Of a DNA stretch of 44,594 bases, positions 1 through 44,594 are shown one piece after another. The notes beneath the pieces are model-generated. The model did no database searches, was not told where the DNA came from, and worked only from the letters and a program-made list of their open reading frames with translations. Each line of letters starts with the position of its first letter. Position 1 is the first letter of the stretch. The DNA is taken from positions 1 through 44,594 of the forward strand of contig JANQQS010000203.1 in NCBI GenBank assembly GCA_028284955.1. Direction: 5' to 3'. Source of the DNA: Myxococcota bacterium (GTDB taxonomy: Bacteria > Myxococcota_A > Polyangia > Polyangiales > Houyiibacteriaceae). The translations under genes and the position numbers were made by a program.

Positions 1-75
1 CGTGCATCCTGGCGGGGGAGTTCGGGTGAATCGGCGGGGTCGTACCCCGACGAGAGGGTCTGGGTGCCAGACCCT
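1..75. repeat. Two-hairpin repeat element, copy 1
   Basis: First copy of a roughly 76-bp element that recurs at 128-204. It has a conserved leader (positions 1-33), a first inverted repeat at 31-40/44-53 (one mismatch, 3-nt loop) and a second perfect 9-bp inverted repeat at 55-63/67-75 with loop GTG. It probably begins upstream of the window. No gene is supported across it. It could be a dispersed REP-like element, a pair of terminators or a structured RNA; the sequence alone does not decide. Confidence 0.75.
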
Positions 76-127
76 AAAACAACAACGCGGCGGGGCCCCG
101 GCAGTTCAACCTCACGTAAGCAGGTCA

Positions 128-204
128 CGTGCATCCTGGCGGGGGAGCTTGGGTGAATCGCTCGGGATTGTATCCCGAGCGAGAGGGTCTGGGTGCCAGA
201 CCCT
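128..204. repeat. Two-hairpin repeat element, copy 2
   Basis: Second copy of the element at 1-75. The leader is nearly identical. The first stem here is 11 bp and perfect (158-168/172-182, loop TGT) but differs in sequence from copy 1 while still pairing, which is compensatory change. The second stem (184-192/196-204, loop GTG) is identical in both copies. On the minus strand this second hairpin begins 8 nt after the stop codon of the phosphorylase gene, so it may double as its transcription terminator, although no T-run follows. DNA between the copies (76-127) holds only a short GGGGCCCC-type palindrome. Confidence 0.75.
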
Positions 205-212
205 CAAATTAA

Positions 213-1970
213 CTAGCCGAGCCATGCGACTTGGTAGGGATCGAGCGCAACCTTTTCGGCGGGAGCCGATGCTCCCGACAACACATCGGTGCGTGTCCCG
301 CACTCGAGGCCGGCGTCGCCGAGGCCTGTTGCTAGGTTGAGCGTTACGGCCGATGCGCCCAAGTTGGCCGCGACGATGATTCGCTGCGTTTGGTCGGGGC
401 TTGTGCGGACGAAAACCAGGGCGGCGGGTTCGGTGACCGGAATCACGGTTTGGTCGCCGTCGGGATGAAACGCTTTCTGGGCGACACGTTTGGCAAGGAG
501 CGTTTTCATTCCTTCGAATACCTGCTGTTGTACGCCGGACCCGTGGAGTGCGCTTCGGAGCTCGTCTAGGTCGTATTTTTTTCGGTTGATGCGCCGGGGA
601 ATTCCCGATTGTTCCGCGCCTTCGCGATCGTTCGGCGAACCGACCAAGCTATGAAAATACACCGCGGGCATGCCCCGCAGGCTCAGCATGATGGCTTGTG
701 CGCAAAGGAATCGACGCACGTCGAGCGCGTCATCAGTCGCTTCGGGGTCTCGGAGCGCGTCGAAGTAGGTGATATTCAGTTCGTAGGGCGATTCGCTCCC
801 GTCAGGGCGACTGCGGTAGCTGACGTATCCGCCGCGCTTCGTGGTTTCTTCGGCGAGGCGCAGCACGCGGTCGTGAGGAATCAAGCCTTCGAGAGGACGC
901 ACGCCAATCCCGTCGTGGGACGCGGTGAAGTTGAAGTATGTCGCGCCGGCCGGAGGGGTCGTAAGCTCGGCGAGCCACCTTCGTAGCGCCGTCGCATCTT
1001 GGCTCAGCAGCGCCTCGAGCAAGAGCGGGGGCAAACTGAACTGATAGACCATATGCGCTTCGTCGCCGTCGCCGAAGTACGAGATGTTTTCTTCGTGCGG
1101 CACATTGGTCTCGGTGAGCAGAAGCACGTGAGGCGCGGCGACATCGACCACGTCGCGCATCAGTTTGATGATCTCGTGGGTTTCTCGAAGGTGCATCGAG
1201 CTCGTGCCGATCTTCTTCCAAAGAAACCCCACCGCATCGAGCCGGACGCAGCGCGCGCCTTTCTCAATATACTTCAGCAAGACATCGACCATGCGCACCA
1301 GCACGGCGGGCTCCGCAAAGTTTAGGTCGACCTGGTCGGCGCTGAATGTCGTCCATACGTGTCGCGGGCCTTGAGGCGACGAAAACTCGGTGAGCAAAGG
1401 CGAGTTTCGAGGTCGCGTCACTTGGGAGAGATCGGTCGCAGGGTCCATCTCAACGAAATGCCGCTTGAAGCGCTCGTCTCCCTGCAAAAAGCCTCGAAAC
1501 CATGCGCTTTCAGACGAGGCATGGTTCATCACGAAGTCGAATATGAGGTCTACGCCCTGGGCGAGGTTCGCGATATCGGCCCAGTCGCCGAGGCGTTCGT
1601 CGACTGCGAGATAGTCGACCACCGCGAACCCGTCGTCTGAGCTAAACGGAAAGAACGGCAGCAAGTGCACCATCTTCAACACCGGCTCGAGCTCTTCGGA
1701 TCGCAAAAAGTCACGCAGCGCGGCGAGCGGAGCCTTGCCCGAAGATTGCAGTTGATCACCGTAGGCGATGAGCACGATATCGGACTCGTCCCACCCTGCG
1801 GAGCCGTCGCCAGCCATGCGGCCGCGAGAAGGCGCCATGCGGCCGCGAGAGGGCACGGTCGCCGCGAATCGCTCTACGCGCGACCACAAGCGCTCCCAAC
1901 ACGCGTCTGCCTGCTCACCGTACAAAAGTCGCAATCGAGGCTCGACCCGGCGCCGTAGCTGTTCCTGCAT
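213..1970 (-). CDS. GH13 subfamily 18 phosphorylase (glucosylglycerate or sucrose phosphorylase type)
   Basis: Alpha-amylase-fold enzyme of 585 aa. GH13_18 members reversibly phosphorolyse sucrose, sucrose 6-phosphate or glucosylglycerate to glucose 1-phosphate in the cytoplasm. Visible catalytic positions in the 585-aa numbering are the nucleophile Asp245 (RLDAVGF), the acid/base Glu287 (LTETNVPH) and the stabilising Asp353 (ASHDGIG). The ETNVPHEENISYFG stretch followed by GDEAHMVYQF looks more like the glucosylglycerate phosphorylase branch (E. coli YcjM) than classical sucrose phosphorylase; this is recall, not alignment. The ATG at 1970 was chosen because everything upstream in frame is a low-complexity 15-bp repeat. 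A duplicated heptapeptide PSRGRMA lies at residues 40-53. It is divergent from the VWA lipoprotein gene. Substrate is uncertain; family membership is firm. Confidence 0.88.
   Translation of the reverse strand: MQEQLRRRVEPRLRLLYGEQADACWERLWSRVERFAATVPSRGRMAPSRGRMAGDGSAGWDESDIVLIAYGDQLQSSGKAPLAALRDFLRSEELEPVLKMVHLLPFFPFSSDDGFAVVDYLAVDERLGDWADIANLAQGVDLIFDFVMNHASSESAWFRGFLQGDERFKRHFVEMDPATDLSQVTRPRNSPLLTEFSSPQGPRHVWTTFSADQVDLNFAEPAVLVRMVDVLLKYIEKGARCVRLDAVGFLWKKIGTSSMHLRETHEIIKLMRDVVDVAAPHVLLLTETNVPHEENISYFGDGDEAHMVYQFSLPPLLLEALLSQDATALRRWLAELTTPPAGATYFNFTASHDGIGVRPLEGLIPHDRVLRLAEETTKRGGYVSYRSRPDGSESPYELNITYFDALRDPEATDDALDVRRFLCAQAIMLSLRGMPAVYFHSLVGSPNDREGAEQSGIPRRINRKKYDLDELRSALHGSGVQQQVFEGMKTLLAKRVAQKAFHPDGDQTVIPVTEPAALVFVRTSPDQTQRIIVAANLGASAVTLNLATGLGDAGLECGTRTDVLSGASAPAEKVALDPYQVAWLG
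1814..1855. repeat. 21-bp tandem duplication in the phosphorylase gene
   Basis: Two 21-bp units at 1814-1834 and 1835-1855 differ at two bases. They encode PSRGRMA twice near the N terminus of the GH13 enzyme, in a segment outside the catalytic motifs. The reading frame is kept. Confidence 0.8.
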
Positions 1971-2003
1971 GATGCTTCGTTCGCTCCCAGATTTTCTCAA
2001 GCT

Positions 2004-2048
2004 GAGGTCGCCCCAGTTGAGGTCGCCCCAGTTGAGATCTTCCCAGTT
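2004..2048. repeat. 15-bp tandem repeat (three units) upstream of the phosphorylase gene
   Basis: Units at 2004-2018, 2019-2033 and 2034-2048; the first two are identical and the third has three changes. On the minus strand each unit carries an AACTGGG core. The array ends 34 bp upstream of the probable start codon at 1970, so it lies in the leader or promoter region. It could be a binding-site array or a neutral duplication. The rest of the divergent intergenic region (1971-2182) shows no clear promoter. Confidence 0.75.
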
Positions 2049-2182
2049 GAGGGGCGAAAGGTACCGACTAAATAGTCTCCGGCAACCCGGTCCTCCACGC
2101 GCCCGATCGAACCGATCCGGACCCGACAACGCGCGGTCTGTTGAGCGATGCACTTCATCTCGATTCGTTTCATAGTACGGTC

Positions 2183-3265
2183 ATGACAAGTTTTCGGGGG
2201 GAGGCTCGTTGGATAACCATGGCGGGGTGGGTCGCGGTCGCCGCATGGATGTTCGGCTCAGCGTGTGACGCGCCATCATCGGACGGGGGTGGCCGAGACG
2301 GCAGCGTCCGCGATGGCATCATGGCCTTTTCGGGTGATTCACTCGACGACTCGGGCCGCCCAAACGCGGATCCGCCGTCGAGCGACCTATGCGCCGATGG
2401 CTCACGTGCTCGGACGCGGATTCCCGCGGACATCATCGTGGTGGTGGACAACTCGGGGAGCATGAGCGCGCAAATCGGTTCCGTAGTCGCGCGAATCAAC
2501 GCCGATTTCGCGGCGATTCTCGACGACGCGGCGATCGACTACCGAGTCATCGTGATTTCTCGACACGGACCCATCGGCCTCGACGCCAACTCGTGCGACG
2601 ACCACGGCATCTGCATCGGCGAAGGCCTCGCCGGAGACATCTGTGACCCCGATGGCCCGCCGAAGCTCACCGATCGCTTCAAACACTACAGCATCTGCAT
2701 CGACAGCGACGATTCCTTCCGAAAGCTTGCCGCGAGCTTCGATCGATCGCCGCCGGGCTGGGCGGGAAGGTTTCAACCGAGCAGCTACTTCAACTCCCGG
2801 CGCCAACCCGTGGCTCTAGACGACGCGCCGGATGGCTGGAGCGAATGGCTTCGTCGCGACGCCACGCGCACGTTCCTATTCATTACCGACGACGACTCGA
2901 ACGAACCCGACGAGCGCTTCAAGGCGTGGATGTACTCCAAAGATCCAAGCTTCTTCGGCACCGAAACCAATCCCAACTGGGTGGCCCATTCGATTCTCGG
3001 GCTCGACGAAAACGAGCCCCCCACCGCCCCGTGGCAGCCGAGCGATGCGCTCGTGTTCGGCGAATGCGAGCTGCCGGGCGTAGGCCGCGGACACGGCGCG
3101 GGAGAAGACTATCAACGCCTCAGCCGAGACAGCGGCGGTCTACGGTTTCCCATCTGCCAAAATGCAAACTTCGATGTAATTTTTCAGGCTGTCGCCACCG
3201 ACATCGTGTCTTCGTCGGGTACCTCGAGACGCGGCGGACCCCGCCCCCAAGGGTGCGGGACCTAG
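2183..3265 (+). CDS. VWA-domain lipoprotein
   Basis: Exported protein of about 360 aa with a type II signal peptide ending in a lipobox-like FGSAC (Cys28), then an Asp/Gly/Ser-rich spacer. A von Willebrand factor A domain follows: the predicted strand ADIIVVVD leads into the metal-ion-dependent adhesion motif DNSGS at residues 89-93, with a later FLFITDDDSNE strand and several cysteines. VWA domains bind protein ligands through a divalent cation. An ATG at 2219 would give a shorter signal peptide; 2183 was kept because it supplies basic residues ahead of the hydrophobic core. No strong ribosome-binding site is visible. Cell-surface ligand binding is inference. Confidence 0.82.
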   Translation: MTSFRGEARWITMAGWVAVAAWMFGSACDAPSSDGGGRDGSVRDGIMAFSGDSLDDSGRPNADPPSSDLCADGSRARTRIPADIIVVVDNSGSMSAQIGSVVARINADFAAILDDAAIDYRVIVISRHGPIGLDANSCDDHGICIGEGLAGDICDPDGPPKLTDRFKHYSICIDSDDSFRKLAASFDRSPPGWAGRFQPSSYFNSRRQPVALDDAPDGWSEWLRRDATRTFLFITDDDSNEPDERFKAWMYSKDPSFFGTETNPNWVAHSILGLDENEPPTAPWQPSDALVFGECELPGVGRGHGAGEDYQRLSRDSGGLRFPICQNANFDVIFQAVATDIVSSSGTSRRGGPRPQGCGT

Positions 3266-3395
3266 CCACGCGGACCGGTGACCCGTAACCTCAAACGGGG
3301 ACAACAAGACTCCCACAGCGCTGTTCGGCTCGCGGCCTAGTCGCGTGAAAGCAACGTCAAAATAACACCCCGCTCGAAAGGCATAGTTTTTGCTG

Positions 3396-4112
3396 ATGCG
3401 GCTCTCGATGGTTCTTGCATCGAATGCTCTCCGCGCCACCCCGATCAGAGAGAGAAAACTGGTTTTGTGGTGGTCGCTATGGATTGGAGTCTCCGGATGC
3501 ACGGCAGCCGTTTCCGATGATGAACTCCGGGCGAACAAAAGCACTAAGTGTGAAATCTACGAAACGTTGAGTCGTTCCCAGGGCGCGAACCTCACGCGGA
3601 AGATCAACGCGCTGGTCCAAGGCGGAAAACCCGGGCAGCGCGATGACTGCACGATAGTCGCGCCCGAGGGCGCAAACCTTGCCAGAATCAACCTTGGTGA
3701 ATTGGATTTGACCGGTGCGAGTTTCTCAGGTGCCAACCTCTACGGCGCAAGTTTCACCCGCGCTAATCTCACGAACGCAAACTTTGACCGAGCAGATCTG
3801 GTTGGCACAAACTTCTCCCGCGCAAACTTAGATGGCGCCACGTTCAGAGGAGCGCTGATCCATCAAACGAACTTCGCAGGAGTCATCCTGCAAGACTCCG
3901 ACGGTCGCGACCTGAGGCCCATAGATTTTGGTCAGGCGCGCTGCTCTGGCGACGCGTTCTACTTCGACAGACTTCGCGTAAGGAACGCTCCGAGAGACAA
4001 AGAGCAATGCGAGTGCGGAGAAGTTTATCCGCGGACCGCTTGTCCCAGTGAAGGCGCATGTCGGAAATACTATCCCAGAGCCGTATGCAGAAGGACAAGC
4101 GCCCGACAATAA
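3396..4112 (+). CDS. Pentapeptide-repeat lipoprotein
   Basis: Protein of 238 aa with an N-terminal hydrophobic stretch ending in a lipobox (GVSGC, Cys35), so probably membrane-anchored outside the cytoplasm. The centre (about residues 90-165) has consecutive A(N/D)LxG-type pentapeptides such as GANLY, RANLT, RADLV and RANLD, which form a right-handed quadrilateral beta-helix. The C terminus is rich in cysteines (CECGEVYPRTAC and further Cys), which may form disulfides in the periplasm. An in-frame TTG lies two codons upstream; the ATG at 3396 is preferred. The 130-bp gap before it shows nothing. It is convergent with the ATPase gene. Function unknown. Confidence 0.82.
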   Translation: MRLSMVLASNALRATPIRERKLVLWWSLWIGVSGCTAAVSDDELRANKSTKCEIYETLSRSQGANLTRKINALVQGGKPGQRDDCTIVAPEGANLARINLGELDLTGASFSGANLYGASFTRANLTNANFDRADLVGTNFSRANLDGATFRGALIHQTNFAGVILQDSDGRDLRPIDFGQARCSGDAFYFDRLRVRNAPRDKEQCECGEVYPRTACPSEGACRKYYPRAVCRRTSARQ

Positions 4113-4127
4113 ACAATCATGCTCGGA

Positions 4128-5529
4128 TCACTTAGTTAAACCCAACTCCGAAAGCCCCACCAACGTCACACCGTTCTCCTCTGCTGTGTCGCGTAGACTT
4201 CGGGTGAACCCGGTTTTGCTAAACAGCGCGCAGTGCACATGATAGCCCGATAGCTTGCGAAGCTTTTTGACTTTCAAAAGAAGCTCATCATACGACGCGC
4301 GGCTCATCGCGCGGGAGTGCCATTTGCATTCACCGACGAGAAGGTTGCGGGTTTCAGGGTCGATTGCGCATACGTCGATCTGCACGTCGCGGCGAAACGC
4401 CTGGCCAACCCACTGGGGCTCGAACGGCAGCGCTCCTTCGTCGGCGCAGATCTCGACGTAACGCCGGCAGAGCTCCTCAAATGCATTCACGGCCACGAAG
4501 CGCTCGAACCCTTTGCGAATCAGTCGCAGCAGCTGGTCGTTTCTTTGCTGCTCGAGAAGCTGAACGTTGGGGGCAATAAACTGAAAATAGAAGCGCAGGT
4601 ATGCGTCGCGTATTTCGTAGCGTACCAGTCGCGTATGAAGAGGGTCACCCGAAGCCAAACTCGCTACTTTCCGCACGAAACGAAGAGTTTCGAGCGTATG
4701 CAGGTATTTGCCCATATGAGGCAGGCGCACGCCCGTTCGATCCGAAATCTGTTGTGGCGAGAGCCGGTTTCCCCCGAGCGCTTGCAAAATCGCGAGGTAC
4801 GTTCGGGGCTCCGAGATCTCGTCTTGAATGAGCACCATTGGCTCTTGGCGGAAAATGGTCATCGGCGAAAGAATCACGGTCCGCAGGTTCTGCTCGACCG
4901 AAACGTCTCCGTTCCACATCTCCAGGTATTTGGGTACGCCACCGACAACTCCATACGCTTCAACCAGCTGGCTCGCGCTGTAGCGCGGGAGAAAGAATCG
5001 CAGTTCGTCGGGCGGCAACTCCCCAAGTAGGATGTCCGCAGTCGTCCGACCAAAGAGCGGGCGTCGACCGGAAATGAACTCTTCGTGCATCATGTTGTGA
5101 TGCGAGCCAGAGAGTACCAACACAATATTCGAACGCTTCAAGCGACGGTCCCAAGCCACTTGAAGTGTGCTCGAGATATGAGGAACGCTTTCGAGCAAAT
5201 AGGTGAACTCATCAATGACGTACACCACGCGCTTCTTCTGGGCGATATTCGCCAGCGCTTCAAAAAACGCTTCCCACGATTCAAATACCGCCCCCCTCGG
5301 TTCCGGCAAGATGTGCGAGAGAGCGCGACGCGCTTTCAAGCAGCCATTTGGACGTCGATCGCTGGGCCGTCCACATTGCCCGCGAGCCCTTCTGACGATC
5401 GAGCCAATGCGTCAGCAGCGCCGTCTTTCCGATGCGTCGACGACCATACAGCGCAACTAGCTGCGCATTTCGGGCGCGCTGGATAGCGGAAAGCTGACCC
5501 AGCTCTTTGCGGCGGCTGTAGAAATCCAT
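4128..5529 (-). pseudogene. DUF234-type AAA ATPase, split by a single frameshift
   Basis: Two overlapping minus-strand frames make one protein of about 466 aa. The N-terminal frame (5529 to about 5290) has the start and Walker A (YGRRRIGKTAL). The C-terminal frame (about 5295 to 4128) has Walker B (VVYVIDEF), a winged-helix region and a C-terminal PD-(D/E)xK-like signature (VQIDVCAID then VGECKW), as in the ATPase_2 plus DUF234 family. The frames join at a run of six G on the coding strand (5291-5296); removing one G restores continuous reading through GTEGAVFESWEAFFEAL. This may be a true pseudogene, a sequencing error or a slippage site. These ATPases are common accessory genes of unknown role. 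The start codon lies inside a 45-bp palindrome. Confidence 0.8.
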
Positions 5530-5571
5530 TTGGTTACGTACTCAGTATATTACTGACCATGTAACCAAATG
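5527..5571. promoter_or_regulatory. Nested palindrome overlapping the ATPase start codon
   Basis: Perfect 11-bp arms at 5527-5537 and 5561-5571 (CATTTGGTTAC and its complement) enclose a second inverted repeat, TCAGTA/TACTGA, at 5542-5547/5551-5556. The whole 45-bp block is AT-rich relative to its surroundings and its left arm contains the start codon of the ATPase gene. This is the layout of an operator that would block transcription or translation start. It could instead be a recombination or insertion target. Confidence 0.6.
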
Positions 5572-5617
5572 CACGAACGAATGCGTCGGGGCGGTTCCAA
5601 CGGCGTCGAATCGATGG

Positions 5618-6121
5618 TTAGTCGCGTGGTGGTGACCACAGCTTCTCATGAATGCTGGAATCGGTGAAAAACGACTGGAAGCTTTCCCATACAAGTCTGC
5701 AAGATTCGTTTTGTCGGGGCCCGAACCAGAGTGTCGTTTTACCCTCGGTGCTGATGCTTCCGAGGAAACGTTTCACTTCCAACTTCGGGTATTTGAACTG
5801 AGTTTGTAGCGCCGTGATTTCGTGAAACACCGCGCCATCGCGGTATTCCTGGCGAAAATGGGCGTACCAGGTGGCTCGATGCCAACGAGGGTCGTTCTCC
5901 TGTTCGGGTGATGCTTCGGGAATCTTCACATCATTCGGAGCACGAATGACGAACGCGGGAAAGGTGTTGTCGGAGCTGCCGTAGATTTCGTACGGATCGC
6001 ACTTCGCGAGCAGCGTCTCCGTGGAGACCTGCTTTTCGGCGATTTCTGAGACGTCTGGCGAATCGGCGTGTTCCGCTACACACGATGCCAAGAGAAAGAG
6101 ACCGAGAGACAACAAACGCAT
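5618..6121 (-). CDS. Small lipoprotein of unknown function
   Basis: Protein of 167 aa. A short signal peptide ends in the lipobox LLASC (Cys14), so it is a likely lipoprotein. The remainder is acidic-to-neutral, with an early KCDPYEIYG segment, a WHRATWYAHF stretch and one later cysteine (ESCRLVW). No domain is recognised. The start at 6121 is fixed by a good ribosome-binding site (GGAGG, 7 nt before the ATG). It lies 91 bp downstream of another small lipoprotein gene on the same strand, so the two may be co-transcribed. Confidence 0.75.
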   Translation of the reverse strand: MRLLSLGLFLLASCVAEHADSPDVSEIAEKQVSTETLLAKCDPYEIYGSSDNTFPAFVIRAPNDVKIPEASPEQENDPRWHRATWYAHFRQEYRDGAVFHEITALQTQFKYPKLEVKRFLGSISTEGKTTLWFGPRQNESCRLVWESFQSFFTDSSIHEKLWSPPRD

Positions 6122-6212
6122 ACTGCAACCTCCAGCGCGAGCTTGCGCGTTCATACCGCGCTTTCAGAGCATCGCCAAGGACGCCACGAGTTGCTCGTTG
6201 CGGGCGACGAAC

Positions 6213-6752
6213 TTACTCGCGCGAAGGTGTGTCCGGCCAGCACACGCGAGCCCCTTTCTCCGGTTGCGTCTCGAACAAGCTCTTGAGTCGCGCTTCGTTG
6301 CTGGCCCCGCAGTTGCCTTTGACCGCGCTCCCGCCTCCTCGCCACTCGAACCGCACAATTCCGTCGGTTTGTAGCTTGAGGCGCTCAACGAACGAGCCGG
6401 CGCCAGCAAACTCAAATTCGCGGTGGTCATCCCTCCGCTCCATCCAGCAAGCTTTGTTCGCCGTAAACGAAAAGCGGTAGTCCCCGGGCTCGGTCGTGGC
6501 TGATTTTCCGGGAGGGATTGTGGTGTTCACGTAGCCCCGCACCGTATGGCCATCGAGGATGATCTGCGCTCTGTTGGCCAGTCGCTCGCCGCTCTCTAGG
6601 TCGCCACATCGGGCCACCTCATAGGAGACCGACGATTTTTCGCGGCTCTGGAAACTCTCCGAATCGGATATCTGCGCAGAGCAGCCCAGCGCTGTCGCCG
6701 CAGTAGCGAACATCACGGTTTGTCGAAACGAACCGAGCCTGCCGTACTTCAT
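6213..6752 (-). CDS. Small lipoprotein of unknown function
   Basis: Protein of 179 aa starting MKYGRLGSF, with a signal peptide ending at the lipobox-like ALGC. AAGGGA lies 9 nt before the ATG at 6752; an in-frame ATG at 6761 is less well spaced. The mature part has paired cysteines (RCGD, ACWM, NCGA, VCWP) and a central region predicted to be beta-rich. No family is recognised. The 237 bp between it and the histidine kinase stop contain several CTTGC repeats and no gene. Confidence 0.7.
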   Translation of the reverse strand: MKYGRLGSFRQTVMFATAATALGCSAQISDSESFQSREKSSVSYEVARCGDLESGERLANRAQIILDGHTVRGYVNTTIPPGKSATTEPGDYRFSFTANKACWMERRDDHREFEFAGAGSFVERLKLQTDGIVRFEWRGGGSAVKGNCGASNEARLKSLFETQPEKGARVCWPDTPSRE

Positions 6753-6989
6753 GAACTTCATTCCCTTACTCGCTCGATGAGCTAGAGCTTGCTTGCCCAC
6801 TTGCTCACTTGCTTCAGAGCAAGGAGCGTTCCAACCACCATGCTCCGCACATGGCCCAACCATGGGGACAGATCCACGGCCCGACGACAGTGCAGGCGGA
6901 AAAACAATGCGCGGTTGTATTTTCAGCGGAGTCATTCGTCGTTTGCAAGGAAGGCGCAGCTTCCACAAGCACGCCGATTCGCAGCCATC

Positions 6990-8492
6990 CTATGACTGCG
7001 GCTCGCTTCTCCTTGCCTCAGTCTGTCTAAGAAAGACATCGAAGCGCGCGCCGCCTCCCGATCCGTCCGGTGCGGTGCGGTTGGTTGCTGTGATGGTGCC
7101 GCCGATGCGTTCGACAATGTTGTGGCAGACCGCGAGGCCGAGGCCAGTGCCGTGGCCGGCCGATTTGGTGGTGACGAAGGGTTCGAAGATGTGGTCGAGG
7201 AGGTCTTCGGGAATGCCTGGGCCATCGTCTTCCACGCGCAGGCGCACTTGGCTTTCGATAGAATGGGCGTCTCCGATCGACTGCACATCTCCGATCGACT
7301 GCACATCCCCGATCGACTGCACATCCCCGATCGACTGTGCCGAAACGACAATCGTGCCGCGGCCGGAGAGCGCATCGGCGGCGTTGAGCAGCAGGTTCAA
7401 GACGACTTGGGTGAGCTTATCGGGCGCTCCCTGCACAAGCGGGAGATCGAGAGGAAGCTTGGTCTCGATACGTACGTGGCGGAGGTTTTTCTGCGGCGCC
7501 ACCAAGCGAACCGCGTCGTCTACGACGTCGAAGAGGCTTGCGTGCTGGCCTCGTTCGTCGTCGCCTTGGCGCGAGAAATCGAGCAGTTCACGAATGATAT
7601 TGTGAATGCGTTCGGTTTCTCGCTGTACCCGGCCGAGAAACTCCGCGCGCTCTTCGTCGCTGAGCTCGCCCGCGCGGACAATCTCGATCAGCCCCACGAT
7701 GGCCGACAAGGGGTTGCCGATTTCGTGGGCCACCCCTGCCGCGAGCCGGCCCACCGACGCAAGCCGTTCGCCTCTCAAGACTTGCTCTCGGGCAGAGTGT
7801 AGATCGCTGGTTGTTTGCTCGAGTTCTTTGAGTCGCTGCTCGAGCGCTGCGCGGTCGGAGCTTAGCTGCCCTGCCATTTCGTTGAAAGAATGCGCGAGGC
7901 GTCGTACTTCCGCCGCGCCATGCACAGGCGCGCGCACCGAAAGATTGCCCGCGGCGAGGCGTTCGGACGCGCGGGTGATTTGCTCCACCGGGCGAACGGT
8001 CAGGTACGTGAGCGCGACATAAGCGAGCAGCAGAATGCAGCCGCCGGTCACCGCGACGTAGAGCAAGAGCAAGTTGTAGTGCCGCCGGCTCGATGCGAAC
8101 GCCGGTTGCGTCCAGATCCGGATGCTGCCGTTCGGCCCGACCGATGCGTCAATCGCGCGCCCAGACGCCATGCCGACGACCCACGATGCAAGCGTGCCGC
8201 GTTCGTATTCGACGCCCACCACGCCCCCGTGGCCGACCGCCGCCTCGGCAAGCGCGCGAAAACGCGCGCGGTTCGAACGCTGCCCCTGGTTCGGCTGAGC
8301 GTTTATCGCGAGCGCGATGACGCGCGCCGTCGTCTCAAGCTGGCGTCGCTGGTCACGCCCGCGTGAACCTTCGGTAATCTGCACGGTGGCGATCCCGAGA
8401 AGGGTAAACGCCGCAACAAACGCGACCGTGAGCGCAACCACGATCTGTATGCGAAGCCCAAACCCTGCGCGCGTAGCTTGCCGCCGGTTCAT
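6990..8492 (-). CDS. Membrane sensor histidine kinase (orphan)
   Basis: Protein of 500 aa. Two transmembrane helices (about residues 15-38 and 141-166) flank a short extracytoplasmic sensor region, followed by HAMP, a coiled coil, the HisKA dimerisation helix with phospho-acceptor His256 (AGVAHEIGNPL), and a HATPase domain with N box (LLLNAADAL), G1 (DDGPGIP) and G2 (GHGTGLGLA). Between the N box and G1, residues about 386-414 hold four copies of a hexapeptide SIGDVQ encoded by an 18-bp tandem repeat, an unusual place for an expansion. No response regulator gene is adjacent. Two hairpins lie in the leader. The kinase assignment is firm; signal and partner are unknown. Confidence 0.93.
   Translation of the reverse strand: MNRRQATRAGFGLRIQIVVALTVAFVAAFTLLGIATVQITEGSRGRDQRRQLETTARVIALAINAQPNQGQRSNRARFRALAEAAVGHGGVVGVEYERGTLASWVVGMASGRAIDASVGPNGSIRIWTQPAFASSRRHYNLLLLYVAVTGGCILLLAYVALTYLTVRPVEQITRASERLAAGNLSVRAPVHGAAEVRRLAHSFNEMAGQLSSDRAALEQRLKELEQTTSDLHSAREQVLRGERLASVGRLAAGVAHEIGNPLSAIVGLIEIVRAGELSDEERAEFLGRVQRETERIHNIIRELLDFSRQGDDERGQHASLFDVVDDAVRLVAPQKNLRHVRIETKLPLDLPLVQGAPDKLTQVVLNLLLNAADALSGRGTIVVSAQSIGDVQSIGDVQSIGDVQSIGDAHSIESQVRLRVEDDGPGIPEDLLDHIFEPFVTTKSAGHGTGLGLAVCHNIVERIGGTITATNRTAPDGSGGGARFDVFLRQTEARRSEPQS
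7271..7341. repeat. 18-bp tandem repeat inside the histidine kinase gene
   Basis: Units begin at 7271, 7289, 7307 and 7325; the first two are identical, the third has one change and the fourth is partial. They encode repeated SIGDVQ within the ATP-binding domain. There are no unique spacers, so this is not a CRISPR array. The reading frame is kept by the 18-bp length. Confidence 0.9.
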
Positions 8493-8504
8493 CTGTATCT
8501 GTTC

Positions 8505-8552
8505 AGGGGGTCTTCCGAGACCCCCTCGATTGGTGAACTCGGTCCACCAATC
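8505..8552. other. Two adjacent hairpins between the PilZ and histidine kinase genes
   Basis: A perfect 9-bp stem with a 4-nt loop (8505-8513/8518-8526) is followed after one base by a perfect 8-bp stem (8528-8535/8545-8552). In transcription direction (minus) they lie between the PilZ stop and the kinase ATG, the nearer hairpin ending 12 nt before the start codon. They may end the PilZ transcript or control kinase translation. An 11-bp inverted repeat (8494-8504 and 8646-8656) encloses the same region. No T-run follows. Confidence 0.5.
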
Positions 8553-8719
8553 TTCACCCCTACCGTACGAATCGCTCCGCTCAAGCGGATCGAGCTGCCG
8601 CTACTTTGCACAAAACCGTTCCTAGTGAGGCTCCAGAGGGGTGGGTGAACAGATACGTTCATCTTCGCCTCCGCAGCGGATCGGCGTCCGGCTCGAACGT
8701 TCGAGGCGGGCCCAAGAAG

Positions 8720-9187
8720 TTAGTTCGAAGTCCCGTAGTTCATTGCGTCGGGATTGGTGTAGGAGCTTAGGGCAATGCGGAGAATCGTTCCGGCGTAGTC
8801 TCGACGCAGTGGACGCGCGGGGACGGGGGGCGGCAAGCCACGCAAGCTGCCAGACAAGATCGCCTGAGATACTGCGTCCAGGTGCCGAAACTTTAGTCCC
8901 AGCGCGGGCACGTCACACACCGAGCGGCGACCGCGCACAAGCCGCACCACCGTCGCTTCACCATCGAGCCAGCTTCGGCTCCCCGGCGCGCGCAGCGAAA
9001 CCAAGACGGACTCCCCGAGACGCGCCACCTGGTCGCTCTGCACCAAGAGCCCCTCCGCCGATACGTTGAGACCGCGGCGAGAGAGCAAACGAAAGCCCTC
9101 CTCGGCGACCACTTCACAATCGATCTCCGCGACCCGGCGCACGCTTCGACGCTCGGCAGCATCTTGAACCCATCTATGTTGTGGCAT
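8720..9187 (-). CDS. PilZ-domain protein (probable c-di-GMP receptor)
   Basis: Single-domain protein of 155 aa. The c-di-GMP-binding signature is present: an Arg-rich RRSVRR segment at residues 13-18 satisfying RxxxR, and NVSAEG at 41-46 satisfying (D/N)xSxxG, followed by the beta-barrel ending in LGLKFRHLD. PilZ proteins change conformation on binding cyclic di-GMP and often control motility or polysaccharide export. The start at 9187 is chosen for a good ribosome-binding site (GGGAG, 7 nt upstream). The 203-bp upstream region contains an AT-rich segment and a 12-bp palindrome. Output is unknown. Confidence 0.88.
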   Translation of the reverse strand: MPQHRWVQDAAERRSVRRVAEIDCEVVAEEGFRLLSRRGLNVSAEGLLVQSDQVARLGESVLVSLRAPGSRSWLDGEATVVRLVRGRRSVCDVPALGLKFRHLDAVSQAILSGSLRGLPPPVPARPLRRDYAGTILRIALSSYTNPDAMNYGTSN

Positions 9188-9255
9188 CGAAGGTCTCCCT
9201 GTGTATGGCGGCTCGGATAGAGGCTCGATTGTTATCCGACTATTTCCCACCTTAT

Positions 9256-9267
9256 CCTACATGTAGG
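9256..9267. promoter_or_regulatory. 12-bp perfect palindrome upstream of the PilZ gene
   Basis: CCTACATGTAGG lies about 70 bp upstream of the PilZ start codon in an AT-richer part of the intergenic region. It could be an operator. A direct repeat TGGTCGCTAG also occurs twice further upstream (about 9368-9395). Chance occurrence cannot be excluded. Confidence 0.3.
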
Positions 9268-9390
9268 TGTCGAGGAAATATTTCGCGCAGAACCCACAGA
9301 TCGGCGCCATGCCAGAGAAATATGCATGCCGACCGCCGCAGCGTTCCTGTAGTCGCTCGCGCCGTTTGGTCGCTAGAGGGAAATTGGTCG

Positions 9391-10668
9391 CTAGCGAGAA
9401 AAGGGCATTTCCATGGCGAGCGCGCCGCCAGGGGGCGGCGGCACTTTCCAGGTGCGAACTTGACCCGTGAGGCATTGGCCCAGGGTTTTGTCGCCGGTGC
9501 TATTGCGAACCACCGAGGCGGTGCCTACTTGGCCATCTTTTTTGATGTTCATGCGCACCACCACCACGCCATGCAGCGTGGGTTTGTTGCGGGTGGCGCG
9601 GTCGAAGCAGGTTTGGGCCCGCGCCGCGTAGTATCGGCGCACGACCGAGCGAACGCGCGACCCGTAGAGGTCCATCGCGATATCCCGTTCTTGGAACGCT
9701 TCAGAAGGGATAGTCCCGCTCTGCTGGCTGGAATCGGCTTTTTTTGAATCGGGCGTTGTTGAACCGGAGACTTTCGAACCCGATGTTGTCGAACCCGATG
9801 TTGTCGACGGAGCTTCGGGATTCGACGACGAGGCATTCTCCGCGGACGATTTTTTGGCACCGGTCTGAGCTCGAGGCGACGAGCCCGTCTTGCGGTCTGC
9901 GGCCCGCGCGCCGCCTTTCTTGTCTGCGGAAGTGGAACTCTTGGGCGACTTTTTCTTTCTGCCCGATCGACTCGAGCCTGTTCGCGCAGACTCACCAGAC
10001 GATGTGCGTCCGTTGTACCGCTCCGACGCTTGCGACGCCGGCCCGCCGCCCGGTCGACCGGCCACAAAATCGACTGCATCTTCGGATTCGTTAGCTGGCG
10101 AGGGCGCACCAATGACAAACGGGTCGTCTGGTTCGGCCTCGCCAACCTCTTCCGGCGCGCTGCTTTGCATGCCGAACCATGCACCCGCGGCGCCGAGGGC
10201 AACCAGCAGCACCGCCGAAAAAGCAATCACGGCCCACACGCGACCCGATGAGCGCACGCCGATCGCTTGCAGCGACATACTGGCAGATGACGCTCCAGCC
10301 GAAAATCCGCCGGTCGATGGGCCTTGTGACGGGCCCCGCGCCGAAATGCCCGGCGCCGAAATACCCGGCGCCGCGCTGGTCGCGCTGGACACAAACCCCG
10401 GGTAGAGATCGGACGGTCCCGACTCGTCCATCGGCTGTTGGGTCAGTGGAGTATCCGGAATCGCCGATGCCGGAGCCCCGCCGGGGGCGCCAGGAGAACC
10501 GTCGCGACCCGCTTCCGACGCCTTCACCGCCGTGGCGGCCTGTTCCTCAAGACCCAAGCCAAACTGAGTGGCCCCCGCATCGCCGCTGTTCGGGTCGATC
10601 TTCGCGCCGCACATGTTGCAGAAGCGAGCCGTGTCAATGTTTTCCGCGCCGCACGATGGGCAATACAT
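9391..10668 (-). CDS. Zinc-ribbon, transmembrane, TonB-C (AgmX/PglI-type) protein, GltJ-like
   Basis: Protein of 425 aa. A zinc ribbon with four cysteines (Cys3, Cys6, Cys17, Cys20) opens the protein. A Pro/Ser/Ala-rich cytoplasmic linker, one transmembrane helix at about 144-167 and a long Ser/Lys/Thr-rich periplasmic linker follow. The last 95 residues form a TonB C-terminal-like domain (VVVRMNIKKDGQVGTASVV, then VRTWKVPPPPGG) as in AgmX/PglI proteins. The same order, with an additional GYF domain, is known for GltJ (AgmX) of the Myxococcus gliding machinery; a gliding role here is inference. The start at 10668 places the zinc ribbon at the N terminus and lies 30 bp after the leucine dehydrogenase stop, suggesting an operon. 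Both linkers contain 15-bp tandem repeats. Confidence 0.85.
   Translation of the reverse strand: MYCPSCGAENIDTARFCNMCGAKIDPNSGDAGATQFGLGLEEQAATAVKASEAGRDGSPGAPGGAPASAIPDTPLTQQPMDESGPSDLYPGFVSSATSAAPGISAPGISARGPSQGPSTGGFSAGASSASMSLQAIGVRSSGRVWAVIAFSAVLLVALGAAGAWFGMQSSAPEEVGEAEPDDPFVIGAPSPANESEDAVDFVAGRPGGGPASQASERYNGRTSSGESARTGSSRSGRKKKSPKSSTSADKKGGARAADRKTGSSPRAQTGAKKSSAENASSSNPEAPSTTSGSTTSGSKVSGSTTPDSKKADSSQQSGTIPSEAFQERDIAMDLYGSRVRSVVRRYYAARAQTCFDRATRNKPTLHGVVVVRMNIKKDGQVGTASVVRNSTGDKTLGQCLTGQVRTWKVPPPPGGALAMEMPFSR
9774..9803. repeat. 15-bp tandem repeat in the periplasmic linker of the GltJ-like gene
   Basis: Two identical 15-bp units (9774-9788, 9789-9803) with diverged units alongside give the pentapeptide pattern GSTTS/GSKVS/GSTTP. 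The repeat extends a flexible linker. Confidence 0.75.
10338..10367. repeat. 15-bp tandem repeat in the cytoplasmic linker of the GltJ-like gene
   Basis: Units at 10338-10352 and 10353-10367 differ at one base and encode the pentapeptide APGIS twice, between the zinc ribbon and the transmembrane helix. Confidence 0.75.
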
Positions 10669-10697
10669 GGGACGGCAGCATAGCCGAGGGTTCGTGC

Positions 10698-11741
10698 TCA
10701 GACAGCCGCGGCAAGCTTTTCTTGCGCCATCATGTGTGCCACCCGGTGGGTAGGTGACATCGCGCGCGACGCGCGGTCGACAATCTCGTAGATGCGGTCG
10801 TGGATTCGGTCCACCCTCGCGCGCACGTCGGCCTCGTCGTAGCCGCTCACCTCCGAGGCCACGTTGATAAGCCCGCCCGCATTTAGTGCAAAGTCCGGCG
10901 CATAGACGATGCCCCGGTGAAAAAGCGCGTTTCCGTGTTTTGGCTCGGCGAGTTGGTTGTTCGCGGCGCCCGCTACGATTTTGCACCGCAATCGGGGAAT
11001 TGTTTCGTCGTTCAGCGCGCTGCCGAGCGCGCAGGGGGAAAAAACGTCGCAGGCGACTTCGTAGATCTGCTCGAGGGGAACCACCCGAGCTCCAAAATCG
11101 CGCTCGGCGCGTTCGGCTTTGAGGGGATCGATATCCGCCACCGTGAGCTCGGCGCCGCGGGCGTGAAGCTCCCCGCAAAGATGATACCCCACGTGCCCCA
11201 CCCCTTGAACGGCCACGTGCAGACCCTCAAGGTCACTACGACCAAGCGCAAACCGCGCGAGCGCTTGAATGCCGCGACGCACGCCGAGCGCGGTGAATGG
11301 ACTCGGGTCCCCCGATCCGCCGTGTTCCGGCCGTACGCCGGTGACGTGGGTGGTCACTGAACGAATGGCCTCCATATCCTCGACGCTGGTGCCGCTATCT
11401 TCGGCGGTGATGTAGTGACCGCCCAGGTGGTGCACGAACCGGCCAAACGCCCGAAATAAGGCTGCGCGATCGAACCGTCCTGGCGGCCGCATGATCACTG
11501 CCTTGCCGCCTCCGTGGGGAATATCGCTGATCGCCGCTTTGTAGGTCATGCCCCGGGCCAGGCGCAGCGCGTCGACGATCGCCGCCGATTCGTTTTGGTA
11601 GGGAATAAATCGGCAGCCGCCGAGCGCAGGCCCGAGCCGACTATCGTGCACCGCCACAATGGCCTGCAGGCTCGTGGCCGCATCGCGATGCATGTGAAGT
11701 TCGCCGTAGTCATAGTGCTCCATGGTATCGAACACGGTCAT
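10698..11741 (-). CDS. Leucine dehydrogenase (Glu/Leu/Phe/Val dehydrogenase family)
   Basis: NAD-dependent amino-acid dehydrogenase of 347 aa that interconverts branched-chain amino acids and 2-oxo acids with ammonia. The leucine dehydrogenase residues fall at the positions known from the Bacillus enzyme: Lys68 (GMTYKAA), catalytic Lys80 (HGGGKAV) and Asp115 (TAEDSGT). The Rossmann loop GVGHVG is at 180-185. Length is typical. The start at 11741 is chosen for GGGAG 8 nt upstream; the longer in-frame N terminus is repeat-derived. It is followed at 30 bp by the GltJ-like gene and is divergent from an exported-protein gene. Substrate preference among leucine, valine and phenylalanine is not certain. 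Confidence 0.92.
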   Translation of the reverse strand: MTVFDTMEHYDYGELHMHRDAATSLQAIVAVHDSRLGPALGGCRFIPYQNESAAIVDALRLARGMTYKAAISDIPHGGGKAVIMRPPGRFDRAALFRAFGRFVHHLGGHYITAEDSGTSVEDMEAIRSVTTHVTGVRPEHGGSGDPSPFTALGVRRGIQALARFALGRSDLEGLHVAVQGVGHVGYHLCGELHARGAELTVADIDPLKAERAERDFGARVVPLEQIYEVACDVFSPCALGSALNDETIPRLRCKIVAGAANNQLAEPKHGNALFHRGIVYAPDFALNAGGLINVASEVSGYDEADVRARVDRIHDRIYEIVDRASRAMSPTHRVAHMMAQEKLAAAV

Positions 11742-11768
11742 GTCGATTGCTCCCTCGCGACGCGCCTG

Positions 11769-11813
11769 AGTCTTCGGAACCTGGGCCCGCAGAACTGGGG
11801 CCCACAGAACTGG
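11769..11813. repeat. 15-bp tandem repeat between leucine dehydrogenase and exported-protein genes
   Basis: Two near-identical units (11784-11798, 11799-11813) and a diverged unit before them (11769-11783). The core AACTGGG on the plus strand also appears in the array at 2004-2048. It occupies the divergent promoter region 11742-11879; no other signal was seen there. Confidence 0.65.
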
Positions 11814-11879
11814 GGTCTCCAAACCTGCATCTTTAATGGTTCCTTGCGTTGCATGGTTGGCGCAAACTTGAGGCGGCCC

Positions 11880-12584
11880 ATGTGGCGTGCGACCACCGGG
11901 CTTCTGGAATCCATGCGCGCCGGCACTTACCACCGTCTCTTCATCGCAACCATGGCCGCGACGGCGCTGCTCGCTCCGTCTCTTGCCGCAGCAAGCGAGG
12001 GCGACGGTTTCTACGGTCGATGGGATCACGACTTTACCTTGTCGGCAGGGCTCGGCGGAGGCGTGGCGTTTCTGGGAAACGACGAAACGGCCGCGGTGAC
12101 CGGCGACCTACGATTGCGCATCGCAGACGCAGCCGGCCCCGTGATCGCCGGGCGATGGGCCCCTAACGCGCGCGACTATCTGTTTTTCGGGGTAGAAATC
12201 CGTCCTCTATTTCCGATGCTGCCGCTCATTGGCTTAGCTACTGGCGACGAGTTTTGGGACCTCACCCTTCAGTCGCTCAGCGTGGACATCGGCGCCGCGG
12301 TACTGCCCTTAGCCGGCGATACGGGGGTGGGTCTGGGGGTTGGCATTGCGCTCTCCGTCCCCGTGGTGCTGCCGGCATGGGCAGGGCGAACGCGAGGGCT
12401 CCGATGGGGCCAAGGGATTTGGATTCGCTGGGCGGCGCGTTTTGTAGATGCTTCCTCAAGTTACCAGGCGGCGCCTTCCGGAGGCGACGGCGACGAGTGG
12501 ATGATTTCCGCATCGCTCATCCTCAAAATGGGTCTTGGGTCGGGGACGAGCAGCTGGGAGCCCGCTCGGTATCGATTGCGCTAG
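11880..12584 (+). CDS. Exported protein, possibly outer-membrane barrel-like
   Basis: Protein of 234 aa with a signal peptide (hydrophobic IATMAATALLAPSLAAAS) followed by alternating polar and aromatic/glycine-rich segments such as FTLSAGLGGGVAFLG and YLFFGVEIRPLF, suggesting a small beta-barrel. The ATG at 11880 is preferred because GAGG lies 6 nt upstream; ATG 11913 would give a more compact signal peptide. No family is recognised. It ends 68 bp before the pyruvate kinase start. Confidence 0.6.
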   Translation: MWRATTGLLESMRAGTYHRLFIATMAATALLAPSLAAASEGDGFYGRWDHDFTLSAGLGGGVAFLGNDETAAVTGDLRLRIADAAGPVIAGRWAPNARDYLFFGVEIRPLFPMLPLIGLATGDEFWDLTLQSLSVDIGAAVLPLAGDTGVGLGVGIALSVPVVLPAWAGRTRGLRWGQGIWIRWAARFVDASSSYQAAPSGGDGDEWMISASLILKMGLGSGTSSWEPARYRLR

Positions 12585-12652
12585 CGAAAGCGCCGAATAG
12601 ATGCCCAAGTTTACCGATCGACGGGGGGGACATCGCCGGCTACAACGGGCGC

Positions 12653-14062
12653 GTGAGACGGACAAAAATCGTATGCACGCTCGGCCCAGCGAGCGATTCT
12701 CCCGAAATGGTGGCCAAGCTGGTCGCGGCCGGCATGGACTGCGCGCGGCTTAATTTTTCGCACGGCACGCACGATTCCCACGCACAAACCGCAAAACGGG
12801 TGCGGGAGGCGTCACAGGCAGCGGGACGCCCGCTCGCCATTCTGGCGGATTTGTGTGGCCCGAAAATGCGCATCGGGAAGTTTGCAGACGGCAAGGTCGA
12901 ACTGCCGGTCGGCGCGAAGTTCACCTTCACGACGCGGGACATCGTCGGTTCGGTGGCTGAAGTCTCGGTCACGTACAAGCCGCTACCTCAAGACGTCAAG
13001 GTCGGCGACGCGATCTTGCTCGACGACGGTCTCTTCCGCATGCGGGTCGTCGACATGACCGACACCGACGTGCACACCGAGGTCGAAGTGGGCGGGGAGC
13101 TTTCCAACAACAAAGGCCTCAACCTTCCGGGCGCGAACCTGAGCACTCCGGCGCTCACCGAAAAAGACAAAGTCGATCTCGCGTTCGCGGTGGGCGTTCT
13201 CAAAGTCGATTATCTCGCACTATCTTTCGTGCGAAGCCCGGAGGACGTCCTCGAAGCGCAGGCGCTATCCAAAGGCACGCCCGTGGTCGCCAAGATCGAA
13301 AAGCCTGAGGCGGTCGAACGATTGGAAGAAATCGCCAACGTCGCCGACGGGCTGATGGTGGCGCGAGGAGACTTGGGCGTCGAAATCGGATCAGAAAAGG
13401 TCCCCGTGATTCAGAAACGGATCATTCGAGAAACCAATGCGCGGGGTAAAATCGTGATCACCGCGACGCAAATGCTCGACTCGATGATTCGCAACCCGCG
13501 GCCCACGCGCGCTGAAGCGGCCGATGTCGCCAACGCGGTGATGGACGGCACCGATGCGGTTATGCTCAGCGGGGAGACGGCCTCCGGCCGCTATCCGATC
13601 GAAGCGGTCGAGATGATGTCGGCGATCGTGCAAGAAGTCGAAAACGAGTGGCTTGAAGAGCTTTCGCGGGAAACCCGCGACCGAAAGATCATCGCCCACG
13701 AAGACTGGGATTTCCCCTCCGCAGCAGCCCGCGCCGCGGCCGCGCTCACCACGCATTTGCCGCTCAAAGCCGTGGTTTCCTTCACCGGCGATGGCCAGTC
13801 GGCGCATCTCATGGCCGAACATCGGCCCCGTTCGCCCATCCTCGCCATCACCAGCGATGCCCGCGCGGCGACTCGTTTGGCGCTCTCCTGGGGGGTGATT
13901 CCCCGCCTTGAGATTCCGCCTGAAACGCTCGAGGAAACCACCCGCATCGCCACGTCTTTGTTGGTGCGCGAGGGCCTCGCCAAGAAAGGCGATTCGTTTG
14001 CCATGGTGCTCGGTTGGCCGATTTCCGAGCGCAGCAACACCGTGAAGCTATCGCGACTGTAG
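12653..14062 (+). CDS. pyk: Pyruvate kinase
   Basis: Glycolytic enzyme of 469 aa converting phosphoenolpyruvate and ADP to pyruvate and ATP. It starts with the family-typical RRTKIVCTLGPAS. It contains the nucleotide-loop Asn-Phe-Ser-His (LNFSHGTHD), the substrate/metal motif DLCGPKMRIG, the active-site Lys segment VVAKIEKPEA and the MVARGDLGVEI signature, then the C-terminal allosteric domain. The GTG start at 12653 gives the usual length; no good ATG exists in frame. A Ser/Thr kinase gene begins six bases after the stop codon, implying co-translation. Identity is firm. Confidence 0.97.
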   Translation: MRRTKIVCTLGPASDSPEMVAKLVAAGMDCARLNFSHGTHDSHAQTAKRVREASQAAGRPLAILADLCGPKMRIGKFADGKVELPVGAKFTFTTRDIVGSVAEVSVTYKPLPQDVKVGDAILLDDGLFRMRVVDMTDTDVHTEVEVGGELSNNKGLNLPGANLSTPALTEKDKVDLAFAVGVLKVDYLALSFVRSPEDVLEAQALSKGTPVVAKIEKPEAVERLEEIANVADGLMVARGDLGVEIGSEKVPVIQKRIIRETNARGKIVITATQMLDSMIRNPRPTRAEAADVANAVMDGTDAVMLSGETASGRYPIEAVEMMSAIVQEVENEWLEELSRETRDRKIIAHEDWDFPSAAARAAAALTTHLPLKAVVSFTGDGQSAHLMAEHRPRSPILAITSDARAATRLALSWGVIPRLEIPPETLEETTRIATSLLVREGLAKKGDSFAMVLGWPISERSNTVKLSRL

Positions 14063-14068
14063 AGCCCC

Positions 14069-15499
14069 TTGCCCCCTGACGCTGACATCCCGCGACAGAT
14101 CGGTCGCTACAACGTGGAGCGCCTTCTCGGGTCGGGGGCGATGGGGTTTGTATTCTTGGGCGCCGATCCTGAGCTGGATCGACCGGTGGCCATCAAAACG
14201 GTGCGTGACCTGGGGATGGACTCCGCCAGCATGCAAACGTTTCTCGAACGCTTTCGCAACGAAGCCCGAGCCGCTGCACGACTGGCTCATCCGCATATCG
14301 TACAGGTCTACGATGTCGGCGAAGACCCCGAATGGGGGCCGTATCTTGTTTTCGAATACATCGCCGGCTCGACGCTGAAACAGATCTTGCGCGCGCAGGG
14401 TCCCCTATCACCCGAAAAAGTCGTGCAGCTCGCGGAGGAAATCGGAGACGCGCTTAGTCTCGCGCATACCCACGACATCATTCATCGTGATCTCAAACCG
14501 GAAAACCTACTCGTTCAACCCAATGGCCGAGCCAAACTCGCGGACTTTGGAATCGCTCGGGTGCCCGACGCACTGCTGACGCGCGAGGGACAGTTTTTGG
14601 GAACTCCGTGCTACGCCGCTCCTGAGACCATCTCGGGGGCCGCGTACAGCCCCCAAAGCGACCTATTTTCGTTCGCCGCGGTGATGTACGAAGCCATCTC
14701 CGGGCAGCGCGCGTTTCCCGGAGACGACGCGCTCTCGGTCGCCCAAAAAGTCCTTCACGACGTTCCTCCGCCTCCGAGCGCGATGACGTCCGAACTTAGC
14801 GCCGTGCCGCCGGAAGTCGACGACGTGATCATGGAGGGATTGTCCAAAAACCCCGGCGATCGATTGGAATCGGCCGCCGATTTCGCCGCCGCACTTCGCG
14901 CCGCCTACGAAGACGCGGGATACGTGGTGACGGAAGAGTCGTCGCGGCCTGGCAGCCGTCGATTTCCTCTCGAAGCGAAGCGGCCCAAGAAACAAAGCAG
15001 CAATATCGGTTTCGTATTCGTGCTGATATCGATGTTGGGGCTTGGGGTAGGCCTCATCTACGCGCTCGACCGCGCTATTTCGCCGGACGTCGGACCAGAG
15101 GACAGTGCCGAAGAGGACGACACGGTCGATGACACCGAATCCTCTGACGACCCATCCACAACAAGGCGCCCACGCGCCATTGCGACAACGGACGATCGTG
15201 ACGCAACCCCGAAAGACGCGGGCTCCGGCGACTCGGGTAAAGCAGACGCCGCATCCGACGCGGCCACTCCGCTTCAGGCGCTTACCTCGAGGCACGATCG
15301 CGAAGAGGCGGCCAAAGACGCCCTCGCCGAGGCGCGACGGCATCTCGCCGCCGGCAAGCACGAACAAGCACAGCGCGCCCTCGACAAGGCACGCGCGCAC
15401 GACCCCGAAAACCCCGACATCGACGCTCTCGCCCAAAAACTCCGCGAAGCGGTTTCGAAATCGGCTGACCCCGCCAAACCCACCTCAAAGGGTCCGTAG
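14069..15499 (+). CDS. Transmembrane eukaryote-like Ser/Thr protein kinase
   Basis: Protein of 476 aa read from a TTG six bases after the pyruvate kinase stop; no ATG precedes the kinase domain. The glycine loop GSGAMG (21-26), Lys43, HRD (139-141), DFG (159-161) and the APE region are all present, so the kinase should be active. A single transmembrane helix (about residues 311-335) follows a basic juxtamembrane stretch. The outside part is Asp/Ser/Thr-rich and ends in a helical, TPR-like segment (ARRHLAAGKHEQAQRALDK). No PASTA domains are seen. Coupling to pyruvate kinase suggests a link with central carbon flux, which is inference. Confidence 0.92.
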   Translation: MPPDADIPRQIGRYNVERLLGSGAMGFVFLGADPELDRPVAIKTVRDLGMDSASMQTFLERFRNEARAAARLAHPHIVQVYDVGEDPEWGPYLVFEYIAGSTLKQILRAQGPLSPEKVVQLAEEIGDALSLAHTHDIIHRDLKPENLLVQPNGRAKLADFGIARVPDALLTREGQFLGTPCYAAPETISGAAYSPQSDLFSFAAVMYEAISGQRAFPGDDALSVAQKVLHDVPPPPSAMTSELSAVPPEVDDVIMEGLSKNPGDRLESAADFAAALRAAYEDAGYVVTEESSRPGSRRFPLEAKRPKKQSSNIGFVFVLISMLGLGVGLIYALDRAISPDVGPEDSAEEDDTVDDTESSDDPSTTRRPRAIATTDDRDATPKDAGSGDSGKADAASDAATPLQALTSRHDREEAAKDALAEARRHLAAGKHEQAQRALDKARAHDPENPDIDALAQKLREAVSKSADPAKPTSKGP

Positions 15500-15509
15500 G
15501 TTAGTCAGG

Positions 15510-15992
15510 CTACGCGTCGTTCACGTAGCGGCGGTAGCGTCCATCGCGAAAAGCACTGAGGATTTTTCGTAGTTGATCGCCATCGCCTTCTTCGACATGG
15601 AGCACTCCGCTACGCAGAAAGCGGCTAAACCCGGGAATCTCGTGCAGTCTTGATTTGTCGAGGCTCACGCAACCCATTTTCCATTCGCCGAAGGTGCGGG
15701 TTTCAATGCTCGATTTCTTGAGCACGAGCACGTTGTTGTGCCGCTTGTCCAACGCGATTTTGTCGTAGAGCGCGTGCACGGCTTCTTCGGGCCCTTCGAG
15801 CACCTGCAGAAACGACCCATCTAGATAGAGCAAGATGCCGCTTACCCCGAGTGCATGATTGTTGGCGCGAGCCTTTTCAAGCAGTTCAGCGAGCTCCTCG
15901 TCATCGAACGGGCGGGTCGCGCCGCTCGCGTATACCACTTCAATTAGCGACTCGGCCTGAGCCGGCGGCTCGGTCGAAGACTTGGTGCTCAT
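15510..15992 (-). CDS. Short BLUF-domain blue-light photoreceptor
   Basis: Protein of 160 aa consisting of one BLUF domain with a C-terminal helical cap. BLUF domains bind FAD and sense blue light through a Tyr-Gln hydrogen-bond switch. Key residues are present and fall at the AppA numbers: Tyr21, Asn45, Gln63, Trp104 and Met106 (FGEWKMG). There is no attached enzyme domain, so it belongs to the short BLUF type that acts through a partner. The start at 15992 has a canonical GGAGG 7 nt upstream. It is convergent with the kinase gene (10-bp gap). The partner is unknown. Confidence 0.93.
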   Translation of the reverse strand: MSTKSSTEPPAQAESLIEVVYASGATRPFDDEELAELLEKARANNHALGVSGILLYLDGSFLQVLEGPEEAVHALYDKIALDKRHNNVLVLKKSSIETRTFGEWKMGCVSLDKSRLHEIPGFSRFLRSGVLHVEEGDGDQLRKILSAFRDGRYRRYVNDA

Positions 15993-16061
15993 GGATAGGC
16001 CTCCAATCTCTTTAACCGACCGGCTCGAGAAATAGTTTAGCGTCTCACGACAAATCGAGAG

Positions 16062-16778
16062 CTAGAACACGTAGCGTAGATACAAGGCGCCGTGCACACC
16101 GATGGCAAGTTCGCCATCCGGACCTTGTAGATTCGGGTGAAGACGACTGCCCCCGAGCACACCGATGCTGTGGTGACGATTGCGCATATGCCAGTCAAAA
16201 CCGAGCTGACCACCGTAGATGAGACCTATGTTGTCGGTTTCGTTGAGACCGTAGGTGCGCAAAACGTCAGTGGTGACAAAGCCAAGGCCAAACTCGCCAC
16301 CCAGCCAAAGCGCCGCGCGGGCGCTGAGGTCCAGCTGAAATCGCACCTCCGCCATCACGTCCAGGAGCTCAAACGCAGCGGGGCTCGGTGGTCTGGGCGC
16401 GTCGGTGCGATGGATCGATCCGTCAACGGAGAGCTTCACCCACAGCCAGCGCCAGATTTCATAGCCGAAGCCGATGTTCAGGTACGGCCCGGCATTCGAA
16501 AACCGGCCGACCCCGCCAATGAAACCGCGCGCTCCAATCATGCTCTCCAGGAAAAACCCGTGCGCATACAGATCCCGGGTGACTTCGATGGCTTCGGGGG
16601 GCAAGCGCTCCACGTCAAGCCGGGTGGGGTCAGGCTCTTCTTCAAAGGGCTCTTGTGCGGTCGCGACAGACGTTATCAACGCGCCATGCGCAATCGCGAC
16701 GCCGCCCGCCAGAATCCAGGCGCCGATCGTCCAGGTCGCCTTCGATCGAGTCAGCCTCCTCCAAGCATCTCGCGTCAC
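16062..16778 (-). CDS. Exported outer-membrane beta-barrel-like protein
   Basis: Protein of about 238 aa. It has a signal peptide (hydrophobic WILAGGVAIAHGALITSVATA) and then a beta-rich chain with Gly/aromatic alternation (SMIGARGFIGGVGRFSN, YLNIGFGYEIWRWLWVKLSVDG) ending in LYLRYVF, the terminal-Phe pattern of outer-membrane barrels. The start is uncertain: GTG 16778 is preferred over TTG 16793, and neither has a ribosome-binding site. The preceding gene on the same strand encodes a lipoprotein, so the two may form an outer-membrane pair. Family not recognised. Confidence 0.7.
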   Translation of the reverse strand: MTRDAWRRLTRSKATWTIGAWILAGGVAIAHGALITSVATAQEPFEEEPDPTRLDVERLPPEAIEVTRDLYAHGFFLESMIGARGFIGGVGRFSNAGPYLNIGFGYEIWRWLWVKLSVDGSIHRTDAPRPPSPAAFELLDVMAEVRFQLDLSARAALWLGGEFGLGFVTTDVLRTYGLNETDNIGLIYGGQLGFDWHMRNRHHSIGVLGGSRLHPNLQGPDGELAIGVHGALYLRYVF

Positions 16779-16784
16779 CTGACT

Positions 16785-16830
16785 AGGGTACAATAAAGAC
16801 CAGGGAACAATAAACCAGGGAACAATAAAC
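16785..16830. repeat. 15-bp tandem repeat in the leader of the barrel-like gene
   Basis: Identical units at 16801-16815 and 16816-16830 (CAGGGAACAATAAAC), preceded by a diverged unit at about 16785-16800. It fills most of the gap between the lipoprotein stop and the barrel gene start and is more AT-rich than its surroundings. Confidence 0.8.
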
Positions 16831-16850
16831 CAGAGAGACTTCGCTCGAGG

Positions 16851-17699
16851 TTATTGCGCCATGCTCGCGGCCTGCGCCGCGGCGACCGCGGCGGCGGGCT
16901 CAAACAGCTCGGGCTGCGGGAGTTCCCAGCGGTCTTCTTCGCTGACGATGCGGCCGCTTTCGTCTCGTGCACGCACTGTCGCTTCGAGCACAACGCCGCC
17001 GGCACCAAATGCCACCATCCCAAGACGAACGCCGGTAAGCGCAGGGACCACATCGGGAATGAACTGCTGCGCGCGTTCGTCCAGCGCCGACTGGTTTTCG
17101 AAGAAAACGATTTGGTTGGGATTGGGCGCCCCGTTCACCACCGTCGCCAAATCGACCGCGATCTCGTCGAGCTCTTCTTCACGAATGGTCCCAAAACGAC
17201 GCTCTCTCGGCTCGAGGCGAATCATGCGCTCCCACTGCGAGAAATCGACCACCACATCCTCATCCGCGACCTGAACCGTGGGCGAATACTCATGAAACTC
17301 GTTGAAGCCGTTCACCGTGAGCGTGACGCTGCGCGGTTCTTCATCGAGATTGATCAGCACCCAGTCGATTTCGATTTCGTATTGGCCCCGGACCACCCAC
17401 GGCAACCGGTCGTACGGAATCGATACATCGCCAACTTCGGACAGCGCTGCGAACTGCTCATCGCTCGGCGCTTCGATAGGAAATTCGATCCGCTCTTCGA
17501 CCACGAACACCGACACATCATCGCCTTCAAATGTTGCCGGGGTGTCTTCGGTCAACGCGAACGAAAAGAGCCCGTCTTCGCCAATGAACTCACGTTCGCC
17601 TGAGCAACCGTCCATGAGCAAGCTGCCGATTGCGAACGAGCAAGCGATCACGAAGCGAAGCTCCCGACATGCCCGCTGGCGCACCATATCGAAAAACAT
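16851..17699 (-). CDS. Lipoprotein with beta-rich domain, unknown function
   Basis: Protein of 282 aa. A signal peptide ends in the lipobox LLMDGC (Cys31). The mature part contains beta-strand patterns (YEIEIDWVLINLDEEPRSV, TLTVNGFNEFHEYSP), suggesting an Ig-like or jelly-roll fold, then an acidic helical region and an Ala/Gln-rich C terminus. No domain is named with confidence. The start at 17699 supplies an acceptable signal peptide; the longer in-frame extension upstream overlaps the giant kinase gene and is rejected. It is divergent from that kinase gene across 129 bp with no clear promoter. Confidence 0.72.
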   Translation of the reverse strand: MFFDMVRQRACRELRFVIACSFAIGSLLMDGCSGEREFIGEDGLFSFALTEDTPATFEGDDVSVFVVEERIEFPIEAPSDEQFAALSEVGDVSIPYDRLPWVVRGQYEIEIDWVLINLDEEPRSVTLTVNGFNEFHEYSPTVQVADEDVVVDFSQWERMIRLEPRERRFGTIREEELDEIAVDLATVVNGAPNPNQIVFFENQSALDERAQQFIPDVVPALTGVRLGMVAFGAGGVVLEATVRARDESGRIVSEEDRWELPQPELFEPAAAVAAAQAASMAQ

Positions 17700-17828
17700 C
17701 TTCTTGAAGATAGCACTACCCACCGCGACCTGCTCATCGCGCTGCGTGCGACACCTCCCTACACGCGCCCCCGGCTCAAAGCCCGCCCGCCATCTGACTC
17801 CTCGCGTCGGGGCTCGTATACTCCGCGC

Positions 17829-20800
17829 GTGTCCGCCCATATGCTCGCCGGTCGTTTCGAGGTTCTCGCGCCCGTAGGCCAAGGCGGTATGGGGAGCGTC
17901 TTCCGGGCCCATGATCGGACCGATGGTTCGGTCGTGGCCGTGAAAATCAGCACCCATTCCGATCGAGACACGGTGCTGAGGTTTCTGCAGGAGGGGCGAA
18001 TTCTTTCTCGTATTTCGCATCCCGGCGTGGTCGGTCATCGGGCACACGGAGTGACGGCAGACGGATCGCTGTTCTTGGCCATGGATTGGCTCGATGGAGA
18101 CGATCTTCGCGCCCACCTCGCCGCTCGAGGCATGTCGGTTCTCGGATGTCTCACGGTTGCCCGACGCCTCATCAACGCCCTGTCGGTCGTACACCAAGCC
18201 GGCGTCGTGCATCGGGATCTCAAACCGTCCAACATTATGCTCCCCCAAAGCGATGAGAAGGAGGCGACGCTCGTCGATTTCGGAATCGCATCGCCACCGC
18301 TTCTGCGGATCTCGTCTGCCTCACCGAACAACAGCGCCGATGCGATCGCAGGCACCCCCGGATACCTCGCCCCAGAGCAGATCGCGCAAGGAACGGTAAG
18401 CGAGCGAAGCGATTTCTTCAGCCTCGGATGCGTACTTTTTGAATGCGTCACCAATCAACCAGCATTTCGAGCTAACGATCTCGACGATTTGCGCGCACGC
18501 ATTCTCCATCAGCCGCCACCCGACATCGCCGACATACGGCCCGACGTCCCTCCTCGTTTCGCTTCACTGATTCACAATCTGCTGGCCAAGAATCCAGACG
18601 ATCGCCCCTCCGGGGCGCAGGAACTCCTCGACCTGCTCCGGCAGATCGAAACTCTCGATCGAGAATCCGGCCTCGCGTCAGCAGGACCTGAACCACCCGC
18701 GAAGGCGCTTTGGATAACCGATCACGAGCGGCGCGTGGTGACCGTCGTCCTCGCGGTCACGAACCCTAACCCGAAGATCAAAGACACAGGGCAAAATGAA
18801 GCCTTCGCGAACACGTTGAGTGTGCGCGCCTCGCCACGGAGCATCGTCAAGATCTCTGAGCGATACGGCGCCCGTCTCGATGCGCTTTCGGATGAGATGT
18901 TCGCTTTCATCTTCGAAGGGCCTCATACACCGTTCGAACGTGCCTATCGCGCTATGGATCTCGCGCGCGACATGCGGCGACAATACCCAACGCTACCGCT
19001 CGGCATCGCCACGCTACGACGCAGTGAATCTCGCGAAAGCCTGTTGAACGCGGTCACCCCACTTTGCGAGACACTACAACGCCGAGACATCAGCAAACCG
19101 CTCGACATTCAAGTCGACGAGGACACAACACGGCTCTTGCAGCAGCGCGCGACGAATAAGGAAAACGCCGCGCAGCCAGCTCTCTTTGTTGGAAGACAAC
19201 AAGAACTCGGCACACTTCGAGAGGCACTCGACCAATGCGCAAACCAGCGCCGAGCCCGAGCCATGATCGTGTCTGGCGAAGCAGGCCTTGGAAAAACGCG
19301 ACTCGCGGCAGAGTTTCGAGCATGGGCAGAGAAGAAATACGGACACGTAGTTCAACTGGACGCGATGGCCAGTTTGTCGCCCGGACCCTACGGCGCGGTG
19401 GCGAGCGCACTCAAGACAGCATGGGGTTTGCATCCGCAGAGCGACCTCGCTGACCTGCGCAACGCTTTGCTTCGCATCGCGGCGACATGCACTGCTCGTA
19501 GCGCCGAGGATTCGATTCGATTTGCGACCGCCGCGTTTTTGGGAGAGCTGGTAGGCGTACCTTTTCCCGATGATCGATTCGCTCAACTGCGCGCCGCGAG
19601 ACTCGATCCATCTCTCATGGCGGAACGGATTCGGGAAGCATTTTTCTGCTGGGTGCGGTTTACCTGCCGCGCCGGTCCTACCCTCTGGATCATCGACGAC
19701 ATCCACGCGGCCGACGATGCATCCTCCGCACTCATCGCAGACTGTCTGCAATCTATGATGAACGAGCCACTCTTTGTGCTCGGACTCGCACGATCGGAAA
19801 CGCCGCTGCCCGCTCTAACGAACGCAACGCGTGTACATCGCCTCGAGCTTGGTCGACTCAGCGTCGACGACAGTCAGCGTCTGGCGCGCGCCTCATTGCG
19901 AGCCCCCGCAAGCGAGCGGTGGATATCCGATGCCACGGAGCGCGCACAAGGAAATGCTTTTTTTTTGGAGGAACTGATCCGCGCACAGAACTCGTCTCCG
20001 CAGCGTTCCCATGCAACCGCGCGAGTCTCACCGACAGGGCGCAGCGATCCCTATCACGATGCGCACGCTCTCGACGATCGGCCGAGCGATATGCCAAGCG
20101 ATGACCTTCCGAACACGGTACTTGGGGTCATCGAATCGCGACTATCGGAGTTGACCAATGAAGCGCGTGCCGTGCTGCGCGCAGGTAGCGTGCTCGGGCC
20201 CGTATTTTGGCAGCCGGGAATCGAGGTCCTTCTGCGCGCAGATGCGCAAGGCGACGAGCGTGCCAGCTCGATTCGTTCCGCACTCGATTCGCTATGCAAC
20301 GGCGATTGGATTACCAAGCGCGATTCGAGCCGCTTTGGGCCGACCGAGTATGCATTTCGACACGCGCTGGTTCGCGACGCGTGTTACGCAATGCTGACCG
20401 ACCGAGACCGAGTCGTGGGCCATTTCGTGGCGGGAGAATGGCTCGAAGGGCAAGGCGAAGACAACCCAGTGATCCTGGCCGAACATTTCGAGCGGGGCGA
20501 CGCAGGAACCCGAGCGGTGCCTTGGTTTTTGCGTGCTGCGGAACGGTTTCTGCGTGCAAACGATCTGCGAGGCACGATTCACTACGCGGAGCGCGGCGTT
20601 CACAGCGGAGCCGAAAACGAATTGCTGGGCGAACTTTGCCTCCGTCAGTCAGAGGCGTTTACATGGCTCGGCCAAGCAACGGATGCCAAGACCGTTGTCT
20701 TGAGAGCTCTTTCGTGCCTGACACCAAAGACAGGCCTGTGGTACCGCGCCGTGGCCGAGCTTTGTGACGCATGCGCGGTGCTTGGCACCCCAGACGACAC

Positions 20801-21830
20801 AGACCCTTGGACGAAAGACCTGACCGCTCCTTCGCTCAGCCATGAGCCTCGGGGTCTTGAAACCCAGAGCCAAGAGTTCAAGCACCTCGAGCAACGCGCC
20901 GCAGCGCTCTCGCGAATTTCTTTTGCCATGATGCTCATCGGAAAGCAGTCTCTCGCCGAGCAAACGCTCAGCGATGCACAACAGACGTACGAACGAATGG
21001 CGACCGCCAATCCGCTGGTTCGGGGACATCTCGAACACGCCACCGCAGCGATCCGCATGATGCAGGGGGCGCGCGAACGCGCCGCGGCGGCGTATCAAGA
21101 TGCCGCGGAAGCCTTTCGCATGGCCGGAGCGCTCCGGCACGCAAACGGGGCAATGGTGAATACCGGAGCGATGTATATCGAGCTTGGTCTTTCTCGCCGC
21201 GCACGCGATATCCTTCAGCCGGCCCTACGCGCCGCCGAGGAACACAACTTTCCCTATTCGATCGAGCTTGCCCGCCTCAACCTGGGCATCGCGCTCTCGC
21301 GAAGCGATGAACCCGAGGAAGGGAAACGCCTCGCCCTCCAAGCGTGCCAAGCGTTTCATGCTCAAGGGGACCGCCGGCTCGAAGCATCGGCCCATTGTGC
21401 GCTTGCCGAAATGGTTCTCGCAGAGCCGAACTCTACTATCAAAACCCGACGACTCGCTCGCGCGCACGCCTGCCGGGCGGTGCGCGTCGCGAGAGGGTTG
21501 CCGGCCGCTCAGGCAGCCGCGTACGGCGTGCTCGCGCAAACGCGGCTTCACGCCGGCCAACCCGAACGAGCACTCGACGCAGCTACCCGAGGCATGGCCC
21601 TGCGCGACATGCAGCCTCTCGAGGAACGCGATGTGCTGTTGCGACTGGTCCACGCGGAGGCACTTTTCCATACCGGGAGACGCGATGCTGCGCGTGAGCA
21701 CCTGAACGATTTAGTATCGGAGCTCGATCGACAGGCTCAGCAAATCGAATCCGCGGAAGCGCGCCGAGCATTTAAGCAGTCGGTTCCCGAGCACCACCGC
21801 GTGCACGCACTCGCATCTGCATGGTCGTAA
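17829..21830 (+). CDS. Giant Ser/Thr kinase / cyclase-like / AAA ATPase / TPR protein
   Basis: Protein of 1333 aa. Residues 10-275 form a Ser/Thr kinase with GQGGMG (17-22), Lys39, HRD (128-130) and DFG (150-152). Residues about 298-440 resemble a class III nucleotidyl cyclase but lack the first metal-binding Asp: TVVLAVTNP stands where a VLFADIVG-like motif is expected, so this domain is probably inactive. An AAA ATPase of the MalT/LuxR type follows, with Walker A GEAGLGKT (483-490) and Walker B LWIIDD (619-624). The rest is helical TPR repeats. This order matches the kinase/cyclase fusion regulators of myxobacteria. GTG 17829 is used; ATG 17841 is also possible. Target unknown. Confidence 0.9.
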   Translation: MSAHMLAGRFEVLAPVGQGGMGSVFRAHDRTDGSVVAVKISTHSDRDTVLRFLQEGRILSRISHPGVVGHRAHGVTADGSLFLAMDWLDGDDLRAHLAARGMSVLGCLTVARRLINALSVVHQAGVVHRDLKPSNIMLPQSDEKEATLVDFGIASPPLLRISSASPNNSADAIAGTPGYLAPEQIAQGTVSERSDFFSLGCVLFECVTNQPAFRANDLDDLRARILHQPPPDIADIRPDVPPRFASLIHNLLAKNPDDRPSGAQELLDLLRQIETLDRESGLASAGPEPPAKALWITDHERRVVTVVLAVTNPNPKIKDTGQNEAFANTLSVRASPRSIVKISERYGARLDALSDEMFAFIFEGPHTPFERAYRAMDLARDMRRQYPTLPLGIATLRRSESRESLLNAVTPLCETLQRRDISKPLDIQVDEDTTRLLQQRATNKENAAQPALFVGRQQELGTLREALDQCANQRRARAMIVSGEAGLGKTRLAAEFRAWAEKKYGHVVQLDAMASLSPGPYGAVASALKTAWGLHPQSDLADLRNALLRIAATCTARSAEDSIRFATAAFLGELVGVPFPDDRFAQLRAARLDPSLMAERIREAFFCWVRFTCRAGPTLWIIDDIHAADDASSALIADCLQSMMNEPLFVLGLARSETPLPALTNATRVHRLELGRLSVDDSQRLARASLRAPASERWISDATERAQGNAFFLEELIRAQNSSPQRSHATARVSPTGRSDPYHDAHALDDRPSDMPSDDLPNTVLGVIESRLSELTNEARAVLRAGSVLGPVFWQPGIEVLLRADAQGDERASSIRSALDSLCNGDWITKRDSSRFGPTEYAFRHALVRDACYAMLTDRDRVVGHFVAGEWLEGQGEDNPVILAEHFERGDAGTRAVPWFLRAAERFLRANDLRGTIHYAERGVHSGAENELLGELCLRQSEAFTWLGQATDAKTVVLRALSCLTPKTGLWYRAVAELCDACAVLGTPDDTDPWTKDLTAPSLSHEPRGLETQSQEFKHLEQRAAALSRISFAMMLIGKQSLAEQTLSDAQQTYERMATANPLVRGHLEHATAAIRMMQGARERAAAAYQDAAEAFRMAGALRHANGAMVNTGAMYIELGLSRRARDILQPALRAAEEHNFPYSIELARLNLGIALSRSDEPEEGKRLALQACQAFHAQGDRRLEASAHCALAEMVLAEPNSTIKTRRLARAHACRAVRVARGLPAAQAAAYGVLAQTRLHAGQPERALDAATRGMALRDMQPLEERDVLLRLVHAEALFHTGRRDAAREHLNDLVSELDRQAQQIESAEARRAFKQSVPEHHRVHALASAWS

Positions 21831-21841
21831 CTTGGTGTGGC

Positions 21842-21890
21842 GTCCGAAGGATGCAGCTAGATCGCCGCTCGGGCGAGAACACCTTCGGAC
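21842..21890. terminator. Stem-loop at the junction of convergent genes
   Basis: Perfect 9-bp arms GTCCGAAGG/CCTTCGGAC at 21842-21850 and 21882-21890, with a smaller CGCC/GGCG stem inside, straddle the 26-bp gap between the kinase stop and the propeller lipoprotein stop. This placement suits a bidirectional terminator, although no T-run is evident and one arm is coding. Confidence 0.4.
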
Positions 21891-23422
21891 CAATACAATA
21901 CTTCATCGGAATCTGGAATTGGCCACCACGCGTCTACGTTGAGCGCGATCACGCGGACTTGATCGGAACCAACGCTCGATCGGAGAAGGGCGCGAGGCAT
22001 ATCCGGAGCGTCGGCGATCCAGACAAGCTGGGACGTTTCAACCGAAGAGCCTACGTAGGCTGCCGAACCGGCCATCGCATCGCCTGCGCCGAGCGCGGCA
22101 ACACCTTCTTCTGTTTCCACGGAGCCTACGAAGAGGGTGCCGCCTTCGTTGATAAACGCGACCTCGGCCGAATCAGGAGAAAACGCGACGCGAAAACGTG
22201 TGGCAGAATCTGCGGCGCCGCTCGAGCCCACGTCGGTTCCGATAGCGATCGCGTCCGTGTCTCCACCCGCGGGTACGCTCCAGAGGGTCTCTTCGCTCAG
22301 ATACACGATGATTTTTTCGTCGGGGGAAAGCGCTTGGCCAACCGCCTCCGCGGTCGCCAATGTCACGATGGGATTTTCTTCCGGTTTTTCGCGAAACCGA
22401 AACGAGGGATTTCCATCCACAATAAAGTGAAGAAACTTCCGTCCCGCGGATGCTTGACGCTCGATAAGATGGTCATCACCTTCGAGCAAGCCACTTTCCG
22501 CATCGACCAAAATTTCTTCGGTTCCACGTTCGAGCTGAACCCGCGCCAAGCGATCGCCCGCCCGCGCGAAGTTATGGTTGTCGCCGAGCCCCACCGGCGC
22601 CATGACCCAGTCGCTCGGCCCAAATGGCATCTGAAACGGGTCCAGCTCGAAGTTCGTGCGCACGCGAAAGTATGTCGGCACGGCGGTCATGGAAGACCCC
22701 GCGTTTGCCGGAGAAATGAGAATCAGCGTGCGGCCGCTCGCGGAAAGCTGGTCCAAACCGCCCAGCACCTCGTCCCGTTCGAACAATGTGCGCGCTTGCC
22801 GGTAGCCATCTTCTGGGCCGCGAACGCTCACGCGATCTTTGTCGCCTACGCGTTCGCGCACCAGAAGACGCGGCTCGAACTCAGTGTCGTCAACCTTGAG
22901 GAGAAAAGATCGAAACTCGCGCACGCCGCGACCACTCGTTCCCACGCTCAGCGAGACAGGTTCGTCTGAACCCGTCACGTCCACGACAAAGAACGAGTTT
23001 TGCGCGCCAAAGGCGACGAACCGATCGTCGATGAGAAACTGAACTTCGTCGCCAGAACGAGCTCCTGTGACCATGCGAGCGCGCCCCTGCTCCAAATCGA
23101 CAGCCCAAAGCTCAGTCTTCCCGTCCGCGCAGACGAGGTACGCCGCGCGGACTCCATCGCTCGAAACGGCCACCACATCGCCGCCCTCTCCTTCCGGCGC
23201 GCACACGTCGCTGGCCCGCGTCCATTCGGTCGCGCCCGCATCCACATCCGACGAAGCATCGGCGGGACGAACGGGATCCGTCGCGTCGGTTGTCCCGCCA
23301 TCGGTCGGTACGGCAGCGGTGTCGTCATCTCCGCACCCGACGAATAGGCCCCCCGCACTCACAAGGATAAACGCCAGCGCGCGATGGCTGGCCCCCGCAT
23401 TCCGTTTGCACTCGTCTCGCAT
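21857..23422 (-). CDS. Lipoprotein with predicted beta-propeller
   Basis: Protein of about 521 aa. A signal peptide ends in the lipobox LFVGC, followed by a long Asp/Thr/Ala-rich spacer. The remainder shows TolB/WD40-like blades: repeated patterns such as VAVSSDGVRAAYLV, ALSPDEKIIVYLS and RVAFSPDSAEVAFIN. A surface or periplasmic scaffold or binding role is likely. ATG 23422 is chosen; GTG 23440 is an alternative, and neither has a clear ribosome-binding site. It is divergent from the FHA/sigma-54 activator gene across 169 bp. Confidence 0.75.
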   Translation of the reverse strand: MRDECKRNAGASHRALAFILVSAGGLFVGCGDDDTAAVPTDGGTTDATDPVRPADASSDVDAGATEWTRASDVCAPEGEGGDVVAVSSDGVRAAYLVCADGKTELWAVDLEQGRARMVTGARSGDEVQFLIDDRFVAFGAQNSFFVVDVTGSDEPVSLSVGTSGRGVREFRSFLLKVDDTEFEPRLLVRERVGDKDRVSVRGPEDGYRQARTLFERDEVLGGLDQLSASGRTLILISPANAGSSMTAVPTYFRVRTNFELDPFQMPFGPSDWVMAPVGLGDNHNFARAGDRLARVQLERGTEEILVDAESGLLEGDDHLIERQASAGRKFLHFIVDGNPSFRFREKPEENPIVTLATAEAVGQALSPDEKIIVYLSEETLWSVPAGGDTDAIAIGTDVGSSGAADSATRFRVAFSPDSAEVAFINEGGTLFVGSVETEEGVAALGAGDAMAGSAAYVGSSVETSQLVWIADAPDMPRALLRSSVGSDQVRVIALNVDAWWPIPDSDEVLYWSEGVLARAAI

Positions 23423-23591
23423 AAGAGATCGATTTAGCACCGTGGAGGTCGCGCGCTACGGGACTTTCGACGATCGCTCGATCACTGCCCCCATCCATGG
23501 ACCGTTTATCCGGCGTACCCCTTACAGTCATCGGAAAACTTCGCGCGACAATTTCCCCCTCGCCCATTCGTGAGGCAGGCTAGGCTCTCGT

Positions 23592-25121
23592 ATGCGATGG
23601 GAAACCACCCTCAAGGACACTCCCAGGCCCGAAAAGCGTTCGGCGAACCCGGTGGTGTACACGCTTTACTCGCCGCCTCGCGTGCATGTGCCGCCGACGG
23701 CGACGCCGATCCGCGGGCGATCCTTGTGGATTGGACGAGCCCTGTCCCATCACGATCCGGCCCACGAAGATCCCCAAGCAGATCCTGCGGAGACACTACC
23801 GGTCAGCGGAATTGGACTTCCTGGCGACCCTCGAGTCTCCCGGAACCACGCACGGCTTGATGTCGCGCCAAACGGCGATGTGCGCCTTACAGATGCGAGC
23901 AGCACGGGCACCCACGTCAACGGTACGAAGGTCGAAACCGCGGTTCTCAAGGATGGCGACCTGATACGCGCGGGCAACTCGTTCTTGCTGTTTCGTGAGC
24001 ACGTTTCCGATACCGGGGAGACCGAGTTCGGGTTCATCGGCCAAGCGCCCGCCATCGTCGCGCTTCGGCGCACGCTGCAGCTAGTTGGAGAGAGCGACGC
24101 GACGGTGCTCATTCTCGGCGAAAGTGGAACCGGAAAAGAGCTCGCCGCGCGGGCGGTTCATGAAGCAAGCGGGCGCAAAGGACGCTTCGTCGCGGTCAAT
24201 TGCGGGGCGATTCCCGAAACCCTCGCCGAGAGTCAGCTCTTCGGACACGTCGCCGGCGCCTACACTGGCGCAAAATCGGATGCCGCCGGGTTCTTCCGCG
24301 CAGCTGACCACGGAACCCTATTCCTGGACGAGGTGGGCGACCTCGCGATCACGCTTCAACCCAAACTGCTGCGCGCACTCGAGGAGCGCGCTGTGACCCC
24401 GGTGGGCGCGACCAAAAGTATTCCCTGCGACGTTCGGGTGGTGGCCGCGACCAACCGAGATTTGATCGCAGACATCTCGGCGCAGCAGTATCGGGGCGAC
24501 CTGTACGCGCGGCTCGCCGAGTTTACTTTGGAACTGCCACCGCTGCGGCAACGCCGCGAAGACATCCTGCCTATTTTGATGGCATCGCTGGGTTCGTTCG
24601 AGCTCGACCCGAAGTTGGTGTCCGAGCTGCTTCACTATGAATGGCCCTTCAACGTTCGGGAGCTCCTCAAAGTGGCCAAGCAGCTGGCCATTCAGGCGCG
24701 GGCGATCGGCTCCAACGCCGGAGAGCCGGCGCCTCGACTCACCCTCGACATGGTGGCCACCAGCTGGCAGCGTTTGCCGGCTGCCGCAAGCCAGGCCGCC
24801 GCAGGTTCACCCTCGAGCGCATCCGCACCCGCGGGAGACTCCGAACGGCCAGCCTCAGAGCCTCCCTCCGCGATTCCCAACCGCGAAGAGCTCGAAGCGA
24901 TGCTGCGCAAGCACGCCGGCGTCATCGCGCACGTGGCGCGCGAAACCGGACGCTCGCGCAAACAAGTCTACCGCTGGCTCGAGCAACACGGACTCCGCGC
25001 GGAAGTATTTCGGACGGAGGGCGATCCCAGCGAACCGAAACGCTCGTCGGAAGCCCAGTCTCCATCGGAAGCCCAGGCTCCATCGGAAGCCCAGTCTCCG
25101 GATCAAGGTGAAGACGCCTAA
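23592..25121 (+). CDS. FHA-domain sigma-54 transcription activator
   Basis: Protein of 509 aa. Residues about 20-135 are a forkhead-associated domain (GRA at 48-50, SRNH at 83-86), which binds phosphothreonine. A sigma-54-interacting AAA+ domain follows with Walker A GESGTGKE (176-183), the loop GAYTGA (222-227) and Walker B TLFLDEVGD. A C-terminal Fis-like helix-turn-helix (HVARETGRSRKQVYRWLEQHGL) binds DNA. The sigma-54 contact loop has Tyr in place of the usual Phe of GAFTGA. FHA activators are usually controlled by Ser/Thr kinases, of which three are encoded nearby. The C-terminal tail contains SEAQSP three times. Its stop codon overlaps that of the convergent gene. Confidence 0.95.
   Translation: MRWETTLKDTPRPEKRSANPVVYTLYSPPRVHVPPTATPIRGRSLWIGRALSHHDPAHEDPQADPAETLPVSGIGLPGDPRVSRNHARLDVAPNGDVRLTDASSTGTHVNGTKVETAVLKDGDLIRAGNSFLLFREHVSDTGETEFGFIGQAPAIVALRRTLQLVGESDATVLILGESGTGKELAARAVHEASGRKGRFVAVNCGAIPETLAESQLFGHVAGAYTGAKSDAAGFFRAADHGTLFLDEVGDLAITLQPKLLRALEERAVTPVGATKSIPCDVRVVAATNRDLIADISAQQYRGDLYARLAEFTLELPPLRQRREDILPILMASLGSFELDPKLVSELLHYEWPFNVRELLKVAKQLAIQARAIGSNAGEPAPRLTLDMVATSWQRLPAAASQAAAGSPSSASAPAGDSERPASEPPSAIPNREELEAMLRKHAGVIAHVARETGRSRKQVYRWLEQHGLRAEVFRTEGDPSEPKRSSEAQSPSEAQAPSEAQSPDQGEDA
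25047..25100. repeat. 18-bp tandem repeat at the 3' end of the FHA activator gene
   Basis: Three 18-bp units (25047-25064, 25065-25082, 25083-25100), nearly identical, encode SEAQSP, SEAQAP and SEAQSP in the C-terminal tail beyond the DNA-binding helix. Confidence 0.85.
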
Positions 25122-25531
25122 GCAGGTTTCGTTTCGCGAATCGTCTGCATGATCTTGTTGAGCTGCTGCTGGTGGATCGCGCTGGTGACGTAGTTGGTGA
25201 AAAACCCCGTCACATATGCCGCAACGTCGAGCACGATAGAAGCGGTGACCGTGTCGCTCGCGCCCTGTACGCCCCGTCGCGTCTGCTCTTCATTGAGCTG
25301 TACCGACAGTTGGTAGTCGACCCATACCCCGTAGAGCCCGCACGAGACGATGGTCAGCAGCAAGTCAAGACCGTACGACGAGCCGGTCGGCGTGCGTCCT
25401 GTGAGCCAGGTCATCTCTTCGTACATGCGGTAGTACCAATACAGGAGGTAGAAACCGCACGTAAACAGGCTCAAAACGATCACAATACCGGGGTCGCGGG
25501 CTTCTACTGCGTTCGAGTCGTGTGGGCTCAT
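25118..25531 (-). CDS. DUF4234-type small membrane protein
   Basis: Protein of 137 aa with three hydrophobic helices: IVIVLSLFTCGFYLLYWYY, then LDLLLTIVSCGLYGVWVDYQL and TASIVLDVAAYVTGFFTNYV. The repeated S(L/I)xTCGxYxxYW pattern is characteristic of the DUF4234 family of unknown function. The start at 25531 has GGAGG at somewhat long spacing. An upstream in-frame ATG at 25567 is possible. Its stop codon shares bases with that of the FHA activator (CTAA, 25118-25121). The 122 bp upstream to the next gene show nothing. Confidence 0.75.
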   Translation of the reverse strand: MSPHDSNAVEARDPGIVIVLSLFTCGFYLLYWYYRMYEEMTWLTGRTPTGSSYGLDLLLTIVSCGLYGVWVDYQLSVQLNEEQTRRGVQGASDTVTASIVLDVAAYVTGFFTNYVTSAIHQQQLNKIMQTIRETKPA

Positions 25532-25653
25532 ATCAAAACGGGTCCCTCCGTTCCGGTGTACCATCATCGCGTATCGAAGCGCGCGATTTCAGCTGTTTAG
25601 GCAATCGAGCAAAGACCGCTTGAACCTGAACGTGTGAACAGTTATGGAACACC

Positions 25654-26745
25654 ATGGGGAGGGGGAGACAGCGAGAAACGAGCGCCGAGCCACACGTGGC
25701 CACGCCGCAACCTGGACACGTCATCGATGGCCGATACCGAATTTTGCGAGAGCTCGCGCAAGGCGGCATGGGCACGGTATTCCTCGCGCGGCACGAACGC
25801 TTGCGCAAGCGGGTCGCGCTAAAGGTGATTCAGCCAGGCCTCGTACGCCGAGGCGACTTCGCGGTTCGGTTTGCGCGTGAGGCGTTGGCCTGCGGGCAAC
25901 TCGATCATCCACACATCGTCGGCGCATTCGATTGCGGCACACTCCCGCAAGGCGGCGCCTACTTGGTGCTGCAGTTAGTTCAAGGACCCACGATGCGCTC
26001 ATGGATGGATCGACGTGGGCCCATCCCTTGGCGCGAAGCAGCCGAGGTCGGCGCTCAAATCGCCGACGGGCTCGACGCCGCGCATACCGCGGGCCTCGTA
26101 CACCGCGACATCAAGCCCGACAACATTGCCATTGAAGAACGAATCGGCAGCCTGCCGCACGCGAAACTGCTCGATTTCGGCGTGGCCTTGTTTGCCCGCC
26201 AGCCTCAAAACAATCGACTCACGCGCCAAGGCGGCGTGGTGGGCACACCTGGCTATATGGCGCCCGAACAGGCGCTCGGTGAGCCCGTGGACTACCGGGC
26301 GGATCTATACGCGATGGGTGCGCTGCTCTGGGAAATGGTTTCCGGCGCTCCAGTGTTCGCGGGCAAACCCCTCCCCGAGATTGTTTCCGCACAAATGGCG
26401 CGGGCGGCTCCGGTCCTGGCCATGCCGGGCACACCGCGAAATCGAATACCTCGAGAGTTTCACAATCTAGTCTCCGCGTTGCTGACCACCCCGGTGGGGG
26501 CGCGCCCACGCCACGCAGCAGCGGTCCGCGACGCGCTTCGATCGCTAGCCGCAGGACGAGCGGCCGCTCCATCCCTTGCCGTCCCTCTGCCCCGTACGGT
26601 AGCGCTCCAATCCGAGGCGGTCCGCATGGCGAGCAACCGACCATCGGAACTCGTTGCTCGCCCCTCCCGCTGGACACGGTTCTACCGTTCGATTGCCGGC
26701 CGCTTATTCGGGTGGTTTCGGCAGCTCGTGCGAGCCGCCCGATAG
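25654..26745 (+). CDS. Soluble eukaryote-like Ser/Thr protein kinase
   Basis: Protein of 363 aa. A full kinase domain is present: AQGGMGTVF glycine loop, VALKVI lysine, VHRDIKPDN catalytic loop, LLDFGVA magnesium loop and TPGYMAPEQ. Unlike the kinase at 14069 it has no transmembrane helix; the tail is basic and ends in an amphipathic WTRFYRSIAGRLFGWFRQL segment that may associate with the membrane. The start is uncertain: ATG 25654 is used, and an in-frame GTG about 14 codons on is possible. The 3' end overlaps the convergent AraC gene by 64 bp. Confidence 0.9.
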   Translation: MGRGRQRETSAEPHVATPQPGHVIDGRYRILRELAQGGMGTVFLARHERLRKRVALKVIQPGLVRRGDFAVRFAREALACGQLDHPHIVGAFDCGTLPQGGAYLVLQLVQGPTMRSWMDRRGPIPWREAAEVGAQIADGLDAAHTAGLVHRDIKPDNIAIEERIGSLPHAKLLDFGVALFARQPQNNRLTRQGGVVGTPGYMAPEQALGEPVDYRADLYAMGALLWEMVSGAPVFAGKPLPEIVSAQMARAAPVLAMPGTPRNRIPREFHNLVSALLTTPVGARPRHAAAVRDALRSLAAGRAAAPSLAVPLPRTVALQSEAVRMASNRPSELVARPSRWTRFYRSIAGRLFGWFRQLVRAAR

Positions 26746-27602
26746 CTCGACGGCGATCGCCCGGTGATTCTTCGAAAGCAGGTGGCCAAATACTGACTGC
26801 TGCCGAACCCATATTCTTGCGCCACCCGCGCAAGCGGCGTTTGCGTGGTCATGATTTCCTGTCGTGCGCATTCCACACGGTGTCGCAAATAAAACTCGGC
26901 CGGCGGCATCCCTACCTCGCGCCGAAAACGCGCTTTCAGATGCGAGGGGCTCCAACCGACCCGATCTGCCAAATCTTCAATGGAGAGGGCCCAGGTGACG
27001 TGCTTTCGCATCAGTTCGATGACTGACGCTATTTCTTCGGACCATTTCGGTCGTGGTTCGCGGTGTCGGCTCACGCGAATCAACTCCACCACGAGACCCA
27101 AGAGCGCCGCGCGTACCTCCGTGACCGCCATCACGTGACGCGGCGCACCGATCAGTCGGACCAAACGATCAAAGCGACTCGCAAATGTGTCGGTCGCCGG
27201 GAAGATCGCGGTCGGCAATGCCGCGAGCTCACCATACACGAGCAACGCTTCCTCACGCGGTAGGCTCAGGTACGCCTCAGGCAGCTTCTCCGAAAGCTGC
27301 AGCCCAAGCCAGTATACCGATGAAGGCTGGTTCAAACCGTCATGTCCACCGTGCGGTCGCCCGGGAGCAATGCACAGAACTTCACCACCCACGAGGGGAC
27401 AAATTCGACCCTCCGCGCGCCACGTAACGTGGCCACGATGAACGAAACAAATCTCGAGAACACCATCGTGGCAGTGCATCGGCAATGGCTCTGCGGATCG
27501 CAGTTGTCGGTATCCGCAGTGCGCGAGCTCCGGAAGCTCGGCAAACGGCCGCTTCCAATCTCCGGTCGGCCCTCCGCGAGCCCGCGCCACCTCAGGCTTC
27601 AT
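26682..27602 (-). CDS. AraC-family transcription regulator
   Basis: Protein of about 306 aa. The N-terminal half is a cupin-like effector domain (EPLPMHCHDGVLEICFV, then GGEVLCIAPGRPHGG). The C-terminal 100 residues hold the two AraC helix-turn-helix units (LADRVGWSPSHLKARFRREVG and VAQEYGFGSSQYLATCFRRI). It is divergent from the SemiSWEET gene (170 bp apart), so regulation of that sugar transporter is a natural guess. The start is uncertain: ATG 27602 is used, with in-frame ATGs further upstream and no good ribosome-binding site. It overlaps the kinase gene tail-to-tail. Confidence 0.85.
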   Translation of the reverse strand: MKPEVARARGGPTGDWKRPFAELPELAHCGYRQLRSAEPLPMHCHDGVLEICFVHRGHVTWRAEGRICPLVGGEVLCIAPGRPHGGHDGLNQPSSVYWLGLQLSEKLPEAYLSLPREEALLVYGELAALPTAIFPATDTFASRFDRLVRLIGAPRHVMAVTEVRAALLGLVVELIRVSRHREPRPKWSEEIASVIELMRKHVTWALSIEDLADRVGWSPSHLKARFRREVGMPPAEFYLRHRVECARQEIMTTQTPLARVAQEYGFGSSQYLATCFRRITGRSPSSYRAARTSCRNHPNKRPAIER

Positions 27603-27772
27603 CCGTTGATTAAGAAACCAGAGCCGACGGCAAGCAAGTTCGATTTCGTACGTTGTATGATTTTGGTCGCGCTGCATCGCGCGCATGTGCATCATTTCAT
27701 CAAGACACGCGTGCGCACAGCACCCGATCTCCCGCCGCACATGTGATCACGACGGCGCACATAGGGGCAACC

Positions 27773-28027
27773 ATGAATGAGATCGAAATTCTCGGACTCG
27801 TAGCGGGCGCACTCACGACATCTTCATCGCTACCTCAGCTTCGACGTACCTTTCGGCGGCGTTCGGCGTCCGACTTGTCGCTTCAAACGAGCGGCATGGT
27901 CATCACTGGCGTCGTGCTCTGGCTCGTGTACGGCGCGATGCAACAAGACCTAGCGCTTATGGCTTCCAACGTCGCCGCTTTGTCTCTGCACTCGGCGCTG
28001 CTATTTGCGATCTTGCGGTACCGCTAG
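27773..28027 (+). CDS. SemiSWEET-type sugar transporter
   Basis: Protein of 84 aa with three transmembrane helices and a PQ-loop (SSLPQLRRTF) in helix 1, followed by RRSASDLSLQTSG. This is the size and layout of bacterial SemiSWEETs, which dimerise to move sugars down a gradient across the inner membrane. AGGGG lies just upstream of the ATG. The divergent AraC regulator may control it. Substrate unknown. Confidence 0.85.
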   Translation: MNEIEILGLVAGALTTSSSLPQLRRTFRRRSASDLSLQTSGMVITGVVLWLVYGAMQQDLALMASNVAALSLHSALLFAILRYR

Positions 28028-28059
28028 GGCCATTCGGATCTAGAACCGGGCCCAGGCCG

Positions 28060-28857
28060 TCAGGCCTTTGCATCGGTAAGGTTCATCTCGATGATCATGA
28101 ACCGGGCGCCCTGGGGGTCTTGCACGCCGGCGATGGTCCCGACTTCGGGAATCGCTTTCGGTGGCATGAAGATCGTTCCCCCCGCCGCCTCCACTGCCGA
28201 TGTCGATTTCGCACAGTCTTCAACCGTCAAATAGGCGGCCCAATGGGACGGCATTTCGCCCCACTCTTTTTGGATTCCCATCATGCCGCCGTTCGGCGAA
28301 CCATGGTTCTTGATCGACCAGTATTCGCCCATCGACCCTTCGCTTGATTCGAAAGTCCAACCGAAAAGTTTCTCGTAGAAGGTGCGCGCCTTGGTCACAT
28401 CACGGGTGTACAGCTCGTTCCAACAAAAGCCTCCTGGCTCATTAATCCACCCCGCGCCATGGTGCGTGCCAGCTTGCCAAATGCCGAACGAGCCTCCGGT
28501 GGGGTCCTGTAGAAACGCAAAAAATCCCTGGTCCATCACTTTCATGGTGGACATGAGCACAGTGGCGCCTTGTTCCTTTGCGGAAGCTTCGGTCGCCTCC
28601 GCATCCACCACGTTGATGTAGTTCGACCACGACGGGGGGGCGCCGTTTTTTGCCGCATTGGGCGACAGGGGGCTTATCCCGGCCGCCACTTCCCCGTGGC
28701 TCATACAGAGCGTGTAGTCGACGCCTTGGTCGGTGGGCACATCGTTGAACTCCCAGCCGAGCAGTGCGCCATAAAACTTCTTGGCGCCCTCGACGTCCGA
28801 CGTTTGCAGATCGACCCAGGAAAACTGCCCATGCACGTACTCGGTCTTCTTGGCCAT
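28060..28857 (-). CDS. VOC-family (glyoxalase/bleomycin-resistance-like) protein, two domains
   Basis: Protein of 265 aa made of two vicinal-oxygen-chelate repeats. Repeat 1 begins GQFSWVDLQTSDVEGAKKFYGALLGWEF; repeat 2 begins GFCWNELYTRDVTKARTFYEKLFGWTF. Each ends with a DPTGG/DPQGA-type loop and a final Gln/Glu strand. Such proteins often act as metal-dependent enzymes or small-molecule binding proteins. AAGGA lies 5 nt before the ATG at 28857. The upstream 158 bp contain no gene. The reaction cannot be assigned. Confidence 0.88.
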   Translation of the reverse strand: MAKKTEYVHGQFSWVDLQTSDVEGAKKFYGALLGWEFNDVPTDQGVDYTLCMSHGEVAAGISPLSPNAAKNGAPPSWSNYINVVDAEATEASAKEQGATVLMSTMKVMDQGFFAFLQDPTGGSFGIWQAGTHHGAGWINEPGGFCWNELYTRDVTKARTFYEKLFGWTFESSEGSMGEYWSIKNHGSPNGGMMGIQKEWGEMPSHWAAYLTVEDCAKSTSAVEAAGGTIFMPPKAIPEVGTIAGVQDPQGARFMIIEMNLTDAKA

Positions 28858-29015
28858 TGGTGTCCTTCTGTCGGCGAAATGCCTGTCCGCAATCGTTCTT
28901 GCTCACGGCCTTGCCGGCCGGACCGAAGAGCTAACCGATTGCGACGCTCTAGGTCAACCTGTTGGTGCAGGGAGGGACGGTTCGCGATCCTCGGTCCGCG
29001 TTTGACACCAGCCTC

Positions 29016-29744
29016 CTAGAGGATGGATTCGAGCCCGTAGACCAGGCTGTCGAGCTGCGGCGCGCGCTCGCAGGCGAGACAAACGCCGGGCATAAACGAG
29101 GCCCGGCTCAGCGAATCGTGCCGAATGGTCAGCGTCTCGCCCTCACCGCCACAAAGCACCTGCTGATGCGCAACAAGCCCTGGCAAGCGCACCGAATGAA
29201 TCGGAATGTGATGCAGCGCCGCGCCGCGCGCCCCCGGCACCACCGGCCGATCTGGCGGCAAGTCCGGCGCTCGGGTCCGAGCATCACGGATCATTTCCGC
29301 GGTGCGAAGCGACGTCCCGGAAGGTGAGTCTTCCTTCTTGTCGTGGTGCAGCTCAATGATTTCCATATGGGGAAGGTAGCGAGCTGCTTCCGCGGCAAAC
29401 TTCATCATCAGCACCGCGCCGAGTGCAAAATTCGGCGCGATCACACCGCCCAGACCAGCCTCCTTCGCGCGCTGCTGCAGCTCGGCCACCTGGCGATCCT
29501 GAAACCCGCTGGTGCCGATGACGGGATGCGCGCCGCACGAAAGAATCTTGAGGCAGTTTTCGTAGCCAACGCTGGCCACCGTAAAGTCGACCACCACCTC
29601 CGCTCGCGTATCGGCAATGACTTGCTCGAGAGAGTCGTCACGGTCGGTCTGGCCCACCAAATCGAGCCGCGGATGCACCGCGACGGCTTCCACACTCTGG
29701 CTGCCCATGCGTCCTCGCGCACCATTGACCAAAACTCGTATCAT
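29016..29744 (-). CDS. dapB: 4-hydroxy-tetrahydrodipicolinate reductase
   Basis: Lysine/diaminopimelate biosynthesis enzyme of 242 aa using NAD(P)H. The N-terminal nucleotide motif is GARGRMG. FTVASV marks the Rossmann end, and the family signature is ELHHDKKEDSPSGTS with the catalytic His and Lys. It is slightly shorter than the E. coli enzyme, as in many bacteria. GAGG lies 7 nt before the ATG. It sits alone between a VOC gene and a palindromic element, without dapA nearby. Identity is firm. Confidence 0.96.
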   Translation of the reverse strand: MIRVLVNGARGRMGSQSVEAVAVHPRLDLVGQTDRDDSLEQVIADTRAEVVVDFTVASVGYENCLKILSCGAHPVIGTSGFQDRQVAELQQRAKEAGLGGVIAPNFALGAVLMMKFAAEAARYLPHMEIIELHHDKKEDSPSGTSLRTAEMIRDARTRAPDLPPDRPVVPGARGAALHHIPIHSVRLPGLVAHQQVLCGGEGETLTIRHDSLSRASFMPGVCLACERAPQLDSLVYGLESIL

Positions 29745-29881
29745 GATGTTGCCTCAGGAATAGAAACCCGACCAAACCTCGCCACCTCGAAATCAGACCA
29801 AGGCAAGGAAGCAGAGCACAGCCAAGCCAAGGTTCCAAGGCGACGCCCGCAATCGTTGACTGAGGCTCAAGGCGCATCCCA

Positions 29882-30008
29882 TAGAGCAGTGGATTTTTGG
29901 TCTGAGCTTGAGCGCCCCGGCAGCGCAGGCCAGCCGACGTACGTCGGGTACTTCGGCTGGCCGAGCAGGGGAGGTAAGCCAAGATCAGGCCAAAAGGCCA
30001 CTGCTCTA
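29882..30008. mobile_element. MITE-like 127-bp palindromic element
   Basis: The ends form terminal inverted repeats. Eleven bases are perfect (29882-29892 and 29998-30008), and similarity extends to about 28 bp with a few mismatches. An inner perfect 10-bp inverted repeat (GGCCAGCCGA/TCGGCTGGCC) and a CGACGTACGTCG palindrome lie at the centre. The outermost bases are TA on both sides, as expected for a TA target duplication of IS630/Tc1-type elements. No coding capacity. It starts 2 bp after the glycosyltransferase stop, so it could instead be a large transcription-terminating hairpin. The adjacent 29745-29881 contains only repeated CCAAG motifs. Confidence 0.55.
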
Positions 30009-30010
30009 GT

Positions 30011-31513
30011 CTACAGCCAGTCGGGCTGTGGAGGAGGCTGACTCTCTCGCCCAACGGTCGAAACCAACACTTCCAACCAGCGTCGCAACTGAGTGAATAC
30101 CAAAAAGTCATCGTGAACGCGGCGCTGACCCTGTCGCGCCAAACGCTCTCGCGACGCCGGGTCACCGAGCATGTCCACCATCGTACGCGCGATGACATCG
30201 GCGTCTTGGGGGTCGTGAATGAGCCGGCCGTCCACGCCATCTCGAATCTGTTGTCGTATCCCGCATGTATTCGAACCGAGCACAGGGATGCGTTTCCACA
30301 TCGGTTCGGTGACCGTGAGCCCAAAACCCTCCTGCAGAGAGTTTTGCACGACGACGCTCGAGCAATGCTGGAGCGCGTTGACCATCAGCGCGTTCTCTCG
30401 CCGCGACTTCATCGGCAGAGACAAGAGAACAATCTGCTGCTGGACCTCGGAGTCCAGTCCCACATACGCCTCGCAAAGCTCTTGAAGAATGCTCGTCGCC
30501 TCGGGGTCGTCCTGCACCGATGCGGGTTCCGGACCGGCGAGCACCAACCGCACGAGCTGTAATCGACGACGCTGAATCTCGGTGAGCCCGGTGGCATGGT
30601 GCAACGCGCATTTGAGTTTCACAAATGCCTGCATCAAGGGCATCCAACCTTTGAGTCGGTCCCAGCGAGAAATCTGAGTCACCACCGGGCGGAACAAAAG
30701 CCCGATTTCATCGGGCGTGGTCGCGGAGGCAAAACATCCGTTTGGCTGCAGGCGCTCCGCGCGGAACTCAAAAGAAGGCCGAACCACCGGGGTATGCGCG
30801 GTCATGAGCCCGCTGTTGCAGAGAATGCCCGCCAGCGTATGGGCTGCGAACGCTCGGTTCTTGTCGCCGATGGGATCGATCGCCGGGGTGATAATCGACA
30901 CGTTTCCAGAAAGAAACGATGGAATATATTCGCTCGCGGTAAACACCGTATGGTCGTAGGACGCGACATAGGGCTGGAGGAAATCCCACGCTGCGCGGGT
31001 CTGAGGCAAATCCTCATCCAGCCCAATATGGCTTCTCCATACCGACCGGACTTCGGACCTCTGCTGCACCATCGCCCCCATCCCCGCCGGCTGAGGATCG
31101 TGCACCACCAAGAGGTCTCCAGGAGCGACAAGGTGCTGCATCTCGTCGGCCAACTCACGACTGACTGTTTCGTACAAGTCACGCTCGCCAGCGGTAAAGG
31201 CGGGCTGCCCCTCTCCGTGAATCAAATTATGAAGTCGTTTGGTAAGTCCGAAAAACTCGGACCGATGAGTTCCGATCACCACCCACTTCGTCCGAACCCC
31301 GAGCTGATTGAGCAACGAAACCAGACGCGGCATCATTTCCGCAACGCCGCCTCCTCGCGCAGTGGAGTTCACCATCCATACCGTTCGGCCGCGAAGCTGC
31401 GGAGACAGAGTGGCCGCCGCCGAACGGAGTTCGGCGACATCCGCCTCCAGATGCGAGTACGAAGCGTAGTCGTCGAGGGAAACCGGATGCTCGACCGAAA
31501 CCTCTTCGATCAT
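30011..31513 (-). CDS. GT4 glycosyltransferase, trehalose synthase (TreT)-like
   Basis: Protein of 500 aa with two Rossmann domains of the GT-B fold. The N-terminal glycine motif GGGVAEMM, the VTQISRWDRLKGW hinge and the QEGFGLTVTE nucleotide-sugar site are all of the kind found in TreT, which makes trehalose from NDP-glucose and glucose. Length is longer than typical TreT (about 410-420 aa) because of an N-terminal extension. It may work with the upstream four-CBS protein (66-bp gap, same strand). No strong ribosome-binding site. Acceptor sugar not proven; related enzymes make other disaccharides. Confidence 0.82.
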   Translation of the reverse strand: MIEEVSVEHPVSLDDYASYSHLEADVAELRSAAATLSPQLRGRTVWMVNSTARGGGVAEMMPRLVSLLNQLGVRTKWVVIGTHRSEFFGLTKRLHNLIHGEGQPAFTAGERDLYETVSRELADEMQHLVAPGDLLVVHDPQPAGMGAMVQQRSEVRSVWRSHIGLDEDLPQTRAAWDFLQPYVASYDHTVFTASEYIPSFLSGNVSIITPAIDPIGDKNRAFAAHTLAGILCNSGLMTAHTPVVRPSFEFRAERLQPNGCFASATTPDEIGLLFRPVVTQISRWDRLKGWMPLMQAFVKLKCALHHATGLTEIQRRRLQLVRLVLAGPEPASVQDDPEATSILQELCEAYVGLDSEVQQQIVLLSLPMKSRRENALMVNALQHCSSVVVQNSLQEGFGLTVTEPMWKRIPVLGSNTCGIRQQIRDGVDGRLIHDPQDADVIARTMVDMLGDPASRERLARQGQRRVHDDFLVFTQLRRWLEVLVSTVGRESQPPPQPDWL

Positions 31514-31579
31514 CGATCAAGCCATCTTCGAATCGGCTTTCGCGCGCTCACTCCTTCACCTCTTCGCTCTTTCAATCTT

Positions 31580-32347
31580 TTAGTCAGCGACGACTCGGCA
31601 GAAATCGAAAGAACTCACGATTCCTTCGATCGATTGCTCCCCCACGAGCACCATGCGTCGTACTCCCATCGCCAGCGCTTGGCGTGCGGCGCGATGCAGC
31701 GAAATCTGAGACGGCAAGGCAAGCATTCTCGTCTCCATGACCTCTTCGACGTGGGTACGCGGATCGCGCGCTCGGCTCAGCAATGCCTCCGTTTGACCGA
31801 ATGTTCCCACCGGCCAACGACCATCGGTCACGATCAAACCGTGGCGATTCGATAGCTCGAGCCGCTCGACGGCGAGCGCAATCGTATCGTCGGGGCGAAC
31901 TCGGACCACGGACGTCGTCGCGATTTCCGACGCGGGGCGATCGATGCGCTTGTCGAAGACTGCGCGCATGATGTCCCGGGTTGAAATCACTCCTGCCAAC
32001 CGATCGCTCTTCTGAACGAAGATCCGATGAAAGCGGTTCTTTTTCATTGCTTTGGCCACCGCGTCGAGCGGAGCTTCGGCATCCACGGTTTCGGGCGTTG
32101 GGCTCATGAGTTCGACCACTGGAACGCCGGGGACTTCGAAGTTTGCTCCCGACGCTCCCGACGCCGCCTTCAGCAGATCGGTGCGAGACAACACGCCGAT
32201 CAACTTGCCCGTATCATCGGTCACGCCGACCGCGGTGATGCCATGTTCATCGAGGAGTTGTTCGGCGCTATTGGCCGATACGCCGCGGCGTATGGTGATG
32301 ACGGGGGCGTTCATATAGTCGGAGGCGGGAACTTTGAAGTGGCTCAT
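31580..32347 (-). CDS. Four-CBS-domain protein
   Basis: Protein of 255 aa consisting of two Bateman modules (four CBS motifs). Characteristic pieces are VTDDTGKLIGVLSRTDLLKA, VQKSDRLAGVISTRDIMRAV and MVLVGEQSIEGIVSSFDF. CBS pairs bind adenine nucleotides and act as energy sensors. There is no catalytic domain. It is likely co-transcribed with the TreT-like gene, giving a possible role in linking energy charge to disaccharide synthesis; this is inference. The 137 bp upstream toward the LysR gene hold nothing recognisable. Confidence 0.88.
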   Translation of the reverse strand: MSHFKVPASDYMNAPVITIRRGVSANSAEQLLDEHGITAVGVTDDTGKLIGVLSRTDLLKAASGASGANFEVPGVPVVELMSPTPETVDAEAPLDAVAKAMKKNRFHRIFVQKSDRLAGVISTRDIMRAVFDKRIDRPASEIATTSVVRVRPDDTIALAVERLELSNRHGLIVTDGRWPVGTFGQTEALLSRARDPRTHVEEVMETRMLALPSQISLHRAARQALAMGVRRMVLVGEQSIEGIVSSFDFCRVVAD

Positions 32348-32484
32348 GTCCGCACCAGGTCAGCAAAGGACATGCCATCGACGACATAGCCGTTTCGACC
32401 ATGGAACCAGTTCCAACGGCGCAAGAAATGCACCCGCGATGCAAACAGCGCGCAGACCTTGCGCGGTCGCGTCGCCAGCGACCT

Positions 32485-33384
32485 TCAAGCGCACGCTGCC
32501 GACAAACCAAATGATCGGCAGCTGTGTTTGCGAATGTGCTTCGCCACCTCGTGCGCAGGCTCAGACTCGAGCAGGGGCGACACATGAAGCGCAACTTCAA
32601 TCTGAGGTAGCCGAGGCAGCGGCGCATTGAGCTCGACGATTCCGTCTCGTAGGGCTCCCGGAATCAGAGCCGACACGCCGACGCCCGCGACCACCGCGGC
32701 CTGAATCGCATTGAGCGAAGGGCTTGAAAACTCCACCCGCCAGGGCTGCCCGGATTCACCAAGCGCTCGCAACACCACCGCACGATAGGCACACTCTTCA
32801 GGGAAAAGCACCAGAGGTAGCGGCGTTTGCGGGTTCGATGTGAGCTCTTGATCAAAACGCGACCCGGCCCCTGCAACCCATACCAAACGGTCTTCAAACA
32901 CGACGTGCCCGCGGGGCGTATCGGGTCGGCTTTTGGCCAGCACGAGATCCATTTCACCCCAATAAACGCGTCGCACGAGATCACGGCTCAAACCGACTTC
33001 GACCTCGAAGCGGAGCTCGGGAAAGCAATCGACCAGCTCGGTGAGCAAACGAGACAAATAAGCCGATGCAAAGTCATAGTTGACGCCGAGCCGGACACGG
33101 CTTCCCGTGCCGCGAGGATCGATACGGACGCGCGCGTCGTCATGCAGACGAAGTATCTGGCGGGCGTAGCCCAGGAGCACCTCGCCGTTTTCGGTCAGCT
33201 CAAGCATGCGCGGCTTGCGTACGAGAAGCGGGGCTCCCACGTCGTGCTCAAGCTTTTGGATTTGCTGGCTCACTCCCGATTGGGTGCGCCCAAGCTCCCG
33301 AGCCGCGGCAGTAAACGTTTTGAGCTCCGCAACAACCTGGAAAGTCCGGAGCGAAGCCACGTCCAAATCATGATTCTTCTTCAT
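32485..33384 (-). CDS. LysR-family transcription regulator
   Basis: Protein of 299 aa, the usual LysR length. The N-terminal helix-turn-helix is LRTFQVVAELKTFTAAARELGRTQSGVSQQIQKLE, split here only for reading; a periplasmic-binding-protein-like effector domain follows. The start at 33384 gives the typical MKKNHDLDVASL. The longer in-frame extension runs into the opposite-strand peptide genes and is rejected. It is divergent from the double-glycine peptide gene (136 bp), so it is the obvious candidate regulator of that cluster. Confidence 0.92.
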   Translation of the reverse strand: MKKNHDLDVASLRTFQVVAELKTFTAAARELGRTQSGVSQQIQKLEHDVGAPLLVRKPRMLELTENGEVLLGYARQILRLHDDARVRIDPRGTGSRVRLGVNYDFASAYLSRLLTELVDCFPELRFEVEVGLSRDLVRRVYWGEMDLVLAKSRPDTPRGHVVFEDRLVWVAGAGSRFDQELTSNPQTPLPLVLFPEECAYRAVVLRALGESGQPWRVEFSSPSLNAIQAAVVAGVGVSALIPGALRDGIVELNAPLPRLPQIEVALHVSPLLESEPAHEVAKHIRKHSCRSFGLSAACA

Positions 33385-33433
33385 ACGTGCCGCTGCTGCG
33401 AGCTTAGGTCTGATGCGCTGACCATGTCTATCA

Positions 33434-33448
33434 CGGTTTCTAATACCG
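33434..33448. promoter_or_regulatory. Candidate LysR-type operator
   Basis: A small dyad CGGT-N7-ACCG lies in the middle of the 136-bp divergent region between the LysR gene and the peptide gene. LysR proteins bind dyads of the T-N11-A type. A weak CTGACC/TAATAC promoter with 17-bp spacing overlaps it. Both are weak by themselves. Confidence 0.3.
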
Positions 33449-33510
33449 CGAATCAACGAACGCGCATACCGACGGGTCGATCCCTGGATAGGCTCTCTCC
33501 ATTCAACCCG

Positions 33511-33520
33511 AGGAGGAACC
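33511..33520 (+). promoter_or_regulatory. Strong ribosome-binding site of the peptide gene
   Basis: AGGAGG followed by a 4-nt spacer stands before the ATG at 33521. It is the closest match to the anti-Shine-Dalgarno sequence that I noticed in the window, suggesting high translation of the small peptide. Confidence 0.8.
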
Positions 33521-33706
33521 ATGAAAAAAACGCGCAAACCCAAGATTGACTCCAACCAACGCGTCAAGCCAACCCTATCTATCGATCGCCTTCGATTCGG
33601 CGGGTTTACAGAAGAACTCACCGACGCCGAACAAGAAACCATCGCGGGTGGACAACAAATGCAGAATCTAGCTTCCGTGCTCAAAGGCGGATTGAGCTCG
33701 TATTGA
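33521..33706 (+). CDS. Double-glycine-leader peptide (putative RiPP or bacteriocin precursor)
   Basis: Peptide of 61 aa. The N-terminal half is basic. Residues 32-44 (ELTDAEQETIAGG) match the double-glycine leader pattern with Glu at -8, Ile at -4 and Gly-Gly at -2/-1; the residue at -7 is Gln rather than the usual Leu or Met. Cleavage would release a 17-residue core (45-61) with three Ser, one Lys, a second Gly-Gly and a C-terminal Tyr, and no Cys or Thr, so lanthionines are unlikely. The ribosome-binding site is very strong. The stop overlaps the TTG start of the next gene (TTGA). No C39 peptidase or transporter is in the window. Precursor status is inference from the motif and layout. Confidence 0.72.
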   Translation: MKKTRKPKIDSNQRVKPTLSIDRLRFGGFTEELTDAEQETIAGGQQMQNLASVLKGGLSSY

Positions 33707-34965
33707 CCAACGTTCGGAGCAGCGACCGAAACGAACGCGTCGGTCAGCTTTTTCATGAGCTGGGAACGGCGATCGAGCACGCTTGGCGCGACGAACATTT
33801 CGACGAAGCTGGGTTTGCTGCGATCGCGGTTCGCAGCTTTCAATCGTTTAATATTCCATCTCAGTGTGCGCTGACTGATGTGCTTCAGTGGGCCGCGTTC
33901 ACTGAACATCTTCCTCAGCAAGTCAATCCTGAATCGACATTTGGCGACCCACCAATCACCGTATATCGGGGCCGTCGTTTTTTCATCGATATGTACTGCT
34001 GGATCACGGCGACCAACGCGATCCATCGCCACGCGTTCAGCGGAGCGTTTCAACTGCTCGAAGGAAGCAGCCTTCACACCACCTATCGGTTTACGCCTGA
34101 GCACAGAATCAACGCTGGCTTGGTGCTCGGCGAGCTCGAGCGTCAGCGCGCTGAGTTACTGAGGCAAGGCGACATTCGTCCGATCCATGCTGGTGACGCG
34201 CTCATCCACGCTGCGTTTCACCTCGACGCGCCGTCGGCGACGATCGTTGCGCGCACAATCGTCGAGCCTCAGCACAAGCCGGAGTATAGCTACTCGCCCT
34301 CGGGCGTTGCGTTTGATTCGCAAATCCTCGCCGAAGACAAACCGCTACGGCGGCGGCTCGAAGCCTTGTCGGTCTTCGCTCGAAGCGGCGATGTCGATCG
34401 CTGTTGTTCCTGCTTCGAAACCTTGCTTGGCCAACTCGACCTGGCTTCTGCGTTTGCCGCCATGCAATTCGCAGAAGCCCTCCTCCAAGACCAGCCTTTC
34501 GCGCTCGCGCGCATTGAACGCGCGCTTTCTCAAGCATTTGGAAATGAAAGCGCACCCCTGATCGGAGCGCTCAAAGAAGACCGACGCCTGCATACGCTGA
34601 AGATGAAACGAACCTCGGTTTTGGATTCTGAGCTACGGTTTTTTCTCGCACTCCTCATTCACATCGCCGACCGGGCGACGCTATTCCGCCTGGTTCGTGA
34701 GTTCACGGCTTCCGATCCCGCCGCTGCGGTCGCCAAGTGGCTGAGCGCGCTTCATGCCCAAGGCGCCCTCGACCTCGACCTCGATGGACCACTCGGCCCG
34801 ATTGTGAACGGCCTTCTTCGAGGCGACAGCGAAGAAGACATTTTGGTATCGCTCGAAACGACGTACCACTCTGACGAAATCGCCGCCGCAAAGCCGGCCA
34901 TTCGAAACGCCGTTCGGACGCTCAAACGCGACCCGCATCTCGGAGTTCTGTTCCAAGCAGCATAG
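33703..34965 (+). CDS. Cupin-like protein next to the peptide gene
   Basis: Protein of 420 aa starting at a TTG that overlaps the peptide stop codon. Residues about 85-190 look like a cupin barrel: a possible metal site is His108, His110 and later His169 or His173 (IHRHAFSGAF, GDALIHAAFH), reminiscent of cysteine-dioxygenase-type cupins. The C-terminal 200 residues are helical, with no recognised motif. I know no characterised member. Overlap with the peptide gene suggests it acts on that peptide, for example as an oxygenase, or serves as its immunity or carrier protein. The TTG start is supported mainly by the overlap. Confidence 0.65.
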   Translation: MTNVRSSDRNERVGQLFHELGTAIEHAWRDEHFDEAGFAAIAVRSFQSFNIPSQCALTDVLQWAAFTEHLPQQVNPESTFGDPPITVYRGRRFFIDMYCWITATNAIHRHAFSGAFQLLEGSSLHTTYRFTPEHRINAGLVLGELERQRAELLRQGDIRPIHAGDALIHAAFHLDAPSATIVARTIVEPQHKPEYSYSPSGVAFDSQILAEDKPLRRRLEALSVFARSGDVDRCCSCFETLLGQLDLASAFAAMQFAEALLQDQPFALARIERALSQAFGNESAPLIGALKEDRRLHTLKMKRTSVLDSELRFFLALLIHIADRATLFRLVREFTASDPAAAVAKWLSALHAQGALDLDLDGPLGPIVNGLLRGDSEEDILVSLETTYHSDEIAAAKPAIRNAVRTLKRDPHLGVLFQAA

Positions 34966-34997
34966 GCCGACTCCGAGCCGATCACTACGAGCACACG

Positions 34998-35189
34998 GTG
35001 CTCTTTGTGCAGCTCGGCGACGACCTCATCTTCGTCAACAATCAAGGTTTTCTTCCCCTCAACAACGCGAGTGGATTGTTTCGCGAGCTCCAGAAAACAA
35101 CCAGGGCTACGTTAGTTGAAGTGAGCGGATTTGCTTTGACTGAGTTTCTCAAATTTTTCCCGAATAGAACGCAACCCAGGCCGGAATGA
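34998..35189 (+). CDS. Small protein, possible PqqD-like peptide-recognition (RRE) domain
   Basis: Protein of 63 aa from GTG 34998; the similarity to a domain core starts a few codons earlier (HYEHTVLFV), where no standard start exists, so the true start may be a rare codon such as the ATA that overlaps the preceding stop at 34962. The pattern of two short strands (VLFVQLGDDLIFVNN), then LPLNNASGLFREL and an amphipathic helix, resembles PqqD-type RiPP recognition elements. This is a pattern-level guess. Its stop overlaps the next start (ATGA), supporting translation. It could also be a short unrelated peptide. Confidence 0.45.
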   Translation: MLFVQLGDDLIFVNNQGFLPLNNASGLFRELQKTTRATLVEVSGFALTEFLKFFPNRTQPRPE

Positions 35190-35356
35190 TCACGCGAGCT
35201 GCGTTTACGTTGGTTTGCGGGTGCCTCGTCAGCTGCGCCGCCAGCCAGCTTCGCTGCCCGGCAACTTATGTAGGCTGCATCGAGAACACAGGCTGGACCG
35301 TGGTAGGCTTCGCGCATGGCGACGGGCACCCTCGGTCTGGACAGTTCTCTTCGTGA
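35186..35356 (+). CDS. Small cysteine-rich lipoprotein
   Basis: Peptide of 56 aa whose ATG overlaps the preceding stop codon (ATGA). A short hydrophobic signal sequence ends at CLVSC (Cys17), a plausible lipobox, and the mature part carries two more cysteines (RCP, GCIEN). It overlaps the start of the methyltransferase gene by 41 bp in another frame, so one of the two starts may be wrong. Small lipoproteins beside bacteriocin-like peptide genes are often immunity proteins; that role is only a suggestion here. Confidence 0.45.
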   Translation: MITRAAFTLVCGCLVSCAASQLRCPATYVGCIENTGWTVVGFAHGDGHPRSGQFSS

Positions 35357-35978
35357 ATACTTGCTGCGCGTTTCGGTCGACGAAACCGAGGCGCAGCGTC
35401 AGCTGCGGGCAGAGACTGCGTCGCTGCCCAACGCGGTGATGCAGATCTCGCCCGAGCAGGGGCAGTTTATGCGTCTTCTCGTGGAGCTGACGGGCGCTTC
35501 GCGAGCCATCGAGGTGGGCACGTTTACAGGCTACAGCGCGCTCTCGGTGGCGCTTGCCCTTCCCGCCGATGGGCGGCTCGTGGCGTGCGACATCAGCGAA
35601 GAATATACGCGCATCGGCCAGAAGTACTGGCAGCAGGCAGGGGTGTCCGAGCGCATTGATCTGCGCATCGGCCCGGCTATCGAATCGCTCGATCAGCTGC
35701 TCGACGACGGCGAGGCGGCGAACTTCGATTTTGCGTTTATCGATGCGGACAAGCCGAACTATCGCGCCTACTACGAACGTTGCCTCGAACTGCTTCGGCC
35801 CGGAGGACTGCTCGCGGTAGACAACGTGCTCTGGGGCGGGTCGGTGGCCAACCCCGACGACGAGCGCCCCGAAACCGCCGCGATTCGCGCCCTCAACGAC
35901 CACATTCGCCAGGACGAGCGGGTTTCTCAGAGCCTCGTGCCTATCGGAGATGGCGTGATGCTAGCCCGAAAACACTGA
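35316..35978 (+). CDS. SAM-dependent O-methyltransferase (caffeoyl-CoA type)
   Basis: Protein of 220 aa of the Methyltransf_3 family. It contains the SAM-binding motif AIEVGTFTGYSALSVA, the acidic loop VACDIS, the metal/substrate motif FDFAFIDADKPNY and the VDNVLWGG segment. These enzymes methylate catechols or related hydroxyls with S-adenosylmethionine, usually with a divalent cation. The ATG at 35316 is the natural start for the family. Its position at the end of the peptide cluster is suggestive (the core peptide has a C-terminal Tyr), but it may be an unrelated neighbour. Confidence 0.92.
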   Translation: MATGTLGLDSSLREYLLRVSVDETEAQRQLRAETASLPNAVMQISPEQGQFMRLLVELTGASRAIEVGTFTGYSALSVALALPADGRLVACDISEEYTRIGQKYWQQAGVSERIDLRIGPAIESLDQLLDDGEAANFDFAFIDADKPNYRAYYERCLELLRPGGLLAVDNVLWGGSVANPDDERPETAAIRALNDHIRQDERVSQSLVPIGDGVMLARKH

Positions 35979-36031
35979 ATAATTGAGAGATCTGTCTCGC
36001 TTCTCTCGGTGTAATGCTACACTGACAATGT

Positions 36032-36913
36032 ATGAGGGCAGCATCATCGGCTGGCGCATGGCTTTTCGTCTCCTTTCTGTGGGCGTTCGCCGGGGGATGC
36101 CGCACAGGCCTTGAGTCGATCAATATCTTCAACGCAGAGGACGGATCGGTCGCGTCCCGCGATGCTTCGGGAACCGAAAATTGGAGAGACAGCGCCATCG
36201 CGCAAGACGGCCAAGTTTCGCAAGACGGAGCGATGAGCGACGTAAGCTCGCGCGCCTGCCCCGCGGAGCTCCTTGCAGGCAGCGTGGCGCACTACCATTT
36301 CGACGACGACCCCAGCGTGGCCGCAGAACTCCGAGACGCGCTGGGGGCTCATCCCGGGTCCATCGTCGGAGGCAATATCACGAGAATCGAAGGCCCCACG
36401 GGCTGCGGAACCGCGTGGCTCTTCAATGGAGACAGCTACGTGGTCCTCCCCGCGTCGCCAGACTGGCAACAACGAGAAGGCTCCGTTGATTTTTGGTATC
36501 GGCCCACGGATCAGATGAACGAAGGCAACGTCGGCATCCTATCCCGCGACGCCGGGGGAACCGGTCGACCCGGCCACACCCAAATCAACCAGAACACGCG
36601 TGAGCAGATTCTACTCCGGATTCAGTCGGCCGGAAGCGAGACCAACATCATCTCACCCATGTCGTACACCCCCGGCACCTGGATCCACATCGGCATCAAC
36701 TACGGGCCGCCGAGCGCGGAGTTTTACATCGACGGGACCCTTGTCGACACGGGCATCGCGGAAGGACTCGACGGCAACGAGAATCCGTGGGTCATCGGCG
36801 CAGGGTCGTACATGTCAAACGAGGGGCAGGCGACGCCGGTGACCGATTTTCTGGTCGGCGGAGCCATCGACGAGCTTCGCATGAGCGCGCAGCGTCGCGA
36901 TTTCACTCGCTAA
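36032..36913 (+). CDS. LamG-domain lipoprotein, copy 1
   Basis: Protein of 293 aa with lipobox AFAGGC (Cys23) and a Ser/Asp/Gly-rich linker. A concanavalin A-like (LamG) jelly-roll of about 200 residues follows: SVAHYHFDDDP, the cysteine pair ACP and TGCGT, YVVLPASPDWQQ, DFWYRP, TWIHIGINYG and GAIDELRMS. Such domains bind carbohydrates or proteins at the surface. It is a tandem paralogue of the gene at 36974. Upstream it shares the AATGCTACACT sequence with the second copy, so the duplication includes the leader. Confidence 0.85.
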   Translation: MRAASSAGAWLFVSFLWAFAGGCRTGLESINIFNAEDGSVASRDASGTENWRDSAIAQDGQVSQDGAMSDVSSRACPAELLAGSVAHYHFDDDPSVAAELRDALGAHPGSIVGGNITRIEGPTGCGTAWLFNGDSYVVLPASPDWQQREGSVDFWYRPTDQMNEGNVGILSRDAGGTGRPGHTQINQNTREQILLRIQSAGSETNIISPMSYTPGTWIHIGINYGPPSAEFYIDGTLVDTGIAEGLDGNENPWVIGAGSYMSNEGQATPVTDFLVGGAIDELRMSAQRRDFTR

Positions 36914-36973
36914 GCGCTGAATCTCGCAGCCTCTCAGAACCTCGCTCTGATTATAATGCTACACTCAGAATGT

Positions 36974-37927
36974 ATGAAGGCGACATTGTCCGCTGGTGCA
37001 TGGCTTTTCGTCTCCTTCCTGTTGGCCTTCGCCGGGGGATGCCGCACAGGTCTTGAGTCGATCAATATCTTCAACGTGGAAGACGGGTCGGTCGCTTCCC
37101 GCGATGCTTCGGGAACCACCAGTTCGAGAGACAGTGCCACCGCACAGGACGGCCAGGTATCTCAAGACGGCCAGGTATCTCAGGACGGTCAGGTTTCTCA
37201 GGACGGATCCATGACTGATGCCGGGTCTTCTCCCGACGCAACGCTCGTTGACGGAAGCCCGCGCGCCTGCCCCGCGGAGCTTCTCACGGGCAGCGTGGCG
37301 CACTACCATTTCGACGACAACCCCGACACGACCACAGAACTCCAAGACGCTCTGGGGGTGAACCATGGGTCCATCGTGGGAGATGATATCACGCGGATTC
37401 AAGGCCCTGCTGGTTGTGGAACGGGATGGCTGTTTGACGGCAATAGCTACGTCGTCTTGCCGTCATCGCCAGACTGGCGACAAGCGGAGGGCTCGTTCGA
37501 CTTTTGGTATCGGCCCGCAAACCACACCGACGACGAGGACGAGCTCGGCATCATATCCCGCGACGCGGTCGGCACATCGATGCCTGGCCACACCCAACTG
37601 ACCCAAAACAACCGCGAGCAGATTCGCTTTCGACTTCAATCTACCGGAGGCGAAACGAGTGTCTATTCGCCGGCTTCCTACCCGGCCGGCACCTGGATCC
37701 ACATCGGCATCAACTTCGGCCCGCCCCGCGCAGAGTTTTTTATCAACGGAGCCCTCATCCACACCGGCATCGCCGAAGGACTCGATGGCAACAACAATCC
37801 GTGGGTCATCGGCGCAGAAAGCAGCAACTCAGTGGAGGGGCAAGCAACGCCGGTGCGCAGTTTTCTCGTCGGCGGAGCGATCGACGAGCTTCGCATCAGC
37901 AGCCAGCGACGCGACTTCACCCGCTAA
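36974..37927 (+). CDS. LamG-domain lipoprotein, copy 2
   Basis: Protein of 317 aa. It is closely similar to copy 1 over its whole length, including signal peptide, lipobox and the final RRDFTR. The chief difference is the linker, which has the hexapeptide DGQVSQ three times instead of once plus an added Ser/Pro-rich stretch. Substitutions are spread through the jelly-roll, so the duplication is not very recent. The start at 36974 matches copy 1. It is followed by a stem-loop terminator candidate. Confidence 0.85.
   Translation: MKATLSAGAWLFVSFLLAFAGGCRTGLESINIFNVEDGSVASRDASGTTSSRDSATAQDGQVSQDGQVSQDGQVSQDGSMTDAGSSPDATLVDGSPRACPAELLTGSVAHYHFDDNPDTTTELQDALGVNHGSIVGDDITRIQGPAGCGTGWLFDGNSYVVLPSSPDWRQAEGSFDFWYRPANHTDDEDELGIISRDAVGTSMPGHTQLTQNNREQIRFRLQSTGGETSVYSPASYPAGTWIHIGINFGPPRAEFFINGALIHTGIAEGLDGNNNPWVIGAESSNSVEGQATPVRSFLVGGAIDELRISSQRRDFTR
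37146..37199. repeat. 18-bp tandem repeat in the linker of LamG copy 2
   Basis: Three 18-bp units (37146-37163, 37164-37181, 37182-37199) encode QDGQVS three times. The paralogous linker in copy 1 has one unit, so repeat number changed after the gene duplication. Confidence 0.88.
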
Positions 37928-38024
37928 GCGCAGCAGCCCCGAGCGCTACGCGAACCCAGAACCGCTGCCCATCGCGCGAAACGAATCCGCAACCAAAGCC
38001 GCCTCGCCCCGATAAGAGCCATGG

Positions 38025-38042
38025 GGGCAAAAAGCTTTGCCC
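38025..38042 (+). terminator. Stem-loop after the LamG pair
   Basis: Perfect 7-bp stem GGGCAAA/TTTGCCC with a 4-nt loop, 97 bp after the second LamG stop. No T-run follows, so it is only a candidate. The rest of the 202-bp gap (37928-38129) shows nothing else. Confidence 0.4.
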
Positions 38043-38129
38043 TACTGCGACTCGGCCCCCCGATCTACAACCAACTTGAGTCTTTAGGGCGGCAAGTTCC
38101 GGTGGTTGGCAAACGCAAGAGGTAGACAG

Positions 38130-40409
38130 ATGGGATGGCGAAACAAGCTTCGAGTATGGGGATTCGTTTGGGTGTCGACCGCAAGCGTCGCCGCAGCTCA
38201 AACCGTCGTCGATTCGCCGCGGGTCGTCGACACACCGCGGGTCGTCGACACACCGCGGATCACCGACGACCGGGCCTTGGACTTGGTTTCTCCCTACGCC
38301 AACAAATGGGTCGTGGGCACGAACACACAAATCCTCACGCCGGATTTCTACGTTGTTCTACCGCCTCCTCTTTGGGGATGGGCCGATTTGCATGCGCATC
38401 CTGCCTCTCACCTCTCGTTCGGCGCCAACGAGCGCGGAGAGGGTGGAATTTTTTGGGGGTACCCGGGGCTCAACTACGAAGCCTCCCGAAGTCTCCTACT
38501 TGATGACCTGCCTGGATGTGCTCCCGACAAACACGGCGGTTTCGATGCCGACCCTGTACGGCACGAAACACACAAGACCATCATTTCCACCATCGACAAT
38601 ATTACCGGATTCGAGCACCGCGGATTTGGCGCGCCGTACTACACGAGCTGGCCCCACGCGCGCAGCCTAGTGCATCAGCAGATGCACGTAACGGCCATCC
38701 GGCGCGCCTACGACGGCGGCCAGCGGTTGATGGTCGCCAGCGTCACGGACAACCAGTTGCTTTCCGCAATGTGGACAAAAGTGCATTTCGATCCCGGCGG
38801 CGCCCTCCCCGTTCCTGAACATGGCTTCGACTACGAATCCGCTTTGCAGCAACTGCGTTTTATTCACGAGCTCGCGACCGCGAACTATGGATGGATGGAA
38901 ATCGCGCTCAGCGGAGCGGACGCACGACGCATTATTCGAGCAAACAAAATGGCGATCATTCTTAGCGCGGAAATGGACTCGCTCACCCATCAAGAGATCG
39001 TGCGTCTGGTCACGTATCACGATGTTCGCCACGTCGTGCCCATTCACTTGATCAACAATCAGTTTGGAGGAACCGCGGTCTACAACGATACATTCAACGC
39101 CGCCAACAACTGGGTCAACGGCGGACGCCGGCCGGACTACAACAACCTCCGAAACGACGCATTCTTCGATGTCACGTTTGACCCTCGGCTTCGATTTCGC
39201 CTGAGCCGTCCGCAGACTCTTGTTTCAGAGGGCTTCAACGTAGTACAGGGGGGCGCGGTCTGGCCTCGCGAAGTCGACTACGCAACATACAACAGTCTCG
39301 GCTACGACCGAACATCGGGCGGCCATCGAAACCCGCTCGGGCTTACAAGCGCGGGTCGAAACTTGTTGCGCGAGCTCGCGCAGCAAGGTGTGCTCATCGA
39401 TCTCGCGCACATGTCGCAAAACGCCACCGAGCAAGCGCTCCGGCTGGCCGAAGCGTGGGACTACCCGGTCATGAACTCCCACACTGGCATTCGCGCTCCG
39501 GATGAAACAGCGGAGAGCGAGCGCGCATTGATGCGTGACCATGCACGACGCATTGGGCGCCTCGGTGGGGTCATCGGTCTCGGCACCGAAGGAGCTGCCG
39601 CGCGGCACCCGATTCTTGTTCAACCCGCGATCCCCGTGGCCGAAAACACCGTATACATCCGGTTCTCCAGCGCACGAACCACCGCGCAATGGCCGATCGT
39701 GCGATCGGCGGAGAACCCTGTGGTTCGCCGACTCACCGTGCGCATCTCGACAGGCAGCGATCATCTTCGAGGAGGCAACAACCGAGTTTGGGCTCGGGTC
39801 ACCATCCGAGGCCGGACCCACGAACACGATCTAAGCCGAGGGCAATCGTGGCCCGGCGGATCCGTCAGAGAGATTTCGATCGGCGTTCCCGCGGGGACTC
39901 GATTGCACGACATCGAACGTTTTGGCTTGCGCGCCAATCCTAACGCGAGAAACGGCATCTTTGATCAAGCCGACAACTGGAACCTGCAAGAGGTTCGAGT
40001 CTTCGCCACCCTCGAAGGCCTCGATCCCGTTGGCACATGGCTCGCTGAGTATCACGACCTCCTCGACGTCATGAACGGCCGCGGCGCAGCGCTCGGCACC
40101 GACATCAACGGTTTTGCCCCGCAGATGTCGTTCGCTCAAGATCGCGTCAACTATCCTCTGACCGTCGCGCAGCGGGTTGGGCGGAAGCCAGACAATGTTC
40201 GCCCACCCAGCTTGCCCGCATCCGTGCTCGGTACCCGCCGCTTCGAATTTCATCGCGACGGCATCGCCCACTACGGCATGCTGCCCGACTTCCTCCAAGC
40301 CGCCTTCGATCACCCGCAACATCGAAACGCACTGCTTCCTCTTTTCCGCTCCGCAAATGATGTGGTGGTGATGTGGGAACACTGCGCGATCGCGGCCGAG
40401 CAAATCTAG
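38130..40409 (+). CDS. Secreted M19-like peptidase (membrane dipeptidase fold) with inserted domain
   Basis: Exported protein of 759 aa. The signal peptide ends at SVAAA-Q, followed by a repeated VVDTPR linker. The barrel has the first metal motif as DLHAH (86-90; the family usually has HxD), then EMDSLTHQEIV, IDLAHMSQNA, PVMNSHTGIRAP, GRLGGVIGLGTEG and ALGTDINGF, which match renal-dipeptidase (M19) landmarks in order. Between GLGTEG and the last landmark sits an insertion of about 135 residues that looks like a PLAT-type beta-sandwich (VWARVTIRGRTHEHDLS, IERFGLRANPN). AGAGG lies 7 nt before the ATG. Substrate unknown; the altered first motif makes activity uncertain. Confidence 0.8.
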   Translation: MGWRNKLRVWGFVWVSTASVAAAQTVVDSPRVVDTPRVVDTPRITDDRALDLVSPYANKWVVGTNTQILTPDFYVVLPPPLWGWADLHAHPASHLSFGANERGEGGIFWGYPGLNYEASRSLLLDDLPGCAPDKHGGFDADPVRHETHKTIISTIDNITGFEHRGFGAPYYTSWPHARSLVHQQMHVTAIRRAYDGGQRLMVASVTDNQLLSAMWTKVHFDPGGALPVPEHGFDYESALQQLRFIHELATANYGWMEIALSGADARRIIRANKMAIILSAEMDSLTHQEIVRLVTYHDVRHVVPIHLINNQFGGTAVYNDTFNAANNWVNGGRRPDYNNLRNDAFFDVTFDPRLRFRLSRPQTLVSEGFNVVQGGAVWPREVDYATYNSLGYDRTSGGHRNPLGLTSAGRNLLRELAQQGVLIDLAHMSQNATEQALRLAEAWDYPVMNSHTGIRAPDETAESERALMRDHARRIGRLGGVIGLGTEGAAARHPILVQPAIPVAENTVYIRFSSARTTAQWPIVRSAENPVVRRLTVRISTGSDHLRGGNNRVWARVTIRGRTHEHDLSRGQSWPGGSVREISIGVPAGTRLHDIERFGLRANPNARNGIFDQADNWNLQEVRVFATLEGLDPVGTWLAEYHDLLDVMNGRGAALGTDINGFAPQMSFAQDRVNYPLTVAQRVGRKPDNVRPPSLPASVLGTRRFEFHRDGIAHYGMLPDFLQAAFDHPQHRNALLPLFRSANDVVVMWEHCAIAAEQI
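38202..38255. repeat. 18-bp tandem repeat after the signal peptide of the M19-like gene
   Basis: Two identical 18-bp units (38220-38237, 38238-38255) with a diverged unit before (38202-38219) and a degenerate one after. They encode VVDSPR, VVDTPR, VVDTPR at the start of the mature protein. Confidence 0.85.
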
Positions 40410-40554
40410 TAAAGGTTTCGCTGCGCACGAATCGAGTTCAGCCAGCTGGACCGAACCAGGGGTCCGGACGGCGAGTCCGCAGTTCATATCCCTGCGCTGG
40501 CTTCACTCACTAGAGAGCAGCAAAACCGTTCCCGTTTGTTGCAGGCTCCCTGGA

Positions 40555-43500
40555 TCAACGGCGCGCCAAGGTGATGCGGACGACTGCCTGTTCTCGAGTC
40601 GTCATCTGAACCCAGAGCACAACTTCGCCTGTTGTCGACACTGGGTCGTGGGCAAACGCGTTGAGCACCGTTCCTTGTAAATCGAGGACGCTGTCACCCT
40701 TCTCAAGGAGAAGGCGCGGTGGTTCCACCGTGGGGGGCTCGCTCGGCGACGAGAACACGATATCGCTGGCATAAAACCCAGGCACAGGATCGTTTGGACC
40801 GTCTTCTCGCCGGGCCGCGTACACTACCCGATAGCGGGGCAGGTCGGCGTCGATACGATTCACGGCTACGCGATCCACAAGCGAGATACCTTCGAAATCA
40901 TCGGCGTCGGCGATGGTAAGCAGCGGGTCAAGAAACGTCGGCGGAGATAGAGCGACGATGCCATGAGCGAATACTCCAAGCCCGGTAGGCGTCTCGGCCG
41001 CGAACGCGATGAACTTTCCGTCGTCGCTAATTCCCGGGCGGGAGCCGAAGCCGGAAAACCGCGGGTCGCCCGCATAGGTCGCCGCGGTAGACAGATCAGG
41101 CTCGGTAAACAAGAGCAACGGATCGCTCAGTCGAGGACCCCCGCGCACGACTGTGGCCCCAGTGTCCGAGGTCATCGGGTATAGGTCACCAGCCGGAAGC
41201 GCGGCCGAATAGTCAAACGGAAGCGAAGCGCGGATTCCGTTCGCGATGTGCCACGACCTACCGAGCCACGCATGGAATACGACGCGACCGTTGTTGTCGA
41301 GCGTTGGCGCGTGACCCAAACGAACAACTGGACTCAAGCGGGCTGGGGTTCGGCTTCCCACCGCAACCGACGTGCCTCCGATTGGATTGTCGTACCTCTG
41401 CAAGTGGTCGACCAAACCATCGCGCGCGCGTTCCACCCAAACCACTTGGTCGCGGTCATTGACTTGCGGATAGTCCTCAATCTCAAAGGGCGGGAGAATC
41501 GGATAGCGCACAATGCTCGTTCGTCTGTCTTTCCGAACGAATACAGTTTCTTTGTTGAGTTCTCGATCACGACCGACAAACGCGACGCTTCCCTCGTTGT
41601 TCGTCGACACGCCGAACCCAATCTGAAGATTGGGCTCTTGTCCGGAAGGCGGCGGCCCGGAGCTCGCGATGATGTCCATGCGGTCTTCCGCACACTGCAG
41701 CGCATCTCGATTCGTGGTGCCGGCATGATCGTCAAAGAGACCTGAGTGTGCGTAGTAACAAAGGATTTCGAGATCGGTGAGGCTCTCTTCGTTGAATTCA
41801 ATATCCACGCCGTCGATGGTTCGAACCGCCGTCGCGTAGTTCGCGGGGCCAAATTGCTGCGACCCTTCGCGGTCGAGATCGAAGCGCGCACGACCGCCGC
41901 CACCCGTCAAACCGTCACCGTTGAGATCGTATCGACTGTAGTCGTGCATCGCCGGAGTCACCTCGACAAAACGCCCGCGTACGTCCGTCGTGTAGGCTCC
42001 GCCGTCGCTCACGAAAAAGTGCGTTCGAAACTCCGCGATGTCTTCATCATCAAAGCGCGGACCGTCGGTCACCGAGTCGTCGGTGGCGACGTCGAGTAGC
42101 GTGGTGCGCATCGGCATGCTTAGCGGAGTTTGCTCGATTGTGTTGTCGAGAGAGAGCGCCGCGGCGTAGGCGTCCACCACCGGCAATCCATTGATGTCGC
42201 GTACGTTGGCGAGAATGGCTCGACGCGTCACGGAAGGCGGCTGAATTCGAAGTTGGTCGGACAGAAGCCAAAGATACGAAGCAAGCCCAGCAACCTGCGC
42301 GGTAGCCGGGCTGCTCCCTAAAGACTCTCCGCATACGTTTCCGTTGCAACTGACCAAAACATCTTGTCCCGTTGCGTACACATCGGCGTTTCTTCCTGAT
42401 TGAGGGCGGGCTTCGGTCGTATGCGCGCTTGCGGCATCCGGCGATGTCGTTCCTCCCACGATCAACGTGTTGTCGGCGTTGCCGACTTGCTGAATGCCCA
42501 AATCAGTAGCGAGCTCGATAAGCGCCTGCTCTTGAGCTTCGTTGGCTGCCAAGTTGGGAGGCATTCCATCGGCGCGCGCCCACAAAGAGCGATCGGTTGC
42601 GAGGGAAATCGGACCTGGTTCGGTCACCCACGTGGTGACGTAGTTCGCTTTGGCTTCTCCGAAGCCGGGGTAGACTTCCGAAACCGCGGCGACCCCCTTG
42701 TTGCCACCCGACGCGGCGATGAACATTTCATCCCACCGGGTATGCGACAGTCCTTTCCACGCTAGCGCTTCGCGCGCCCGCCGATATGGGCCATGGTTCT
42801 GAAGACAAGTCTCATCGGCAGGGTCGCATACTTGAAACCCTACCGAGACGTTCAGGATGAAATGATCCCAAGCGTGCCGAAGGTTGTTCTGAGTTAGGGC
42901 GTTGAGCTCGTCTGTCAGTCTCCTTACGGCGTCCACGAAGATCATTCCGCGAATGTCGACACCGAACATACGCACGCAGTCGTGGGCAACCGGGTTGGTC
43001 CCGACGACGCCCATATCGTCATAGCGAGCCCCCAGCGCATGCATCATATCGAAACCGTGCGGATTGTTCTCGGTGGACGCATTTGTGCTGAAGCTCACTC
43101 CAGGGCGATCGGGATCTGGCTGGGGGTTGATGTTAAGCTCGTCTTCTGAGTCCGGACGCGGGGGGCTGAACCGATCGTAGACCACCACCAGCACGGGTAC
43201 GCACGTCTCAAGATCGACTGCATCACGCAGATTCCACGCGGCGGGCGTGCGGAGCGGGTAGTGGTGTCGAAACGCCGCCACTGATGTATCCCCGTAGGGC
43301 AACGCATCGGTCGTCGGCAAGCGCCCCACCTCTACCGCGTCGAAACCGGAAGATTGCTCGAGTGTTTGGCGGCGGGCGTACTGATCTTCGGCGCGCTGCG
43401 CTCGAGGCACAGAAAGCGTAAGCGCGGGCGAATCGGATCGCATAGACACGATGCGGGCGTCGACTTCTCGAAGCGCATCGTTGACCTCGGCTGTGGTGGC

Positions 43501-44109
43501 GGCGGGCGCGACCCAAGCCTCTAATCGTGTCAAAAACAGCCCGTCTTCGATGTCGTCCTCGGGAACACTGATCGCGCTCATCCGGTGCAGCGCGTCCCGA
43601 GCCGGTCGCGTAGAATCGCCGTCGAGCAGCACGCCGCCGCTCGCTCGGGCGCGAAACGTCGCAATATCAAACGAGTCGGCTTCTTTGTGCACCACCTCCA
43701 CGCGTTGCTCCGCGGTGACTCGAGCATCTCGAGCGATATCCCCGAGCGCAACGAGACCGCGCTCGATGCGTACGTCGGACAGCGAGGGAAGCGACAGCCC
43801 GTACGTAATCCACACGGAGACATCCCGCGCTTCGATGCCGCGATTGTGCACCTCGACTGCCAAGGTGCTGCGAAACTCCTCGCCGTCGGGTTCGGTGCTG
43901 GCCACGCGAATCTCGACCACAAAGTTGCCGTCCTGAATCTCTCTGGCATCCCCCACCCGAGAGAGCGGCATGTCGTTGTCCGTGTCGCAGCCGATACTTC
44001 CGATCGCGGAGAACGCCCCGACCAACGAGGCGACAACGGCCCACCCAGGTAAGCGAGAGGTCTCACGGCTGCGGAGTGCCCACGAGGCACATGTCGAGAA
44101 GGTACCCAT
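40555..44109 (-). CDS. Large subtilisin-like (S8) protease lipoprotein
   Basis: Protein of 1184 aa. A signal peptide ends at the lipobox-like IGSIGC (Cys41). A beta-rich N-terminal domain and a propeptide-like segment (about 190-240, LEAWVAPAATTAEVNDALREV) precede the protease. The triad is recognisable but divergent: Asp312 (VVVYDRF), His351 (NPHGFDMM), Asn470 (ASGGNKG) and Ser600 (GSSPATAQVAGL). A DLNGDG calcium-type loop follows, and the C-terminal 400 residues look like a beta-propeller (EGSVAFVGRDREL, DDGKFIAFAAET). It would act at the cell surface. The ATG at 44109 has no clear ribosome-binding site. The 145 bp downstream (40410-40554) hold no gene. Confidence 0.8.
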   Translation of the reverse strand: MGTFSTCASWALRSRETSRLPGWAVVASLVGAFSAIGSIGCDTDNDMPLSRVGDAREIQDGNFVVEIRVASTEPDGEEFRSTLAVEVHNRGIEARDVSVWITYGLSLPSLSDVRIERGLVALGDIARDARVTAEQRVEVVHKEADSFDIATFRARASGGVLLDGDSTRPARDALHRMSAISVPEDDIEDGLFLTRLEAWVAPAATTAEVNDALREVDARIVSMRSDSPALTLSVPRAQRAEDQYARRQTLEQSSGFDAVEVGRLPTTDALPYGDTSVAAFRHHYPLRTPAAWNLRDAVDLETCVPVLVVVYDRFSPPRPDSEDELNINPQPDPDRPGVSFSTNASTENNPHGFDMMHALGARYDDMGVVGTNPVAHDCVRMFGVDIRGMIFVDAVRRLTDELNALTQNNLRHAWDHFILNVSVGFQVCDPADETCLQNHGPYRRAREALAWKGLSHTRWDEMFIAASGGNKGVAAVSEVYPGFGEAKANYVTTWVTEPGPISLATDRSLWARADGMPPNLAANEAQEQALIELATDLGIQQVGNADNTLIVGGTTSPDAASAHTTEARPQSGRNADVYATGQDVLVSCNGNVCGESLGSSPATAQVAGLASYLWLLSDQLRIQPPSVTRRAILANVRDINGLPVVDAYAAALSLDNTIEQTPLSMPMRTTLLDVATDDSVTDGPRFDDEDIAEFRTHFFVSDGGAYTTDVRGRFVEVTPAMHDYSRYDLNGDGLTGGGGRARFDLDREGSQQFGPANYATAVRTIDGVDIEFNEESLTDLEILCYYAHSGLFDDHAGTTNRDALQCAEDRMDIIASSGPPPSGQEPNLQIGFGVSTNNEGSVAFVGRDRELNKETVFVRKDRRTSIVRYPILPPFEIEDYPQVNDRDQVVWVERARDGLVDHLQRYDNPIGGTSVAVGSRTPARLSPVVRLGHAPTLDNNGRVVFHAWLGRSWHIANGIRASLPFDYSAALPAGDLYPMTSDTGATVVRGGPRLSDPLLLFTEPDLSTAATYAGDPRFSGFGSRPGISDDGKFIAFAAETPTGLGVFAHGIVALSPPTFLDPLLTIADADDFEGISLVDRVAVNRIDADLPRYRVVYAARREDGPNDPVPGFYASDIVFSSPSEPPTVEPPRLLLEKGDSVLDLQGTVLNAFAHDPVSTTGEVVLWVQMTTREQAVVRITLARR

Positions 44110-44256
44110 CCGCCGAGTATCTCAACTGAGTACCTCAAAATCCATGGTCGCAAAGATCCGAGGCAAACGCAGGCGATGCATCTCTTCCCGAGATTCGCGA
44201 AACCAACGGGCACGGGAACCATGCGATGCACCTTGACAGCAGGGCTTTGGTCGAAC

Positions 44257-44594
44257 TCAACGCGGCGGTGGTGATTCTCGACGCTGGTCGGGAAGCGGAA
44301 TCTTTGAAAATTCTGTCGGTGGCTCCGAGCTCTCGGTCATGGGGTCAGCGAATGGGTCGAGCATGCCTCGGCAGTAGATTGGATAGCCAGGCTCCGAAGC
44401 TTCGTAGCAAACATGGGCCGCAGCGATGACGAGCGCTCTTGGGTGGCGGAAGGGCATGCGGGTGGGTGGCATGAAAGCCCGATTTTCGCGGGGCTCGATG
44501 CGGCCTTCAAGGTTGTAGCCCCAGCATTTGACGGCACCGTCGAGCTCTTCTGCGCAACAGCCTCGTGCTCCGCACCAAAGCTGCTTCGATTTGC
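44257..44594 (-). CDS. RCC1-repeat protein, 3' end only
   Basis: The minus strand reads continuously from the right edge of the window to a stop at 44257, giving the last 112 residues. The segment CCAEELDGAVKCWGYNLEG matches the RCC1 propeller repeat of the kind ending xVxCWGxNxxG that is common in myxobacterial exported proteins. The tail is Pro/Ser-rich. The start and most of the propeller lie beyond the window. The 147-bp gap to the subtilase gene shows nothing. Confidence 0.6.
   Translation of the reverse strand, partial: KSKQLWCGARGCCAEELDGAVKCWGYNLEGRIEPRENRAFMPPTRMPFRHPRALVIAAAHVCYEASEPGYPIYCRGMLDPFADPMTESSEPPTEFSKIPLPDQRRESPPPR

Follow-up and report, generated by a model that had tools for sequence, protein, structure and literature searches.

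The 44,594-nt stretch of Myxococcota DNA analysed here (the window) opens with two copies of a short double-hairpin element, which is best read as a new REP-like family that works like REPs and BIMEs but lacks the marks of the known REP classes. The element is probably a REP/BIME-like (REPIN-like), non-autonomous miniature mobile element, in which a fixed tag (GG[G/T]GAA-) is followed by two hairpins. A preliminary description had proposed a duplicated two-hairpin element with a common leader, an identical second hairpin and a first hairpin that differs in sequence and still pairs, which is confirmed. Selection on structure, which had been claimed as well, is borne out by covariation in two alignments (A1 and A3), and dispersal as a REP-type mobile element by at least 150 copies in the own genome and by empty sites in Polyangium. 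A lack of further copies and of covariation had been set beforehand as the refuting outcome; the opposite was found on both counts.

Anatomy of the element in the window and in its own genome

The window is the whole contig G000:C86 of a 6.07 Mb genome of 223 contigs. Positions 1-75 and 128-204 are two copies of the element, both with the order leader (...GGCGGGGGAGYTTGGGTGAATCG), variable hairpin 1 and hairpin 2. The following features were assigned:

1-30, plus strand: conserved leader of copy 1; 33-nt direct repeat with 128-160 (94% identity), 5' side cut by the contig start
31-53, plus strand: hairpin 1 of copy 1 (TCGgCGGGGTCGTACCCCGaCGA, one G.A mismatch); fold, match to covariance model (CM) R1 of 89.0 bits, covariation
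55-75, plus strand: hairpin 2 of copy 1; repeat comparison, pattern test, fold, CM match
76-127, plus strand: linker with the remnant of an upstream module (GCGGCGGGGCCCC...ACGTAAGCAGGTCA); comparison with own-genome copies
128-157, plus strand: conserved leader of copy 2; direct repeat with copy 1
158-182, plus strand: hairpin 1 of copy 2 (TCGCTCGGGAT-TGT-ATCCCGAGCGA, 11 perfect pairs); fold, CM R1 match of 89.4 bits
184-204, plus strand: hairpin 2 of copy 2; repeat comparison, pattern test, fold
205-216, plus strand: right end CAAATTAACTAG; sequence, right ends of other copies
8499-8560, minus strand: diverged third copy (GGGGTGAA, hairpin GATTGGTG...CACCAATC, GA, hairpin GGGGGTCTCGGAAGACCCCC, TGAACAG); weak CM match, sequence, architecture scan

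Hairpin 2 (AGGGTCTGGGTGCCAGACCCT) is identical in copies 1 and 2, and hairpin 1 differs between them in sequence and length, with pairing kept in both. Within the leader, GGCGGGGGAG and GGGTGAATCG are invariant across alignment A1. The 19-nt hairpin-2 pattern gave 0 chance matches in 100 shuffles, and a chance origin of the conserved parts of the window copies is excluded. RNA folding of copy 2 on the plus strand yielded -45.8 kcal/mol (z -4.6). A minus-strand gene of the alpha-amylase family (ORF 213-2153, Pfam PF00128) has its TAG stop codon at 213-215, where the plus strand reads CTA. Since the contig starts at position 1, copy 1 lacks part of its 5' side; contig ends of the own genome carry many other copies as well, so the repeat itself probably breaks the assembly. 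The assignment of the third copy rests on common anatomy, because its CM score is only 12.5 bits (E 0.12); its stems differ from those of the other copies, and its right end is TGAACAG.

In the own genome, CM R1, which was built from 31 copies and gives rough E-values, found at least 150 matches at E 1.2e-15 or better. A strict pattern detected 34 copies in a sample of 825 kb; scaled up to the 6.07 Mb genome, this makes about 250. Hairpin 1, closed by TCG...CGA, comes in 35 versions in a set of 101 distinct copies, and hairpin 2 has two main sequences in this genome (TCTGG/CCAGA and TTTGG/CCAAA). The core is frequently part of a full unit of about 220 bp and six hairpins, in which an inverted partner and two more hairpins are added to it; this unit is longer than the window copies. 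In eleven full copies, four further hairpins lie 5' of the core, the first two of which are a rough inverted copy of the core's own two; the upstream module whose remnant sits at 76-127 precedes most full copies. Full units start with CTGTGTTGTTCGGAGGG... and end with ...CCCTNNNNAACACAG or similar; the matching unit ends CTGTGTT.../...AACACAG are roughly inverted. Units are often joined directly, right after GGCGGGGGAG, and tandem and nested arrangements occur. Such joined full units are the mosaic organisation of BIMEs.

Several loci show further repeat arrangements. Tandem arrays of the core with a period of about 63-68 bp are found at L008, L016, L185, L192 and L253. A second palindromic repeat family (TAGAGCGGCGGAATTTTGGYCTGAGCGCGAGCGCCCC...) adjoins some copies of the element (L005 at about 1375-1500; L009 past its second copy). 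At locus L087 of genome G014, two direct copies (1500-1564 and 2748-2812) lie 1.2 kb apart with common flanks, which is probably a segmental duplication.

Conserved structure and the folded strand

Alignment A3 spans several Myxococcota families and Acidobacteria: its 31 sequences come from families f1 and f2, from Polyangium, from one deltaproteobacterial MAG of groundwater origin and from two MAGs of Acidobacteria. Two-sided changes affect 14 of its 17 base pairs, and GGTGAA and GAGGG are nearly fixed. Cells with such changes number 107, compared with 30.4 in shuffles. The covariation score of A3, an alignment that was fitted to the structure of the model and hence leans towards it, is 0.539 versus 0.140 for shuffled sequences, and sliding the partners by 1-3 columns lowers it to at most 0.13. 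The MAFFT alignment A1, which is not structure-fitted, gave a covariation of 0.196 versus 0.064. The tag G-GTGAATCG and GAGAGGG..CCC are nearly fixed in A3, and hairpin 2 reads GGG-N13-CCC in nearly all sequences. The element is kept for its structure: the hairpin sequence is free, and the shape is conserved.

The mismatches in hairpin 1 are informative as to the strand. Among the 101 distinct own copies, 45 of 57 mismatch cells on the plus strand are G.A or A.G, and tandem G.A mismatches are found in copies of G007, G014 and G009, a related genus included. Read on the other strand, the G.A mismatches become C.T. Folded strands tolerate G.A pairs, and since the mismatches are mostly G.A or A.G on the plus strand, this is probably the strand that folds; common descent of the variants may explain part of the mismatch bias.

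Distribution, insertion sites and neighbouring genes

Using model R2, the element was found in 19 of 377 sampled Myxococcota genomes and in 13 of 234 genera. When named genomes were scanned with a pattern, the matches listed included Polyangium species, deltaproteobacterial MAGs and two Acidobacteria records (L237 and L253); in these two records, the tag is kept and the stems are entirely different yet paired. Pattern matches in Kuenenia (L242, L247) and Shouchella (L225) were rejected as chance matches whose spacers do not form the hairpins.

Comparison of Polyangium species gave 14 split alignments, corresponding to about 10 independent filled and empty sites with flanks of 84-97% identity; 12 further comparisons aligned in one piece, some of which are shared copies. 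The cleanest filled/empty pairs are L134/L184, L138/L337, L124 versus L180 and L345, L193/L246, L180/L345 and L270/L338. At L134/L184, the filled site reads GGCGGTA[G..160 bp..]GGCGGGCG and the empty site GGCGGTAGGCGGGCG, and at L138/L337 the element has a TAG stop directly on one side and a facing CTA directly on the other. Most junctions show no target duplication or one of at most 1-2 bp; those of L132/L193, L252/L182, L254/L343 and L266/L335 are imprecise. The element is polymorphic for presence and absence between Polyangium species, gain versus loss not being proved at any single site. As judged by their sequences, these loci show past insertion at or beside stop codons in Polyangium, mostly without evident target duplication. 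We infer mobility in the genus of the window from Polyangium and from the copy number.

Gene context was derived from our own simple codon-usage gene caller. All copies of the own-genome sample are intergenic, with none inside a gene. On the hairpin-2 side, the neighbouring gene points towards the element in 27 of 31 own-genome cases (p 3e-5), or in 26 of 31 with a stricter cut-off (p 2e-4), and the element is antisense to the 3' end of this facing gene, the stop of which is often at most 25 bp away. In G102, a Polyangium genome, the facing bias is weak (12 to 8). TAG stops are found in 42 of 65 genes abutting the element in Polyangium (65%) versus 179 of 959 others (19%; p 9e-15), in two samples that may overlap somewhat; the corresponding enrichment in the own genome (10 of 17 versus 235 of 518) is not significant (p 0.33). 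The excess of TAG reflects either a preference of the element or a supply of TAG by its own end, and several empty Polyangium sites already hold TAG. Insertion at or beside stop codons spares genes. Hairpins that end in CTAG (CTAGAACATCG...CGATGTTCTAG) flank the element on one or both sides in Polyangium loci such as L266 and L233.

Mobilisation, alternatives and known repeat classes

The likeliest way of spreading, which is put forward tentatively, is a single-strand mechanism of the HUH/Y1 type, with no Y1 gene tied to the element. The top strand would fold as single-stranded DNA, and an enzyme acting in trans would read the tag and the hairpins. This enzyme would cut and rejoin the strand beside a TAG-like target, and copies would land behind genes without breaking them.

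As a sub-case, a RAYT or TIRYT (Y1 tyrosine transposase) might mobilise the element in trans and have been lost from some genomes. The anatomy, which resembles that of a single-stranded DNA substrate, the insertion beside TAG and the dispersal are as in REPs (PMC3733652, PMC8266576), and the own genome has Y1-like genes of about 300 aa. However, the element flanks none of the 41 Y1 loci that the models were run on (L031, L148-L157, L285-L314). PF01797 has matches in some, not all, genomes with the element, and its presence shows no association with it (11 of 20 genomes with versus 10 of 28 without the element, p 0.24). A broader Y1 profile, A4, made from four of the Y1-like own-genome proteins of about 300 aa, has many relatives, which occur equally in both groups (10 of 17 versus 13 of 22, p 1.0). 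The copy-rich Polyangium genomes G102 and G106 gave no Y1 match to PF01797 or A4 at the thresholds used, and G097 gave none to A4; G102 (13.2 Mb, 2 contigs) is an estimated 97% complete, so that a Y1 gene may have been missed there. In G007 and G014, the Y1 genes (L152, L153, L155) are flanked by their own, different inverted terminal repeats, GGGGACAG...CACCCC, and resemble published TIRtrons. In L033 and L035, two Y1-like own-genome proteins that were aligned, a tyrosine seems to be missing from the expected region. Mobilisation by a RAYT or TIRYT is possible, with the balance tilting against it, and the RAYT-type transposase suggested in the preliminary description is not supported: no examined Y1 gene is flanked by the element, and the presence of Y1 genes does not track it. 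The Y1-like proteins L031, L033 and L035 of the own genome belong to a family of about 300 aa with an HUH motif, which is multi-copy in many Myxococcota.

It is improbable that the element is instead a structured RNA or a 3'-UTR control element (terminator, mRNA stabiliser or regulatory RNA), which is kept for a function of its own and was spread by duplication. Covarying hairpins, copies at gene 3' ends and strand-biased mismatches would fit such a role. However, no match to any curated Rfam family was found, no T-run follows hairpin 2, for which reason an intrinsic terminator was rejected as well, and the only terminator-like match nearby is at chance level. In addition, the conserved strand is antisense to most abutting own-genome genes, and near-identical copies in high number, nesting and site polymorphism between congeners suit mobility. 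A MITE of a classical DDE insertion sequence (e.g., of the IS630 type, with TA duplication at CTAG) rather than a REP is quite improbable: the own-genome ends are roughly inverted and some Polyangium sites read C-TA-[element]-TA-G (L233/L184), but the clean junctions mostly have no duplication or one of 1-2 bp, none of it fixed (L134/L184, L138/L337, L124/L345), the conserved parts are the internal tag and hairpins instead of terminal repeats, and a non-exhaustive search revealed no parent insertion sequence that has these ends.

The REP/BIME-like reading is of wider interest, as REPs count among the most abundant repeats of bacteria and their mode of spread is still under debate. The element offers natural filled and empty insertion sites in culturable Polyangium strains and a strict code of one tag plus two hairpins, and a near-complete genome with many copies and no detected Y1 transposase makes the usual RAYT explanation directly testable. 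No description of the element was found among the open-licence papers searched. It appears rather unlikely that the element represents a third large REP superfamily, tagged by GGGGTGAA, with two hairpins, which extends across Myxococcota and Acidobacteriota and is moved beside stop codons by a non-Y1 enzyme.

REPs sit within 20 bp of gene 3' ends, and GTAG REPs often provide the TAG stop (PMC3733652); TnpAREP depends on the GTAG tag and on folding of the single strand, and a mismatch bulge is necessary in the E. coli REP (PMC8266576). Like the GTAG REPs, BIMEs and REPINs that are associated with RAYTs (PMC3733652, PMC3116915, PMC8266576), the element consists of high-copy short palindromes with inverted pairs and tandem mosaics. 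It shares with GTAG REPs the position within about 20 bp of gene 3' ends, the link to TAG stops, an unpaired tag 5' of the hairpin and stem mismatches. Unlike in GTAG REPs, the core tag is GGGTGAATCG/GGGGTGAA or close to it in all lineages, with no GTAG at the hairpin foot, there are two hairpins per core, and no RAYT lies beside it; a partial likeness is seen in Polyangium, where [C/G]TAG often precedes the first of the four hairpins. CGTC REPs, which are also without a dedicated transposase (PMC3733652), are similar in this respect, but the alignments show neither their CGTC, TGTC or CCTC tag nor the accompanying 8-9 bp stem and CCA-like tail of the published description (PMC3733652), and the element has a double hairpin with a fixed tag of its own. 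The TIRYT-associated TIRtron repeats have the common motif GGGGWSAS, are in part double-palindromic and have been reported in Acidobacteria (PMC3733652). Their GGGG-rich motif is close to GGGGTGAA, and the element resembles them in its double palindromes and the overlap in Acidobacteria, whereas GGGGTGAA misfits GGGGWSAS at the last base, no tyrosine transposase was found beside the element, and the repeats at the Y1 genes of G007 and G014 are different ones. Because the tag and transposase tests fail, the element is filed as REP-like and not as a member of the GTAG, CGTC or TIRtron classes. What it has in common with REPs and BIMEs in general are palindromes that are extragenic, high in copy number and close to gene 3' ends, the occurrence of inverted pairs and of clusters with a mosaic structure, and, through the filled and empty sites of Polyangium, mobility.
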